64,000 nt of DNA from Chrysiogenes arsenatis DSM 11915 (GTDB lineage Bacteria; Chrysiogenota; Chrysiogenetes; Chrysiogenales; Chrysiogenaceae): the NCBI RefSeq assembly GCF_000469585.1, contig NZ_AWNK01000008.1, positions 1 through 64,000 on the forward strand. Direction: 5' to 3'. Every line of letters begins with the position of its first letter. The stretch's first letter is position 1. Shown here in pieces: positions 1 to 64,000 of this stretch. A program made the position numbers and the translations under genes. Below the pieces are notes generated by a model. That model was not told the origin of the DNA. It did no database searches and saw nothing but the letters and a program-made list of their open reading frames with translations.

Positions 1-62
1 CCATAGGTCATAAAAGGTTTTTCAATGAGTGGCAGTAAGCCCTGAATATGTTCGTCGTCAAA
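1..62 (-). pseudogene. murC: Fragment of probable murC (UDP-N-acetylmuramate--L-alanine ligase)
   Basis: Read on the minus strand, positions 1-62 are open and give FDDEHIQGLLP, then nine residues, then TYG at the window edge. This matches in spacing the middle of MurC as I recall it in E. coli (VDDPVIRELLP, then TTYG). MurC adds L-alanine to UDP-MurNAc in peptidoglycan synthesis. Homology seems to stop near 55-75, where forward-strand nuoB-like sequence begins, so this is a piece of a gene and not a whole one. The identification rests on about 20 residues and the gene may continue left of the window. Confidence 0.5.
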
Positions 63-64
63 AG

Positions 65-178
65 ATGTTGAAGCGCAAAGATTATGTTGGCAAACAGGCA
101 AAACGACTTAAAGACGGTTCACTCAACCCGAACTATGTCGAGGGCAAGCATTACCCGATCATTCTGGGAGGGGAATAA
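65..178 (+). pseudogene. nuoB: C-terminal fragment of probable nuoB (complex I subunit B)
   Basis: A forward frame running into the TAA at 176-178 encodes a basic 37-residue tail that begins [11 protein letters not shown] and ends HYPIILGGE. It stops one base before the nuoC start, exactly where nuoB lies in nuo operons. The same frame has stops at 11-13 and 26-28, so the iron-sulphur part of NuoB, with its cysteines, is not upstream. NuoB carries cluster N2 and passes electrons to quinone. The call rests mainly on position; the tail itself is not diagnostic. ATG 65 has no good ribosome site, so this is more likely a truncated gene end than a small gene. Confidence 0.45.
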
Positions 179-179
179 G

Positions 180-809
180 ATGTCTGAAGAACAGAAACCA
201 AAACCGAAATTCACCCCCGAACAGCTTGAAGAGCTGAAAAAAGCTGCTGCTGCCAAGAAAGCGGCCGCTGCCGCCAGTGGCGAAGCTGCTCCTGCTTCTG
301 CAAGTGCTTCTGAAGCGCCTGCCGAAGCAGCGACTCCCGCGCCAAAGCCGGAAGCTCCAGCATGGCTGGCTGGCTTTATGCAAGGATTTGACGGGACAGA
401 ATATCAAGGAACGGATGCCAATCAGTGGCATATCGTCACCATCACGCCCGACCAAGTGGTTGCTTTCTGCACCAATCTAAAAGCCGGTGGCTTCGACTTC
501 CTCGACTGCCTTTCCGGTGTTGAGTACAAAGAGTGCTTTGGCACCGTGCTCCATATCCACCGTATTGCCAATAAGTGGCAGCTCTGTGTGCAATACCGCA
601 CGGCAAACAAGAATGAGCCAGTGACATTGCCTTCCGTCAGCGCCATCTGGCCAACGGCTGATTGGCACGAGCGCGAATCGTTCGACCTTATGGGAATCCG
701 CTACGCTGGTCACCCTGACCTGCGCCGCATCCTCTTGCCGGACGATACCGTAGGGCACACGCTCCGCAAAGACTTTGTTCCGAATACCGACGGGAGTTTG
801 AAAGTATGA
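180..809 (+). CDS. nuoC: NADH-quinone oxidoreductase subunit C
   Basis: Peripheral-arm subunit of complex I that docks with NuoD; 209 residues. The conserved core lies at about residues 68-209, with the family signature near 163-189 ([10 protein letters not shown], then [12 protein letters not shown]). I chose the ATG at 180 because GGGAGGGG lies at 166-173 and the preceding frame ends at 178. An in-frame ATG at 84 would run through the nuoB tail. Residues 1-66 are odd: a Lys/Glu-rich start, then a long Ala/Pro/Ser-rich low-complexity linker not usual in NuoC. The stop overlaps the nuoD start (ATGA), so the two are probably translationally coupled. Confidence 0.93.
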
Positions 810-1960
810 CCACAACACCCTGTGCAACACCTTTGCCCCCGCAGGTCATCAAACACGACTACGAAAGTGACATAATGACCTTGGCCATGGGGCCACACCA
901 CCCTTCGACCCACGGCGTTCTGCAAATTATGCTGAAGCTTGATGGTGAAATTGTGGTGGAAGCAGAGCCGGTTATTGGCTTTCTGCACCGCTCTATGGAA
1001 AGAATGGGTCAGGAGCGTCCGTGGATTCAATACATCGCGGCACTGAACCGTTTCGACTACCTGGCAACCATCCACTCCGAAATGCCGTACTGCGTCGCCA
1101 CCGAGCGCATCGCTGGCCTCGAAGTTCCCGAACGGGCACAGTGGATTCGTACCCTGATGATGGAACTCAACCGTATCCACTCGCACCTGCTGTGGGTCGG
1201 CACATTCCTACTCGACATGGGTGCAACGACGATTGTTATGTATGCACTCCGCGAGCGCGAACTGATTCTCGATATCTTCGAAGAAATCACCGGCATGCGG
1301 ATGATGAATAACTACACCCGCATTGGCGGCGTCCGTTACGACATCACGCCGAAGTCTGTCGAAATGATTCGCGCCTTTATCAAGAGCTTCCCGCAAGCAC
1401 TGAAAGATATGGACGCCATTATTACCGGCAACCCAATTGTCCGTACGCGTCTCATTGACAAAGGGGTGCTAACGCGTCAACAGGCATTGGATTTCGGCGC
1501 TGTCGGCATTGCGTCACGCGGTTCCGGAGTCGACTTCGACCTGCGCCGTGACCGTCCCGACTTTGCCTACGATAAGCTTTCCTTCAAAGTTCCTGTGTAC
1601 GATTCAGGCGACAACTTTGCCCGCTACATGGTACGGATGGTGGAAATGGAAGAATCACTCAAGATGGCGGAACAGTGTATTGACCTGATGCCCGAAGGGC
1701 CAGTGCAGTGCAAAACCAAAATCGGGCCCATGTGGAAAGCTCCGGCCGGCGAAGCCTACGCTGAAGTCGAGTCGGCACGCGGCATTCTCGGCACATATGT
1801 TGTTTCAGACGGCGGTGCCACACCGATGCGGACGAAACTACGTGGTGCATCTTTCACCAACCTTCATGCCTTCGCGCAAACGCTGGTTGGCATTAACATT
1901 TCGGAAGTCGTCATCCTCCTCGGATCGTATGACGTTGTTCTTCCTGAAATCGACAGGTAG
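806..1960 (+). CDS. nuoD: NADH-quinone oxidoreductase subunit D
   Basis: The 49-kDa-type subunit of complex I; with NuoB it forms the quinone-binding pocket. The protein has 384 residues, normal for a stand-alone NuoD, so there is no NuoC-NuoD fusion. The signature GPHHPSTHG is at residues 29-37, with the conserved RIHSHLLW and [10 protein letters not shown] stretches after it and the usual end [12 protein letters not shown]. The ATG at 806 overlaps the nuoC stop by four bases. It is followed directly by nuoH, without the nuoE, F and G genes that separate them in 14-subunit operons. Confidence 0.97.
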
Positions 1961-1969
1961 GAGTAGGGC

Positions 1970-3007
1970 ATGTTTTTTACCTTTACACAAGCATGGCCCC
2001 TCTGGGCGCAACAACTGTTTTACGCCATTGTTCCGGTCGTTCTGATGATCGCGGTGGTTATGACTTCGGTTATCCTCTTTGTTTGGTATGAGCGCCGTTG
2101 GTTGGGAGTCTTGCAGCATCGCTTTGGACCAAACCGCGTCGGGCCGTTCGGACTGCTCCAATTGATTGCCGATGCCGTCAAAATGATGACCAAAGAGGAC
2201 ATCATGAACCGCGAGGTTCACAAAGTACTCTTTACGATGGCTCCGATCATTACGATGAGTTCCGCCTTGATCGCGTGGGCGGTTATTCCGTTCGGCGAAA
2301 ACATGATTATCAGTAATATCGAAACAGGGATTTTCTTCCTTTTCGCCATTGCCGGCATGGGAACGTTTGCCACGATTATCGCCGGTTATGCCAGCGCCAA
2401 CAAGTGGAGTACCCTTGGGGCGATGCGCGGCGTTGGTCAAGCAATCAGTTACGAAATCCCCCTGCTCTTTTCGGTCGTGCCAATCTTCCTGATTGCCGGA
2501 TCGTTCAACCTGCAAGACATCGTGTTGCAGCAGCAAGGGTTCTGGAATATCTGGAAGCAGCCATTAGCGTTCCTGCTGTTCTATATCTGTATGACTGCCG
2601 AAGTAAACCGGACGCCATTCGACCTTCCTGAATCGGAAAGTGAATTGGTTTCTGGATTTAACACGGAGTATTCAGGGTTTAAGTTTGGTGGCTTTTTTAT
2701 GGGCGAGTACATCGCTTCTGTCACCATGTGTGCCCTGCTGACGCTGCTCTTCTTTGGTGGCTGGTACTTACCGTTTGCCAATATCGAAGTGATTAACGCA
2801 CTTCACACTGGCACCATCGGCTACCTTATCAACCCCATTGTGTTCCTGGCGAAGACCTATTTCTTCTTTGGTATTACCGTATGGGTGCGGGCAACACTGC
2901 CACGGGTAACGATCGGGATGCTCCTGAGCTTTGCCTGGAAAGGGCTGATTCCGCTGACGATTTTGAACATTTTTGTTACCGGCTTAGTCCTGTACATTCT
3001 AAGGTAG
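1970..3007 (+). CDS. nuoH: NADH-quinone oxidoreductase subunit H
   Basis: Membrane subunit that joins the peripheral arm to the proton-pumping arm and forms part of the quinone channel. It has 345 residues and about eight hydrophobic segments. The conserved loop with EVNRTPFDLPESESELVSGF is present near residues 205-224 and is rich in acidic residues, as expected for the family. A GGAGTAGGG ribosome site precedes the ATG, and only nine bases separate it from nuoD. Length and motifs are typical; nothing looks damaged. Confidence 0.96.
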   Translation: MFFTFTQAWPLWAQQLFYAIVPVVLMIAVVMTSVILFVWYERRWLGVLQHRFGPNRVGPFGLLQLIADAVKMMTKEDIMNREVHKVLFTMAPIITMSSALIAWAVIPFGENMIISNIETGIFFLFAIAGMGTFATIIAGYASANKWSTLGAMRGVGQAISYEIPLLFSVVPIFLIAGSFNLQDIVLQQQGFWNIWKQPLAFLLFYICMTAEVNRTPFDLPESESELVSGFNTEYSGFKFGGFFMGEYIASVTMCALLTLLFFGGWYLPFANIEVINALHTGTIGYLINPIVFLAKTYFFFGITVWVRATLPRVTIGMLLSFAWKGLIPLTILNIFVTGLVLYILR

Positions 3008-3014
3008 GATAACT

Positions 3015-3551
3015 ATGGCTCATCATGATGAACATGCAACGATAGAAGCGCCCGCAGCCAAAACTGGCGAATGTGTTTCGATGATCAATACGGTGTTCGC
3101 AGGTGCCAAGGCGATTGCGACCGGAATGAAAACGGTACTCAAGTACGCTGGTGGCCCCCGCCCAACACGCGAATATCCCGAAGTTGTCCGTCCGCTCGCC
3201 GAGCGCTCGCGTGGACGTCTCTACTTTATCGAAGAAAAGTGCATTGCCTGCAATATGTGCGTCAAGGCGTGCCCGATCGACGTTATCCATCTCGAATCGC
3301 ACCGCGAAGACCGTGAAGTGGATGGCAAAGTCAAAAAAGTTCCCGTCATCGACAAGTACACCGTCGATATCGGCGAATGTATCTCTTGCGGTTTGTGTGC
3401 CGAACACTGTCCAACCGACGCGGTTTTCCAAGCGCATGAGTACGAAACGGCCTACTACTACAAAGAGCTTTTTGTAATGAATAAGGATGAACTGGCTATG
3501 ACATTTCCAGAGTTCATCGCTAAGAAAAACCGGGAAATGAAGGGGAAGTAG
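3015..3551 (+). CDS. nuoI: NADH-quinone oxidoreductase subunit I (2x[4Fe-4S] ferredoxin type)
   Basis: Carries iron-sulphur clusters N6a and N6b, which relay electrons toward NuoB. It has 178 residues. Two ferredoxin motifs are visible: CIACNMCVKACP with cysteines 76, 79, 82 and 86, and CISCGLCAEHCP with cysteines 122, 125, 128 and 132. The N-terminus is His-rich and extends about 25 residues beyond the usual amphipathic region. It lies seven bases after nuoH with a GGAT-type ribosome site. In complexes without NuoEFG this subunit is near the entry point for electrons from a soluble donor; that is family knowledge, not visible here. Confidence 0.96.
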   Translation: MAHHDEHATIEAPAAKTGECVSMINTVFAGAKAIATGMKTVLKYAGGPRPTREYPEVVRPLAERSRGRLYFIEEKCIACNMCVKACPIDVIHLESHREDREVDGKVKKVPVIDKYTVDIGECISCGLCAEHCPTDAVFQAHEYETAYYYKELFVMNKDELAMTFPEFIAKKNREMKGK

Positions 3552-3555
3552 ACGT

Positions 3556-4074
3556 ATGGGTGACTTTATCTATCATCTCGTGTTTTATCTCCTGGCAGCA
3601 TCTATGTTTGCCAGCGCGCTTGCGATGATTTTTGTCCGCAACATTGTCGCCAGTGTTGTCTGTCTGGTCGGAGCGTTCTTGGGTGTGGCCGGATTCTTTT
3701 TCCTGCTCAACGCCGAGTTTATTGGTGTCGTCCAAATCATGGTTTATGCCGGAGCACTGTCGCTTTTGATCGTGTTTGCGATCATGCTGACCGATCCGAA
3801 AGATCACGAAACCGAGCGGCCAAAACTGAACAACATCCTTGCTGGCCTCGTAGTCAGTGGTGCCTTGTTCCTGATTATGGTCTGCGCCATTTCGACGGCT
3901 GAATGGAAGATTTCTGATGCGGCTCCGCTGCTAGAGCGCACCGCAGTTTACATTGGTGTTCAGTACTTCACCGATTACATTGTGCCGTTCTACCTTGCCG
4001 CGATTATCCTTTCGATGGCACTGACTGGCGCTATTGTTCTGGCGAAGAAGGATGAGGAGGGGGATAAATGTTAA
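3556..4074 (+). CDS. nuoJ: NADH-quinone oxidoreductase subunit J
   Basis: Small membrane subunit of complex I with about five transmembrane helices in 172 residues. The conserved VQIMVYAGALSLLIVFAIML stretch, which holds the pi-bulge helix of the family, is at about residues 58-77. The acidic tail after the last helix (KKDEEGDK) is cytoplasmic by the usual topology. It starts five bases after nuoI and its last seven bases overlap nuoK, so J and K are probably coupled in translation. Confidence 0.94.
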   Translation: MGDFIYHLVFYLLAASMFASALAMIFVRNIVASVVCLVGAFLGVAGFFFLLNAEFIGVVQIMVYAGALSLLIVFAIMLTDPKDHETERPKLNNILAGLVVSGALFLIMVCAISTAEWKISDAAPLLERTAVYIGVQYFTDYIVPFYLAAIILSMALTGAIVLAKKDEEGDKC

Positions 4075-4382
4075 GTGTAACTCTGAATCATTTCCTCTAC
4101 GTCGCAACAGCGATTTTTTGCCTTGGGATTTTTGGTATTATCGTGAGCCGCAATGCGGTCAAAGTGCTCCTTTCGATCGAAGTGATGTTAGCCGGGGTCA
4201 ACATGGCGTTTATTGCTTTTTCGCGCTATGTCACGCCAGATACGCTGGAAGGGCAGATGATTACCATTTTCATCCTGACGGTCGCCGCTGCAGAAGCCGC
4301 GGTGGGGCTGGCTATCCTCTTGGTCGTGTATCGCAACTACCGGACGGTAGACATGTCCAAATTCAATTTGCTGAAGTGGTGA
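4068..4382 (+). CDS. nuoK: NADH-quinone oxidoreductase subunit K
   Basis: Membrane subunit with three transmembrane helices, homologous to MrpC of cation antiporters; 104 residues. The two buried glutamates needed for proton transfer are seen at E38 (LLSIEVMLAGVN) and E75 (VAAAEAAVGLAI). The GAGGAGGGGG ribosome site lies inside the end of nuoJ, and the ATG overlaps that gene by seven bases. Length is normal. Confidence 0.95.
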   Translation: MLSVTLNHFLYVATAIFCLGIFGIIVSRNAVKVLLSIEVMLAGVNMAFIAFSRYVTPDTLEGQMITIFILTVAAAEAAVGLAILLVVYRNYRTVDMSKFNLLKW

Positions 4383-4389
4383 GGTACCT

Positions 4390-6273
4390 ATGATTGAATT
4401 TGCCATATCGAATGCGTGGCTCATTGGCGTCATGCCGATCCTTGCTGGGTGTATTGCCCTGTTACTGGTTCGTCCGTGGCCAAAGCTGGCGCACACTGTG
4501 GTCATCATCCCGTCGGCCTTTGGCTGGGCGCTCGCCACTTTAGTTTTGGCCGGAGCGTTTCTGGGCTATGACCTTTCTTCTTCACAGTGGAGTTATCGCC
4601 TGCTGACTACCGGCGATTTTGATCTGAACTTTGGCATTGCTGTCGATAACCTGACGGCCATGATGCTCTTTATCGTTATGACAGTCAGTACGCTGGTGCA
4701 GCTGTTTTCTACCAAGTACATTGAAGGCGACAGCGGCTATTCCCGCTTCTTTGCATTCCTTGGCTTGTTTACTTCGTCGATGCTCGGACTGATTCTGGTT
4801 GACAACCTCCTTGGTCTCTTCATCTTCTGGGAGCTTGTCGGGGTCTCCTCCTTCCTGCTGATTGGTCACTGGTTCCAAAAACCATCGGCAGCAGCCGCGT
4901 CGAAAAAGGCCTTCATCACCAACCGCGTCGGGGACTTTGGTTTCCTGATCGGGATTATGATTATCTTTGCCGTGACTGGCACGTTAGATTTTGCTGAACT
5001 TCGCGAGGCCATTGTCGTGGGCGATCTTTCCGGCTGGATTTTGACAGCGGCGGGGATTGGGATATTCTGCGGTGCTATCGGGAAATCGGCTCAGTGGCCA
5101 TTACACGTGTGGTTACCTGATGCGATGGAAGGTCCAACCCCAGTATCAGCGTTGATCCACGCGGCCACGATGGTTGCCGCCGGGGTCTACATGGTTGGGA
5201 AAATCTACTTCCTGTTCGAAGCTTCGGCCACCACACTCCAGTTCATTGCGTGGATCGGTATCATTACCGCCTTCCTTGCTGCTTGTATTGCTGTTGTGCA
5301 GTACGATATTAAAAAGGCACTGGCCTACTCTACGGTATCGCAGCTTGGCTTTATGATGTTTGCCCTTGGCATGGGGCCAATCGGGTACGCCGCCGCACTC
5401 TTTCACTTGATGGCGCACGCCTTCTTTAAAGGGATGATGTTCCTTGATAGTGGTTCGGTCATCCACGGCTGTCACCACGAACAGGATATGCGCTACATGG
5501 GCGGTCTGCGCAAAACCATGCCGTTTACCTCCATCATCATGTTGATCGGCTGTTTGGCGATTGCTGGTATTCCTCCATTCGTCGGCTTCTTCAGTAAAGA
5601 TGAAGTATTGGCGGCCGCCTTCGCGATGAACCCATTGATCTATGTCATGGGGACACTCACCGCAGGTCTGACGGCCTTCTATATGTTCCGGATGTACTTC
5701 ATGACTTTCCACGGCGAATACCGTGGCCACGCCCATCCGCATGAGTCTCCTTGGCAAATGACAGTACCACTGGCGATTCTTGGCTTCTTCACCGTCGTTG
5801 CGGGCTTGCCAGCGCTGCCACACTTCTGGGGTGGACACAGCATGATTGCTGACTTCCTGCACTACATGCCGGTCAGTGGCGAGCCGGTTACGCTCCACCT
5901 GAATGTGCCAGTTATGATTATCGCAACGCTCACCAGCGTGGTCAGCATTGTGGTGGCCTACTTGATGTACGTTAAGGGGACGATTTGCCCTGAGAAGATG
6001 AAGCAGCGCTTCAGCTACCTGCACAATTTGTTGACGTACAAGTTCTACTACGACGAAATGTACGGCGCATTGAGCAAGTATGTCGTGCTGGGCATCGGTA
6101 AAGCGAGCTGGTGGTTCGACCGCACTATCATTGATGGCGCGGTAAACCTGATCGGCAGCGTTACCTACTGGTGTGGCGGTCGCGTGCGCCTGCTGCAGAC
6201 CGGCTCAATTCAGACTTACGTTTCAGTACTCGTACTTGCCGTAGCGGTTATCGCCGCTGTACTGCTGGTATAG
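4390..6273 (+). CDS. nuoL: NADH-quinone oxidoreductase subunit L (proton-pumping antiporter-like)
   Basis: Distal proton-pumping subunit, 627 residues. The antiporter core shows the helix-5 glutamate in FWELVGVSSFLLIG, then the channel lysine and the HVWLPDAMEGPTPVSALIHA region. A C-terminal extension holds the long lateral helix and final anchor helix that distinguish NuoL from NuoM and NuoN. The gene follows nuoK by seven bases with a GAGGTACC ribosome site. Its length agrees with normal NuoL. Confidence 0.96.
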   Translation: MIEFAISNAWLIGVMPILAGCIALLLVRPWPKLAHTVVIIPSAFGWALATLVLAGAFLGYDLSSSQWSYRLLTTGDFDLNFGIAVDNLTAMMLFIVMTVSTLVQLFSTKYIEGDSGYSRFFAFLGLFTSSMLGLILVDNLLGLFIFWELVGVSSFLLIGHWFQKPSAAAASKKAFITNRVGDFGFLIGIMIIFAVTGTLDFAELREAIVVGDLSGWILTAAGIGIFCGAIGKSAQWPLHVWLPDAMEGPTPVSALIHAATMVAAGVYMVGKIYFLFEASATTLQFIAWIGIITAFLAACIAVVQYDIKKALAYSTVSQLGFMMFALGMGPIGYAAALFHLMAHAFFKGMMFLDSGSVIHGCHHEQDMRYMGGLRKTMPFTSIIMLIGCLAIAGIPPFVGFFSKDEVLAAAFAMNPLIYVMGTLTAGLTAFYMFRMYFMTFHGEYRGHAHPHESPWQMTVPLAILGFFTVVAGLPALPHFWGGHSMIADFLHYMPVSGEPVTLHLNVPVMIIATLTSVVSIVVAYLMYVKGTICPEKMKQRFSYLHNLLTYKFYYDEMYGALSKYVVLGIGKASWWFDRTIIDGAVNLIGSVTYWCGGRVRLLQTGSIQTYVSVLVLAVAVIAAVLLV

Positions 6274-6286
6274 GAGGGGAAAGCGA

Positions 6287-7795
6287 ATGTTTATCAATCC
6301 AACCGAACTCAATACCCTGACGCTGACGGCTTTGATGGTCATCCCGATCATCGGCGCGCTGATCATTGCGTTGCAGGGAAAATCGGAAAACACCAAAGCC
6401 CCTCACTACATTGCGGCGGCCACCACGTTTACCGTTTTCGTCCTTTCCGTGGTCATGGCATTTTCTTACTGGCCGTATGCTGGTGGCGAGAATCAGTACC
6501 TTTTCCGTGATACTTGGAACTGGATCCCATTCCTGAACACCAGCTATGACGTAGCCGTCGACGGCCTTTCGCTACCGATGGTTGTCCTCACTACGTTCCT
6601 GATCTTTATCTGTTCACTCGCTTCGTGGAACATCGCCGACAAACGTCCGAAGCTCTACTTTGCGCTGTTCCTCTTCCTTGAAACGGCTTTGATCGGCGTA
6701 TTTACTTCGGTTGATATGCTGCTCTTCTTTGTTTTCTGGGAATTAGAACTGATCCCGATGTACTTCCTGATTGGTATTTGGGGTGGCCCACGCCGCGAAT
6801 ATGCATCGTATAAGTTCATCCTGTACACCGTGCTCGCTTCTGCGGGGATGTTCATTTCGCTGCTGGCGATCTACTTCTACGCTGGCGCATACAGCTTTGA
6901 CTACATCACCGTATCGCAAAGCGGTATTCTGCGCGATCTGAGCATGTTCGTTCAGGTTCTGCTCTTCCTTGGCTTCTTCCTCTGCTTTGCGGTCAAACTG
7001 CCGGTGGTGCCACTGCACACATGGTTGCCAGACGCACACGTTGAAGCACCAACGCCGGTATCAGTACTGCTGGCTGGTGTCCTGCTGAAAATGGGCGCCT
7101 ATGGACTGTTCCGCTTCAACTTCGGCTTATTCCCTGAAGCGACACAATATCTGGCAACGCTCCTTGCCGTGCTCGGTGTGATCAATATTGTCTATGGTGC
7201 CTTCCTTGCTTTAGCGCAAACCGATATGAAAAAGGTTATCGCCTACAGTTCGGTTTCGCACATGGGCTTTGTCCTGCTCGGCCTTGCAAGCTTGAATCAC
7301 ATGGCGTTTAACGGTGGGATTCTGCAAATGTTTGCTCACGGCACCATCACTGCGATGATGTTCCTTATGGTCGGCGTGGTGTACGATCGCGCCCATACGC
7401 GCGAAATCGCGAAACTTGGCGGCTTGGCACAGCAAATGCCAATGGCTTCTGCCCTGTTTCTGGTTACGGCGTTTGCGGCAGTCGGTGTCCCTGGTTTCAA
7501 CGGCTTTGTGGCAGAAGTGCTGATTTATGTTGGCGCCTTCCAAAGCTTCCCGATCCTCACGATCATTGCTGTGTTGGGGATTATCCTTGGTGCCGCGTAT
7601 ATGCTCTGGCTGCAAGAGCGGGTCTTCTTTGGGCCACGCAAAGCAGTGTGGAATGGGTTGTCTGATATGAATGGGTTAGAAAAATTTAATATGATCGCCT
7701 GCCTCATTGTCGTTTTGATTACCGGCATTCTGCCGTTCCTCATCATGGACATTATCAACCCGGCGACAGTTCAGCTCCTCGGGCTGTTAGGTTAG
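6287..7795 (+). CDS. nuoM: NADH-quinone oxidoreductase subunit M (proton-pumping antiporter-like)
   Basis: Middle proton-pumping subunit of the membrane arm, 502 residues and about 14 hydrophobic segments. Family marks are the key glutamate in FWELELIPMYFLIGIWGG and the region LHTWLPDAHVEAPTPVSVLL. An AGGAGGGGAAA ribosome site precedes the ATG, 13 bases after nuoL. It lacks the lateral-helix extension of NuoL and is of normal length. Confidence 0.96.
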   Translation: MFINPTELNTLTLTALMVIPIIGALIIALQGKSENTKAPHYIAAATTFTVFVLSVVMAFSYWPYAGGENQYLFRDTWNWIPFLNTSYDVAVDGLSLPMVVLTTFLIFICSLASWNIADKRPKLYFALFLFLETALIGVFTSVDMLLFFVFWELELIPMYFLIGIWGGPRREYASYKFILYTVLASAGMFISLLAIYFYAGAYSFDYITVSQSGILRDLSMFVQVLLFLGFFLCFAVKLPVVPLHTWLPDAHVEAPTPVSVLLAGVLLKMGAYGLFRFNFGLFPEATQYLATLLAVLGVINIVYGAFLALAQTDMKKVIAYSSVSHMGFVLLGLASLNHMAFNGGILQMFAHGTITAMMFLMVGVVYDRAHTREIAKLGGLAQQMPMASALFLVTAFAAVGVPGFNGFVAEVLIYVGAFQSFPILTIIAVLGIILGAAYMLWLQERVFFGPRKAVWNGLSDMNGLEKFNMIACLIVVLITGILPFLIMDIINPATVQLLGLLG

Positions 7796-7808
7796 GAAGG
7801 GGGACACT

Positions 7809-9305
7809 ATGACACATCACACCGATCTCGTAATTATCTTCCCTGAACTGCTCGTTGTGGCGGCAATCTTTATTGCCACCGTTGCCGACCTGTTCATCAA
7901 TAGACAGAATAAGTTAGCTGTCGGCTACATGGTACTGCTCGGCATGGTGGGCGCACTCGTCACCCTGATTGGGCTCAGAGAGTATTCGACAGCGTTTAAC
8001 TTTGCCGGCATGTTTGAGCACACCGGCTATTCATGGTGGTTCCGCATCATGATTTTGTCCGGCGGTATTCTGACGCTTATGATGTCATTTATTTACGCCC
8101 AAGAACGTCACACCAAACAGGGTGAATACTACTACCTGATTGCCATTGCCACCCTTGGCGGGATGGTACTGGCTGGTTCTGGCAACGTGGTTTCTCTCTT
8201 CCTTGGGCTGGAAATGCTGAGTATTACCTCGTATGTTCTCGTTGGTATGCAGCGCGGCAAGCCAATAGCGGCCGAAGCATCGTTTAAATACATGCTCTAC
8301 GGCGCGATTTCTTCCGCCGTGATGCTGTTTGGCTTTGCTCTGATTTTTGGTATGACAGGCACCCTGAACATTGCCGAAGCAGGCGCTTCGCTTGGACTGC
8401 TCCTCGAAGGGCATTCCAGCATGGCAGCAACACTGGCGATGATTATGGTTCTGGGCGGACTGGGCTACAAACTGGCCGTTGTTCCGTTCCACCAATGGTC
8501 GCCGGACGTGTACCACGGGGCATCGTATCCCGTAACCGCGTTCCTGTCAGTCGTCTCCAAAATTGCCGGTTTTGCGATCGTCATCCGTCTGGTTGACTAC
8601 GTCTTCATGGGTTACGGCCTCGAAGTCATTGCCAGCCAATGGGCACTGGCCTTCGCCTTTATGGCAGCGGCCAGCATGATTATTGGTAATATGGCGGCGC
8701 TTGTACAAAGCAACGTGAAACGGATGCTGGCTTACTCCAGTATTTCACATGCGGGATATGTCTTGGTTGGTATCGTCGCCTTTATGGCCACAAATGACCT
8801 CCCTGCCGGAGTGGCGTTCCTTGATGGCGCAACGGCGACGGTATTCTACCTCTTCGGTTACCTCTTTATGAACATCGGTGCCTTTGCTGGTCTGATGCAC
8901 TTTAGCCGGATGGTTGGAAGCGCTGAAACGGCGGATCTAGCCGGTCTGGCGAAAAAGAGCCCACTGGTGGCTTTTGTCACCGCGTCTTGTCTAGTCAGCT
9001 TGGCTGGGTTGCCGCCCTTTATCGGCTTCCTTGCGAAGTTCTACCTCTTCGGTTCTGCGGTACAAAGTGGCTATGTCTGGCTCGCCATCATCGGTCTGAT
9101 CATGAGTATCGTGTCGCTTTACTACTATGCGCGCGTTATCAAAACATTGTACTTCGATGAACAAACTTCTGAAATTCGCAATGCCACGACTTCGGGGTCT
9201 GGCGTATCCGCCGCTCTTGGGTTTAGTTTTGCGGGGATGTTGCTCTCGATGTTCTTTGCCGAGCCGATCATCAACATTATCCGTTGGTCGATGGAGCGGT
9301 TGTAA
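7809..9305 (+). CDS. nuoN: NADH-quinone oxidoreductase subunit N (proton-pumping antiporter-like)
   Basis: Proximal proton-pumping subunit, 498 residues. Diagnostic features are LGLEMLSITSYVLVG with the helix-5 glutamate, and PFHQWSPDVYHGASYPVTAF, where the W-S-P-D form is typical of NuoN as against W-L-P-D in NuoL and NuoM. An AGGAAGGGGG site stands before the ATG. It is the last gene of the nuo operon; a hairpin follows 27 bases after the stop. Confidence 0.96.
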   Translation: MTHHTDLVIIFPELLVVAAIFIATVADLFINRQNKLAVGYMVLLGMVGALVTLIGLREYSTAFNFAGMFEHTGYSWWFRIMILSGGILTLMMSFIYAQERHTKQGEYYYLIAIATLGGMVLAGSGNVVSLFLGLEMLSITSYVLVGMQRGKPIAAEASFKYMLYGAISSAVMLFGFALIFGMTGTLNIAEAGASLGLLLEGHSSMAATLAMIMVLGGLGYKLAVVPFHQWSPDVYHGASYPVTAFLSVVSKIAGFAIVIRLVDYVFMGYGLEVIASQWALAFAFMAAASMIIGNMAALVQSNVKRMLAYSSISHAGYVLVGIVAFMATNDLPAGVAFLDGATATVFYLFGYLFMNIGAFAGLMHFSRMVGSAETADLAGLAKKSPLVAFVTASCLVSLAGLPPFIGFLAKFYLFGSAVQSGYVWLAIIGLIMSIVSLYYYARVIKTLYFDEQTSEIRNATTSGSGVSAALGFSFAGMLLSMFFAEPIINIIRWSMERL

Positions 9306-9332
9306 GCATCTTGAATTCTTGATACCATTGAC

Positions 9333-9362
9333 AAAGCCCCGGAGTGTATGCTTCGGGGCTTT
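9333..9362 (+). terminator. Hairpin terminator after nuoN
   Basis: AAAGCCCCG (9333-9341) pairs with CGGGGCTTT (9354-9362) around a 12-base loop. The T-run is short, only the three T of the stem, so termination may be partial. The next gene starts at 9390 in the same direction and has no other obvious promoter nearby. Confidence 0.65.
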
Positions 9363-9389
9363 GCTGTAAATACGCAAGGGGGAACGACG

Positions 9390-9641
9390 ATGCAAAGAAA
9401 AATGAACTCCCAGGGTGAACTGTACGACGAACTGCGAGCACTCCTGGCCAATGACCGCGAAAAGCTCATTCTGGCACACTACCCTGATGGCATTTACCTG
9501 GAAACCGCTGCCGAAGCGACGGTGGATCAGTATGCCCTTCCACTCAGCGAATACACCAATCGACAAATTGTTCTGGCGTATCCATTGATGCAGCAAAATC
9601 TCTCCCTCGCAGAGATTCGTGCGAGGATCACTCATGAGTAG
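9390..9641 (+). CDS. Small protein of unknown function, first of a pair
   Basis: Encodes 83 residues; I do not recognise the family. The sequence is acidic and soluble-looking, with two predicted helical stretches (GELYDELRALLANDREKL and NLSLAEIRARI), no cysteines and no membrane segment. The ATG at 9390 is chosen because AAGGGGG lies about seven bases upstream; the open frame extends left to 9348, into the nuoN terminator. The last eight bases overlap the next small gene, and the SDR gene follows with a strong ribosome site, so the three probably form an operon. Confidence 0.6.
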   Translation: MQRKMNSQGELYDELRALLANDREKLILAHYPDGIYLETAAEATVDQYALPLSEYTNRQIVLAYPLMQQNLSLAEIRARITHE

Positions 9642-9834
9642 CATGGACCAGCCACGCTGCGCCGTGGCACAGGAATACGGTGTCGACGTTTGGAGGCTTG
9701 CCATGGAAACGCTGGGCAACGAACGCGAAGTCTACCTAAAAGGGCTTGATTGGTGGAATGAATTTGCTACCGAACATGGATTTGGCTATGTCAACGAAGA
9801 GAACGAGTTTGTCCGCACCAAACCAATGCCATAG
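9634..9834 (+). CDS. Small protein of unknown function, second of a pair
   Basis: Encodes 66 residues with no family I recognise. It is rich in aromatic and acidic residues (WRLAMETLGNEREVYLKGLDWWNEF) and contains one cysteine. The ATG at 9634 overlaps the previous stop codon region (ATGAGTAG). It ends 13 bases before the SDR gene, with AGGAGGAA beginning at its stop codon. The overlap on one side and the close spacing on the other suggest co-expression with both neighbours. It is not a known toxin-antitoxin type as far as I can see. Confidence 0.55.
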   Translation: MSSMDQPRCAVAQEYGVDVWRLAMETLGNEREVYLKGLDWWNEFATEHGFGYVNEENEFVRTKPMP

Positions 9835-9847
9835 GAGGAACGAACAC

Positions 9848-10627
9848 ATGAGCGCATCATTAGTCGGCAAGAAAGCCTTTATCACAGGTGCCAGCAGCGG
9901 GATTGGGCTGGCCTGCGCCCATGCGCTTGCGAAGGCCGGCGCCAAGCTGCTACTCTGCGCGCGCAATCAAACCAAGCTTGAAATGGTCGCGGCTGAACTC
10001 GCCAAACAGTATGGCACGCAATCGTTTGTGCTGCCACTTGACGTCTGTCGTCGCAGCGACGTTGCCACAGCGCTAGAAAGCCTTCCGGCAGAATGGCAAG
10101 CGCCGGATATCCTCATCAACAATGCGGGACTCGCACTTGGGTTAGAAAAGCTGCATGAAAACAGCATCGACGATTGGGAAACCATGATCGACACCAACAT
10201 CAAGGGGGTGCTCTATCTACTGCGCGGTTTGGTTCCGGGCATGATCGGGCGTGAAGCCGCCACGGTCATCAACGTTGGTTCGACGGCTGGTCGCGGCGCG
10301 TACCCCAATGGTGCCGTCTACTGTGCCTGTAAAGCCGCGCTGCGCATTATCACCGATGGCCTGCGCATGGATACCATTGATACGCCCCTTAGAGTCAGTA
10401 TTGTCGAACCGGGGATGACGGAAACCAACTTCAGCAATGTCCGCTTTCACGGCGACACCGAGCGTGCCAAACAGGTCTATACGGGGCTGAAACCACTCAC
10501 GCCAGAAGATGTTGCCGAAGCGGTGCTGTTTATGGCCACCCGCCCGGCGCACGTGCAGATTCACGATATCATGATGTCGCCCACGCATCAGGCGAGTGGC
10601 GGGATGATTTATCGCGTGACCAAATAA
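9848..10627 (+). CDS. Short-chain dehydrogenase/reductase, YdfG-like
   Basis: NAD(P)-dependent oxidoreductase of the classical SDR family, 259 residues, cytoplasmic. The nucleotide-binding TGASSGIG is at residues 13-20, NNAG at 91-94, catalytic Ser145 in INVGSTAG, and the Y158-x3-K162 pair in YCACK. The order and wording after the active site (EPGMTETNFSNVRFHGD, then LTPEDVAEAV) closely resemble E. coli YdfG, which reduces malonic semialdehyde and oxidises 3-hydroxy acids. The substrate here is therefore an inference. The ATG at 9848 follows AGGAGGAA; an upstream in-frame ATG lies inside the previous gene and has no such site. Confidence 0.88.
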   Translation: MSASLVGKKAFITGASSGIGLACAHALAKAGAKLLLCARNQTKLEMVAAELAKQYGTQSFVLPLDVCRRSDVATALESLPAEWQAPDILINNAGLALGLEKLHENSIDDWETMIDTNIKGVLYLLRGLVPGMIGREAATVINVGSTAGRGAYPNGAVYCACKAALRIITDGLRMDTIDTPLRVSIVEPGMTETNFSNVRFHGDTERAKQVYTGLKPLTPEDVAEAVLFMATRPAHVQIHDIMMSPTHQASGGMIYRVTK

Positions 10628-10630
10628 AAA

Positions 10631-10656
10631 AAGGCGACCGGTAGGTCGCCTTTTTT
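10631..10656. terminator. Bidirectional terminator
   Basis: GGCGACC (10633-10639) pairs with GGTCGCC (10644-10650) around GGTA. The stem is flanked by an A-run on the left and six T on the right. It serves the SDR gene on the plus strand and the thiamine-binding gene, ending at 10659, on the minus strand. Confidence 0.9.
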
Positions 10657-10658
10657 AA

Positions 10659-10955
10659 CTATCCTAACCGTTCTTTGACCGCGGCGACTTTGCCTTCCAG
10701 CGCTCCGGTAACACCAACTTTATCGTCGATCTTAATGGAAGTGGAAACGCGCCCAGAATACTGCCGCATGTTCATGTGACACGTTTGTATCAGGGCAAAA
10801 ACCGCTTCCGGCTCCCCTTCTACAATCGTCCCCATCGCGTGCAGTTCATACTTCAGCCCGCTCTGGCGGATGATTTCCAGCGATTTCGCCACGTATTCAG
10901 AAAGTTGTTTCCCCCCTTTATCGAGGGGGGTAATCGAAAATTCCGCTAACATCAC
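10659..10955 (-). CDS. Thiamine-binding protein of the MTH1187/YkoF family
   Basis: Small soluble alpha/beta protein, 98 residues or 97 from the second methionine. It shows the family pattern MLAEFSITPL at the start, then YELHAMGTIVEGE and IQTCHM. Members bind thiamine or related compounds, and their exact role is mostly unknown. The gene lies five bases downstream of aspS on the same strand, so it is probably cotranscribed with it. The first two codons are both ATG and either could be the start. It ends at the shared bidirectional terminator. Confidence 0.8.
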   Translation of the reverse strand: MMLAEFSITPLDKGGKQLSEYVAKSLEIIRQSGLKYELHAMGTIVEGEPEAVFALIQTCHMNMRQYSGRVSTSIKIDDKVGVTGALEGKVAAVKERLG

Positions 10956-10960
10956 AACAC

Positions 10961-12742
10961 CTATTCGATATGGGTCGTTTTGATGTGGAGTTCGCGCAGT
11001 TGCTTGTCGTCAACCAAGCTTGGCGCGTCGGTCAGGACGCAGGTTGCTTTCTGCGTTTTTGGGAATGCAATCACGTCGCGGATGGAGTTGGTGCCAGAAA
11101 GGATCATCGCTACGCGGTCGACCCCAAAAGCAATCCCGCCATGCGGTGGCGTACCAAAGCTGAGAGCATCAAGCAGGAATCCAAACTTGGCACGCGCTTC
11201 TTCTTCGCCGATGCCAAGCAGGCTAAACATGGCCGACTGCACTTCTTCGCGGTGAATACGGATGGAGCCGCCACCAATTTCAAAGCCGTTCAAAACAAGA
11301 TCGTACGCTTTAGCACGGCACGCGCCCGGATCGGTTGCCAGCAGTGGCACGTCTTCGTCCATCGGGGAGGTGAACGGATGGTGCATGGCGTTCCAACGCT
11401 TAGCATCTTCGTCATATTCGAGCAGTGGGAATTCGGTGACCCACAAGAAATTGTATTTGCTATTGTCGATCAGATCGAGGCGCTGTGCCAGCAGAGAACG
11501 GAGGCGGTTCAATGAATCGGCTACTACTTTTTTGGTGTCGGCCATAAAGAATATGCAGTCGCCGACGTTCGCGCCACAACGCTCAACGATCGCTTTCAAC
11601 GTCGCTTCGCCCAAGAATTTAGTAATTGGGCTTTGGTATTCGCCGTTTTCTTTCACTTTAATGTAAGCCAGACCTTTGGCACCAAAGACGGTCAATTCCT
11701 TCGTCATATCGTCGATATCTTTGCGGCTCAGTTCGCCACATCCAATACCGTTGATCGCTTTGACCTGTCCGCCATTATCAAGTGCATTTCTAAACACCTG
11801 AAAGCCAGAATAATCGAGATCAGAAAGGTTGATCAATTCTAATCCGTAGCGCGTATCCGGCTTATCGCACCCAAAACGATCCATAACTTCGGCATAGCTT
11901 AAACGCTGGAATGGCGTGGGGATCTCAACACCAGCCACCTGCTTCCAAAGGTAGGCAAACAACCCTTCAATCAGTTCCATCAACTGCTCGCGGTCGATGA
12001 AGCTCATCTCCATATCCAGCTGAGTAAACTCTGGCTGACGGTCAGCGCGAAGGTCTTCGTCGCGGAAACACTTGACGATCTGGAAATACTTGTCGTAACC
12101 GGAAATCATCAAAAGCTGTTTGAATAACTGCGGCGATTGCGGCAGCGCAAAGAATCGACCAGGGTTGACGCGCGAAGGAACCAGATAATCACGCGCCCCT
12201 TCCGGCGTTGATTTCGTGAGTACCGGCGTTTCAATATCAAGGAACCCTTTATCGTAGAGATATTCGCGCATTGCGCGCGTTAAACGGTGACGGTTGATAA
12301 TATGTTTTTGAATTTCCGGGCGACGCAGGTCGATATAGCGATATTTGAGGCGGACGTTTTCGTTTACTTCCTGATAGTCGTCGATCATAAAAGGAGGTGT
12401 TTTGGACGGGTTTAAAATTCGCAGTTCGGTGATGATAACTTCAATTTCGCCCGTTTTCAGTTTTTCGTTGACGGTGCCTTCGGGGCGGGGGCGAACCTTA
12501 CCAACAGCCGCCAGCACGAATTCAGAACGTACTTGTTCACCCTTCGTATGCGCCTCTGCGACAACCGTTGGATCAAGTACAATCTGCGTCAAGCCATCGC
12601 GGTCGCGCAGGTCGATAAAAATCAGTCCGCCGTGGTCGCGGCGACGGTGCGCCCAACCCATCAGGGTTACTTGCTCCCCGATATTGGCGGCCGTGAGTGT
12701 GCCACAAGAATGTGTCCGCAGAAGCCCTTGCATGATTTCCAT
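10961..12742 (-). CDS. aspS: Aspartyl-tRNA synthetase, bacterial type (probably non-discriminating)
   Basis: Charges tRNA-Asp with aspartate; class II synthetase of 593 residues. The order is an N-terminal OB-fold anticodon domain ([11 protein letters not shown]), the catalytic core with motif 2 ([16 protein letters not shown]), the bacterial GAD insertion, and motif 3 ([13 protein letters not shown]). The His in RRRDHGG is the residue associated with relaxed tRNA-Asn recognition in Pseudomonas-type enzymes, so this enzyme may also make Asp-tRNA-Asn for GatCAB. I chose ATG 12742; the open frame starts 15 codons earlier, but that stretch is not conserved. ATG 12733 is a second option. Only 50 bases separate it from hisS. 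Confidence 0.94.
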
Positions 12743-12792
12743 AAGTCGTCTGGTCTCCTTCTCTATAGTCTTAAAACGAAAAAGCAATACGG

Positions 12793-14058
12793 TTAGTCGC
12801 TCACTTCGAGCGCAATAATTTCGTCGAGCGTCGCGGTTTGCTGTTCCCCGCTGGCCATACTTTTCAGGGTGTATGTCTGTGCATTGTACTCGTTTTCTCC
12901 GATCAGCACCACTCCCCTTGCGTTCAGGCGATCCCCTTTTTTAAAGATCGCTTTCACGCTCCGGCTTTGCGGATCAATTTCGCAATTTTTGCCGATACGG
13001 CGCAAGGCACACTGTAAGCGCAGCGCATGTGCCGCATAGGCGTTGTCAGTATAGCCGATGAAGTAATCAGGCGCCGGCGTACTGGCCGTAATCCCCAGTT
13101 CTTTTGCGAGCAAAATCAACCGTTCCAGCCCAAACGCAAACCCAACACCGGGAGTGGCTGGACCACCAATCGTTTCGACCAAACCATCATAGCGGCCACC
13201 GCCACCGATGGCATTTTGTGAGCCGAGTTTATCGGTGGTGAATTCAAAAGCCGTGCGCACGTAGTAATCAAGCCCACGTACCATCAGGCTGTTGCGCTGA
13301 AAGGGGACGCCAGCAATTTCCAGATAGTGTTGCAGGGCGCTGTAATGGTCGGCACAAGCGGGGCAGCGGTGATCGTCAATGCGCGGCGCATCTTTCACCT
13401 GTTCGCGACATCCTGTCGCTTTACAGTCCAGCGATCGCAGTGGATTTTTATCGAGGCGCGATACGCAATTTTCGCACAGGTGGGCAATGCGCTCTTTGAG
13501 GTAGGCGGTGAGGGCATCACGATAACCCGGACGGCATTCTGGGCAGCCAATATTGTTGATCTCGACTGCCACCGCTTCGTGAATACCGATAGCACGCAAA
13601 AGCTCGTAGCCCAGCGCAACCACTTCAGCATCAACCAACGCTGAGGTTTCGCCGAACACTTCCACGCCAAGCTGATGAAACTGACGATAACGCCCTTTTT
13701 GTGGTCGCTCATAGCGGAACATTGGCCCCGTGTACCACAACTTGACGGGTGAAGAAGCCGTATGCAAATTGTGTTCGACAAAAGCACGCACCACTCCTGC
13801 CGTCCCTTCCGGGCGCAGTGTCAGCGATTCGTCACCCTTATCCTGAAAGGTATACATTTCCTTACCGACAATATCGGTCGCTTCGCCGATGCCACGGCAG
13901 AAAAGTTCCGTTTTTTCGACGATGGGTGTGCGAACCTCGCTATAATTCCAGCGCGCCAGAATCGCACGCATGTTGGCTTCGATATCGCCCCATAACGGGG
14001 AATCTTCTGGAAGCAAGTCGCTAAAGCCGCGAATCGCTTTAATGTTGTTGTTTGACAT
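12793..14058 (-). CDS. hisS: Histidyl-tRNA synthetase
   Basis: Class II synthetase, 421 residues. Visible marks are [14 protein letters not shown] at the N-terminus, [13 protein letters not shown] (motif 2 region), the histidine signature [13 protein letters not shown] and GGGGRYDGL. Pairs of cysteines (CPEC, CENC, CPAC) in the middle could bind zinc, as in some bacterial HisRS; this is a pattern only. The start at 14058 (MSNNN) follows AAGGATACC; the frame continues 30 codons upstream, but that part reads through a dispersed DNA repeat and is not protein-like. The gene lies upstream of aspS on the same strand. Confidence 0.94.
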
Positions 14059-14119
14059 GAGTGGTATCCTTTTAAGTAATATGCACAAATGCATGCAGTT
14101 TTGAGTCTTTACTGACCGC

Positions 14120-14212
14120 GAGATTTCTCGCTTTGCTCGAAATGACACGATATCTATGTCATAGTCATCCTACTCTTGCATGCTTGTCATCTCGAACAGA
14201 GTGAGAGATCTC
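14120..14212. repeat. Inverted pair of a dispersed intergenic repeat
   Basis: Two 28-base units face each other: 14120-14147 begins GAGATTTCTCGCTTTGCTCG and ends AAATGACA, and 14185-14212 begins TGTCATCTCGAACAGAGTGA and ends GAGATCTC. The reverse complement of the second matches the first at most positions. The same kind of unit is common in intergenic DNA of many bacteria. It lies between hisS and the RdgC partner gene and could fold into a long hairpin in a transcript. Nothing else is evident in 14059-14243. Confidence 0.7.
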
Positions 14213-14243
14213 AGCCTTTGCTGTCCACAGCGTATCCAAACCC

Positions 14244-14753
14244 CTACGCCGAGCACCCTTTCCACTTCTCTTCCATCCAAGTGTTAATCGACTGACGCCG
14301 ACTCTTCCACGCGTCGGCTTCCAGACGCTCATGGCTGAAGTCTTTGAAGAGCTGGGTCATCAGTTGTTCAACGCGGTTCAGCCAATGCAGCCGTTCAATG
14401 AACACCTCGTCGGCATGCTCTTTGAGGATCACCGGGAAGCGCAGCCCACCAATTTGCAGCGTCGCCCCTTTAATGTGAAATGTCGCGACCAGCTCTTCCG
14501 TGAACTCCACGCGCACTTTGCATTCCTTCACTTTTTTGCCATCCCACAGCGCCATCGCCGCTTCCGGACTAATAGAAGGATCGCCCTTTGCGAGGCGTGA
14601 TTCGCGGCTATCGCCCGACTGGTTTTCCAGCAAAATATAGTCATCAATCCAGATATGGATGATCTCGTCCTCAAAGCGGTAGCGCCCTTCGAGAATTTCG
14701 CTTTTATGCCACAGCCAGATCAAAAATTCTTTGCCGATAAAATCACTGGCCAT
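14244..14753 (-). CDS. Conserved partner of short RdgC, unknown function
   Basis: Encodes 169 residues, probably cytoplasmic. It starts MASDFIGKEFLIWLWHKSE, a wording I associate with proteins encoded beside short RdgC genes in deltaproteobacteria-like genomes; I know no function. Near the middle is a stretch KVKECKVRVEFTEE, and the C-terminal half is helical and basic. The ATG at 14753 has GGAG six bases upstream; the open frame begins four codons earlier. It overlaps the end of the rdgC gene by 11 bases, so the pair is likely translationally coupled and may act together, perhaps as one functional unit on DNA. Confidence 0.65.
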   Translation of the reverse strand: MASDFIGKEFLIWLWHKSEILEGRYRFEDEIIHIWIDDYILLENQSGDSRESRLAKGDPSISPEAAMALWDGKKVKECKVRVEFTEELVATFHIKGATLQIGGLRFPVILKEHADEVFIERLHWLNRVEQLMTQLFKDFSHERLEADAWKSRRQSINTWMEEKWKGCSA

Positions 14754-15372
14754 GGTTTGCTCCAAACGTTTCGGGGGTAATGTGTTCCAGCGCCCAACTC
14801 ATCGACGACGTTAGATCGGCATGCTGCATGCGCCATTCGGGGGACATCAAGTGGATAGGGCGCTCAAAAGTCTTCTTGAAAAACTCACTAAACAGATCAT
14901 TCGCTGCTAAGGCTGTCGCCCCGAAAAAAACCCGTCCCGCCGGAATATCATAGAGGACATCCCACACCTGCGAGCTGGGAAACTGCTGACGGAGCAACGT
15001 GCGTCGCACTTGCTCTTTCACAAAAATTTTATCATCGCGAGTCAGTTTTTCTTTCCCTGTTTCTTGTAAGTACTCCTGCTCTTTGTCAGGCAACATCGCC
15101 TTGAGCACTTTGGCGGGAACGGTTTTTTTATCAAGCCGGAGTGAAACCAGCAGATGATCGTTGGTAGGAAAGACTTTATCCATCGTAAAATGGTGGTGGA
15201 GAAAATTGTGCGGTGAAACCCAACCCAGCGTACTTTCAGCGAACTCAATCTCTTCAAACGGAATAAAGCGGTTTTTCAGCAGCGCCTCAAACATCTGTTC
15301 CATGTAGTTAATGCTTAAATCGCCCTCTACCTGGTAGGTGGTATACGTCAGTGAGCCGTGTAAAAATCCCAT
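14743..15372 (-). CDS. rdgC: Short recombination-associated RdgC-family protein
   Basis: Encodes 209 residues against about 300 in E. coli RdgC, a ring-forming DNA-binding protein that limits RecA. The start MGFLHGSLTYTTYQVEGDL and later FGWV-like STLGWVSP, SLRLDKKTVPAKVLK and VWDVLYDIPAGRVFFGATA fit the short form found outside gamma- and betaproteobacteria. The ATG at 15372 has GGAAG eight bases upstream; a start five codons earlier is possible but weaker. It is transcribed divergently from the isochorismatase-like gene. The DNA role is a family inference; the long C-terminal part of E. coli RdgC is missing, and the overlapping partner gene may replace it. Confidence 0.7.
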   Translation of the reverse strand: MGFLHGSLTYTTYQVEGDLSINYMEQMFEALLKNRFIPFEEIEFAESTLGWVSPHNFLHHHFTMDKVFPTNDHLLVSLRLDKKTVPAKVLKAMLPDKEQEYLQETGKEKLTRDDKIFVKEQVRRTLLRQQFPSSQVWDVLYDIPAGRVFFGATALAANDLFSEFFKKTFERPIHLMSPEWRMQHADLTSSMSWALEHITPETFGANHGQ

Positions 15373-15522
15373 AATTATGACTTCCAATAGAGTTTTCAGT
15401 TTTTTGGGTGCAGCGGGAAAATTACCACAAAAGGAGGGTGAAGATGAAGCGAAATGAGAAAAGCCGCTTGCACCACTCCAGCGGATATCTTACAAAAGCC
15501 CATTATCCCACAGGAGGTTCAC

Positions 15523-16071
15523 ATGAACTATGCCCTCGACCGCAATTCCACACTGTTTATGGTTATCGACATTCAAGGCCGTCTGGCACAAATCATCAAC
15601 AACCGCCAAGAAATCATCAAAAATACCACCATTATGATTCAGGGCTGCCACATCCTTGGCGTTCCCGTCTGCTACACCGAACAGTACCCCAAAGGACTGG
15701 GCGCGACAGATCCTTTTGTGGCGGAATACTTTCAACCCGACGATGCCCGCTTTGAAAAGATCACTTTCCCCGCCTTGACAGAAGAAGTGGCGGCCTACCT
15801 TCAGGAAAAAAACATCCGCAACATCGTCATTGCAGGGATGGAAACCCACATCTGCGTTTTCCAAACCGTGCGCGCTTTGCTGGACGCTGGTTACGGGGTT
15901 TTCTTGCTGAAAGACGCTGTTGGTAGCCGTACACCAGAAAATTTTGAGCGTGGCGCTGATTTGGCGAAACACATGGGAGCGGTGGTTACGAGCACTGAAA
16001 CCGTGCTCTTCGACTTACTTGGCGTCGCAGGCACCCCTGAGTTCAAAGCCATTTCGCAACTCGTCAAGTAA
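15523..16071 (+). CDS. Isochorismatase-family cysteine hydrolase
   Basis: Cytoplasmic hydrolase of the isochorismatase-like superfamily, 182 residues. The catalytic triad is visible as D16 (FMVIDIQGR), K79 (FEKITFPAL) and C111 (GMETHICV), with the usual cis-peptide glycine region before the cysteine. It resembles YcaC-type enzymes, whose substrate is unknown. The ATG at 15523 follows CAGGAGG. The frame stays open to an ATG at 15454, and a strong AAGGAGGG near 15430 precedes an out-of-frame ATG at 15444 that could translate a short leader peptide. The TatD gene begins four bases after the stop. Confidence 0.85.
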   Translation: MNYALDRNSTLFMVIDIQGRLAQIINNRQEIIKNTTIMIQGCHILGVPVCYTEQYPKGLGATDPFVAEYFQPDDARFEKITFPALTEEVAAYLQEKNIRNIVIAGMETHICVFQTVRALLDAGYGVFLLKDAVGSRTPENFERGADLAKHMGAVVTSTETVLFDLLGVAGTPEFKAISQLVK

Positions 16072-16074
16072 TCC

Positions 16075-16797
16075 GTGCTACCGCTCTTTGATTCTCACGC
16101 TCATCTTGGGCGGGTGACGCACTATGATGAGCACTATACTCAAATACCGGTGGTTATCCCCGGCGTGGCCGCGGAAGACACCCGTTTACTGCGCGCTCAA
16201 TTTCCCTGCGCCCGCTTTGCGACCGGAGTCCATCCGCTTTGGATTGGCAAGGAGTCGTGCCACTTTGCCGACGTGGAAACACTACTCGGCAGTGGCGGCT
16301 TCTGCGCCATTGGTGAATGTGGCTTCGACCGACGAGCCGCTGCAAGCTGGGAGATACAGAAGCAGTATTTTTCCCAGCAGATTGCGCTTGCCATTACGTA
16401 CGATCTGCCTGTTATCGTTCATCTTGTGGGGGGACTGGAAATATTTCTGCGGTGCCACCAAGCACAACCCTTTCGCGGCGTGCTTCACAGTTGCACCCTC
16501 GCGCAGGTTCCCCGTTCACTGATCGATGCGCCGGATATCTACTTTGGCTTCAGTGCTCGCCTACCGCAAAACAGCCGAGCCAATCAACTTTTTATGACAC
16601 TCCCGCTGGAGCGGGTTTTACTGGAAAGTGATGCCGACGAAACGGTACCAGCAACATTACCCATACTCGAGGCAGCCTGCCAACGACTCGCCACCTTGCG
16701 CAGTGAAACCGCAGAGCACGTTGCCAACGTGACCTCCCGCAATGCCTATCAACTTTTTGGTGATTGTTCAAAAACTACGCGGTCTTCTTACCCGTGA
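16075..16797 (+). CDS. TatD-family metal-dependent hydrolase (putative DNase)
   Basis: TIM-barrel amidohydrolase-type protein, 240 residues, starting with GTG. Metal ligands expected for TatD are visible: H8 and H10 in DSHAHLG, E81 in GECGFD, H116 in VIVHLVGG, H138 in LHSCT and D186 in LLESDAD. TatD proteins are 3'-5' exonucleases linked to DNA repair and degradation. It is somewhat shorter than the usual 255-265 residues, and its C-terminal ten residues (DCSKTTRSSYP) overlap the convergent coiled-coil gene by ten bases. It is probably cotranscribed with the hydrolase upstream. Confidence 0.8.
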   Translation: MLPLFDSHAHLGRVTHYDEHYTQIPVVIPGVAAEDTRLLRAQFPCARFATGVHPLWIGKESCHFADVETLLGSGGFCAIGECGFDRRAAASWEIQKQYFSQQIALAITYDLPVIVHLVGGLEIFLRCHQAQPFRGVLHSCTLAQVPRSLIDAPDIYFGFSARLPQNSRANQLFMTLPLERVLLESDADETVPATLPILEAACQRLATLRSETAEHVANVTSRNAYQLFGDCSKTTRSSYP

Positions 16798-17138
16798 GCC
16801 CGGTGCAACTCCGTGTCGGCACGGTGCTCTTGTAGATCCAGGGCAATTCCGTCAACCTTGCGTTCAAGCGAATCAAAGCGAACCTCTAAGCCATCAAAGC
16901 GAGTTTCTAAGCTATCAATGCGCTTCTCCAAACCATCGATCCGTTTTTCTAAACGGATCTCAACATTGTCGATGTGATCCTTCATCGCCTTGAACTGAAA
17001 ATCTACCAGATCAAACCGCTCATCTGTTTTTTTACTTAGCGCCTGAATCGCGGCATACAGTGCCGAATGCCCTTCTAACACTAAAGAGAACTTTCCGTTA
17101 ATATCTTCCAGTAAAATTTCCAGATGGTCCTTTTCCAT
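16788..17138 (-). CDS. Coiled-coil protein of unknown function
   Basis: Encodes 116 residues, charged and soluble. Residues about 55-105 form a regular heptad pattern in which blocks such as DGLEKRIDSLETRFDGLE recur every seven residues, matched at DNA level by an imperfect 21-base tandem repeat near 16850-16950. The AGGAGGTG ribosome site is strong. The gene ends inside the convergent TatD gene. Similar small proteins occur in many genomes without known role. Repeat slippage could change its length between strains. Confidence 0.65.
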   Translation of the reverse strand: MEKDHLEILLEDINGKFSLVLEGHSALYAAIQALSKKTDERFDLVDFQFKAMKDHIDNVEIRLEKRIDGLEKRIDSLETRFDGLEVRFDSLERKVDGIALDLQEHRADTELHRAHG

Positions 17139-17248
17139 TCGTCACCTCCTGTCCGCCATCAAAGACCACACAAAAACAGCGAAAAAATGAAACTAAAAAG
17201 CTAAAATACATGAATTAAATGCAAATGTTACTATATACATGAGTTTCG

Positions 17249-17716
17249 CTACGCTACAGCCTTCCGCTCGCGCCACATTCCCAGCAGCAGTATCGCCGCT
17301 CCCACACTAATCGCGATATCAGCTACGTTGAATGCTGGCCAGTGGTAGCTGCCCCAGAAAAAATCCAGAAAATCAATAACGTAGCTGTGCAACACACGAT
17401 CGATCAAGTTGCCCCACGCACCACCAAAGATACACACAGCTCCTAAGCGCCCCCAATATTCTGCGCTGGTACGATAGAGATACACGCACACCGCCGTAGC
17501 AATCAGCGCTACGGCAACAAAAAACGGGACGCGTATCGATGCATCCCATCCCGCAAACATCCCAAACGCCGCGCCATCGTTATAGACGAGGGTGAAATGA
17601 AAAAAATCCTGCAAGACGGGGATCGATTCGCCCAGCGCTAAGTGACTATCAAACCAGTATTTTGTCAGTTGATCAAGGGCGATTAGCACCGCCCCCCAGC
17701 CAAAAAATCGACTCAT
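17249..17716 (-). CDS. lspA: Lipoprotein signal peptidase (signal peptidase II)
   Basis: Inner-membrane aspartyl protease that removes signal peptides from prolipoproteins; 155 residues with four hydrophobic segments. The two catalytic aspartates are in GNLIDR and FNVADIAI, and NDGAAFGMF is the usual third conserved block. The ATG at 17716 overlaps the ileS stop by four bases (ATGA); the open frame runs 25 codons further but lies inside ileS. The ileS-lspA order is common in bacteria. Confidence 0.95.
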   Translation of the reverse strand: MSRFFGWGAVLIALDQLTKYWFDSHLALGESIPVLQDFFHFTLVYNDGAAFGMFAGWDASIRVPFFVAVALIATAVCVYLYRTSAEYWGRLGAVCIFGGAWGNLIDRVLHSYVIDFLDFFWGSYHWPAFNVADIAISVGAAILLLGMWRERKAVA

Positions 17717-20484
17717 GATTGCAATACTGCCGCACAGCGTGGGCAGAGTTCCACCTGCTGGGCACCGGTTTCTTCGGAATACATCCAACAACGGCTACAC
17801 TTTTCCCCTTTGGCATGAGTGACGGCGACACGCAGGCCGTTTTCCAGCGGCTCAGTGTTGAGTGCCGGATCAATGGCAATCTGCGAAATAATAAAGACAT
17901 CGCGTAACTCGGCCAGTGTAAACATCTGGAGAATTTCGTTCGTCGCCAGATCTTTGCCGCATAATGTAACCGCCGCCTCCAGCGAATGGCCGATGACTTT
18001 TTCTACCCGCGCGACTTCCAGCGCCTTCATTACATCGCCACGGATTTTCATCAGCTTTTCCCACTTCTGAATAAGCGCCTCGCCCCCCGCTACCGCAGGA
18101 GTGGCAGGAAAATCGAGCAGATGCACTGATGTCGCTTTCTGGTCGCCCGGCATAAATCCGTAAATTTCTTCGGCAGTAAAACACAGAATCGGAGCAAGGA
18201 GCCTTGTCATACTATCAAGCATCAGATAAAGGACGCTTTGCGCACTGCGCCGTTCGGGCGAATCGGCCTTGGAAGCGTAGAGACGGTCTTTAATAACATC
18301 AAGGTACTGCACTGAAAGATCGACACTGCACAGGTTATTGAAGGCGTGATAAATGACGTGGAATTCGTAGCGCGAATAGGCCGAAAGCACTTTCTTTTCG
18401 ACATTGATGTACCGTGCCAGCGCAAAACGGTCGAACTCCACCATCACTTCCGGTGCCACCAGATCCGTGGCAGGGTTAAAGTCGTAGAGATTCCCCAGCA
18501 TATAGCGAGCGGTATTGCGGATACGGCGGTACGATTCGGCGAGACGGTTCATGATTTCATCGGAAATGCGCAGATCGTCACGGTAATCTTCGGCAGCAAC
18601 CCAGAGGCGGAGGATATCGGCACCGAACTTTTTAATAATCTGATCCGGCGCAACCACGTTCCCAACCGATTTGGACATCTTGCGCCCCTTACCATCGAGC
18701 ACGAAGCCATGCGTCAGCACCGATTTGTACGGCGCCGCGCCGCGTGTTGCCACGGCGGTGAGCAGAGAAGAATGGAACCAACCGCGATGCTGGTCGCTCC
18801 CTTCAAGATATAAATCCGCCGGCCATCCTAAACCGCGCCGTTCCATAACCGCTGCATGACTCACACCAGAATCAAACCAGACATCAAGAATATCTTTTTC
18901 CTTGCGGAAGCTATCGTGACCGCAATGCGGGCAAGTGGTTCCATCTGCGATAAAATCGCTGGCCGGGCGGTCGTACCACGCATCAACCCCATCGGCTTCA
19001 ATCGCGGCAGCCGCTTTTTCAAACACCGTCATATCGCTGAGCGGCTCTTCGCACGAGGCGCAGTAGAGCACCGTAATCGGCACACCCCAGAGCCGCTGAC
19101 GCGACACGCACCAGTCGGGACGGTTGGCAATCATGTTATAAATCCGCTCCTGTCCCCAAGCTGGAATCCACTGCACGTGATCACGAATTTGCGAGAGGGC
19201 GTTTTTGCGTAAATCGCCTGTTTCCATAGAAATAAACCACTGTGGTGTGGCGCGGTAAATGACCGGATTTTTGCAGCGCCAGCAATGCGGATATGAGTGC
19301 TGCAATTTCGCGCTGCCCAGCAAATAGCCAAGCTCGCTCAGTTTTTCGATAATCAAAGGATTGGCTTTATTGATGTGCATCCCAGCAAAATGGAGCACAT
19401 CATTTTTCAGAATGCCGTGGTCATCAACCGGATTGTACGGCTCTAAGCCATACCGCATACCGGCAATATAATCTTCCATACCATGTCCTGGCGCGGTATG
19501 AACGGCTCCCGTACCGGCTTCCAGTGTGACGTGATCGCCAAGAAGAATCAACGAGGTGCGCTCAGCAAACGGATGATGGCACTCGCGTTTTTCCAACGCC
19601 GCTCCTGCAAAACGGGCAACCTCGCGGTATTCAGCAATGCCCCAAATTCCCATCAACTTTTCTACCAACTCTGCAGCGACGATGAGAATTCTGCCACCTA
19701 CTTCGATGGCGGCGTATTCCAGATCCGGATTCAGCGCCACACCGAGGTTAGCGGGCAGCGTCCACGGTGTTGTCGTCCAAATAACAATGGCGGTTGGGGT
19801 GTGCGCCGAGGAAGGAACAAGATCGGTAATGTCAGACGCAACGGGGAACGCCACGTAAATGGAGTGTGACGTGTGATCGTCGTACTCTACCTCAGCTTCG
19901 GCCAGCGCCGTCACGCAGTCAGGGCACCAGTAAATTGGCTTCAGCCCTTTATAAAGCGATCCATTGGCCATGAATTTCCCCAGTTCGCGCACAATATCGG
20001 CTTCGTACTGGTAGTTCATGGTGAGATAGGGGTTTTCCCATTCGCCCAAGATGCCGAGCCGCTTGAATTCCGTCCGCTGAATGTCGATAAACTTCGTGGC
20101 GTGTTCGCGGCACAGCTTCCGTTTTTCAGCGGGAGGCGTCTCATTTTTCTTCTTCCCCAGTGCCTTATCAACCCCAAGCTCAATCGGAAGCCCGTGGCAA
20201 TCCCAGCCCGGCACATACGGAACATGGAATCCTTCCATAGTTTTTTGGCGAATGATGATATCTTTCAGGGTTTTATTAAGAGCGTGGCCGATATGCGTGT
20301 TCCCGTTGGCGTAGGGCGGACCGTCGTGCAGCACAAAAGAGGGTTTGCCGGTGCGGTTCTTCAAAACCGAATTGTACAAATCAACCTGATCCCATTGTTC
20401 AAGAATCCCCGGCTCTTTGGCAGGCAAATTGCCGCGCATTTGAAAGTCGGTAACCGGAAGATTAAGCGTGTCTTTAAGTTCCAT
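17713..20484 (-). CDS. ileS: Isoleucyl-tRNA synthetase
   Basis: Class I synthetase, 923 residues, bacterial type. The HIGH motif is seen as GNTHIGHALN near residue 65, the KMSKS motif as GRKMSKSVGN, and the editing domain contains WTTTPWTLPANLGVAL. The C-terminal zinc site is present (CSRCWMY, then CPRC), which marks the IleS1 type sensitive to mupirocin in other species. The start MELKDTLNLPVTDF is standard, with AAGGAGCAC upstream. It is followed directly by lspA. Confidence 0.97.
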   Translation of the reverse strand: MELKDTLNLPVTDFQMRGNLPAKEPGILEQWDQVDLYNSVLKNRTGKPSFVLHDGPPYANGNTHIGHALNKTLKDIIIRQKTMEGFHVPYVPGWDCHGLPIELGVDKALGKKKNETPPAEKRKLCREHATKFIDIQRTEFKRLGILGEWENPYLTMNYQYEADIVRELGKFMANGSLYKGLKPIYWCPDCVTALAEAEVEYDDHTSHSIYVAFPVASDITDLVPSSAHTPTAIVIWTTTPWTLPANLGVALNPDLEYAAIEVGGRILIVAAELVEKLMGIWGIAEYREVARFAGAALEKRECHHPFAERTSLILLGDHVTLEAGTGAVHTAPGHGMEDYIAGMRYGLEPYNPVDDHGILKNDVLHFAGMHINKANPLIIEKLSELGYLLGSAKLQHSYPHCWRCKNPVIYRATPQWFISMETGDLRKNALSQIRDHVQWIPAWGQERIYNMIANRPDWCVSRQRLWGVPITVLYCASCEEPLSDMTVFEKAAAAIEADGVDAWYDRPASDFIADGTTCPHCGHDSFRKEKDILDVWFDSGVSHAAVMERRGLGWPADLYLEGSDQHRGWFHSSLLTAVATRGAAPYKSVLTHGFVLDGKGRKMSKSVGNVVAPDQIIKKFGADILRLWVAAEDYRDDLRISDEIMNRLAESYRRIRNTARYMLGNLYDFNPATDLVAPEVMVEFDRFALARYINVEKKVLSAYSRYEFHVIYHAFNNLCSVDLSVQYLDVIKDRLYASKADSPERRSAQSVLYLMLDSMTRLLAPILCFTAEEIYGFMPGDQKATSVHLLDFPATPAVAGGEALIQKWEKLMKIRGDVMKALEVARVEKVIGHSLEAAVTLCGKDLATNEILQMFTLAELRDVFIISQIAIDPALNTEPLENGLRVAVTHAKGEKCSRCWMYSEETGAQQVELCPRCAAVLQS

Positions 20485-20685
20485 GAAAGGCGTGCTCCTT
20501 TATGTATGCGGGTCGGCATATGAGTTTACTAGCATAGACAAAATTGAGTTCTTGAGTATAGAGAGGCTGACCCGTATTGACAACTACAGAATCGACAACG
20601 CATCACCCTAGCATGTCTCGACGGTAATCCCCCGAACAATGTCACACAAGACACTACCGCGCACGAATCGAATCGCCTTTGCCGC

Positions 20686-20715
20686 TTGCCCTCGAAATAC
20701 CTTTTTGCGTATAGT
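20686..20715 (+). promoter_or_regulatory. Candidate promoter of eno
   Basis: TTGCCC (20686-20691) and TATAGT (20710-20715) are separated by 18 bases, about 60 bases before the eno ATG. The rest of the 290-base gap 20485-20774 between ileS and eno shows no gene; small open frames there lack ribosome sites. Confidence 0.4.
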
Positions 20716-20753
20716 GCCACTGACTGTTGTATGGTTGAACAGTGTATTGATGA

Positions 20754-22058
<1,305 letters not shown>

Positions 22059-22069
22059 AACCTTGCGCA

Positions 22070-22097
22070 CCCCCTGCCGTTTGCAAACGGCGGGGGG
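22070..22097 (+). terminator. GC-rich hairpin after eno
   Basis: CCCCCTGCCGTT pairs with AACGGCGGGGGG across a TGCA loop, giving a 12-base stem with one G-T pair. There is no T-run after it, so it may be an attenuator or mRNA-stabilising element and not a true terminator. Confidence 0.45.
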
Positions 22098-22125
22098 GGG
22101 CTGTCGTAGTATTGGAGAGCACATC

Positions 22126-23736
22126 ATGGCAACATCGACACACTACCTCTTGAGTGATGAAAATGATTTCACCGCCACTATCACGACCACCTTCACCCCT
22201 TTTTTTCCTTTTGCACTCGCTGGAACAACGGAAATTCGTCACGACTATTTCGACACCTTTGATTGGCGTCTTTTTCGCGCTGGGTATTCGCTGTACGCCG
22301 AAAATTCGGCACAGGGCTTTCGTTTCACTCTGCAACGGCTGCAAGGCAAAGAGGTGGCCACAGCCATCTCTTCTGGAGTGGTTTTTCCACAATTTGCCAG
22401 CCAATTCCCCGCAGGAACACTTCAACGCAAACTGCAGAAAATCATTGCCAACCGTATTTTGCTTCCGCTTCTCTCTTTGCAGGGAACGGCGCAACAGTGG
22501 ACGATTGGCGAATGCACAAAACACCCGATCCAGCTTCATGCTATCCATGCGGCATGGCACCTCCCTTCGGCCAGCGAAACACCCGGAAACCCCTTTACGC
22601 TCCTTTCGCTTCACTGTCCCGCAGGAGCCAAAAAATCGTTTACGGAACAGGTTCGCGCACTTTTTGATAGCCTGCGCAATGCCACGGTTCTTCCCGAAAA
22701 TCTCCTCCTGAGCGGGCTGGAATGGTGCCAAGTGTCGGTGCAAAATATCTCGCCTGATATCACTTTCGGCAACGACCCGACCGCTCCAGCCTCCGCAATG
22801 GTCGTCCGCACCTTTCAACAACTGCAGCATGTCATGGTGCTGAATGAGCCGGGCATTGAGCAGGGATTGGATACCGAATTTTTACATGATTTTCGTGTGG
22901 CGCTCCGGCGTACCCGCTCACTGATAAAAGTATTTGCTGATCTCTTTCCACCAGACCAACTCGGCCAATTCAATCCTCAATGGCGCTGGCTGACGCGCCG
23001 CACAGGATTTTTACGCGATATCGACGTTTTCCTTGAAGCCTTTGAAACATATCGCCAAACGGTGCCATCGACACTTGCCGAAGAGCTTCTTCCCTTCCGT
23101 GCACTTCTGTGGCAGCGCCGTGATAAAGCGCACTCCATTCTGTGTCGCGCCCTGCGTTCACGCCGCTACCACACATTGATGGAGGGTTGGCGCACAATGC
23201 TGGCAGCACAAACACCTGAATCAGACGAAACCATCGCGGCGGTGAGCATTACTCGTCTTGAACAGAGCTACCGCCGTTTACGCCATAAAGGGAAGCTTTA
23301 CCATGCCGAACCAACGGCAACGTCACTTCACGCTCTACGCCTTGCTGGGAAAAAACTCCGTTACTTGCTGGAATTTACCCTGCCGGTGTATGGCCCGCAG
23401 CATCTAGCACCACTCGTGAAAGCACTCAAACAACTTCAAAATGGGTTGGGAGCACTGAACGACCTTGCCGTACACGAACGGCTCATCATTGCAACCGCGC
23501 GCCAGATGGAGCTTACCAGACAAGGAAATCGAACCACTTTTATGGCGTTAGGATATATCATGGCTACCCTCGATGGCCTGAATGCCGCAGAACGAGAGCG
23601 CATTGATACCCTCTGGAAAAAACTCGCCACGCGCGATGTCCATCGACAATTCCAGCTATTGCTGGCAGAATATAGCCCATCAACTGCCCCTGACTTTGTA
23701 CAGGAAACAACACCTTCGGAAGGATCTCATGGATAA
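22126..23736 (+). CDS. CHAD-domain protein with degenerate CYTH-like N-terminus
   Basis: Encodes 536 residues, soluble. The C-terminal half (about 225-500) is a CHAD domain, seen in FLHDFRVALRRTRSLIKVF and LHALRLAGKKLRYLLEF; such domains bind inorganic polyphosphate through conserved His and Arg/Lys. The N-terminal part has CYTH-like wording (YFDTFDWRLFRAGYSLYAE, then FRFTLQRL) but lacks the E-x-E-x-K motif at the start, so triphosphatase activity is unlikely. The ATG at 22126 follows GGAGAGCA; the open frame starts inside eno. The stop overlaps the TPR gene by eight bases, which argues for a joint role. Confidence 0.75.
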   Translation: MATSTHYLLSDENDFTATITTTFTPFFPFALAGTTEIRHDYFDTFDWRLFRAGYSLYAENSAQGFRFTLQRLQGKEVATAISSGVVFPQFASQFPAGTLQRKLQKIIANRILLPLLSLQGTAQQWTIGECTKHPIQLHAIHAAWHLPSASETPGNPFTLLSLHCPAGAKKSFTEQVRALFDSLRNATVLPENLLLSGLEWCQVSVQNISPDITFGNDPTAPASAMVVRTFQQLQHVMVLNEPGIEQGLDTEFLHDFRVALRRTRSLIKVFADLFPPDQLGQFNPQWRWLTRRTGFLRDIDVFLEAFETYRQTVPSTLAEELLPFRALLWQRRDKAHSILCRALRSRRYHTLMEGWRTMLAAQTPESDETIAAVSITRLEQSYRRLRHKGKLYHAEPTATSLHALRLAGKKLRYLLEFTLPVYGPQHLAPLVKALKQLQNGLGALNDLAVHERLIIATARQMELTRQGNRTTFMALGYIMATLDGLNAAERERIDTLWKKLATRDVHRQFQLLLAEYSPSTAPDFVQETTPSEGSHG

Positions 23737-24424
23737 ATTTACCGAAGCTTTGGAAGCGCTTCGACATGGCGACATCGAAAAAGCGCACCATATTTTTGAC
23801 GACCTTTTGCGTGAAGACCCAAACAACGAACCCGTTCTGCGCAACCTTGCCGGTATTTTCGCACGGATAGGCAAACAGCAGGAAGCCCTTCACTATTTCT
23901 TGCGCGCCCATGCTTTACGCCCCGACGACCCGTATCTCTGGGTTGGCATCGGACTGGCGTATGCCCAGCTCGGCGACCGAGAAAAGGCGATGGAATACCT
24001 ACAAAAAACAGAAAAAAATATCGTCCCTGAAGAGCTGCAACAGGTTGTTGCGACAACTCTGCTGCATCTGCTGGGTTCAACCGCCACGGCAGAACTGCAA
24101 GCTGACGCAATCACCCATATGACCAGTGCTTTGCTCCGTCTGGGAAAGCTTTCGCCACGCGAACTGCAACAGATTGCCCGCGATATGATTGCAATCGGCC
24201 AGCAAGGGATCGGCGTCAACGACACCGCACGGCGCTACCGCATTCCATCGCTGGAAGGGGATTTTAGCGGACTCGAAGCTCTCTGTTATCTCTACGTTTC
24301 CGTCCGCATGGCCTTTCCCGCGGTTGCCATCGGCCTTGATCTTTCAAAAGAATTTGAACTCGCCAAAGGGATGCTTTTTGCGCCGCCCGATCAGGCACAA
24401 CTCCCCGACGAACACGACCTCTAA
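23729..24424 (+). CDS. Tetratricopeptide repeat protein
   Basis: Encodes 231 residues, with no signal peptide or membrane segment. The first 110 residues form about three TPR units, for example ALEALRHGDIEKAHHIFDDL, NLAGIFARIGKQQEALHYF and GIGLAYAQLGDREKAMEYL. The C-terminal half is unrelated to TPR, and I do not recognise it. TPR proteins are scaffolds for protein contacts. It starts inside the end of the CHAD gene with GGAAGGATC as ribosome site, so CHAD and TPR proteins are probably made in a fixed ratio. Confidence 0.75.
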   Translation: MDKFTEALEALRHGDIEKAHHIFDDLLREDPNNEPVLRNLAGIFARIGKQQEALHYFLRAHALRPDDPYLWVGIGLAYAQLGDREKAMEYLQKTEKNIVPEELQQVVATTLLHLLGSTATAELQADAITHMTSALLRLGKLSPRELQQIARDMIAIGQQGIGVNDTARRYRIPSLEGDFSGLEALCYLYVSVRMAFPAVAIGLDLSKEFELAKGMLFAPPDQAQLPDEHDL

Positions 24425-24456
24425 CCGCCATCAATTGAGACTTTCAGGAGTTTAGC

Positions 24457-26235
24457 ATGACCGCATCACCTCAGGGAGCCAACTGGAATCTGAACGACCT
24501 TTACCTTGCGCCGGACGATCCCGCCGTCGCCCGTGACGAAGCCGACGTAAAAACCCAAGCCACCCGACTGCGTGAACGCTATCGCGGCACCATCGCCACG
24601 CTGACTCCAGAGCAGCTTTGGGAATGTTTACAGCAGATAGAAAACGTGAATATGACGTTAGGGCGTTTAGGTGCGTACGCGTTTCTCCGCTTCTCCGTGG
24701 CGACGGGCGACGAAAAGCGCTCGGCATTCATGGCGCGCATCAACGAATTGTCAACTGCCGTTACCAACGACCTGCTCTTTTTCGAACTCGAATGGGCTGC
24801 CCTTGATGACGAAACGGCACACGGCTTCCTAGCGCAATCCGAACACTTGCGTCATTATCAAGCCTTTTTGGGACGCATCCGTACCTATCGCCAACACCTG
24901 CTCAGCGAGCCAGAAGAAAGAGTTGCCGCTAAACTTGCCATCACCGGGTCACAGTCTTTCAATAAGTTATTTGAAAAAATTCAGGCCAAAATGACCTACG
25001 GTGCGGAAAACAAAAGTCAGGAGGAAGCACTCAGCGGACTCTATGCGCCAGAACGCGAAGTGCGTCAGGCATCGCAAGAGATGTTTACTGCCGGATTGCA
25101 AAGCAACTTACATATCATGACCCATATTTACAATGCGATGGCGACCGAAAAAATGGTCATCGATGAAATGCGCCAGTATCCCCATTGGTTGCGCTACCGC
25201 AATCTGAGTAATGAACTGGAAGATGAGGCTGTCGAATCGCTGGTCAGTGCTATCACCAGCCGCTACGACATTGTTGCCAACTACTACACACTCAAGCGTC
25301 ACATTCTGGGTGGCGAAACCCTCTATGACTATGACCGTTACGCACCGATCAGCACAACCACGCCAACCTACGACTGGGACTATGCTGTCCAAGCCGTCTG
25401 CGAAGCCTTTGCCAGTTTTTCTCCCCGTTTAGCGGGTATTGCGCAAGAATTCTTCGACAAAAACTGGATCGATTCCAAAGCTGTGCCCGGCAAACGGAGT
25501 GGCGCCTACGCCCATCCGGTCACACCGGACACGCATCCCTACCTTTTTAGCAATTTTACGGGTCGTTTGCGCGATATTGAAACGCTTGCCCATGAAATGG
25601 GGCATGGCGTGCACCAATACCTTGCGCGCAAACAAGGGTATTTTGGTTCTAACACGCCGTTGGTGCTGGCCGAAACTGCGTCTGTCTTTGCGGAAATGGT
25701 GCTCTTCAAACGCGAGTATGCCAAGTTAAGCGATCCACGCCAAAAGCTCGGTATTGTGTGCGGCAAATTGGAATCCATGATTGCAACAGTATTCCGCCAA
25801 ACCGCGATGAATCGCTTTGAGCATGAACTCCATACCGCGCGGCGCGCTTCGGGCGAACTCTCATCCGAAACGATTTCCGACCTTTGGTACCAAACGCAGC
25901 AAGCCATGTTTGGCGAGAGTGTTACCTTAACCGATAACTACCGTATCTGGTGGTCGTATATTCCACATTTCCTGAATGCTCCGGGCTATGTCTACTCCTA
26001 TGCCTTTGGCGAACTGCTGGTTCTGGCACTCTATGGCCGCTATCAACAGGTAGGCGAACCGTTTATTGACGACTACATCGCATTACTGGAATGCGGAGGA
26101 ACACTCCCACCTGCCGTCGCCCTGCGCCGCATTGGAATCGACATTGACGATCCTGCGTTCTGGCAACAGGGACTTGCCGCGATTGAAGAGCTTGTCAATG
26201 AAGCGTGGGTGTTATATAAGGGGCTCGCTGAATAG
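24457..26235 (+). CDS. pepF: Oligoendopeptidase F (M3 family metallopeptidase)
   Basis: Zinc peptidase that cleaves short peptides in the cytoplasm, 592 residues, as usual for the family. The zinc motif HEMGH is at residues 379-383, with the third ligand glutamate expected in LAETASVFAEM about 25 residues later. The start NWNLNDLYLAPDDP and end VNEAWVLYKGL are typical. AGGAG precedes the ATG. It follows the TPR gene by 32 bases and may be the last gene of the unit that begins at the CHAD gene. Confidence 0.93.
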   Translation: MTASPQGANWNLNDLYLAPDDPAVARDEADVKTQATRLRERYRGTIATLTPEQLWECLQQIENVNMTLGRLGAYAFLRFSVATGDEKRSAFMARINELSTAVTNDLLFFELEWAALDDETAHGFLAQSEHLRHYQAFLGRIRTYRQHLLSEPEERVAAKLAITGSQSFNKLFEKIQAKMTYGAENKSQEEALSGLYAPEREVRQASQEMFTAGLQSNLHIMTHIYNAMATEKMVIDEMRQYPHWLRYRNLSNELEDEAVESLVSAITSRYDIVANYYTLKRHILGGETLYDYDRYAPISTTTPTYDWDYAVQAVCEAFASFSPRLAGIAQEFFDKNWIDSKAVPGKRSGAYAHPVTPDTHPYLFSNFTGRLRDIETLAHEMGHGVHQYLARKQGYFGSNTPLVLAETASVFAEMVLFKREYAKLSDPRQKLGIVCGKLESMIATVFRQTAMNRFEHELHTARRASGELSSETISDLWYQTQQAMFGESVTLTDNYRIWWSYIPHFLNAPGYVYSYAFGELLVLALYGRYQQVGEPFIDDYIALLECGGTLPPAVALRRIGIDIDDPAFWQQGLAAIEELVNEAWVLYKGLAE

Positions 26236-26302
26236 TTTACGGCACGACTCCGAATTCACGCATATATTCACAGCTCGATAGAAATGTAAGGAGCGCATTT
26301 TC

Positions 26303-26764
26303 ATGAAAACAATTGAAGGAAACCTGATCGCGCAAAATATCCGCGTCGCTATTGTGGCCTCTCGCTTCAACTCTTTTATTACTCAAAGCCTTATTGGTGG
26401 TGCAATTGATTTCTTGGAGCGTCATGGTCACGATACCCAAACGACCGAAGTTGTCTGGGTTCCAGGAGCCTTTGAAATTCCATTAGCCGCTCAAAAGCTT
26501 GCCGCCACAGGGCGCTACGAAGGGATCATCTGCCTTGGCGCCGTGATTCGCGGTGGGACACCACACTTTGACTATGTAGCGTCGGAAGTGACCAAAGGGA
26601 TTGCCCACGTTTCACTCCAACATGGTATTCCCGTCGCATTCGGCGTGCTGACTACCGACAGCATTGAGCAAGCCATCGAACGTGCCGGAACGAAGGCTGG
26701 CAATAAAGGTGCTGATGCTGCCTCTTCGGTCGTCGAAATGATCAATTTACTCGCCCAGATCTAG
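26303..26764 (+). CDS. ribH: 6,7-dimethyl-8-ribityllumazine synthase
   Basis: Penultimate enzyme of riboflavin synthesis; it condenses the ribityl pyrimidinedione with 3,4-dihydroxy-2-butanone 4-phosphate. Encodes 153 residues. Visible marks are [44 protein letters not shown] with the catalytic histidine, and [12 protein letters not shown], followed by [15 protein letters not shown] lies nine bases before the ATG. The order ribH-nusB is very common in bacteria and is kept here. Confidence 0.97.
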
Positions 26765-26781
26765 TTTCTGAAGGATATAGT

Positions 26782-27183
26782 TTGCCATTAACTCGCCGCA
26801 CCCAGCGCGAAAGCGCCTTAAAGATACACTATGCTTTGATACAGACCATCGGCACCTATCGCGAAGACACGATGGAGCTGACGGCCAACCAGTACCATCT
26901 TGAGTTAACTGATTTTGTACGGCAATTAGTCAAGGTTTCCTGTGAACGGCACGATGAGCTGAAAACAGTGGTATGGTCGCTGGCGAAAGATCCGGAAATG
27001 ATCGCCGGACTTGATTTATTGATTATGATTCAGGGGATGTGCGAACTGGAACTCGAACATTCTCCCCCGAAAACGATCATAAACGAGTATATTGAACTGG
27101 CAAAACTCTACGGCGCGGATAACGCGTTTAAGTTTGTCAACGTCATACTCAACGCGTTTAAAGATCGCGCACCACATGACTGA
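26782..27183 (+). CDS. nusB: Transcription antitermination protein NusB
   Basis: All-helical RNA-binding protein, 133 residues, that with NusE (S10) binds boxA to keep RNA polymerase elongating on rRNA operons. The start RRTQRESALKIHYAL and end IINEYIELAKLYGADNAFKFVNVIL match NusB. It begins with TTG at 26782 behind GAAGGATATAG; no ATG is close. A weak start codon would keep expression below that of ribH. It overlaps the next small gene by eight bases. Confidence 0.9.
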   Translation: MPLTRRTQRESALKIHYALIQTIGTYREDTMELTANQYHLELTDFVRQLVKVSCERHDELKTVVWSLAKDPEMIAGLDLLIMIQGMCELELEHSPPKTIINEYIELAKLYGADNAFKFVNVILNAFKDRAPHD

Positions 27184-27415
27184 AAAAATTTACCGCTGTC
27201 GCCTCCATTCACCGGAAATAATCTACGTGAATAACATTCTCGAAGGGCATGAAGGGCTTGGTATTATCCACACGACAGATGAAAAAACCGGAAGTGTCGT
27301 TTTTTACACCACTTCAGACACAGAACACGAACTGGCAGCACTGTTGCAATCACTCCAAGCTGAAGGGGTTGACATCGAACTTTTAGACGTTTTAGAACAG
27401 TCAACGCTGCTGTAA
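27176..27415 (+). CDS. DUF4911 family protein
   Basis: Encodes 79 residues. It matches the DUF4911 pattern as I know it: a start such as YRCRLHSPEIIYVNNILEG, then GLGIIHTTDEKTG and a C-terminal HELAALLQSLQAEG. The fold resembles small ACT-like alpha/beta sensors, but no function is established. The ATG at 27176 overlaps the nusB stop (ATGACTGA), so the two are translationally coupled. The family is often found near nusB or tRNA-related genes. Confidence 0.65.
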   Translation: MTEKIYRCRLHSPEIIYVNNILEGHEGLGIIHTTDEKTGSVVFYTTSDTEHELAALLQSLQAEGVDIELLDVLEQSTLL

Positions 27416-27433
27416 AGCAGGAAGGGTACTCCC

Positions 27434-27787
27434 ATGGAACCGTTAGAAAAACAAAAGCTCCATAAACTGCTACGCGACATTATCGGATCAGTGAACTCCA
27501 TCCAATCCCATCACCGCCAAGAGATGGAACGAATTGATAAAAAAATAGAAATTATTATGTTCATTTTGCGCCAACTCGGTGGCTCGGAACGGGTCGAGCG
27601 GATGGTGCGCGATGCAAAATTCCAACTCGGGGAATTCAACCTTGGCTCCGCCTTTCACACGGAAATGGAACGTGAATTTCAACGTCTTGAGCGTTGGGTG
27701 AACGATGTCTGCGTCCTTGAAGGGATATATCAGACTGATGCTCAATCGTCCGACGATGGGAATTCCAACTCCCCTAAAGGAGAATGA
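27434..27787 (+). CDS. Hypothetical helical protein
   Basis: Encodes 117 residues, highly charged and probably alpha-helical; I do not recognise a family. The N-terminal 40 residues (KLHKLLRDIIGSVNSIQSHH, then RQEMERIDKKIEI) could form a coiled coil. The C-terminal 20 residues are rich in Ser, Asp and Asn and look disordered. GGAAGGGTACTCCC precedes the ATG. It sits between DUF4911 and DUF456 genes, with gaps of 18 and 4 bases, so it is an operon member. Confidence 0.6.
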   Translation: MEPLEKQKLHKLLRDIIGSVNSIQSHHRQEMERIDKKIEIIMFILRQLGGSERVERMVRDAKFQLGEFNLGSAFHTEMEREFQRLERWVNDVCVLEGIYQTDAQSSDDGNSNSPKGE

Positions 27788-27791
27788 CCCT

Positions 27792-28298
27792 GTGCTACTG
27801 ATCGGGCAGCTTTTTGTCGTTCTCCTGCTTTTGCTTTGTGTCGCCATACTCATCATCGGGCTTCCCGGTGATGTTTTTTTGTTTGGAATCATGGTGATCT
27901 ATGCGCTCAGCACGGGAATGGAAACGGTAACATGGAGCAATCTAATCGTACTCGCGTTGGCAGCAGCCGTATCGCAAGGTGGTGAATTTTGGCTTGGATA
28001 CCGTGTAACGGAAAAAAGCGGGGCGAGTAAAGGGGCGAATATTGCGTCCATCATCCTTGCTATTCTTCTGGGCATTGTGTTTGCGCCGCTCTTTTTTGGC
28101 CTTGGCGCACTTCTCGGCGCTCTTTTGGGCGCGTGGCTCGGCGCGTTCGGCTATGAATTTTTCACGACACGAGATATCCGCCAGAGCCTCCGTTCGGGAT
28201 ATGGCGCGTTGACGGGTAAAGTGCTCGGTTTTACACTGAAAATTGGCATCACTGTTTTTATGCTGGTGTATTCAATACAAAATATATTCTGGAGTTAG
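27792..28298 (+). CDS. DUF456 membrane protein
   Basis: Encodes 168 residues, mostly hydrophobic, with about four to five transmembrane segments. The signature GLPGDVFLFGIMVIYAL and the glycine-rich repeat LGALLGALLGAWLGAFGYE are typical of DUF456. No function is known. I chose GTG 27792, behind AAAGGAGAAT; the open frame extends upstream inside the previous gene. It ends three bases before the speA start. Confidence 0.75.
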   Translation: MLLIGQLFVVLLLLLCVAILIIGLPGDVFLFGIMVIYALSTGMETVTWSNLIVLALAAAVSQGGEFWLGYRVTEKSGASKGANIASIILAILLGIVFAPLFFGLGALLGALLGAWLGAFGYEFFTTRDIRQSLRSGYGALTGKVLGFTLKIGITVFMLVYSIQNIFWS

Positions 28299-28301
28299 CC
28301 T

Positions 28302-30173
28302 GTGAGATCGACCATTCGTGACAATATTCGACGCTTTGGCATTGAGAACTGGGGAGCCGACTATTTTGCGGTCAATACGCGTGGCGAAGTGGTCGTGCGC
28401 AACGGCGATGATTCCATTGCACTGGTCGACGTTTTGCGCGAAGCCGAAGCGCAGGGGCTTTCGGCTCCCATGATCATGCGCTTCCCTTTTCTGGTGCGCG
28501 AACAAATTGAAAAATTCCACAACGCCTTTCGCAATGCCAAGCGAGAGTTTAATTATAAGGGGAAGCATCAGGCGCTTTTTCCAATTAAGGTAAACCAAAA
28601 TCGTCACTTTATTGAGCGTCTGCTCCATTACGGACAAGAATTTTCGTATGGGCTGGAAGCAGGGACAAAAGCCGAACTTTTTGCCGTACTTGTTTCTGAT
28701 GTGCCGGAAACGGCACTCATTACCTGCAATGGATTCAAAGATCGGGAATTTCTTGACTTGGCCGTACTTGGCAAGCAAATGGGCAAAGATATTTGTGTGA
28801 TTATCGAAGGGATAGAAGAACTGACGGGATTGATTGAAATCTATCGCCGTGCAGAAATTATCCCATCCATCGGTTTCCGCATTAAACTTTCCACCCGTGG
28901 TTCAGGAAAATGGGAAGCGTCGAGTGGCGACAATGCCAAATTCGGCCTGACGTCAACCGAAATTTTGATCGCACTCGATATTCTGCGCGAACACAATCTC
29001 ATGGATACGCTCAATCTTTTGCATTTTCACATCGGCTCGCAAATCACCAATGTCCGCACCATGAAGCGGGCGATTAAAGAAGCAGGCATCATCTTCGCCG
29101 AAGTCGTCAAGCTTGGCGTCAATATCGAATACCTTAATATCGGCGGCGGCATTGGTGTCGATTATTCTGGCAGCCGTTCGACCAACATGGCCAGTGCCGA
29201 GTATAGTGTGGCGGAATTTGCCAACGACGTTGTTTTTACCATCAGCGACGTGTGCGAAAAATTCAAGCTGAAACAGCCGGGAATTGTCACCGAGTCCGGG
29301 CGGGTCATTGCCGCCTACCACTCGGTAGTCGTCACCGACTTAGTCGAAATTATGGGCGCCGAGTTTGACCTCTCGCACTACCGCGAAACGGAAACGATGG
29401 TAAAACCAGTCGCCGAACTCACCTACACGCTGAACCACATGAACGAACGCAACTACGTGGAGTATTATCACGATGCGATTGAGTTAAAAGAAGAGTTGAA
29501 GACGATGTTTACGATGGGATTTTGTTCGCTGGTAGACAAATCTAACGGGGAAATTCTCTTTCAGGAGATCGTCGAAAAGACCATCGAAATTGCCTTTTCT
29601 GTTGGGGAAAATTTTGAGCGTGATCCCTTTATGCGGAAATATCTCGCAGAAAAATATCTACTCAATTTTTCGGTTTTCAACTCGGTGCCAGACTCCTGGG
29701 CCGTCGGTCAACTCTTTCCGATCATGCCACTCAAGCACCTTGAACGGCCATGCGATAACCTTGGTGTCGTCACCGACATCACGTGTGACTCTGACGGGAC
29801 GATTTTCCGGTATCAGTCGGAACATGGCGAAAGTGAGTACTTGCCGCTCCATGACGAAATGGACGATTATCCGATTGGCATTTTCCTTACCGGAGCCTAT
29901 CAAGAGGTATTAGCCAATAAGCACAACTTGCTGGGGCAGATGAGCGAAATTTCGGTCGATATCAATAGCGACGGGAAACTGTCGGTGGTATCAACGGCGC
30001 ACGGCGATTCCATAAAAGATGTGCTTAATTCAATGTACTATGACGATGCCTTTATCCATTCTCAAGCCAAAAAATGCTTTAAGAAAGTGGACAACCCTAA
30101 GCTACACCGCCGCTTTATGTCATACCTGAATAGCTATACCTACATGAAACGGGAGCATAAGCGTGAAGAGTAA
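28302..30173 (+). CDS. speA: Biosynthetic arginine decarboxylase
   Basis: PLP enzyme that converts arginine to agmatine, the first step of one route to putrescine and spermidine; 623 residues, fold type III. The PLP lysine is in FPIKVNQ near residue 95, and the glycine-rich phosphate loop is NIGGGIGVDYSGS. The C-terminal catalytic cysteine region is CDSDGTI. Translation begins with GTG at 28302 (VRSTIRDNI) behind CTGGAGTTAGCC. Its last 11 bases overlap the cytochrome gene. No agmatine-processing gene lies nearby. Confidence 0.95.
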   Translation: MRSTIRDNIRRFGIENWGADYFAVNTRGEVVVRNGDDSIALVDVLREAEAQGLSAPMIMRFPFLVREQIEKFHNAFRNAKREFNYKGKHQALFPIKVNQNRHFIERLLHYGQEFSYGLEAGTKAELFAVLVSDVPETALITCNGFKDREFLDLAVLGKQMGKDICVIIEGIEELTGLIEIYRRAEIIPSIGFRIKLSTRGSGKWEASSGDNAKFGLTSTEILIALDILREHNLMDTLNLLHFHIGSQITNVRTMKRAIKEAGIIFAEVVKLGVNIEYLNIGGGIGVDYSGSRSTNMASAEYSVAEFANDVVFTISDVCEKFKLKQPGIVTESGRVIAAYHSVVVTDLVEIMGAEFDLSHYRETETMVKPVAELTYTLNHMNERNYVEYYHDAIELKEELKTMFTMGFCSLVDKSNGEILFQEIVEKTIEIAFSVGENFERDPFMRKYLAEKYLLNFSVFNSVPDSWAVGQLFPIMPLKHLERPCDNLGVVTDITCDSDGTIFRYQSEHGESEYLPLHDEMDDYPIGIFLTGAYQEVLANKHNLLGQMSEISVDINSDGKLSVVSTAHGDSIKDVLNSMYYDDAFIHSQAKKCFKKVDNPKLHRRFMSYLNSYTYMKREHKREE

Positions 30174-30466
30174 ACAACTTCCTATCGCTGCTGGTTTCCT
30201 TGCGGGAGTTCTCCTCCTCGCAAGCGGCGTGCAGGCCAGCGAGCAGCACTGGAATAGTACGCAAAATCCGGTGGGAATTTCGTGCGCAACCTGCCACTTT
30301 GATGGCTACGACTTACTGGTGCGGGGCGAATACCCGCACCATAACCCGCTTGCAGGGCGGCATATGACGCTACTCGATTCGATCCGACACTGCCGCCAAG
30401 TGAGCCTCAAAATCGACACTCCCGACAACACCGTGGACTACGCACTCTTTCAATTTATCACGACGC

Positions 30467-32617
<2,151 letters not shown>

Positions 32618-32628
32618 ACAGGGATCCT

Positions 32629-34221
32629 TTATTGTACCGGTGCCCACTCGCAATTCGCGATACCATTCGTTATCGCATGCCGTGCAAGCCCTGCTCCCGC
32701 TTGTTCATACATATTAAAAACAACCACGCCGAGTGTGTGCAACTCTTCCACTTCTTCGGAAAATTTTGCAATTGCCGCTACCTTACAGTGAAAATTCAAA
32801 TTTCGCAGCTGATGCGCGGCATACACGTTCCCATGGTGACTAGGCATTGCCAGAACTACCAGCTCTGGAACCGAATTATGGCGTATTTTCGTCCAAAAGT
32901 CAGTATCCGTTGCATCGCCAAGCAACACATTTCTGCCATGCTGGCGATGGAAATCAACCCGCTCAGGAGCGTGTTCAATGCCAACAGCCTCTCCATTATA
33001 CCACGGTGCCAACTCATCGTACGCTCCAGAACCAACCCGCCCCATCCCGATAACGAGTACACGAGCGCTGCCAACATCAATCGGCGCATCATTGGGATGC
33101 ACCTTCCTGCTTTCAAGCCGCTTCAGCCAAGGGCGCGCCGTCTGATATAATTTTTCGGAATAGGTGTTAAGAGGTGCCGAAAAAGCAAAGCTCAAACTTA
33201 CGGTGATGGCCATAATCAAAAGCCATTCAGTTGGCAATAGCCCTTGGTGCACCGCAATTCCAGCAACAATCAAACCAAATTCGGAATAATTCGTGAGACT
33301 GAGTGTCGACAACATGGTTGAACGGGCGCGTAAGCCAAAACGGCTGATAATAACGTGATAGAGTCCTGATTTAAGCGGAAGTAATATACAGAGCACGATA
33401 GCAACCAGTAACATTTCCAGCGTAGGCAAACCCGACATACCGATAGAAAGGAAAAACCCGACTAGCATCAATTCTTTAAAACCAAACAAAGCTTTTGAAA
33501 TTTCCGACGCTTTCGGGTGCGACGCAATCAACACCCCTAACACCAATGCCCCTAAATCGGGCTTTAACCCTACCAGATGAAACCCTTCGGCACCAACACC
33601 CAGCGCGATGAATAAACCGCAGAGCATGAGCAATTCGCCATGTCCCGCCATATCCATCAACTTGAAAAGCAAGGGACGCAACAATGGAAGGAGTAAGACG
33701 CTCAGTGCCCAAGGCGAAGGGACTTTTCCCTCAGAAATTGAAAGAAAAACCACCGCGAAAATATCCTGCATAACCAGAATGCCAATAGCGATTTTGCCAT
33801 AAAAGGCACTCATATCGCCTTTTTCTTCCAGCACTTTGACAACAAAGACTGTGCTCAAAAAAGAAAGGGCGAACGCAAGCAAGAGGAGTGTCGCCCACGA
33901 AACCTGCAATAATGGGGTGTCAAACCAATACTGACCAAGCCATAGCAATCCAAAATAGAGCGCCGTTGAGAAGAAAAGATGGTACGTGGCGCTCGCCCAG
34001 ATTTCGGCTTTAAGCAACCCTTTTACATCGAGCTTTAATCCAATGGAAAACAGTAACAGGGTCACGCCAAGACCCGCTATGAAATCCAGCCCATTGGGGG
34101 GCAAAAGCCCTGCCATATTGTATGCAAAACCCGCCAGCAAAAAACCGACCATCGGTGGCAAGCCAATCCGACTAAGGATTAACCCGAATCCAAACGCGAA
34201 GCTTACGAGAATAACTAACAT
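32629..34221 (-). CDS. CPA2-type cation/proton antiporter with RCK domain
   Basis: Encodes 530 residues. The first 385 residues form about 12 transmembrane helices of the monovalent cation:proton antiporter-2 family (start [21 protein letters not shown]). The C-terminal cytoplasmic part is a TrkA-N/RCK nucleotide-binding domain with [17 protein letters not shown] and an acidic residue at the end of strand 2 (GIEHAPE). Such proteins are K+ or Na+ efflux systems of the KefB/YbaL kind. Ion selectivity cannot be read here. It begins seven bases before the HD gene ends, so the two are coupled. Confidence 0.87.
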
Positions 34222-34880
34222 GGTATATCTTCGGCGGTGTGGCGATCATCAATCAAAAAACCCTTCTCAGCGGCGTCATTCAAGAGAGCAAGAGCATATT
34301 CCCATAATTCAGAAGAAGAGTTGGCAATAACTTGATTTACCTGTTTGGCCTGCGTGAAGCGGATACCATGTTCGCGCCAGCTTTTTCCATCAGTATGATA
34401 ATTATGCAAAAGCGGCATCAAACGATCAAGCGCACGGGCAAAGCGCGCTTCGGGAGTTTTACCGGTTTCAAACTCAACCCATAGCGCGCGCAACTCGTCG
34501 CGCTGGTCTTCCGGCAGCAGTCCGAAGATACGTGTCGCTGCCGCCTGCTCCTTTGCCGCTTTTTCGACCGTTCCCGCCACATCGTAAATAAACGTATCGC
34601 CAGCATCAATTTCAACAATATCGTGAAAAAGCATCATTCGCGCGACCGCACAAATATCTGTCCCAGCCGGAGCATGCTCCGCCAGAATCCACGACATCAA
34701 AGAGACATGCCAGCTATGTTCAGCTGAGTTTTCAAAACGGCTCGTATCCATAAGATATGAGCGGCGTAAAATACTTTTGAGTGCATCGATTTCGCGCAGA
34801 AACGCAATACGTTTCTCTAAACGCGCCAAAGAACTTTCCGACCGTATCGCCGCTGACAGCGTGGCGTGTCCGCTCGTCAT
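34215..34880 (-). CDS. HD-domain phosphohydrolase, YfbR/HDDC2-like
   Basis: Encodes 221 residues. The HD metal site is visible: H in ENSAEHSWHVSLMSWI, HD in MLFHDIVEIDAGD, and a downstream aspartate in ALDRLMPLLHNYHTDG. This wording is that of 5'-deoxynucleotidase-like HD proteins (YfbR, HDDC2), which dephosphorylate deoxynucleoside monophosphates. The substrate here is inferred. The ATG at 34880 has GGGAGG five bases upstream; 13 further in-frame codons overlap the region after bactofilin and are rejected. It overlaps the antiporter start by seven bases. Confidence 0.82.
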   Translation of the reverse strand: MTSGHATLSAAIRSESSLARLEKRIAFLREIDALKSILRRSYLMDTSRFENSAEHSWHVSLMSWILAEHAPAGTDICAVARMMLFHDIVEIDAGDTFIYDVAGTVEKAAKEQAAATRIFGLLPEDQRDELRALWVEFETGKTPEARFARALDRLMPLLHNYHTDGKSWREHGIRFTQAKQVNQVIANSSSELWEYALALLNDAAEKGFLIDDRHTAEDIPC

Positions 34881-34902
34881 TCCAACCTCCCTGCGTGACG
34901 CA

Positions 34903-35286
34903 TCACGCCTCTTTTGCATCTTCCGCTAAAACATTTTGCTTGAGCAACGCACATTTCCCCTCAAGGGCTCCGTTCTCTTCGATAATCAGGATACGGTAGG
35001 CAATTTCACCTTCTATTAATCCGCCACCTTTGATGACAACTTGATTGGCGCGAACCATACCAGTGACTTTTCCTGAGACGATCACTTTGTCAGCATGGAA
35101 GTTTCCCTCGACACAACCACCGGCAATCACGCTGATCGACTGCTTCGCGTAGATGTCCCCTTTGAACTTTCCATCTATCAACACATCACTTTCTGCATGA
35201 ATTTCCCCAGTAATCGAATCGCGATTGCCGATTATTGTGGGGGTGACGTCTCGCTTAACTTCTTTTTCAGTTGAGAATATCGCCAT
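34903..35286 (-). CDS. Bactofilin
   Basis: Polymer-forming cytoskeletal protein, 127 residues. The bactofilin core is a right-handed beta-helix, seen as regular short repeats (ESDVLIDGKFKGDI, GCVEGNFHADKVIVSGKV, IKGGGLIEGEIAYR). The short N-terminal tail contains the TIIG lead-in to the core. Bactofilins guide peptidoglycan-modifying enzymes to sites of cell curvature, and the gene here overlaps that of an M23 peptidase by 55 bases. This mirrors the CcmA/Csd1 arrangement in Helicobacter, so a role in cell shape is likely. Confidence 0.9.
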   Translation of the reverse strand: MAIFSTEKEVKRDVTPTIIGNRDSITGEIHAESDVLIDGKFKGDIYAKQSISVIAGGCVEGNFHADKVIVSGKVTGMVRANQVVIKGGGLIEGEIAYRILIIEENGALEGKCALLKQNVLAEDAKEA

Positions 35287-36383
35287 TTGACCTCCGGGTA
35301 TGAAAAAAATCTATGAACGTTTGCCAGATTTCCTTGGAGAAAGCGGCTTGGATTCGTGTGGCTCCCCTGATACAGCACTTCGTAGTGAAGGTGGCTCCCT
35401 GTCGTTCTGCCAGTTGCGCCCATCAACCCAACGGTATCGAAACGGTTCACCTCATCGCCAATCTCAACAAATATCTCACTTAAATGCGCGTAACGCGTCA
35501 TAAAACCAAAATTATGATCAATTTCCAGAAAATTACCCGCAATAGGGTTATATCCTTTACCCACAACCACCCCGTTAGCCGTCGTCCGTACTGGCGTACC
35601 AACAACATTGGCGATATCATAGGCGTTATGAAACGATGCTTGCTTCGTTACCGGATGGATCCGCACACCATAATCACTGGTAACCCGCCCTTCAGCTGGC
35701 CAAGAAAGCGGAATGTCGGCAATAATTTGTTTGCGCAGGGTTACTTCGTTATCAAGGTTATCTATCGCCTGATAAATATCATCTACTGTTAAATCACGTG
35801 CCTTACGGATCGAAAGCTGGTGGTCAAGTCGCAGCTCACCTTCAATAGCATAGACTCGCTCGGCAAGGCGCTGAAGCTGTGAACGGGCGAAAGCTAGTTC
35901 GCGCTCCATTCCGCGCACACCCTCTTCGCCATTTTCGGTAAAGCGCCGATTATCGGCTCCTTTCAGTAAAAAATTCTCATTGAGGACAACATATTTGGAA
36001 AGCTCTTCCTTGTACTGTTCATTGATATTGCGATTTTCTCGCAACGCGAGTTGCGCCATTTCAAGCGAAGTTTGCTGCTTATCATTCACTTCTTGAAGTG
36101 ACTCAAGGGCATGACTCAGAAAGTCAATTTGTCCACGAAGTTGCGCTGCGGTATCTTCACTATTCCAGTAAAAACGGGCAAACATTATCGCAAGAGCCGT
36201 TGCAAAGACTAAATAGAGAAAAACGCCAAAAATAACCCACGAAAAACGACGCCACGAAAGATAGTCACCCTTCCCCGATTCTGTATTAATCAAGAGGTAG
36301 CGTTCATCAAAGCGACGTCGCTTGATTCGCGCAAGATTTTGGCTGTGTCGTCTGACCGAGTGTTCTGTACTTTGTGTATGCAT
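35232..36383 (-). CDS. Membrane-anchored M23 family peptidoglycan endopeptidase
   Basis: Encodes 383 residues: a basic cytoplasmic tail (1-45), one transmembrane helix (about 48-70), a periplasmic coiled coil (about 75-190) and a C-terminal M23/LytM domain (about 250-350). Zinc ligands are seen in FHNAYDIAN (H-x3-D, where most members have H-x-G-x-D) and SHLHYEV, with a further histidine in RYAHLSE. It should cut peptidoglycan cross-links. The ATG at 36383 begins a sensible protein; the open frame upstream runs out of gene-like sequence. The 55-base overlap with bactofilin suggests coordinated synthesis. Confidence 0.85.
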   Translation of the reverse strand: MHTQSTEHSVRRHSQNLARIKRRRFDERYLLINTESGKGDYLSWRRFSWVIFGVFLYLVFATALAIMFARFYWNSEDTAAQLRGQIDFLSHALESLQEVNDKQQTSLEMAQLALRENRNINEQYKEELSKYVVLNENFLLKGADNRRFTENGEEGVRGMERELAFARSQLQRLAERVYAIEGELRLDHQLSIRKARDLTVDDIYQAIDNLDNEVTLRKQIIADIPLSWPAEGRVTSDYGVRIHPVTKQASFHNAYDIANVVGTPVRTTANGVVVGKGYNPIAGNFLEIDHNFGFMTRYAHLSEIFVEIGDEVNRFDTVGLMGATGRTTGSHLHYEVLYQGSHTNPSRFLQGNLANVHRFFSYPEVKWRYSQLKKKLSETSPPQ

Positions 36384-36477
36384 AAACCCCAAAACATCAT
36401 GAGAAATTGATAGAAGGCGACCACATTTATAACCGATGTATACCGAAATAGGAAGGATCGAATGGCAGAAGCAGAAT

Positions 36478-37239
36478 CTATTTGCGACGCCGTGCAAGCT
36501 CATGGAGCACGATAGCCGTCGCCACCGCTCCGTTGAGCGATTCGACACCGGGAGCCATGGCAATCGCAACCGATGCGGCACGCGCGACCTCGGGCAACCC
36601 TTCCCCTTCAATGCCCGGCAAAACAATACAGGGCGAAGGGAATTGAGCCTGTGACAGCGCCACCCCTTCCGCCGAGAGTGACACGATCATAGTCGGCTCT
36701 TGAGCGACAAACTCCTGCAATGTTGGCCCCTGCCAGAAACGAACCCGCATCACCATGCCACTTGAGGCACGAAACGATTTTTGTAGCCACGGATTCGCGG
36801 CCTCAGCCAAGAGAATAATATCACGAATCCCAAAAGCCACCGCACTACGGATAGCCATCCCGACATTCTCTGGATCCTGAAACGGAAGCGCCAGCGCATC
36901 ACCAGCAAAGCATTCCCGCCATGCACCTGAGATCACCGGCAGCGGTGACACCGCAGAAGTACGCACCAATGCCAATGGAGCATTTGTCCCAAAGAGATCA
37001 AGCTCCTGAAATAACTCCCGCGAGAGCCAGATGACTTTTCTGTCCTGCCACGCGGCAGGAACGTCCATTGCAGAAGTCGCGATAATACCCTCCACCTGCT
37101 GCGGAAAATCACGCAGCAACTCCGCAACGATTTTCGTCCCCGGACACAATGCCAGAGAGTGCTTTTTTATCCCTTTGGACGTGAGCAAACGCGAGAGCAT
37201 TTTGTACGTTTCATTCGAACGACTTGTGATATTCTCCAT
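36478..37239 (-). CDS. TrmH/SpoU-family RNA 2'-O-methyltransferase
   Basis: Encodes 253 residues of the SPOUT fold with a knotted SAM-binding site. Motif 1 is QDPENVGMAIRSAVAFG, motif 2 VLPGIEGEGLP and motif 3 VESLNGAVATAIVLHE. The N-terminal 90 residues are a substrate-binding extension that starts ITSRSNETYKMLSRLL, as in rRNA-modifying members. The target (tRNA or rRNA) cannot be read from the sequence. It is the first gene of this minus-strand group and is divergent from the RluA gene. Confidence 0.85.
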   Translation of the reverse strand: MENITSRSNETYKMLSRLLTSKGIKKHSLALCPGTKIVAELLRDFPQQVEGIIATSAMDVPAAWQDRKVIWLSRELFQELDLFGTNAPLALVRTSAVSPLPVISGAWRECFAGDALALPFQDPENVGMAIRSAVAFGIRDIILLAEAANPWLQKSFRASSGMVMRVRFWQGPTLQEFVAQEPTMIVSLSAEGVALSQAQFPSPCIVLPGIEGEGLPEVARAASVAIAMAPGVESLNGAVATAIVLHELARRRK

Positions 37240-37332
37240 ACAACCCCTGATAGATCATAGAAAATTGCCCGCGATTTTCGCGTGCGTGACTCCGATTAGA
37301 AAACCTCCGGGGGAATACGTCAAGGAAAAGAA

Positions 37333-37989
37333 ATGCACCAGCTCCCATTGCCCACTGTGCTCCACGAAGACAATCATACGATCGTCGTCTATAAACCCAG
37401 CGGCATCCCGCTACAACCGGATCAAACGCACGATCTGTCGCTGTACGATATCGTCAAAAACTACCTCAAGCACACCTATCAAAAACAAGGCGATGCCTTT
37501 GTTGGGATCGTGCAACGGCTCGACCGCCCTGTCTCTGGTGTTGTCCTGTTCGCCAAAACATCCAAAGGAGCCAGCCGCCTCTGCGAACAAATCCGGCTCC
37601 GCCATATTTCCAAGCAATACCAAGCTATCGTGCTCGGCCACCCGAGTCCCCCGTCAGCCACGTTGCACCATACGTTACTTTCCACCGACAGCCACACAAA
37701 AGTTGCCGCACAAGGCAAACCCGCCAGCCTGCATTACACCACGATGGCAACCAACCAGACACAAAGCCTACTTCACATTGAACTCCACACGGGGCGAAAG
37801 CATCAAATCCGCTGCCAACTGGCCGCTATTGGGCACCCCATCGTGGGCGATCTGCGCTACGGCGCACCACAACCGTGCGCGGATCGTTCTATTGCACTCT
37901 GCGCGTGGCAGCTCATGTTCACGCATCCAACCACGAAACAACCTATCAACGTGACCCTTCCACCAGAGCTCCAGCTCCACTTGCCGTAA
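37333..37989 (+). CDS. RluA-family pseudouridine synthase
   Basis: Encodes 218 residues and converts uridine to pseudouridine in RNA. The catalytic aspartate is D64 in QRLDRPVSGVVLFAKT; most family members have HRLDRxTSG, so His is replaced by Gln here. The other conserved block is HTGRKHQIRCQLAAIGHPIVGD. There is no N-terminal S4 domain, as in RluA or TruC-type members. AAGGAAAAGAA precedes the ATG. It stands alone between the divergent methyltransferase gene and tRNA-Asn. Confidence 0.88.
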   Translation: MHQLPLPTVLHEDNHTIVVYKPSGIPLQPDQTHDLSLYDIVKNYLKHTYQKQGDAFVGIVQRLDRPVSGVVLFAKTSKGASRLCEQIRLRHISKQYQAIVLGHPSPPSATLHHTLLSTDSHTKVAAQGKPASLHYTTMATNQTQSLLHIELHTGRKHQIRCQLAAIGHPIVGDLRYGAPQPCADRSIALCAWQLMFTHPTTKQPINVTLPPELQLHLP

Positions 37990-38042
37990 GCCTGTTGCTC
38001 GAAGTAAAAATCAAGATATTTTCATCAAAAAGAAAATAGGCA

Positions 38043-38071
38043 TTGACGCGCTTCTCGAAGTTTGCTAAAAA
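38043..38071 (+). promoter_or_regulatory. Promoter of tRNA-Asn
   Basis: TTGACG (38043-38048) and TAAAAA (38066-38071) are separated by 17 bases, with TTTGC directly before the -10. The first base of the tRNA is 50 bases downstream of the -10. The motA promoter has the same two hexamers and the same TTTGC. Confidence 0.7.
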
Positions 38072-38120
38072 TCCCCCCGTTGCTTTTCTAGCGCCATGAG
38101 CGCCAAGCGAAAAGCGATAT

Positions 38121-38196
38121 TCCCTGGTAGCTCAGTCGGTAGAGCAGGTGACTGTTAATCACCCTGTCGCTGGTTCGAATCCGGCCCGGGGAGCCA
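38121..38196 (+). tRNA. tRNA-Asn (anticodon GTT)
   Basis: 76 nucleotides with the 3' CCA encoded. The acceptor stem pairs TCCCTGG with CCGGGGA. The D-arm contains AGCTCAGTCGGTAGAGC, the anticodon loop CTGTTAA carries GTT at 38154-38156, and the T-arm is GGTTCGAATC. It is a single gene, not part of a tRNA cluster, with its own promoter and terminator. Confidence 0.97.
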
Positions 38197-38205
38197 TTAC
38201 AAAGC

Positions 38206-38239
38206 AAGCGGTTGACCGGAAACGGTGAACCGCTTTTTT
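38206..38239 (+). terminator. Terminator after tRNA-Asn
   Basis: AAGCGGTT (38206-38213) pairs with AACCGCTT (38228-38235), with an inner CCG/CGG stem around GAAA and a T-run at 38234-38239. It also faces the end of rimI on the other strand. Confidence 0.85.
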
Positions 38240-38262
38240 GTATTCCCTCACTGGCAACTGCG

Positions 38263-38712
38263 TCACTCCCCGTCAAACTCCCAGCTCATCAACTGCGCAT
38301 CCCCACCATCTCGGTAGTACTTTTTGCGCACACCATCGTCTGTAAACCCACAACGGCGGTACAGCGCCAACGCAGCTTTATTGTTGACGTTTACATCGAG
38401 CAATAGCCTATGAATACCACGACGACAGCACACTTCACGAATGTGGTTCATCAAGAGACTCGCAACACCCATACGGCTGTACGACGGATGCACCGCAATG
38501 TTATTCAGTTCGGCTTCAGGGGCAATCAGCGAGACAAAAGCATATGCAATCAGCTCTTCGCCCACAAATACGCCGGGGGCGTACGTCACCGACTTTTCCC
38601 ATTCACCAACAAATGCTTCAAGACTCCATGGGTGAGAAAAGCGTGCTGTTTCAATACTTACAACAGCAGGGAGATGTTCGCGCTTGACCAATCCCACGCG
38701 TAGCGAACTCAT
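38263..38712 (-). CDS. rimI: Ribosomal protein S18 alanine N-acetyltransferase (RimI-type GNAT)
   Basis: GNAT-fold acetyltransferase of 149 residues. The acetyl-CoA loop is in VHPSYSRMGVASLLMNH, followed by LLLDVNVNNKAALALYRRCGF, which is typical of RimI. Its start overlaps the stop of tsaB (ATGA); the tsaB-rimI pair is widely conserved and supports the call over other GNAT proteins. It acetylates the N-terminus of ribosomal protein S18 in E. coli. The target here is inferred. Confidence 0.88.
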   Translation of the reverse strand: MSSLRVGLVKREHLPAVVSIETARFSHPWSLEAFVGEWEKSVTYAPGVFVGEELIAYAFVSLIAPEAELNNIAVHPSYSRMGVASLLMNHIREVCCRRGIHRLLLDVNVNNKAALALYRRCGFTDDGVRKKYYRDGGDAQLMSWEFDGE

Positions 38713-39377
38713 TTTCCCCTCTCTTCCCGTGCTACTTCCGCTTCAGACTTGCGCATATACAACAGCTCAATGTGGCTGAGCGGTGTTTCTGGATAGTCTG
38801 GCGTGAGCTGTATGCATCGACCAGCCCAAAAACCAAGTGGTGGCAACGGAAGGTATTTTACTCTTTTGGCCTGCGTAAAGGTATCGCGATACCGCTCTGG
38901 GATCTCGCCAAGCACGTAGGTGTCCGTCGGGATTTTTCCCAGTACCGCTTCAGGCGAAAGGAGACAATCATTTTCCAGTTCAGGAATATTCAAGCCACGA
39001 CAGTGAAGTTCCCCTTTTCTGGCATCACTCAACACGAGCAACGGAAGCGGAAAATCCCGATAGGCAAACAATAGCGCTGCCAAACGGGAAATGCAGTAGA
39101 TTTTCAATGGAGAGTTGAACGCCAACCCCTTAACAAACGAACCACCTACTCGCAATCCCGTAAAACTCCCCGGGCCATTCACAAACACGATACCGCGAAG
39201 CGCTGCCTGTTGGCACTCCAGCGTTTCCAGCAAAGCATCTATCGCTGATGGGAGCAACAGGGAATGCGTTTGCCCGCCATGCACTTCAAGCGCCGCGTAG
39301 GGCGCACCATCACCACCCAAAATCCCTGCTGAAAATGATCCTCCAGAGGTATCAAGCACAAGTAACACGTATTTCAC
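38709..39377 (-). CDS. tsaB: tRNA threonylcarbamoyladenosine biosynthesis protein TsaB
   Basis: Subunit that with TsaD and TsaE transfers threonylcarbamoyl to A37 of ANN-decoding tRNAs; 222 residues. Visible marks are VLDTSGGSFSAGI near the start, GGQTHSLLLPSAID and FVNGPGSFTGLRVG, all standard for TsaB. The C-terminal part is less conserved, as is normal. It precedes rimI with a four-base overlap. tsaD and tsaE are not in the window. Confidence 0.93.
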   Translation of the reverse strand: MKYVLLVLDTSGGSFSAGILGGDGAPYAALEVHGGQTHSLLLPSAIDALLETLECQQAALRGIVFVNGPGSFTGLRVGGSFVKGLAFNSPLKIYCISRLAALLFAYRDFPLPLLVLSDARKGELHCRGLNIPELENDCLLSPEAVLGKIPTDTYVLGEIPERYRDTFTQAKRVKYLPLPPLGFWAGRCIQLTPDYPETPLSHIELLYMRKSEAEVAREERGK

Positions 39378-39397
39378 CTTCTAAAAACGTTTTGCCA

Positions 39398-39670
39398 TCA
39401 CTTCCCAAAGCGTTCCCACGGCTTGCGATACACCGGCTGTTGAGGAATGTCTTTGCCAAAAAAATACTTACGGATCACAAGAAACAGCGTCATAGGCCAG
39501 AACGCACCGCTGGTAATCGCAAAAACGCACGCCATACCACTGCTCACCTGCTTTTTTTTCAGCGCATAGACCAGCATAAGCAGGGCACAAATGAGCGCAA
39601 TAACAAGATAGCCAAGCAAAATATACTCGACCGTACTGGCATAACGAGACATATCAACCGATGGATCCAT
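39398..39670 (-). CDS. Small two-helix membrane protein, unknown function
   Basis: Encodes 90 residues. Two hydrophobic stretches are seen, about residues 16-37 (YILLGYLVIALICALLMLVY) and 46-66. The tail is basic with prolines (QQPVYRKPWERF). I know no family. AGGAGAAAAAA precedes the ATG. It lies between fliR and tsaB on the same strand, 24 bases after fliR, so it is probably the last gene read with the flagellar group. Confidence 0.55.
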   Translation of the reverse strand: MDPSVDMSRYASTVEYILLGYLVIALICALLMLVYALKKKQVSSGMACVFAITSGAFWPMTLFLVIRKYFFGKDIPQQPVYRKPWERFGK

Positions 39671-39694
39671 ATTTTTTCTCCTTACATAGGGACA

Positions 39695-40486
39695 CTACGG
39701 GGCAAAAAGCCGCATAATAGTTGCAATAACATCGTGATAACGGCCAAAAACAGCCTCTAAAAAATATCGTATGGATGGCAAAAGAATTACCAACACCACA
39801 ATACCCAGGAAAATCTGGATCGGAATCCCCACCGTCAACAGGTTGATTTGCGGTGCCATCTTCCCGATAATCCCCATCGTCGCATGCTTGATCATAATAA
39901 TCACCATAATCGGTGCAGAAATCTGAAATCCAAGCACAAAAATCTGTCGCACCAGTTCGCCAAAAACTATGCTAAGCGGCCCGAGCCTCTCAAGGGAAAG
40001 CTCCCCCAATGGTAAGGTGCGGTAGCTTTCAAACAAGCCAAAGAGCACCCAATGGTGCGCATTGAACTCCAGAAAAAGTATCATAGCAAAGATATTGAGT
40101 ATCTGACCAATGATAGGCACCTGAATATTCGTCGTGGGATCAAGCACGTTCGACATACTCAGCCCGACCTGAAAACCGATAATATGCCCCGCAAACATCA
40201 CAATAGCGAAAACAAAACGACCCGCAAAACCTATCGCAGCGCCCAGCAACACTTCTTTCAAAATGATAAATAACAACGTCAGGAGATCCGGCGCAATCAC
40301 CACACTTTCCCGTGGAATGGAACTGAACGTCAGAATGACCAGCAACAGGCTTAATCCTGTTTTGACCGTTGCGGGCACTTGCTCGCTCCCAATAACCGGC
40401 ACCGCGGCCAAAAGCGCAAACGTGCGAATCAGAGCCAGCACAAAGATATAAATCTCTTCAATACTCAGCAGGGCGGGATCGAACAA
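39695..40486 (-). CDS. fliR: Flagellar export protein FliR
   Basis: Inner-membrane part of the flagellar type III export gate, 263 residues with about six transmembrane segments. The conserved GFQVGLSMSNVLDPTTNIQVP stretch in the middle identifies FliR. Translation begins with TTG at 40486 (LFDPALLS), six bases after fliQ; no ATG gives a full-length start. It follows fliP and fliQ in the usual order. Confidence 0.92.
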   Translation of the reverse strand: MFDPALLSIEEIYIFVLALIRTFALLAAVPVIGSEQVPATVKTGLSLLLVILTFSSIPRESVVIAPDLLTLLFIILKEVLLGAAIGFAGRFVFAIVMFAGHIIGFQVGLSMSNVLDPTTNIQVPIIGQILNIFAMILFLEFNAHHWVLFGLFESYRTLPLGELSLERLGPLSIVFGELVRQIFVLGFQISAPIMVIIMIKHATMGIIGKMAPQINLLTVGIPIQIFLGIVVLVILLPSIRYFLEAVFGRYHDVIATIMRLFAP

Positions 40487-40492
40487 GCGGCG

Positions 40493-40762
40493 TTACCTTA
40501 TGAGATCTGGGATGTTCGTGTAGTGGGTAATAGTAAATGCCGTCAGCATATTGATCATCCACGGCAACGCATACGCCAGACCGAGAATAACGACAACAAT
40601 CTTTGGGATAAACGTCAGGGTCATTTCCTGAATCTGTGTAGCCGCCTGAAAGATAGAGATAATTACCCCGGTAACCAATCCTAAAACCAACATTGGCGAG
40701 GCAATGAGCAGCGCAAGCGTGAGGGAGTGGATCAGTAAATCGGTTACGTACTCTGGACTCAT
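40493..40762 (-). CDS. fliQ: Flagellar export protein FliQ
   Basis: Small export-gate subunit of 89 residues with two transmembrane helices (about 15-38 and 52-75). The pattern SPMLVLGLVTGVIISIFQAA, then TQIQEMTLTFIPKI, is typical. I chose ATG 40762 (MSPEYVTDLL), with GGAGCGATGAC upstream inside the end of fliP; the open frame starts nine codons earlier within fliP. There is one base between the fliP stop and this start. Confidence 0.93.
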   Translation of the reverse strand: MSPEYVTDLLIHSLTLALLIASPMLVLGLVTGVIISIFQAATQIQEMTLTFIPKIVVVILGLAYALPWMINMLTAFTITHYTNIPDLIR

Positions 40763-40763
40763 G

Positions 40764-41558
40764 TCATCGCTCCACAAAGCTGCGTACAATGCTCGACATT
40801 ACCAGATTCCACCCATCAACCAGTACAAATAAAATCAGTTTGAATGGCAACGAAATCATCGCGGGAGGGAGCATCATCATCCCCATACTCATCAGCGTAC
40901 TCGCTACGACCATGTCGATAATCAAGAAAGGGATAAAAATCATAAATCCCATTTCAAACGCGGTTTTCAGTTCGCTGATCACAAACGCTGGAACAATCGT
41001 AAAGAAATCAACTTCGCTCTTATTGCGAGGTCGTTCCGCGCCACTAAAATGCACAAACAGCGCTAAATCTTTTTCGCGCGTATGCTTGAGCATGAATTCG
41101 CTCATCGGCTTGGAGGCATTTTCCAGCGCTTGCTGAGTCGTAATTTCATTCGCCAGATACGGTTGCAGCGCCACGCGATTTACTTCCGTAAATGTTGGCG
41201 TCATAATATAAAATGTCAAAAAAAGCGCCATGCCAACGATAATCTGGTTTGGTGGCTGCTGCATCGTCCCCAACGCCTGGCGTAAAAACCCAAGCACAAT
41301 AATAATACGGACAAATGACGTCATGAGCATCAAAATCGCCGGTGCCAGCGTCAGGATCGTCAGCATGAGAAGGATTTGTAATGTCACCGAAACACGATCA
41401 GGATCAGACGACGATTCGATCCCAAAGTTGATGACCGGCAGTGGTACAGGGTCAACCGCAAAAGCCACCAGTGGCACAAAGAACAGCAGCAGCCCAGCGA
41501 AAACAAGCCTACAGAGTACCACGGCGGTCATCCTTATCAGTCGTACTGCGTATGCCAT
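40764..41558 (-). CDS. fliP: Flagellar export protein FliP
   Basis: Core of the export gate, 264 residues. An N-terminal cleavable signal ends near VPLVAFA. After it come the periplasmic loop and four transmembrane helices with TSFVRIIIVLGFLRQALGT and PPNQIIVGMALFLTFYIM, both diagnostic. The first ATG at 41558 overlaps fliO by 50 bases; an internal ATG at 41531 would give a shorter, equally good signal sequence, so the exact start is open. Confidence 0.93.
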   Translation of the reverse strand: MAYAVRLIRMTAVVLCRLVFAGLLLFFVPLVAFAVDPVPLPVINFGIESSSDPDRVSVTLQILLMLTILTLAPAILMLMTSFVRIIIVLGFLRQALGTMQQPPNQIIVGMALFLTFYIMTPTFTEVNRVALQPYLANEITTQQALENASKPMSEFMLKHTREKDLALFVHFSGAERPRNKSEVDFFTIVPAFVISELKTAFEMGFMIFIPFLIIDMVVASTLMSMGMMMLPPAMISLPFKLILFVLVDGWNLVMSSIVRSFVER

Positions 41559-42387
41559 CCATCCGCTGCCGAATCATCTCTGCAACACCACTGGGGTTAT
41601 TGCGCGTAACCGCTTTGCGTAAGTAAGAAGAGAAGTTGACGTGCACACGCTGCTCATAGTGCTGAATTTGCGCCAGCTCTTTTTCGTCGCTCACTTCACG
41701 AACGAGGCACGCACCAGTATCCCATTCCAGAAAAACCATATAGCGATCAAACATTTCGATAATAAGGAGATTTTTCTTATTTCCGACCGGAGTGCGACCA
41801 ACGACCCGAATCCCCGACATGGCCAGCGGTGAGCCTGCTTGCCCGAGCTTACGCAGAAAAAGCGTCAGCCCGGCAAAGAGCAGTAAGACAATCCCGAGCG
41901 CCGCGAACATCCGCCAACTCCCCTCAAAGAGGGCAAGTTCTTCGTTCGGCGCTGCCAACGGAAGATAATCACTCACCTGATTGGCACTCAAAGGAGCCAT
42001 GCGGATTTCAAGTGCCTGACTGCTGGCCAGTGGACTGATGGCAACGCTCACCTGATCAAGCGAACGCTTGAGAGCGAGGGTGACACGCACACCACCAGCG
42101 GGGTCATCGGCAAAGGTAAGTGCCGAAAAGAAAATATCATCGACTTCATAACGCGCGCCGAGCACCGCCGCACGTCGATGAGACTCAAGATGAATTTCCA
42201 CTGTCTGCGTATGTGCATCTTGTTGCGCCGTGTAGTTCCCAATTGCTCCATCAACCTCAAGCCACACTTGGGAAATATCCTGTTCGCGCGTGTACTTTAC
42301 TCCGACAACATCGGCCAATACCCAAGAAGGGATCAAGCAACACAGCAACAGCAACCACCACAACCCAAAGAAGCGGTGCTGACTCAT
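41509..42387 (-). CDS. fliO: FliO-type flagellar assembly protein with AMIN-like N-terminal domain
   Basis: Encodes 292 residues, much longer than the 100-130 of E. coli FliO. Signal peptide 1-25. A periplasmic region (about 26-135) follows, whose pattern (VVGVKYTREQDISQVWLEV, then QTVEIHLES) resembles an AMIN domain. One transmembrane helix lies at about 160-177. The cytoplasmic FliO domain has IRVVGRTPVGNKKNLLIIEM. FliO helps assemble the FliP ring. AMIN-like domains bind cell-wall or periplasmic partners elsewhere; that role here is inference. It overlaps fliN by four bases. Confidence 0.82.
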   Translation of the reverse strand: MSQHRFFGLWWLLLLCCLIPSWVLADVVGVKYTREQDISQVWLEVDGAIGNYTAQQDAHTQTVEIHLESHRRAAVLGARYEVDDIFFSALTFADDPAGGVRVTLALKRSLDQVSVAISPLASSQALEIRMAPLSANQVSDYLPLAAPNEELALFEGSWRMFAALGIVLLLFAGLTLFLRKLGQAGSPLAMSGIRVVGRTPVGNKKNLLIIEMFDRYMVFLEWDTGACLVREVSDEKELAQIQHYEQRVHVNFSSYLRKAVTRNNPSGVAEMIRQRMDGIRSTTDKDDRRGTL

Positions 42388-42716
42388 GCGCGGTAAGCTC
42401 CTTCAAGGAGTTTTTCGAGAATCAAATCATCGTCAATAATGTCGGTGACACGAATAGCAAAGTTATCTTCAATAACCACCACTTCAGCGGTTGCCAGCAA
42501 GCGGTGATTTACCATCACATCCACCGATTCGCCCGCCGTTTTTCGCAACTCGACGATCGAGCCTTCTTTAAGGTCAAGAATCTCACGCAAACTCAGCGAA
42601 CGCCGCCCAAGCTCTACATCAAGAGCAAAACGGATGTCGCCGTACCACTGTAACTTACGGGCAACCTCTTCGTTTTCCTGCTGAGAAAGCTGAAATGACT
42701 TGCGGGGTACGGCCAC
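42384..42716 (-). CDS. fliN: Flagellar motor switch protein FliN
   Basis: C-ring protein of 110 residues with one SpoA domain at about 30-105: FALDVELGRRSLSLREIL, LKEGSIVELRKTAGE, and VVVIEDNFAIRVTDI. It starts with GTG at 42716, which shares one base with the fliL stop (TAGTG). The usual fliM gene between fliL and fliN is absent here. The N-terminal 25 residues lack the conserved FliM features, so this is FliN and not a merged FliM. Confidence 0.92.
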   Translation of the reverse strand: MAVPRKSFQLSQQENEEVARKLQWYGDIRFALDVELGRRSLSLREILDLKEGSIVELRKTAGESVDVMVNHRLLATAEVVVIEDNFAIRVTDIIDDDLILEKLLEGAYRA

Positions 42717-43222
42717 TACTGCACCACAAATTCGGTAAAATAGACGCGGCGAATACTACCGCTTGTCAAAAACGCATTGACCCGAGCAACGATTTCCGAA
42801 CGCAGACGAAGCTTCCCCTGCGAAGTCGAGATATCTTCATAGGTTTTACTCGATAGAATCGTCAGAATAGCATCGCGCAACTGCGGCATCCGCCGGTCTA
42901 GCTCCGCTGTCATCTTTGGATTATCAAGCTCCATCTGCATCGTTACCTTTAAGTAACGCTTCCCAAGCGGGTTGGCCAAGTTGACAATAAACGTGTCAAT
43001 AGGAAATGTTTGGCCAATCTCCATTGACTCTGTTGGTACCGTCTTTCTGAGTGCCGCTGCAGGATCCTCTTCTGGCGCAGGCTTACTCGAAAACAGAAAG
43101 AAATAGGCCGCAGCTCCACCACCCACAAGCAATAGCACGACAACAATAATGATGATGAGCATTTTTTTCGATTTTTTCGGCTTCTCTCCGCCTTCTTTTT
43201 CCTCTTTTTCTTCGTCTGCCAT
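42716..43222 (-). CDS. fliL: Flagellar basal body protein FliL
   Basis: Inner-membrane protein that surrounds the stator; 168 residues. A highly charged cytoplasmic tail (1-20, Glu/Lys-rich) leads to one transmembrane helix (about 21-43) and a periplasmic domain with FIVNLANPLGKRYLKVTMQME and RLRSEIVARVNAFL, both typical of FliL. GAGGATTC lies upstream. It comes after motB by 47 bases and overlaps fliN by one base. Confidence 0.93.
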   Translation of the reverse strand: MADEEKEEKEGGEKPKKSKKMLIIIIVVVLLLVGGGAAAYFFLFSSKPAPEEDPAAALRKTVPTESMEIGQTFPIDTFIVNLANPLGKRYLKVTMQMELDNPKMTAELDRRMPQLRDAILTILSSKTYEDISTSQGKLRLRSEIVARVNAFLTSGSIRRVYFTEFVVQ

Positions 43223-43269
43223 GACAGAATCCTCCTTGTGTTTACTATCGGCGTGCCGAATTACGGATA

Positions 43270-44028
43270 TTATTGATCCAAAAGTTGGCGCAACTGCCGC
43301 ACATCGTCGGCATCTTTGCGATCAGAACCCAGAAAATAGACCTCAACGCGCCGATTTTTGGTTCGATTCGCTTCGGTGATATTCGGTACTGCGGGCTTGA
43401 ACTCGCCATATCCCGCGGCACTAAAGAGACGCGGATCTAAATTGCGCCCCTGAACAAAATACTTCACGACATTCACGCCACGCGCCGTCGAAAGTTCCCA
43501 GTTAGACGCATAGGTCGAACGCACCTGCACGTTGTCAGTGTGCCCTTCTACGCGAATTTTCCGTTTGGAATTATTAATAATCCCCGCAAGGCGATCAAGC
43601 ACGGGGAATGCCGCCGGTTTGAGATCGGCACTGCCGCGATCGAACAGTAGCCCTTCGGCAAGGGTAACTTTTACCCCTTCGTTTTCCATATCCTTTTCAA
43701 CCTGAAGTTCATCCTGCAAGCCAGTCACTTCAGCCAACTCTTTAATGGCGTTGATGGTTTCTTCCATCTCAATTTCTTCAATATCCTGAATCATGGCTGT
43801 TACGATGATGGGTTGTTTGGAAACTTCGGTATTTCGCCCTGCCTCAAGTACGCCAAGGGCTGACTTCAGGGAGCCAAGCGATTCCACGATTTTAATTTTA
43901 TCCAGTGTCGCCATAGAAAGCAGGAGTACGAAAAAGCAGAGTAAGAGACTCATAAGATCGCCAAACGTCGCAAGCCATGCGGGAGCACCAGGGACGCATT
44001 CGGGACATTTGCACTTCTTTTTTCCCAT
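43270..44028 (-). CDS. motB: Flagellar motor stator protein MotB
   Basis: Stator subunit of 252 residues that anchors the motor to peptidoglycan. The proton-binding aspartate is D24 in TFGDLMSLLL within the only transmembrane helix; a Cys-rich start (CKCPEC at 6-11) precedes it. The C-terminal OmpA-like domain has VEGHTDNVQVRSTYASNWEL. The ATG shares one base with the motA stop (TAATG). D24 points to a proton-driven motor if the usual rule for neighbours holds; sodium use cannot be excluded. Confidence 0.94.
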   Translation of the reverse strand: MGKKKCKCPECVPGAPAWLATFGDLMSLLLCFFVLLLSMATLDKIKIVESLGSLKSALGVLEAGRNTEVSKQPIIVTAMIQDIEEIEMEETINAIKELAEVTGLQDELQVEKDMENEGVKVTLAEGLLFDRGSADLKPAAFPVLDRLAGIINNSKRKIRVEGHTDNVQVRSTYASNWELSTARGVNVVKYFVQGRNLDPRLFSAAGYGEFKPAVPNITEANRTKNRRVEVYFLGSDRKDADDVRQLRQLLDQ

Positions 44029-44792
44029 TATTCAAACTGACTCTTTCGTTGTGCCGGAGCAAGGTAGGAGTTGAGCTTCTGTTCCACAATTCGCGGGTTG
44101 TCACCCGCCTGAATCGACATAATACCGTTAATAACAATTGTTTTAATCAACGCTTCTTCGCCTGTCCGTTCTTTCAACTTCCCCGCTAGCGGCAGGGCAA
44201 ACATATTGGCAAGCATCGCACCGTACATCGTCGTTAAAAGAGCAACCGCCATGGACGGCCCGATAGACGATGGGTCATCCATCGACTGCAGCATCGCAAC
44301 CAGCCCAACAAGCGTCCCAATCATCCCCATCGCTGGAGCGTACGTTCCCATACACTCCAGTATGCCAACACCTGACTTGTGACGGCTGGCAATATATTCG
44401 AGTTCCGTTTCAAGGATAGTATTCACCAATTCAGGGTCAGTTCCATCAACTGCGAGCTTAATCCCGTTTTTCAGGAAATTATCTTCTACTTCCTCAGCAG
44501 CCGTTTCCAGCGCCAAAATCCCATCGCGACGGGCGCGCGTGGCGAAATCAACCATCCGCGCAATGACGGCTGAAGGATCTTCACCCTTATAGAAAAAAGA
44601 GTTTTTAATAACCGACATCACGCTCGTTACTTGCGCCAGCGGATAGGCCATCAACGTCACGCCCATTGTCCCGCCAAAAACAATCAACACTGAAGGGATA
44701 TCAATGTAAATTCCTATCCGGCCACCAAGCACCATCGCCATAATAACGAGTGCGTACGCGACCACAAGCCCTACGAGCGTTGCTATATCCAC
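44028..44792 (-). CDS. motA: Flagellar motor stator protein MotA
   Basis: Stator channel subunit of 254 residues with four transmembrane helices; helices 3 and 4 carry GTYAPAMGMIGTLVGLV and AVALLTTMYGAMLAN. The cytoplasmic loop between helices 2 and 3 contains the charged residues that contact FliG. It starts with GTG at 44792 behind GGGAGGGAAT. It is the first gene of the minus-strand motA-motB-fliL-fliN-fliO-fliP-fliQ-fliR run, which reads from the promoter at 44841-44869. Confidence 0.95.
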   Translation of the reverse strand: MDIATLVGLVVAYALVIMAMVLGGRIGIYIDIPSVLIVFGGTMGVTLMAYPLAQVTSVMSVIKNSFFYKGEDPSAVIARMVDFATRARRDGILALETAAEEVEDNFLKNGIKLAVDGTDPELVNTILETELEYIASRHKSGVGILECMGTYAPAMGMIGTLVGLVAMLQSMDDPSSIGPSMAVALLTTMYGAMLANMFALPLAGKLKERTGEEALIKTIVINGIMSIQAGDNPRIVEQKLNSYLAPAQRKSQFE

Positions 44793-44840
44793 AGATTCCC
44801 TCCCGTGTACTGAACAGGCTTACAAAATTGTTCAAGCGAT

Positions 44841-44869
44841 TTTTTAGCAAAGAACCCGTCTATCGTCAA
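44841..44869 (-). promoter_or_regulatory. Promoter of the motA-fliR operon
   Basis: On the minus strand TTGACG (44864-44869) and TAAAAA (44841-44846) are 17 bases apart, with TTTGC directly before the -10, about 49 bases ahead of the motA GTG. It is nearly identical to the tRNA-Asn promoter. No sigma-54 or sigma-28 element is apparent in this gap (44793-44947). Confidence 0.65.
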
Positions 44870-44947
44870 TCAGAATACCGTTTTGTACAAATCCCAGCGA
44901 AAGCGACACGTTATTGTTCAGGACAAAGAGCAAAAATGACAGAAAAA

Positions 44948-46210
44948 CTACATGCGCGGTTTGCTCGCATTTTGCTGCAGGTTACGCGCCCAAATAAAAC
45001 TTTCGAGTTGCACGCGGTTAATCGCTTCAGGGTTTAGCCCAAGATCGGCACTCAACGTGCGCACAACATCAAGCCGCTCTTCTTCTAGTGCCTCATTCAG
45101 ATCAAGCAGCTTCCCGATAACCCCGTCCCGCTTGAGCACTGCCGATTCGATTTCTTTATCAATCGAGATAGACTGAAAGATTTTTTCGAGTGAATGCCCC
45201 AAAATAACATCGGCCAACGAAAGGAATCCCGCAAAAAACGCCTTTTCGGCAACACCCGGCAACCTCTTACCGGAGATATTGCCTGCCAGAAGCTCCATAC
45301 AACGCGCACGCATCAGGCAAATCTGAAGCACCGGATGCACATCTTTGTAGAGCTTTTTCGGCCCCGCATGCAACATAAGCATCAGCCAACTGGCGAGTTG
45401 CTTACGGCCAATCAAAGCGAGCGCTTGCCGAATCGATGAAATATTCTGGCGAATGGAAAATACCGCTGAGTTGATAAAACGCAAAAGGCTATAATTAAGT
45501 TCTGGACTGGTCACAAAAAACTTTTCCAGCTTGCGGATATCAATATCCTCCGCAAGTTCTTTAAGAATACGAATCAGATCCAGCTTTGCCGGCTCAATGC
45601 CCCCAGCCTGCAAAACGGTAGGACGGGCAATAAAATATCCCTGGAAGTAGTCACACCCCAGCCCCGCGCAAAAATCAAACTCTTCGTGCGTCTCTATTTT
45701 TTCGGCAAGAACTTTAAAGCCGAGCGTTTTTAGTTTGGGAATCCCTGCTATCAACTGTTCGCGCGTGTTTTTTCGCACATCAACTTTAATAATCGAAAGA
45801 TGACCCATCACCGGAGCGAATCGCTCGTGGAAATCATCTTCTAGAATACAATCGTCGAGCGCAAAGCTAAAGCCAGCATCAGCATACTGCCGCACTAAAT
45901 CTGCCGTCATGGACGTCATCGGCGTATTTTCCAAAATTTCGAGGATAAACTGATCGTGGGGGAGAATTTCGACACAACCCTCAGCCAGCACCTCGTGATT
46001 GACGTTGATAAACCCGACTTTATCGCCAATCGTTTCCTGCATACCCAGGTTAACAATGGAGTTGACCAGCACACGCGCCGTAGCGGCCAAGTCGTCCCAG
46101 ATTTCACCGGCAGCATTGTTTTCGGTCGAGCGAAACAGCAACTCATAGCCATACACATCCTGTTGCCGGTCTACGATTTGCTGAATACCAAGGTAAAGGT
46201 GATCATCCAT
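44948..46210 (-). CDS. EAL-like/HDOD signalling protein (YuxH type)
   Basis: Encodes 420 residues in two domains. Residues 1-200 form an EAL-type fold in which the motif reads ELL (VYGYELLFRS) and several catalytic acids seem changed (ALDDCILEDDF), so c-di-GMP hydrolysis is doubtful. Residues 215-400 form an HDOD domain (LNYSLLRFINSAVFSIR, then ALALIGRKQLASWLMLM), common in signalling proteins without catalysis. The combination is the YuxH family. It lies next to the motor operon, so a role in motility or c-di-GMP sensing is plausible. The ribosome site is AAGGACG. Confidence 0.82.
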   Translation of the reverse strand: MDDHLYLGIQQIVDRQQDVYGYELLFRSTENNAAGEIWDDLAATARVLVNSIVNLGMQETIGDKVGFINVNHEVLAEGCVEILPHDQFILEILENTPMTSMTADLVRQYADAGFSFALDDCILEDDFHERFAPVMGHLSIIKVDVRKNTREQLIAGIPKLKTLGFKVLAEKIETHEEFDFCAGLGCDYFQGYFIARPTVLQAGGIEPAKLDLIRILKELAEDIDIRKLEKFFVTSPELNYSLLRFINSAVFSIRQNISSIRQALALIGRKQLASWLMLMLHAGPKKLYKDVHPVLQICLMRARCMELLAGNISGKRLPGVAEKAFFAGFLSLADVILGHSLEKIFQSISIDKEIESAVLKRDGVIGKLLDLNEALEEERLDVVRTLSADLGLNPEAINRVQLESFIWARNLQQNASKPRM

Positions 46211-46289
46211 GTGTTTGACGTCCTTCTCAGTGCGCTATATTTTCGCAAAACACGCATTACAATCGCGCCGACAATACCAGAAATCCTTC

Positions 46290-47285
46290 TCAGTGAGATA
46301 GTATATTTTTTGATTCCCCATTCGGCACCGGCCACAAAAATGCACCACGCTCGAAAAATGCCCGCACCTGTTCAATGCTTTGGGACGACTTACGCACCAC
46401 TGACTCTTCGGTATTGAACGCATTATGCGGCGTAAAAATAACCTGTTGTCGCTTTTGCAAAGCCAACGTTGCCACAACCGACGCATCCGTCGACACCTTC
46501 CCGCCCCGCAGACAACCCGCCAAAGCACTTTCGGCATCGTACACATCAAGCGCTATACCACCGAGGATTCCACGTTCATGCGCTGCCAATAAAGCCGCCG
46601 GTGGCGATAATTCGCCGCGAGAAATATTGACAAAAACGGCTCCCGGTCGGCACTGGCGCCAAAAATCATCAGAAAAATACCCCTGATTCTCTTGAGTCAG
46701 ATTCATAGCACAAACCAGAATATCCGCCTGCGCCGCCGCATACTCCGGCGCGACATACTCCACATCGTCGTGCCGCTGTACAATATCAACCCCCAGCACC
46801 CGCATATCCAGCCCACGACCAATCCTGAGCACTTCGTACCCGATATTGCCTACCCCGAACACGGCCAACGTTTTTCCCGCAGTTTCACGCCCCGTCAACC
46901 CATCACGGTAAAACGTATGGAACTGCGCTTGCTGGCGTGGCAAAAGACGCAACAGCGCCATCCACAACAGCATCGCCTGCTCCGCCACCGCACGATGGCA
47001 ATAAAGCGGCAAATAGCCAGCTGGCACTGCCACACCACTCTCCTGACGATAGCGCAAGACATGATCATACCCCGTAGAGCGGGTCAAAATGCCCTGTAGC
47101 CCTTGTGCCCACCCAAGCGGAATCTGCGACTGAGTGCGTACACTGATAAGCGCCGCCGGAGCCACCGCGTGACCAATTTCCTGCGGCGTCGCCGCCGTAA
47201 AACCCGCGCAGATCGTATCTGGCAAAAAAGAATGCAGGGCAGATTCCTCTTCTGCAAATGCTTCGTAAAAGTATACATCGAACAT
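46290..47285 (-). CDS. D-isomer-specific 2-hydroxyacid dehydrogenase
   Basis: Encodes 331 residues, NAD-dependent. The Rossmann motif is AVFGVGNIGYEV near residue 145, and later come VNISRGELSPPAALL and the active-site histidine in FTPHNAFNTEE. The overall form resembles D-lactate dehydrogenase/phosphoglycerate dehydrogenase relatives; the substrate is not evident. I chose ATG 47285 (MFDVYFYE), with GAGG seven bases upstream; two ATGs slightly upstream lie too close to that site. It stands alone with a 79-base gap to the HDOD gene. Confidence 0.82.
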   Translation of the reverse strand: MFDVYFYEAFAEEESALHSFLPDTICAGFTAATPQEIGHAVAPAALISVRTQSQIPLGWAQGLQGILTRSTGYDHVLRYRQESGVAVPAGYLPLYCHRAVAEQAMLLWMALLRLLPRQQAQFHTFYRDGLTGRETAGKTLAVFGVGNIGYEVLRIGRGLDMRVLGVDIVQRHDDVEYVAPEYAAAQADILVCAMNLTQENQGYFSDDFWRQCRPGAVFVNISRGELSPPAALLAAHERGILGGIALDVYDAESALAGCLRGGKVSTDASVVATLALQKRQQVIFTPHNAFNTEESVVRKSSQSIEQVRAFFERGAFLWPVPNGESKNILSH

Positions 47286-47369
47286 GTTCATACCTCGTAA
47301 GTCGTGCAAAATATTTAGTAAAAACAGTCATAAAGCATGGAATTTTTTTTGGAAAGTGAATTTATTCTA

Positions 47370-47398
47370 GTGACATTCTATTTTTTATCTGCTACATA
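47370..47398 (+). promoter_or_regulatory. Promoter of the RRM protein gene
   Basis: GTGACA (47370-47375) and TACATA (47393-47398) are 17 bases apart, with CTGC before the -10. This leaves a leader of about 90 bases before the ATG at 47498, a length often seen for cold-regulated RNA-binding proteins. The rest of 47286-47497 shows no gene. Confidence 0.5.
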
Positions 47399-47497
47399 CC
47401 AGCAATCCGATGCTCAGCCTTTTCAGATCGGTCTGCCTTTGTAGACAGTTCAAGACGAAAGATCAGCGCGGGAATTTTTTTTAGGAGACGATGTTTT

Positions 47498-47767
47498 ATG
47501 AAGTCTATTTATGTTGGAAACTTGCCTTTTAGCGCGTATGAAGAAGACATTCGTGAACTGTTTGCAGAATTTGGCGAAGTACTCTCTGTTAAGTTAATCA
47601 GCGATCGCGAAACTGGCCGTCCGCGCGGTTTTGGTTTTGTCGAAATGGAAGATGACGATGCTAAGAATGCCGTTGCTGCACTTGATGGCGCTAACTTCGG
47701 TGGCCGCGCACTCAAAGTAAACGAAGCTCGTGAGCGTGAGCCACGTCCACGTCGCAACAACTGGTAA
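47498..47767 (+). CDS. RRM-domain RNA-binding protein
   Basis: Encodes 89 residues: one RNA recognition motif followed by a short Arg-rich tail (EREPRPRRNNW). RNP2 is IYVGNL at 4-9 and RNP1 is RGFGFVEM at 43-50, both with the aromatic residues that stack on RNA. Such single-RRM proteins are cold-induced RNA chaperones in cyanobacteria and other groups. TTTAGGAGACG precedes the ATG. It is a one-gene unit with its own promoter and terminator. Confidence 0.92.
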   Translation: MKSIYVGNLPFSAYEEDIRELFAEFGEVLSVKLISDRETGRPRGFGFVEMEDDDAKNAVAALDGANFGGRALKVNEAREREPRPRRNNW

Positions 47768-47785
47768 GCTGCTAACGCACTAACC

Positions 47786-47818
47786 AAAGCCCTGAGGGAT
47801 TTCCCTCAGGGCTTTTTT
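47786..47818 (+). terminator. Terminator after the RRM gene
   Basis: AAAGCCCTGAGGG (47786-47798) pairs with CCCTCAGGGCTTT (47803-47815) around ATTT, followed by further T to 47818. A perfect 13-base stem and T-run make this a strong intrinsic terminator. Confidence 0.93.
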
Positions 47819-47843
47819 ATTTACGTTATGATGGAGTCAATTC

Positions 47844-48254
47844 ATGCAATGGAAAGCCCTTCTTTTCCCGACCCATAATCGCACTTTTTACGGACAGCAC
47901 TATGCACGAATGTTCTTCCGCGCCCTTCACCTCTGGACAGTAGCGATATCCGTTGGCGCTTACCTCTACGAAGTACCGTATGAATCGTGGTACTGGTTTC
48001 ACCAACTCTGCATCGTCAGCGGATTCGCCTTGATGGGGCTGGAAATCTGGACTAATGGTTCATATCTTGTACAAATTCGCTGCCATCTGATTGTGATCAA
48101 GGTCGCATTTCTCTCGTTCCTTCACCCGTGGTATCCCGCACCACTCTGGTTTCTCGGAGCCATTTTCCTTGCATCGGTGTTTATCTCGCACGCCCCCGGC
48201 AACGTCCGCCACTACTCACTGTGGCATCGCAAACGGATGGATTTTTTGAGCTAA
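47844..48254 (+). CDS. Membrane protein of unknown function
   Basis: Encodes 136 residues with about three to four transmembrane segments (near 25-42, 55-70, 80-92 and 98-115). Many aromatic and histidine residues lie at the membrane boundaries (FHQLC, HPWYPAPLW, RHYSLWH). I do not recognise the family. No strong ribosome site is visible (TGGAGTCAATTC). It begins 26 bases after the RRM terminator and ends one base before the convergent small gene. Confidence 0.55.
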   Translation: MQWKALLFPTHNRTFYGQHYARMFFRALHLWTVAISVGAYLYEVPYESWYWFHQLCIVSGFALMGLEIWTNGSYLVQIRCHLIVIKVAFLSFLHPWYPAPLWFLGAIFLASVFISHAPGNVRHYSLWHRKRMDFLS

Positions 48255-48386
48255 TTACTTGTACATAGTGATCAGCGAAATGACAATAAAGAGCGCAATC
48301 GCAACACGGAACATCGTTCGTAACGGATACTTGCGCGGATACAACATCCACAGCGCAATAAGAAAAACCAAAATACCTAATTTCAT
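48255..48386 (-). CDS. Possible small membrane protein
   Basis: Encodes 43 residues: hydrophobic at 3-16 (LGILVFLIALWML), then a basic stretch YPRKYPLR, then a second hydrophobic run (FRVAIALFIVISLI). The two-helix hairpin with a positive loop is protein-like. ATG 48386 has only a weak GGAT site upstream. It lies tail-to-tail with the previous gene and divergent from the APH-like gene. It could also be a chance open frame. Confidence 0.4.
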   Translation of the reverse strand: MKLGILVFLIALWMLYPRKYPLRTMFRVAIALFIVISLITMYK

Positions 48387-48419
48387 TCGCACATCCAACA
48401 CAACAAAAAGGGGGGCGTT

Positions 48420-49427
48420 ATGGACTTCACCACATTGATCACCCAGAGCACTCTCCTCGGCCAAACCGAGTGGCACAACATCCAAACCCATATCTCATCG
48501 GTCTTCATCGGTCAAGACAAAGTGATCAAAATCAAAAAGCCCGTCGACTTCGGCTTTGTGAACTACCAAACGCTGGAAGCGCGCAAACACTTCTGTCAAC
48601 TTGAAGTGACCCTGAATTCACGCCTGAGCAGCGGCATCTACCTCGAAGCGACACCACTCCAATGGGACGGTGCCGCACTTTGCCTGCATAGCCCGCTCGC
48701 TCCAATTGTCGAGTGGGCAGTGATCATGGAGCGCATTCCCGACCAAGCGCTGCTGCAAAACGTCCTGCACACCGCGACTGCGCCGGGAGCGCTGATCGAA
48801 CAAGTCGCCAGCCGCCTCACCACCTTTTACCGCACCCTGCCGCCCACACCATCGCTTGGCATCTACGGTACCACCGCCGAACTTTTCCCAAAAACCAGCG
48901 CCAACTTCGACGTTCTTGCCGCACACCGCGGAAGCGAAGTTGATCAAATCCTGCTCACAACCCTGCATGATACCACCGATGCTTTCTATCGGCGCTATGC
49001 CACCGCGCTCGACGAACGTGCCAGCAAAGGGAAAATTGTCGACGGCCACGGCGACCTACGCCTCGAACACCTATGCCAGCTTGGCGGCACCATTCATGCC
49101 ATCGACGCACTCGAGTTCAGCATTCCGCTGCGCAGCGTCGATCCCATTTGCGACCTCGCCTTTCTTTCGATGGATCTCGCCTTTCACGGCTGGCACGAAC
49201 TGGCACGCGTCCTAGAAGAACACAGCGCCAAACACCTGAACGAAGCCGCCGCCGCACCCACTCTGTTTGCATTTTATAAAGTGTACCGCGCACTCGTTCG
49301 CGCCAAAGTGGAAAGCCTGACAATGCAAAGCCTCGCCGCCGACACCACCGCCTACCAGCACGCTGCCACGCGCCTGCAACGCTATATCGAACTGGCCGCC
49401 ACCTACATTCGTGCGTGGCCGTTATGA
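48420..49427 (+). CDS. Aminoglycoside-phosphotransferase-like kinase (COG2187 type)
   Basis: Encodes 335 residues of the APH/protein-kinase-like fold. The nucleotide lysine lies in KVIKIKKPVDFGF, the catalytic loop is VDGHGDLRLEHL, and DLAFLSMDLAFHG carries the metal-binding aspartate. In many genomes this domain is fused to a P-loop kinase as one bifunctional protein of unknown substrate; here the next gene supplies the P-loop half. There is no reason to infer antibiotic resistance. AAAAAGGGGGGCGTT precedes the ATG; it overlaps its partner by four bases. Confidence 0.75.
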   Translation: MDFTTLITQSTLLGQTEWHNIQTHISSVFIGQDKVIKIKKPVDFGFVNYQTLEARKHFCQLEVTLNSRLSSGIYLEATPLQWDGAALCLHSPLAPIVEWAVIMERIPDQALLQNVLHTATAPGALIEQVASRLTTFYRTLPPTPSLGIYGTTAELFPKTSANFDVLAAHRGSEVDQILLTTLHDTTDAFYRRYATALDERASKGKIVDGHGDLRLEHLCQLGGTIHAIDALEFSIPLRSVDPICDLAFLSMDLAFHGWHELARVLEEHSAKHLNEAAAAPTLFAFYKVYRALVRAKVESLTMQSLAADTTAYQHAATRLQRYIELAATYIRAWPL

Positions 49428-49984
49428 TTCTCGCCTTCTGTGGACTTTCCGGTAGTGGCAAAAGCTACCTCGCCGCCCACATCGCCGCGCATACCGGCCT
49501 GCCACATCTGCGCTCCGACGTGATCCGCAAAGAACTTGCTGGAATCGCCCCTGACGCTTCCAGCCGTAGCACACTCGGCAGCGGCATCTATACCAACGAT
49601 CTGACCCAAGAAACCTACACGACCCTGATTGCGCGAGCCTGCGCCCTGCCCAATGCCATCATCGACGCCACCTTCAGCCGCCGCGCGTGGCGCGAACAAC
49701 TCTACCGCAGCGGCATTCCCTATCTACTGATCCACTGCTGGGCGCCAGAAGCTGTCTGCCTCACGCGGATTACTGCACGACTCGCTCAAGGAAACGACCC
49801 TTCCGAAGCCACCCCCGCGGTGTACTTCGCACAACGGCTGACGTGGGAAGGTTTTACAGATGATGAATCCTTTTTCGCGGTCGATACGACGCAACCACAG
49901 AGCCAACTAACGCAGTCTATACTGCTTCATTCTACTGATTCTTGGGATTCGTTGTTTCACAGTCTGAAGAAATTTTTCCCCTGA
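49424..49984 (+). CDS. P-loop kinase (AAA_33), partner of the APH-like protein
   Basis: Encodes 186 residues. The Walker A motif GLSGSGKS is at 7-14, and the pattern LRSDVIRKELAGI fits small-molecule kinases of the zeta toxin/AAA_33 group. It starts with an ATG overlapping the upstream stop (ATGA), so both proteins are probably made together. They correspond to the C- and N-terminal parts of one fused protein elsewhere. The gene ends 46 bases before the convergent priA end; no terminator is seen there. Confidence 0.75.
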   Translation: MILAFCGLSGSGKSYLAAHIAAHTGLPHLRSDVIRKELAGIAPDASSRSTLGSGIYTNDLTQETYTTLIARACALPNAIIDATFSRRAWREQLYRSGIPYLLIHCWAPEAVCLTRITARLAQGNDPSEATPAVYFAQRLTWEGFTDDESFFAVDTTQPQSQLTQSILLHSTDSWDSLFHSLKKFFP

Positions 49985-50030
49985 TTGTATACCGAAAATC
50001 CCGTCTATCATTCCCTGAATCGCCAGCTCA

Positions 50031-52139
50031 TCACCCCACGCCCACCGGATCTACCACAATTTTCAGCCGAAGTGCGCGCGGCAGGGTTTTCCCCCGCAGT
50101 TCATCCAACAGCAAGGCCAGCGCGCGATGCGTCGAGGCTTTAAAGAGCACTTTCCACTGATAGCGCTGCCGCACCTGCTCTACCATAAACGGCGTTGGCC
50201 CCAGCACTTCAACGCCCAGCGTGTTGCCCCGCGCCACTTCGGCCAGTGTTTCTATCGCCCGCCGCACCTCATCTTGGCGCGTTCCGCTGATTCCCAGTAG
50301 CGCCATCCGGCCAAACGGCGGATAACCAAAATCGCGCCGAAAATCGACTTCTGCTTGATAAAAGATGGACTGATCAGCCGCCAGCACAGCCTGCATCGCG
50401 GGGAGTTCAGCGTATTCGCTCTGAATCACAACACGACCATTGGCACCATCCTGCCGTCCGGCGCGACCGGAAACTTGCGTCAAAAGTTGAAAAACCCGCT
50501 CGCCAGCCCGAAAGTCGGGAATATTTACGAGTGCATCGACGCCGAGCACCACCACCATATCAACATCGGGAAAGTGATGCCCCTTGGCAATCATCTGCGT
50601 TCCCACCAAAAGCCGCGCTTCACCCGCCGCAAAGGAACGGATCAAGGCCTCAGCGCGCGTGCGGGTTCCGGCACTGTCGGAGTCAATCCGAATCACACCG
50701 TACGTACCGAACGCCTGTTCCAGATATTCTTCCAGCCGCTCTGTCCCCATCCCCATCATCACAAACTCGCGGCTACCGCACTCGCTACAGGGATGGCCGA
50801 GAGCGAAAGAGGATTCGCAATAGTGACACATCACTTTTCCCAACGCTTTGTGGTACGTCAGGCTGACATCGCAGTGGGGGCATTTCAGCGTCGTGCGGCA
50901 CTGCTGGCAAATAGCGTAGGGGGAAAACCCTCGTCGGTTCAAAAACACAATCGCCTGCTTGCCACCAGCAAGCGTCTGCGTCAAATCTTTTTCGATATCA
51001 CTCCCCAGCGGCGATGCCTCACGCGCCGCGACTGGCGGGATAATTTCGACCTGCGGCAGCGTCCCCGCAAAGCGGGTTGCCAAATGGCACAAAAGATATT
51101 TTCCTTTTTCGGCGTTCAGGTAACTCTCCAGCGACGGCGTGGCCGACCCCAAAATAACCCGCGCCCCTTCGATCTGCCCCCGCACCAGCGCGGCATCACG
51201 CGCATGATACACCGGTGATTCGCTCTGAAAATAGGAGTTGTCGTGTTCTTCATCGACAATAATCAACTTTAGGTGTGGCATTGGCGCAAACAGCGCACTG
51301 CGCGCCCCAACAACAATCGAAATTTCCCCCGTCGTCATTTGCAGAAAGTAACGGTAGCGCTCCGCCTCGCCAATCTGCGAGTGAATCACCGCTACCCGCT
51401 CGCCAAAAACCGCTAGCAACTTATCGCGCAGCAGCGGCGTCAGGTTGATTTCCGGTACGAGATAGATGACAGAGCCACCTTCCGCCAGCACAGTATCCAT
51501 CAGGGAAAAGTAGATTTCGGTTTTGCCGCTGCCGGTAATGCCGTGGAGCAGCACGGGGCGATCCGTCGCCAGTGCCGCCTGCCAAGCGGTGCGCTGCACA
51601 TCGCTCAGGCGTGCCGCATAGTTTTGCGCCCGGTAAGCCGTTTGCGCGGCGGCACGCGGCACGGTGCGGATAATTTCCCGCTCTACCATTTTGCGCCGCA
51701 GAGCGGCCGGGATTTCGTCGATAAAGCGGATCGCCCCCTGCGCAATCTGTTCGGCAATCCGTTTCATCTCTTTGGCGCGAGGGGAAATCGCGCCGATGTG
51801 ATGCAGCGCCACCCGCTCGGGCAAGAGGGTCTGCCGCAGTGGTGGAATCATGGCTTCCAGATAGCCCGCGACGTCGTGCAAATAATAGTTGGAGAGCCAT
51901 TCGGCGAGTGCGACCTGCGCCGGATGCAACGTCAGATGGGGATATGCTTCGTGGATGGCTTTTAATTTCGTCGCAAATTCCGGCGGTGCGGTGTCGCTGC
52001 TGGCAAGCACCACACCCACCCGTTCACCACGCCCCAGCGGAACGCGCACTACCGCGCCACGTTCCAGCAACAGATTGCGCGGTGCCGTGTAGGTCAGCGG
52101 TGCGCCAATGCCAACTAAAGCCACCTGAAGGTAGTGCAT
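50031..52139 (-). CDS. priA: Primosomal protein N' (replication restart helicase PriA)
   Basis: 3'-5' DNA helicase that reloads the replisome at stalled forks; 702 residues. The order is an N-terminal DNA-binding domain (1-100), Walker A GITGSGKT near 200-207, the DEEH box in IIVDEEHDNSYFQ, the zinc region with paired cysteines (CQQC, CPHC, CHYC, CSEC) and the C-terminal helicase motifs (SGRAGRQDG). It shares its first base region with the gph stop. Length is slightly below E. coli PriA (732). Confidence 0.94.
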   Translation of the reverse strand: MHYLQVALVGIGAPLTYTAPRNLLLERGAVVRVPLGRGERVGVVLASSDTAPPEFATKLKAIHEAYPHLTLHPAQVALAEWLSNYYLHDVAGYLEAMIPPLRQTLLPERVALHHIGAISPRAKEMKRIAEQIAQGAIRFIDEIPAALRRKMVEREIIRTVPRAAAQTAYRAQNYAARLSDVQRTAWQAALATDRPVLLHGITGSGKTEIYFSLMDTVLAEGGSVIYLVPEINLTPLLRDKLLAVFGERVAVIHSQIGEAERYRYFLQMTTGEISIVVGARSALFAPMPHLKLIIVDEEHDNSYFQSESPVYHARDAALVRGQIEGARVILGSATPSLESYLNAEKGKYLLCHLATRFAGTLPQVEIIPPVAAREASPLGSDIEKDLTQTLAGGKQAIVFLNRRGFSPYAICQQCRTTLKCPHCDVSLTYHKALGKVMCHYCESSFALGHPCSECGSREFVMMGMGTERLEEYLEQAFGTYGVIRIDSDSAGTRTRAEALIRSFAAGEARLLVGTQMIAKGHHFPDVDMVVVLGVDALVNIPDFRAGERVFQLLTQVSGRAGRQDGANGRVVIQSEYAELPAMQAVLAADQSIFYQAEVDFRRDFGYPPFGRMALLGISGTRQDEVRRAIETLAEVARGNTLGVEVLGPTPFMVEQVRQRYQWKVLFKASTHRALALLLDELRGKTLPRALRLKIVVDPVGVG

Positions 52140-52777
52140 CAGAGCGTAAGAATCTGCGGAAAGGTATCAATCGTAAAAGTTGGCGATGGCGTAATTTCAT
52201 GCAGCTTGCCGTATCCATAAGTCACCAAAACACTGTCAACTCCGGCACCAGCCGCAGCCTGAATATCATTGATACTATCACCTACCATCAGCGATTCTGA
52301 CGCAACGATATTCACCTTATTGAGGGCACGACGGATAATTTCGGGGTCTGGTTTGCGGAAACGAAACGTATCGCCACCGTAGATCAGGTGAAAAAGGTGG
52401 TGCATGTGATTGCGCCGCAAGATTGGATGGGTAAACTCTTCGGGCTTATTGGTCACCACGGCCAACGCCACGCCCGATTCGTGCAGCGTTTCCAGCGTTT
52501 CCAGCACGCCATCATAGAGCAGCGTCCGCGCATTACAATTGTCGGCGTAGTATTCATGAAAAATCTTGCGTAAATAGAGCACCACATCAGCATATTCTGG
52601 GAACGCCCGACGCAGCAGCACCGTCAGCCCATCGCCAACAAAATCGCGCACCTGTTCCATAGTAAATCGTTTCGGATAATCAATTTTAATCGCAGTATAA
52701 TTGAGCGAGTCAGTAAGATCGGGAAGCGAATCGACCAGAGTTCCATCAAGATCAAACAGGTAAAAGGCGTATGACAT
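52139..52777 (-). CDS. gph: HAD-family phosphoglycolate phosphatase-like hydrolase
   Basis: Encodes 212 residues. The nucleophile motif DLDGT is at 9-13 (FDLDGTLVDSLPDL), motif II is VVTNKPEE, and motif IV is MVGDSINDIQAA. The subfamily form points to phosphoglycolate phosphatase, which clears a product of DNA-end repair or oxygenation; other small phosphate esters are possible. The ATG at 52777 follows GGAGAAGCCC; an upstream frame of 46 codons is rejected. It overlaps priA by one base, so the two form an operon, divergent from cysS. Confidence 0.82.
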   Translation of the reverse strand: MSYAFYLFDLDGTLVDSLPDLTDSLNYTAIKIDYPKRFTMEQVRDFVGDGLTVLLRRAFPEYADVVLYLRKIFHEYYADNCNARTLLYDGVLETLETLHESGVALAVVTNKPEEFTHPILRRNHMHHLFHLIYGGDTFRFRKPDPEIIRRALNKVNIVASESLMVGDSINDIQAAAGAGVDSVLVTYGYGKLHEITPSPTFTIDTFPQILTL

Positions 52778-52944
52778 GGGCTTCTCCAGAGGTGTGTTCG
52801 TCAGAGAATACTCTGTTTCATCAAGGCGAATCAAGAAAGAAGACACACCCGTTACGAATGAAAAATGTTCCCAATACCATCGTCCTACGTTATGATTCAG
52901 GTTACTTCCAAACACGCCATTGCTATCAACATACTAGAGGTACC

Positions 52945-54360
52945 ATGCTACGCATTTACAACACCCAAACGCGCCAAAAAGAGCTTTTTACTCCAATTAC
53001 CCCTCATCAAGTCCGCATGTACGTCTGCGGCGTCACCGTGTACGACTACTGCCACGTTGGACACGCCCGCAGTGCCGTGGCCTTCGACATTATCCGTAAA
53101 TACTTTGAATATTGCGGCTACACCGTAACGTTCGCCAAAAACTACACCGATATTGACGATAAAATCATCCGTCGTGCGCTCGAAAATAATGAACCGTGGC
53201 AAGCGCTCGCCGCCCGCTTTATTGCGGAACACGACACCGACATGGCCTCCCTCTTTGTCGCTCCGCCCACCATTACGCCAAAAGCGACCGAGCACATTGA
53301 CGAAATGATCGCCATGATCCAAAACCTCATCGACCAAGGCTACGCCTACCCAGCCGGTGGCGACGTCTACTTCCGCATCAGCCGCTTTCCCGAATATGGC
53401 AAACTGAGTCAGAAAAATCTGGAAGAGTTGCAAAGCGGTGCGCGCATCGAAGTCAACACGCTCAAAGAATCGCCGCTTGATTTCGTCCTCTGGAAAGGGG
53501 CGAAAGAAGGAGAACCATCGTGGGACGCCCCCTTTGGCGCTGGTCGCCCCGGCTGGCACATCGAATGTTCAGCGATGGGGAAAAAACACCTGGGCGATAC
53601 CTTTGACATCCACGGCGGCGGCAAGGATCTCGTTTTTCCGCATCACGAAAACGAAATCGCGCAGTCAGAATGCGCCAACCACGCACCGTTCGCCAACTAT
53701 TGGATTCACAACGGATTTGTCAACATTAACGACGAAAAAATGTCCAAATCGCTCGGCAACTTCTTCACCATCCGCGATATCCTCAAAAGCTGCGATGCCG
53801 AAGTGCTCCGCTTCTTCCTTGCCCAAACCCACTACCGCAGTCCAGTTGACTTCTGCGACACCAACCTTGCCACTGCCGAAAGCGGGCTAGAGCGGCTCTA
53901 CCGCTTTGTGGAAGCATGCGAAACCAACGAGCCAGCGAGTGGCAATGCCGTCCGGCCAGAACTCCAGGCGACTCTCGCGACCCTGAAAACTTCATTTGAA
54001 GCCGCGATGGACGACGACTTTAATACCGCGCTGGCCATCGCCGCCCTTTTCGACGCCGCGCGCGATGGCAACCGTCTGGCACCGTGGAACACCGCCGAGC
54101 AACACGCTTTGCTGGCGGCCTTTAAAGCCTGCGGTAACGTGCTGGGTATTTTCCAGCAACCCGCCACCGCATGGTTCCGCCACCGCTCGCAAGCCACACT
54201 CAGCGAAACTCAAATCGAAGCCCTGATAGCCCAGCGCAACGCCGCCCGCGCCGCCAAGGATTTTGCTACCTCTGATGCGCTACGCGACCAACTTTTGCAA
54301 GGTGGCGTTCAAATTAAAGACAGCAAAGAAGGGACGACGTGGAGCTACGTGACAAGTTGA
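52945..54360 (+). CDS. cysS: Cysteinyl-tRNA synthetase
   Basis: Class I synthetase of 471 residues. The zinc-binding cysteine C28 lies in MYVCGVTVYDYCHVGHARS, with HVGH at 37-40 replacing HIGH. The other zinc ligands fall in WHIECSAMG and FPHHENEIAQ, and KMSKS is at EKMSKSLGN. GAGGTACC precedes the ATG at 52945; the open frame extends back into the gph gene. It stands alone, 55 bases before the kinase gene. Confidence 0.96.
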   Translation: MLRIYNTQTRQKELFTPITPHQVRMYVCGVTVYDYCHVGHARSAVAFDIIRKYFEYCGYTVTFAKNYTDIDDKIIRRALENNEPWQALAARFIAEHDTDMASLFVAPPTITPKATEHIDEMIAMIQNLIDQGYAYPAGGDVYFRISRFPEYGKLSQKNLEELQSGARIEVNTLKESPLDFVLWKGAKEGEPSWDAPFGAGRPGWHIECSAMGKKHLGDTFDIHGGGKDLVFPHHENEIAQSECANHAPFANYWIHNGFVNINDEKMSKSLGNFFTIRDILKSCDAEVLRFFLAQTHYRSPVDFCDTNLATAESGLERLYRFVEACETNEPASGNAVRPELQATLATLKTSFEAAMDDDFNTALAIAALFDAARDGNRLAPWNTAEQHALLAAFKACGNVLGIFQQPATAWFRHRSQATLSETQIEALIAQRNAARAAKDFATSDALRDQLLQGGVQIKDSKEGTTWSYVTS

Positions 54361-54415
54361 CCGCATATGGGGAAACAGGATACGCCAGCACTCGCTCCTG
54401 AAAGGAGGTCTTGCC

Positions 54416-57391
54416 ATGGATCACTCACACCAAAAATACCTTGCCGTGCACCGCTTCCACTGGATGCTCTTTGCCGTAGGCTTGCTGATTCTTGGTGGAT
54501 TTGTGGCGTTTTCACTCTACGGCGACTACCAAACGCTGACAAAACAAGAACAGGATCGCCTAGAGACGCAGGCACGAGTGATTGACGAAAACATTATACG
54601 TCAGCTCGACTCAGTCAACCGTGCCCTCGCCGGAATCCGTAACGACCTCCCACTTTGGCAAGGCGATGAAGGAAAAGCCGTTGGGATACGACGCCTGTAC
54701 GCCATGAGCGACGCCATGCCCGGCATTCGCACCTTCCTGATAATGGATGGCGAAGGAACCGTAACACTTTCAAACCGGCCGATTGTAGTAGGGCAAAATT
54801 TCAGCTACCGCGAATACTTTCAACTCCCGAAACACAACCCTAATCCGCAAACCCTTTTTATCGGGCCACCCTTTAGTACGTTCCCCAGTCAAGTCCTTGG
54901 AATGAACCTTGTGCGGATGATACCAGACGCCCAAGGACATTTTAATGGTATTGTCGGCGCAACGCTTGATCCTGATTATTTCAGCATTCTTTTGCGTTCT
55001 ATCATTTATAGTAATGATATGTGGAGTGCTGTCATACACGGAAACGGCTCACTTTTCCTCGCATATCCCGAGTCGTATAAATCGTTTGCTGACTCAAACT
55101 CCATTTTCAACTTCCATCGCGAACACGCATCAGAAGCCACGTTTCAGCGCCGTACTATTGATACCGGCGATGCAGAATACATGATTGCCATGCGCACCGT
55201 GCAGCCACCCTCTTTGCAAATGGACACACCACTTATTGTGGCGGTAGGGCGCAGCGTGAGCAGTATTTACGCCTCTTGGTATCGTGAAGCTACCTATCGC
55301 GTTGGCCTGCTCGGCTTTATCGCGCTGATCGGATTCCTTGGATTATGGCAATACCACCAACGGCTGCGCGTTCACACCGCCCTGATTCAAGATTCACTGC
55401 GACGCGACCGTGAAAACGCCGAACGGCTCCGGCTCGCGACGGAAGCTTCTCAGCTTGGCGTGTGGGAATACAACCTAGTATCGAATAAATTAACCTGGGA
55501 TCGCGCCATGTTTGACCTCTATGGCATTGCCCCAACCAATAACGTCTCGTTTGATACGTGGAAAACAGCGCTACTTCCAGAAGATTTCGAACGGGAAAGT
55601 GCTCTCTTTCAAGCAGCAATTGAGCAGCGAAGCCGCTATATGTCTCAATACTATATTCGCCGTCAGGATACAGGTGCCATACGCTTAATTCGTGTGGCAG
55701 CCGAGGTACACTGTAGCAGTGATGGCCATCCGCACAAGCTGATCGGCACCAACAAAGATGTTACCGAGCGCGAAGAAGCCCGTGAAGCATTGCGACTGGC
55801 GACCGAACGCGCCGAACATGCGAGCCGTGCGAAGAGTGAATTTTTGGCCAACATGAGTCACGAAATCCGCACCCCGATGAATGCGGTGCTGGGACTGCTG
55901 ACGCTGCTACAACAAACACCACTCACTGGCCAGCAACGCGACTACGTCGCCAAGATTAACTCCGCATCTCGTTCACTGCTTGGAATTCTCAACGACATTC
56001 TTGACTTTTCACGGGTTGAAGCGGGAAAACTCCAGCTCGAATCGCTCCCCTTTCACCTCAGTCACGTGTTTCATAACCTTGCTATTATTACCCATAACCT
56101 TGCCGAGCAGAAACAGATCGCCGTAGAGTATTATATCGATCCCGCCATCCCCGCCACACTAGCAGGCGATCCACTCCGCCTGCAGCAGGTGTTGCTCAAC
56201 CTCACTGGCAATGCGGTGAAATTCACCAATAAAGGCTCCGTGCGCGTCAGTGCCTTGCTGGTCACAGCCGATGAATCGGGCAACACCATCCGCTTTAGTG
56301 TGCGCGACACGGGCATAGGTATTGCGGCAGCGAAACTCGCCACTATTTTCGAAAGCTTTACTCAGGCAGAAACCTCAACCGCCAGACGTTTTGGCGGTTC
56401 GGGACTGGGACTTGCGATCAGTCAACGCATCGTCGCCCTCATGGGCGGTGAACTTCACGCCGCCAGCGAAGAGGGGCAAGGGAGTGATTTTTCCTTTACA
56501 CTCACGCTGCCAAGTGCCACCGCCAGTGCCGCAACGCCAACCATCAGTCAGCAGTTTTCATCTCCCTCCGTGCCACTGCAACGGCAACGCCTAAACGGAT
56601 TGCGCATTCTCTTGGTTGAAGATAACCTCATGAACCAAGAAGTCGCGTTCGAACTTCTGAGTCACGAAGGGGCGATTGTCACCATCGCAAGTGATGGCAA
56701 CGAAGGGGTCAATCTTGCCACAAGCGCCAGCATACCATTCGACGTTGTTTTAATGGATATTCAAATGCCAGAGATGGATGGATACACGGCAACGCACCTG
56801 ATCCGTGCTCATGCGTCGTGCGCTGCCCTGCCGATCTTGGCCATGACGGCTAACGTACTGGAATCTGACCGCACTGCGGCACTGGCAGCCGGCATGAATG
56901 ACCATATCCCCAAACCCATCGATCTGGATACTTTGGTAGCAAAACTTCAGGCCTATGGCACAACGCTTGCCAGCACGCCAGCGCAACCATCGGACGTTGC
57001 CACGCGGCACATCACGGCCGAAATCCCCGAGGGTTTTCAGATTCCAGAAGCACTCGCGCGACTAGGCAATGACATCGCCCTGTGGGTAAGTATTGCGCGC
57101 AAGTTCCGCGCCCACGCCACCGAAATTCTGCAAAACAGTAAGCGTGCCCTTCAGCGCGGAGAGTGGGAAATCGCAACCCGCGGCGTGCATACCCTCAAAG
57201 GGGTGGCCGCATCACTCGGTGCCATCTCACTTTCTGATGCCGCGCGAGAAACGGAAACGATCCTGCGTCGCGAACGCGGTGATTTAGTGGATGCACTGGT
57301 AGGATTACAACAGGTAGCCGCGCTGTTACCGGAAACGGCGGACACGCTAGAGCGAGTGGCACAAGAATTGGAAAATCAGGCAGACACATAG
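54416..57391 (+). CDS. Membrane hybrid histidine kinase (Cache-PAS-HisKA-HATPase-REC-HPt)
   Basis: Encodes 991 residues. TM1 is at about 15-35 and TM2 at about 296-313. Between them lies a 260-residue periplasmic sensor that looks like a double Cache domain (GHFNGIVGATLDPDYFS). Then come a PAS domain (about 345-455), HisKA with H482, HATPase (GSGLGLAISQ), a receiver with D781 in [13 protein letters not shown] and an HPt with H925 in VHTLKGVAASLG. The whole relay up to an external response regulator is thus in one protein. AAAGGAGG precedes the ATG. Its last three codons and the TAG lie inside a REP element. Confidence 0.9.
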   Translation: MDHSHQKYLAVHRFHWMLFAVGLLILGGFVAFSLYGDYQTLTKQEQDRLETQARVIDENIIRQLDSVNRALAGIRNDLPLWQGDEGKAVGIRRLYAMSDAMPGIRTFLIMDGEGTVTLSNRPIVVGQNFSYREYFQLPKHNPNPQTLFIGPPFSTFPSQVLGMNLVRMIPDAQGHFNGIVGATLDPDYFSILLRSIIYSNDMWSAVIHGNGSLFLAYPESYKSFADSNSIFNFHREHASEATFQRRTIDTGDAEYMIAMRTVQPPSLQMDTPLIVAVGRSVSSIYASWYREATYRVGLLGFIALIGFLGLWQYHQRLRVHTALIQDSLRRDRENAERLRLATEASQLGVWEYNLVSNKLTWDRAMFDLYGIAPTNNVSFDTWKTALLPEDFERESALFQAAIEQRSRYMSQYYIRRQDTGAIRLIRVAAEVHCSSDGHPHKLIGTNKDVTEREEAREALRLATERAEHASRAKSEFLANMSHEIRTPMNAVLGLLTLLQQTPLTGQQRDYVAKINSASRSLLGILNDILDFSRVEAGKLQLESLPFHLSHVFHNLAIITHNLAEQKQIAVEYYIDPAIPATLAGDPLRLQQVLLNLTGNAVKFTNKGSVRVSALLVTADESGNTIRFSVRDTGIGIAAAKLATIFESFTQAETSTARRFGGSGLGLAISQRIVALMGGELHAASEEGQGSDFSFTLTLPSATASAATPTISQQFSSPSVPLQRQRLNGLRILLVEDNLMNQEVAFELLSHEGAIVTIASDGNEGVNLATSASIPFDVVLMDIQMPEMDGYTATHLIRAHASCAALPILAMTANVLESDRTAALAAGMNDHIPKPIDLDTLVAKLQAYGTTLASTPAQPSDVATRHITAEIPEGFQIPEALARLGNDIALWVSIARKFRAHATEILQNSKRALQRGEWEIATRGVHTLKGVAASLGAISLSDAARETETILRRERGDLVDALVGLQQVAALLPETADTLERVAQELENQADT

Positions 57392-57464
57392 GTCTGCCCC
57401 TACAAAGAAGCAGGAGCTGTTTCTGGATTTGTTTTTTGTAGGGGCGAACCGGTGTGTTCGCCCT
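57379..57464. repeat. BIME: two inverted REP palindromes at the end of the kinase gene
   Basis: On the minus strand 57379-57403 carries GTAG plus a GGGCAGAC hairpin, identical over 25 bases to the array copies at 59537. On the plus strand 57438-57463 carries GTAG plus GGGCGAAC, CGGTGT, GTTCGCCC, a perfect 8-base stem. The two GTAG heads face each other across 34 bases. The first one overlaps the kinase stop at 57389-57391, and uvrB ends 32 bases to the right. The hairpins may also act as a terminator between the convergent genes. Confidence 0.85.
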
Positions 57465-57495
57465 CCACGGTCTCCCTCCAGCCCTCCAGCGATCC

Positions 57496-59493
57496 TCACA
57501 CCGCAAGCTTTTTCTTGAGGCGCAGCACCTCATCACGAATCTTGGCCGCCTCCTCAAACTCCAGCGCTTCGGCCAGTCGGTGCATTTCGGTTTCCAGCTT
57601 CGCAATATGCTCGCGCAGCTGATACGGCGCCATCTCTTCGGCCACCTGAAAGCGGATTTTTTCCTGCCGTTCTTCCATCTGTTCCGGTGCCAGTTTTTCG
57701 CCAACGGCCTTAGTGACGCTCTGCGGCGTAATGCCATGCGCCGCGTTCCACGCCTGTTGCAGCTCGCGCCGTGCGGTCGTTGTTTCGATCACTTTACGCA
57801 TACTTTCCGTCATTTTATCGGCGTAGAAAATCACGTAGCCATCCACGTTGCGTGCTGCCCGTCCGGCGGTCTGCATCAAACTGCGTTCACTGCGCAAAAA
57901 ACCTTCCTTGTCGGCATCCAAAATCGCTACCAGTTGCACTTCCGGGATATCCAGCCCTTCGCGCAGGAGGTTAATCCCAATCACCACATCGTAGATACCA
58001 AGCCGTAAATCACGGACAATTTCGCTCCGTTCCAGCGTGTCAATTTTAGAATGCAAGTATTTTACTTTGATCCCTAATTCACTCAGGTAAGAGCTGAGAT
58101 GTTCACTCAGGCGAATCGTCAGCGTTGTTACCAACACCCGGCCACCAAGCGCGGTCACTTTTTTGATTTCAAAGAGCAGATTATCGACCTGCCCCGTGGA
58201 AGGTCGCACTTCGATCAGCGGATCAAGCAGACCGGTCGGGCGGATGATCAATTCAGCAATGCCATTTGCACCCGCTAAGGCCATTTCATAGTCGGCAGGA
58301 GTGGCGGAGACGTAAACAATCTGCGGGGCGAACTGATTGAATTCATCAAAGTTCAGCGGGCGGTTATCGAGCGCGGCAGGCAGGCGAAAACCATATTCGA
58401 CCAACGTTTGTTTGCGACTACGGTCGCCGTTATACATCCCGCGCACTTGCGGCAGGGTGACATGCGATTCGTCGATAAACACGAGTGCATCTTCTGGGAG
58501 ATAGCTCAGAAGTGTCCACGGTGGCTCGCCAGTGGCGCGTCCATCAATGTAGCGCGAATAGTTTTCGATCCCATTGCAGTAGCCAAATTCTTCCATCATT
58601 TCGATGTCGAACTTCACCCGCTCGGCAATGCGCTGCGCTTCAATCAGCTTCCCTTCCTGTTGAAAGCGGTACACGCGCGCCTTGAGATCATTTTTGATCT
58701 GGGCGAGGGCGCCCTGAATCACGCTTTTATCAGCCACGTAGTGAGAGTTTGGGTAGATGCGAATAGATGGCATGTCGCCGCGCTGGTTCCCCGTTAGCGG
58801 ATCAATTGCCAGAATGCGGTCGATAGTATCGCCGAAAAACTCGATGCGAATCGCGCTGTCGGCTTCGTAAGAAGGGAAGATTTCCAGAATATCGCCACGC
58901 CGCCGAAACGTACCGCGCCGAAAATCAAGATCGTTGCGGTCGTACTGAATTTCAATCAGATTATCGGCCAGATCTTCCATATCAATATCTTGTCCAACTT
59001 CCAGTCGGATCACCATTTGCTGGTAAAAGTCGCGTGAGCCAAGACCGTAAATGCAGCTCACCGAAGCGACGATCAGGATATCGCGCCGTTCAAACAGCGA
59101 GCGCGTGGCGCTGTGGCGCATGCGGTCGATTCGTTCGTTGATACTGGAATCTTTCTCAATAAACGTATCTGACGAGGGGATATACGCTTCTGGCTGATAG
59201 TAGTCATAATAGCTGACAAAATATTCCACCGCGTTGTGCGGCAGAAATTCTTTGAACTCCTGATAAAGCTGCGCAGCAAGGGTTTTATTATGCGCGATGA
59301 CGAGAGTCGGACATTGCAGCGCTTCGACCACCTTGGCCATGGTGTAAGTTTTCCCCGAACCGGTCACGCCGAGCAACACCTGATGGCGATGTTTCTGGCG
59401 TATGCGTGCCACAAGCGTAGCGATCGCCTCCGGCTGCGAACCAGACGGTTCGTACGGAGCTACCACCTGAAAAGGGATTGTGGTTGTATCCAT
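57496..59493 (-). CDS. uvrB: Excinuclease ABC subunit B
   Basis: DNA damage-recognition helicase of nucleotide excision repair, 665 residues. Walker A GVTGSGKT is at 42-49, the beta-hairpin region has [15 protein letters not shown], motif II is [12 protein letters not shown], and the C-terminal UVR motif ([19 protein letters not shown]) that contacts UvrC is present. AAAGGATAC precedes the ATG. The gene is flanked by REP elements on both sides. Confidence 0.97.
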
Positions 59494-59536
59494 TCATGTA
59501 TCCTTTTTGTAAAAAATCCCGCTGGGCGAACACGCT

Positions 59537-59799
59537 GTAGGGGCAGACCTATGTGTCTGCCCACATCAACCAGAACGAACACGCAGGTTCGCCCCTACAA
59601 GAAAACCAAAAACATCGCGTAAAAATCAAATCCACCGTAGGGGCAGACCTATGTGTCTGCCCACATCAATCAGAACGAACACGCAGGTTCACCCCCACAA
59701 GAAAACCAAAAACATCGCGCGCAAATCAAATCCGCTGTAGGGGCAGACCTATGTGTCTGCCCACATCAATCAGAACGAACACGCAGGTTCACCCCCACA
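59537..59799. repeat. Tandem BIME/REP array, exact 100-base period
   Basis: Units begin at 59537, 59637 and 59737; the first two are 100 bases long and the third is cut at 63 bases by the RAYT stop codon. Each starts with GTAG, then GGGCAGAC-CTATGT-GTCTGCCC, a perfect 8-base stem. About 10 bases later follows an opposite palindrome ending CGCCCCTAC in unit 1 and ACCCCCACA in units 2 and 3. A 38-base spacer (starting AAGAAAACCAAAAACATCGC) completes the unit. Differences between units are few, so the array is young. The sequence 59494-59800 holds no gene; a partial unit remains at 59524. Confidence 0.9.
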
Positions 59800-59800
59800 T

Positions 59801-60304
59801 TTATTCGCACACGAACAATGTATCTTCTTTCCATCGCGCAGGATTATTTTCGATATATTCACCGATTTTCACGTATTCGGCTTCGTCGCGGATAATCCGT
59901 TCCCAATAATTTCGTTGCCATAATTTACGACGAAACGGTTCCCATCCGCCATATTTTACTTGGCGTATGTATTCATTGGTGGTCATGGTCTTATACCATT
60001 GGACAACCGTCGATAGGCTCAACGGTTTCTCGCCTTTTAACGGAACCCGCTGATTTACGACTATAAAATGGATATGATTGGGCATACAGACAAATTGTTC
60101 TGCCATAAGGTCAGGAAACTTCTTCTCCATTTCATAAAACCATCGTTCTGTCATACATCCAGCCTCGCTCAGGTGCATGGTGCCCTCTGCAATTTTGCCG
60201 AACAGACACGCTCGTTCTTGGACGCAAATGGTTACGAAATAAGCTCCCGTCTGATTGTAATCGTATCCTTGCAAACGGAGAGAAACACGCCGATTGCCCT
60301 CCAT
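59801..60304 (-). CDS. REP-associated tyrosine transposase (RAYT, Y1/HUH family)
   Basis: Encodes 167 residues of the single-domain HUH nuclease type. The metal-binding H-x-H is at 77-79 (VCMPNHIHFIV), the catalytic tyrosine is probably Y133 in WQRNYWERIIRDE, and the start has the common YFVTICVQER. RAYTs bind and nick REP DNA, recognising a GTAG tetranucleotide at the hairpin foot; GTAG-headed palindromes lie directly after this gene. I chose ATG 60304 with GGAGCGGTGAGC upstream; the open frame extends 29 codons into tonB. It looks intact. It is placed just after tonB, where related operons carry a TPR gene. Confidence 0.9.
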   Translation of the reverse strand: MEGNRRVSLRLQGYDYNQTGAYFVTICVQERACLFGKIAEGTMHLSEAGCMTERWFYEMEKKFPDLMAEQFVCMPNHIHFIVVNQRVPLKGEKPLSLSTVVQWYKTMTTNEYIRQVKYGGWEPFRRKLWQRNYWERIIRDEAEYVKIGEYIENNPARWKEDTLFVCE

Positions 60305-60306
60305 GC

Positions 60307-61008
60307 TCACCGCTCCAACGTGAATGTCAGCGGAACAAGCATCCGCACGGCGACGGTATTGCCATCTTTCGTTGCTGCTGCAAACTTCCATTGCATCAAT
60401 GCGGCCACTACGGCAGCTTCAAAAATGTTTGGCGGATTGGCTTTTATAATTCGAAGATCACGTACACTGCCATCCACGTCAAGGGTAAATGTTGCGAGCA
60501 CTTCCCCTTCAATCCTATTTTCAAAGGCATAACGCGGATATTCCGGCACCACCCGCGAGAGTAAGCGCGGTTTACCGTCAACATCCTTCAAATCAAACAC
60601 GGTACTTTCCACAGCTACGGGCGGCGATGCGGGCACATTGATTGGCACTGGCACGGTTGACGGCACAACATCCCCTTGCGGCTCATGCACTGGCAGAGCA
60701 TTGTGTGCAGAGAGTGTTGGCGCTTGCACAGGCAGAGGTTCCGCGGTGCGTCCCGATTTGGGCGGAGCCGCTTTCTGCCATGTCGGCAACTGGGGTGCAA
60801 CCGGAAGTTCAGGGACAGTAAAGGCAGGTGGAAGCGGCTCTGCGGGTTGCAAAGGCAGCAGAACCATCGCCACGCCCTTCTCAACCGGAGAGGCTATTTC
60901 CGTGCGTTGGTTAAAATGGAGAAACAAGCAAAAGAGCAGTGTGGTGAGCAACAGTGCGAGACAAGCCTTCGCTGCCATATACGGTAACTGGCGTACCGTT
61001 CCCTTCAC
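60307..61008 (-). CDS. tonB: Energy transducer TonB
   Basis: Encodes 233 residues. A short cytoplasmic tail, one transmembrane helix (about 13-31), a long Pro-rich periplasmic spacer (about 48-135) and the C-terminal TonB domain (about 145-233; RVVPEYPRYAFENRIEGEV and ALMQWKFAAATKDG) are visible. It transmits proton-motive energy to outer-membrane receptors. Its start overlaps the exbD stop by four bases. No TonB-dependent receptor lies in the window. Confidence 0.88.
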   Translation of the reverse strand: MKGTVRQLPYMAAKACLALLLTTLLFCLFLHFNQRTEIASPVEKGVAMVLLPLQPAEPLPPAFTVPELPVAPQLPTWQKAAPPKSGRTAEPLPVQAPTLSAHNALPVHEPQGDVVPSTVPVPINVPASPPVAVESTVFDLKDVDGKPRLLSRVVPEYPRYAFENRIEGEVLATFTLDVDGSVRDLRIIKANPPNIFEAAVVAALMQWKFAAATKDGNTVAVRMLVPLTFTLER

Positions 61009-61412
61009 TGTTCAGCCTTGGCGGCGATACTCACCTGCTGTACTCCAGCTAAACGGCATTGATCCATCAGCGCCACCACCTGTTCGACGGTAGCATGTTT
61101 ATCGGCAATCACGACCGCCGATGCCTGAGGGTGCTCCGCTAATTTGAGAACAATTCGACCACGCATCGTGCGAATATCCACCCGTTCGCGATCCAGAAAA
61201 ATCTGCCCTTCGGCATCCACTGCCAATAGAATCGTTGTCGGTTCCTGCTGTTCTGCGGTCGCTGCCATTGGACGTGCGATCTCCAACCCCGTCTCACGGG
61301 TAAAGCTGGTTGTCACGAGAAAAAAAATCAGCAAGAGGAAAACAAGATCAATCATCGGCGTCATGGTGACTTCCGCATTGGCGCTGCTTTTACGCCGAGC
61401 TAATCGTTCCAT
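61005..61412 (-). CDS. exbD: Biopolymer transport protein ExbD
   Basis: Encodes 135 residues. After a short basic tail, the only transmembrane helix (about 20-38) carries the proton-binding D22 in MTPMIDLVFLLLIF. A periplasmic domain follows (VVIADKHATVEQVVALMD). The ATG at 61412 lies inside the end of exbB, a 13-base overlap; the open frame extends 39 codons further but is not protein-like. It forms the motor complex with the ExbB-type proteins next to it. Confidence 0.92.
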   Translation of the reverse strand: MERLARRKSSANAEVTMTPMIDLVFLLLIFFLVTTSFTRETGLEIARPMAATAEQQEPTTILLAVDAEGQIFLDRERVDIRTMRGRIVLKLAEHPQASAVVIADKHATVEQVVALMDQCRLAGVQQVSIAAKAEQ

Positions 61413-61945
61413 GTCGAACTCCGCATCTGGAGGAAAGTGACGTCGCGCACTTCCGCCATAATCCGTTGTTTGCAGCGGACTAACAGCGGAATGGCGACCA
61501 TCCCCGGCACCGCCACAATCAATCCCCACATTGTGGTTGTCAGCGCATACGAAATCCCGTCTGCCATCAGAGCCGGCTGTCCGGTTCCACTCTGAGCAAT
61601 CGCCTCAAACGTCATCAACATGCCCCAAACCGTACCGAGCAAACCCAGTAGCGGCGCAGCGGCAGTGGCAATTTTTATCACCGCAAAACCTTTTTCCAAT
61701 TCACGTTCCCATGTGCGCACACAACAGATACTGACAGGAGCACCACCAGATATGGTATTTCTTGCCAAATCAGCTTCGATACGTTGCACAATGCGCCGTT
61801 TACCGGCAGATTTTTCGCGACTGAGCAGCCAACCAAAGCAAAATACACGATCAACCAATACATACCAGATGCAAAAGCTCAGCCCAAAAAGTGCCGCTGT
61901 CACCCAATGGTCAGTTATCGCATGCAGCAGTGCCGCCACCATCAT
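61400..61945 (-). CDS. exbB: MotA/TolQ/ExbB family proton channel protein (small ExbB2 type)
   Basis: Encodes 181 residues, close to the length of Vibrio ExbB2. Three transmembrane segments are seen (about 15-32, 92-112 and 135-160), the last two in the family pattern AAPLLGLLGTVWGMLMTFEAI and GISYALTTTMWGLIVAVPGM. It works with ExbD as the proton channel that powers TonB. Its start overlaps the ttpC-like gene by four bases. It lacks the large periplasmic domain of its neighbour. Confidence 0.88.
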   Translation of the reverse strand: MMVAALLHAITDHWVTAALFGLSFCIWYVLVDRVFCFGWLLSREKSAGKRRIVQRIEADLARNTISGGAPVSICCVRTWERELEKGFAVIKIATAAAPLLGLLGTVWGMLMTFEAIAQSGTGQPALMADGISYALTTTMWGLIVAVPGMVAIPLLVRCKQRIMAEVRDVTFLQMRSSTWND

Positions 61946-63273
61946 GGTGCTCTCTGCACAGCAACAGCATTCGCCATACTCATACCAGCTTCCTGAAGCT
62001 CATCGATAAGCCGTTCTGAACGGCGCGCCAGCAAGGTATGCACTAACATGACAGGGATCGCCACCCCTAATCCATACATAGTTGTAATCAAGGCTTGCGA
62101 AATGCCACCCGCCATCAGGCGCGGGTCGCCAGAGCCATGCAGGGTAATCACTTGAAAGGTTTCAATCATTCCCATCACCGTGCCAAGCAGCCCCAGCAAA
62201 GGAGCAACCGCCGCACAAGCCGCAAGGAGAGCAATGTTGCGCTCCAACGCAGGGACTTCGCGCAAGAGCGCTTCGTTCATCACCTGTTCACGGAGTGCGG
62301 CATCGTGTTCTGCCACAGCAACAACTTCTAGCGCAACGCGGCCAACAGCCGTTTGCTGCAACAATGACTGTTGCGCGTGTATCGCTGCCGCTCCACCATC
62401 ACGCCACCACCGTATGACTTGCTCGGCGATCACGCCACTCTGCGGTCGGTGCATATACAGACTGTAGAGCCGCTCAAGAATGAGCACGAAAGCAAAACAT
62501 GCGACCGCCGCAATCGGATACATCAATATTCCGCCACGCGCCACGTGTGCGATGGGATCTTTGGGCTGCTGCCATTGTGCGGCAAAAGTACCATGCGTAA
62601 AATCGAGTAGCGCCACATCGCTTACGCCACGAAAATAGGCGGCTATTTGTTTGTTTTCATGCGCCGGAAGCCACGCAATCTGCTGCAAACGGCCATCGTC
62701 ATTCCGCTGCACAATGCCGAAATCCTCGCCCTGTCGCGAATACGTGGCTAAGGTTCCGAGTGTCAAAATATCAACCTCCGCCTCCAGCCCTTCCGAGGTA
62801 AAGATCGGCAGACGGTGACGGCGCACATGCGACGCAAAATCGATCAACCCACGATAGTCCGCTGTCAATCGCACAAGTGGATGAGCATGATCAGAAAAGG
62901 TATGTGTTGCCCGAAATACCGGATACTCGCTGATAATTCGACTAAAATCGCTCTGTGCTACGGCAATACTTTGCTCAGCAAGCTGGAGTTGACGAAATGA
63001 TTCACTAACGTTGGATTCGTCTGCCAGCATACGACGGTATTCTTCTCCGTGCTGGCGCAAGGCTTTTTCCTCCTGCTCGAATGTAAGCAGAGATTTCTCC
63101 AACGCTTGCACCGCGCGGCGCAGGGCGTGCGGGTCAGAGCGGAGGGCTTCCAGCTCCACTTCAAATGCACGCGAACCAACTGACGCTTCCTGCGCGAGTG
63201 GTCGCAAATCCTGAGCAAGGAGCGGCGTCAGCAAAACACTCAGCCACAGCAAAACCAACAAGAGGTGCTTCAT
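61942..63273 (-). CDS. TtpC-like MotA/TolQ/ExbB protein with periplasmic coiled-coil domain
   Basis: Encodes 443 residues. Signal peptide 1-20. A periplasmic domain with a coiled coil (about 50-90; HALRRAVQALEKSLLTFEQE) and a beta-rich region (about 150-225) follow. After a transmembrane helix near 240-258 comes the ExbB domain (about 345-425; AAVAPLLGLLGTVMGMIETF). This is the build of TtpC, the third motor protein required for the Vibrio TonB2 system. It starts four bases inside the end of the DUF3450 gene and overlaps exbB by four bases at its end. Confidence 0.83.
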   Translation of the reverse strand: MKHLLLVLLWLSVLLTPLLAQDLRPLAQEASVGSRAFEVELEALRSDPHALRRAVQALEKSLLTFEQEEKALRQHGEEYRRMLADESNVSESFRQLQLAEQSIAVAQSDFSRIISEYPVFRATHTFSDHAHPLVRLTADYRGLIDFASHVRRHRLPIFTSEGLEAEVDILTLGTLATYSRQGEDFGIVQRNDDGRLQQIAWLPAHENKQIAAYFRGVSDVALLDFTHGTFAAQWQQPKDPIAHVARGGILMYPIAAVACFAFVLILERLYSLYMHRPQSGVIAEQVIRWWRDGGAAAIHAQQSLLQQTAVGRVALEVVAVAEHDAALREQVMNEALLREVPALERNIALLAACAAVAPLLGLLGTVMGMIETFQVITLHGSGDPRLMAGGISQALITTMYGLGVAIPVMLVHTLLARRSERLIDELQEAGMSMANAVAVQRAP

Positions 63274-63950
63274 GGCGGGGTAATCCTTCCTATCGGTAGC
63301 GCCGTAAGCGCTGGCAGTTTGCGCCGTTCTATCTGTTCGCCAGCATCACGTATGGCCGCGTTGTACGATGCATCAATCCGCATGTATGCGGTTTTGTCAG
63401 CAACGGCGCGAGCGACCACCGCACCATCAGGCGTACTGAAAAAGTGCGCCAGCCCACCAACACGGAGTATCGATCCGCGATACCGTTCACCATCGATAAC
63501 AACCGACCCTTGCTCACTTTCAGCAAAGCGCGCGCTGTCGGCCACGGCGCGATACGCTTCAAGCGTGCGCGTTATTTTTTCCGGCAGTGGGGTGGCGGCT
63601 ACCACAAATTCTTGCTGCAACTCGCGAATCCAACCGTAGCGTTCCGCTTCGAGAGCCGTCATCTCTGTTCCAGCCACGTGATGGAGTAATTGTTCCAAAG
63701 CGGCATCAACACTCTGTTCCATCGCCTGCAGTTCGGCCAGCGCCGTAGTTTTTCGGGCACGCTTGTGCTCTACGTCAGTCGCGAGCGTTTCGACCACCGC
63801 TCGCAATGTCTGCATATATGGTTCTTTGATCTGCATAACAGTCGACAGCTCGCGGTAGCGCTGTTCGAGTTGTGCCTGTTCGTCGCTCGCCACACTGTGG
63901 CCAACCAACATCATCGCCAGCGCCGTAGCACCAACCAAAAAACGGTTCAT
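63270..63950 (-). CDS. DUF3450 periplasmic protein of the TonB2-type operon
   Basis: Encodes 226 residues. Signal peptide 1-22 (VGHSVA-S), then a long charged coiled coil (about 25-115; EQAQLEQRYRELSTVMQIKE) and a C-terminal domain with SEQGSVVIDGERYRGSILRVG. This is the form of DUF3450 proteins encoded upstream of ttpC in Vibrio. No function is proven; it may form part of the periplasmic link of the TonB complex. AGGTGAAAT precedes the ATG. It is the first gene of the operon visible in the window; 63951-64000 shows no gene. Confidence 0.82.
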   Translation of the reverse strand: MNRFLVGATALAMMLVGHSVASDEQAQLEQRYRELSTVMQIKEPYMQTLRAVVETLATDVEHKRARKTTALAELQAMEQSVDAALEQLLHHVAGTEMTALEAERYGWIRELQQEFVVAATPLPEKITRTLEAYRAVADSARFAESEQGSVVIDGERYRGSILRVGGLAHFFSTPDGAVVARAVADKTAYMRIDASYNAAIRDAGEQIERRKLPALTALPIGRITPP

Positions 63951-64000
63951 ATTTCACCTCGTCGTATTGCGGGTAACGCTAGCAGGGGGATAAAAGCATA

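Follow-up and report, generated by a model that had tools for sequence, protein, structure and literature searches.

A probable REPtron near TnpA_REP subclass 2.4 in Chrysiogenes arsenatis, with a 100-nt tandem array of inverted REP pairs beside its RAYT gene

Analysis of the window (the whole 64,000-nt stretch of the Chrysiogenes arsenatis DSM 11915 genome presented above) led to a system that is very probably a REPtron (with a probability of about 0.88), namely one TnpA_REP (RAYT) gene on the chromosome, adjacent to its cognate REPs, and about 25 REP copies genome-wide. The RAYT gene is flanked by GTAG-footed REPs which recur in the genome, and the system is placed near TnpA_REP subclass 2.4; its anatomy is ordinary, its REPs are few, and RAYT clade and hairpin architecture match well. 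The features on which we rely were all read from sequence and comprise the anatomy of the locus, the copy number, the covariation of the stems, the clade-specific match of RAYT and REP and the absence from two same-family genomes; nicking activity, mobility and horizontal arrival of the system are what we infer in addition.

The array is located at 59537-59799 and consists of a 100-nt unit in three in-register copies, starting at 59537, 59637 and 59737. It abuts the stop codon of the RAYT/TnpA_REP gene (59801-60304, minus strand), so that the initial annotation, which described GTAG-headed palindromes with an exact 100-base period reaching the RAYT stop, was correct on this point. Each REP is 26 nt long, with a GTAG foot, an 8-bp stem and a 6-nt loop, and each unit is an inverted pair of REP hairpins. 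The first hairpin, at the head of every unit, reads GTAGGGGC-AGAC-CTATGT-GTCT-GCCC, while the second lies about 10 nt further on in inverse orientation (minus-strand reading GTAGGGGC-GAAC-CTGCGT-GTTC-GTTC) and is followed by a 38-nt spacer. The hairpin folds as DNA (z = -4.6) and gave no match in Rfam. Unit 1 (59537-59598, plus strand) harbors a REP at 59537-59562 and an inverted REP at 59573-59598, in which the GAAC stem is accompanied by an intact GTAG foot and an imperfect far arm. Unit 2 (59637-59698, plus strand) has a REP at 59637-59662 and an inverted decayed REP at 59673-59698, and unit 3 (59737-59798, plus strand) has an AGAC-stem REP at 59737-59762 and an inverted decayed REP with a GAAC stem at 59773-59798; both decayed hairpins have the foot GTGG and a broken stem base. 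The spacer at 59599-59636 separates units 1 and 2 and its second copy is located at 59699-59736, while unit 3 has no spacer and the RAYT gene starts there, the final REP of the array ending at 59798, two bases short of the RAYT stop codon (59801-59803). Between the array and the start of uvrB, at 59524-59535, a remnant is left in the form of a truncated REP half, GGGCGAACACGC, which was read directly from the sequence.

The second inverted pair that had been reported beyond uvrB is also present, at 57378-57463 on the far side of this gene. It is composed of an AGAC-stem REP at 57378-57403 (minus strand) and its inverted partner, a GAAC-stem REP at 57438-57463 (plus strand), downstream of uvrB. 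A histidine kinase gene at 54416-57391 has its last codons and stop (GCAGACACATAG) inside the REP hairpin at 57378-57403. The uvrB gene itself (57496-59493, minus strand) is established between both REP sites and is context outside the element; its product shares 74% and 73% identity with the UvrB proteins of two same-family genomes. An exbB-exbD-tonB-like cluster adjoins the RAYT gene, whose ATG is situated 2 nt past the stop codon of the tonB-like member. Comparison with the two same-family genomes showed that uvrB is not adjacent to tonB there, and no empty site was readable.

By analogy with the TnpA_REP proteins of E. coli, Stenotrophomonas and Marinomonas, the HUH/Tyr enzyme would bind the GTAG foot and the hairpin on single-stranded DNA, nick beside the hairpin via a 5'-phosphotyrosine link and rejoin the ends, and REPs or inverted REP pairs would thereby be copied or moved in trans. 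Growth of the array with its 100-nt period would have come later, most likely by local duplication of a single REP pair together with its flank. Between units 1 and 2 there are 8 differences in 100 positions, while units 2 and 3 are identical across 63 nt, the decayed hairpin included, and diverge at the RAYT end. Local duplication is favored because units 2 and 3 are identical down to their common decay and because the spacer is private to the array. The initial annotation had regarded the near-identity of the units as a sign of recent activity, in which case they would be successive independent insertions by RAYT. Their near-identity and their position beside RAYT speak for such insertions, but we consider them highly improbable, as units 2 and 3 have identical decay in common, the spacer accompanies the units in this array alone, and other tandem REP arrays of the genome show 56- and 54-nt periods and other spacers, as expected for slippage or unequal exchange. 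It was also suggested that the 38-base spacer may itself be part of the mobile unit; a search of the genome did not find it elsewhere and its two copies both lie within the array, so this proposal was rejected. One of the other arrays, at 1376-1582 of locus L012 (contig C6, 68179-68385), has three copies with a 56-nt period and is located between convergent genes.

The RAYT gene encodes a 167 aa protein with the HUH motif H77-I-H79. It exceeds the cut-off of the Pfam Y1_Tnp model (26.6 bits vs 23) and matches the NCBIfam REP_Tyr_transpos model (E-value = 3.4e-16), but with 59 bits it stays below the cut-off of 80, which is a naming threshold of one model and not a biological trait. The same cut-off was also missed by the close relatives that were scanned, including ones carrying REPs, and therefore the model does not cover this RAYT clade. 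A profile of 18 relatives matches E. coli TnpA_REP (4er8) at 2e-06, and the HUH motif and catalytic tyrosine of the Y1 transposase family are present, H77, H79 and Y150 aligning with 4er8. The claim that GTAG-footed REPs adjoin an HUH/Y1-type RAYT is borne out by these family matches. Concerning the active site, the initial annotation had listed H77, H79 and Y133 as intact. Both histidines are in place, while Y133, although present, is probably not the catalytic residue; it aligns with a phenylalanine of 4er8, and a related RAYT (L023) has phenylalanine there too. The catalytic tyrosine is probably Y150, since position 115 of the 4er8 chain falls on it in the profile alignment and Y115 is the catalytic tyrosine of E. 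coli TnpA_REP (PMC8266576). The AlphaFold model of RAYT is poor (pLDDT 50), which weakens any comparison of folds; its best fold matches are to IS200/IS605 TnpA, with 4er8 lower and all E-values > 0.001. The missed REP_Tyr_transpos cut-off, the poor fold model and the long branch of this RAYT on the RAYT tree count against the REPtron assignment. RAYT does not behave as an IS200/IS605 insertion sequence, which would have several near-identical copies of a self-moving transposase; it is single copy in the genome, and the IS200 model scored below its cut-off. Its G+C content of 44%, against 53-55% for the neighbors uvrB and tonB, suits horizontal arrival, without proving it.

Further copies of the GTAG hairpin, whose genome-wide count the initial annotation had proposed as a check, were found. 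The stem-neutral pattern GTAGGGGCN10GN3GCCC gave 21 exact matches in the 2.83-Mb genome and 0 for the reversed control, so a chance origin of the hairpins is excluded. Once degenerate copies were added by eye the total came to about 25, next to one RAYT of this type; these copy numbers rest on pattern searches. Three stem classes (AGAC, GATC and GAAC) were distinguished, and the changes between them are compensated. In a set of 16 distinct hairpins, pairing is kept in 97.7% of cells and 21 cells are changed on both sides, a covariation that was reached by none of 500 shuffles. Ten inverted REP pairs were identified in the genome, with variable linkers, while some REPs are single. All ten join unlike stems, AGAC being joined with GATC or GAAC (permutation p 0.002, with the array counted once), and across the loci collected unlike stems are found in 24 of 25 inverted pairs. 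This preference cannot be presented as new, since heterodimers have already been described and linked to protection against removal of long palindromes (PMC3733652), and homotypic pairs occur in other genomes (G455, G488).

For the relationship between enzyme and hairpin, 90 related RAYTs were collected, and a tree was built from an alignment that omitted the variable loop; each RAYT was then assigned the loop length found in the GTAGGG hairpins that lie within its gene or close to it. All 17 RAYTs with 6-nt loops fall in one clade of 20 rows (99% SH-aLRT), which holds the window RAYT; the remaining three members have 5-nt loops. The tree requires 22 changes of loop length, compared with a minimum of 37 in 200 shuffles, although the shuffling ignores the kinship of neighboring copies and shows phylogenetic linkage, not binding. 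At the level of sequence there is good evidence that RAYT and the hairpins are cognate. In addition, 67 of the 90 RAYTs on the tree, and 18 of the 20 in the window clade, carry internal REPs, i.e. one to four GTAG hairpins in their own reading frame, located in the loop after the HUH strand, between HUH and Tyr. It appears that the DNA and not the peptide is kept, because the internal hairpins are translated in more than one frame. These internal REPs are not a new discovery, since Quentin et al. (2018; PMC6006769) already gave them as the unique feature of TnpA_REP subclass 2.4. In the window RAYT an internal REP is missing, and that loop contains no detectable remnant of one. In the related RAYT of L023, likewise without an internal REP, the gene's TAG stop falls within the GTAG foot of the next REP (3474-3500).

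Regarding distribution, RAYT and REP occur together in 7 of 100 genomes, about 1.6 being expected (RAYT was found in 13 and REPs in 12), and a narrower hairpin pattern is present in 30 of 385 genomes from many families. This RAYT and the hairpins are both missing from two same-family genomes, each at least 99% complete. In three same-phylum genomes (G006, G010 and G046) the same hairpins are present, while RAYT was not found in them, G046 being only 73% complete; such RAYT-less genomes are a further point against the REPtron assignment. The proposal of a self-contained array with enzyme and substrates together consequently holds in part: the match of clade and architecture (17/17) supports the association, while the presence of the hairpins in 30/385 genomes, some of the same phylum without a detected RAYT, does not agree with the term self-contained. 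One more genome (G097) showed 219 matches to the GTAGGGGC hairpin pattern without a close relative of this RAYT, and has ten other Y1 proteins.

Another transposase might instead mobilize the array and the genomic copies, with RAYT as a bystander. The same genome encodes two Y1-type proteins of 339 aa (L018, 962-1981 and L019, 1102-2121, on contigs C9 and C6), which closely resemble each other and have an HYH motif; they could be candidates for this role; the same-phylum G006, with REPs and without RAYT, has two IS200-type transposases (TnpA). Nevertheless, the pattern search found no REP of this kind near either 339-aa gene, IS200 TnpA was not found in the own genome, and the clade match ties the REP architecture to this RAYT clade, so we regard mobilization by another transposase as very unlikely. 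One of the 339-aa genes adjoins an undecaprenyl-diphosphate-synthase-like gene.

Compatible with a REPtron origin is the idea that the REPs now serve the host as domesticated RNA/DNA hairpins (mRNA 3'-end stabilizers, terminators or gyrase sites), RAYT being a relic that no longer takes part in spreading them. Domestication would fit the position of most REP copies, just past gene ends or between convergent gene pairs, the single, diverged RAYT copy with its long branch, and the decay of the second hairpin in units 2 and 3. However, RAYT has an intact frame in which HUH and Tyr are conserved, the REP architecture still fits the RAYT clade, and the REPs are absent in the same-family genomes, so a conserved host function is not evident; domestication is possible, but the less probable outcome. 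With similar reserve, we put forward as a tentative and rather doubtful generalization that the 26-nt hairpin (GTAG, 8-bp stem, 6-nt loop) and its RAYT clade may pass between phyla as a pair, that hairpins may enter or persist without a detected RAYT, and that the length and the loop of the hairpin may be fixed by the clade, with compensated drift in the middle of the stem. If true, this would be a rule for predicting the substrate from the enzyme. The locus offers a clean small case, with one RAYT, about 25 REPs and none in the two same-family relatives examined, in which it can be tested whether RAYT brings REPs along and whether the RAYT clade dictates hairpin architecture; in other respects it is an ordinary REPtron.

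Among known systems, subclass 2.4 (PMC6006769) has in common with the window REPtron the HUH/Tyr core, the GTAG foot, canonical long REPs with a stem base of three G-C pairs and a patchy spread over phyla, and most of the relatives collected here have in-frame REPs between HUH and Tyr. The window RAYT differs in having no internal REP, though 18/20 of its clade have one, and its own REPs abut the stop codon. Similarly, the E. coli REPtron, or TnpA_REP with BIME (4er8; PMC8266576), has a single RAYT beside inverted REP pairs with a GTAG foot, and its pairs are built of two REP types (y with z in E. coli, AGAC with GATC or GAAC here), but the stems of the E. coli REPs are bulged and differ in sequence, and the two proteins are remotely similar (profile match at 2e-06). 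REPINs (Bertels and Rainey, 2011; PMC3116915) are likewise inverted REP doublets linked to RAYT, whereas here linkers differ between pairs and copies are few, so that no fixed REPIN unit is apparent. The GTAG REP families (Di Nocera et al., 2013; PMC3733652) resemble the present REPs by general features, as GTAG-tagged stem-loops forming head-head and tail-tail dimers, heterodimers and tandem clusters with flanks, with REPs inside or at gene ends. Viral contigs and plasmids were also searched as carriers, and only remote RAYTs were detected. The AGAC-stem hairpin was found on 37 stretches (L201-L237) of 2.9 million viral contigs, sometimes with two or three per contig.
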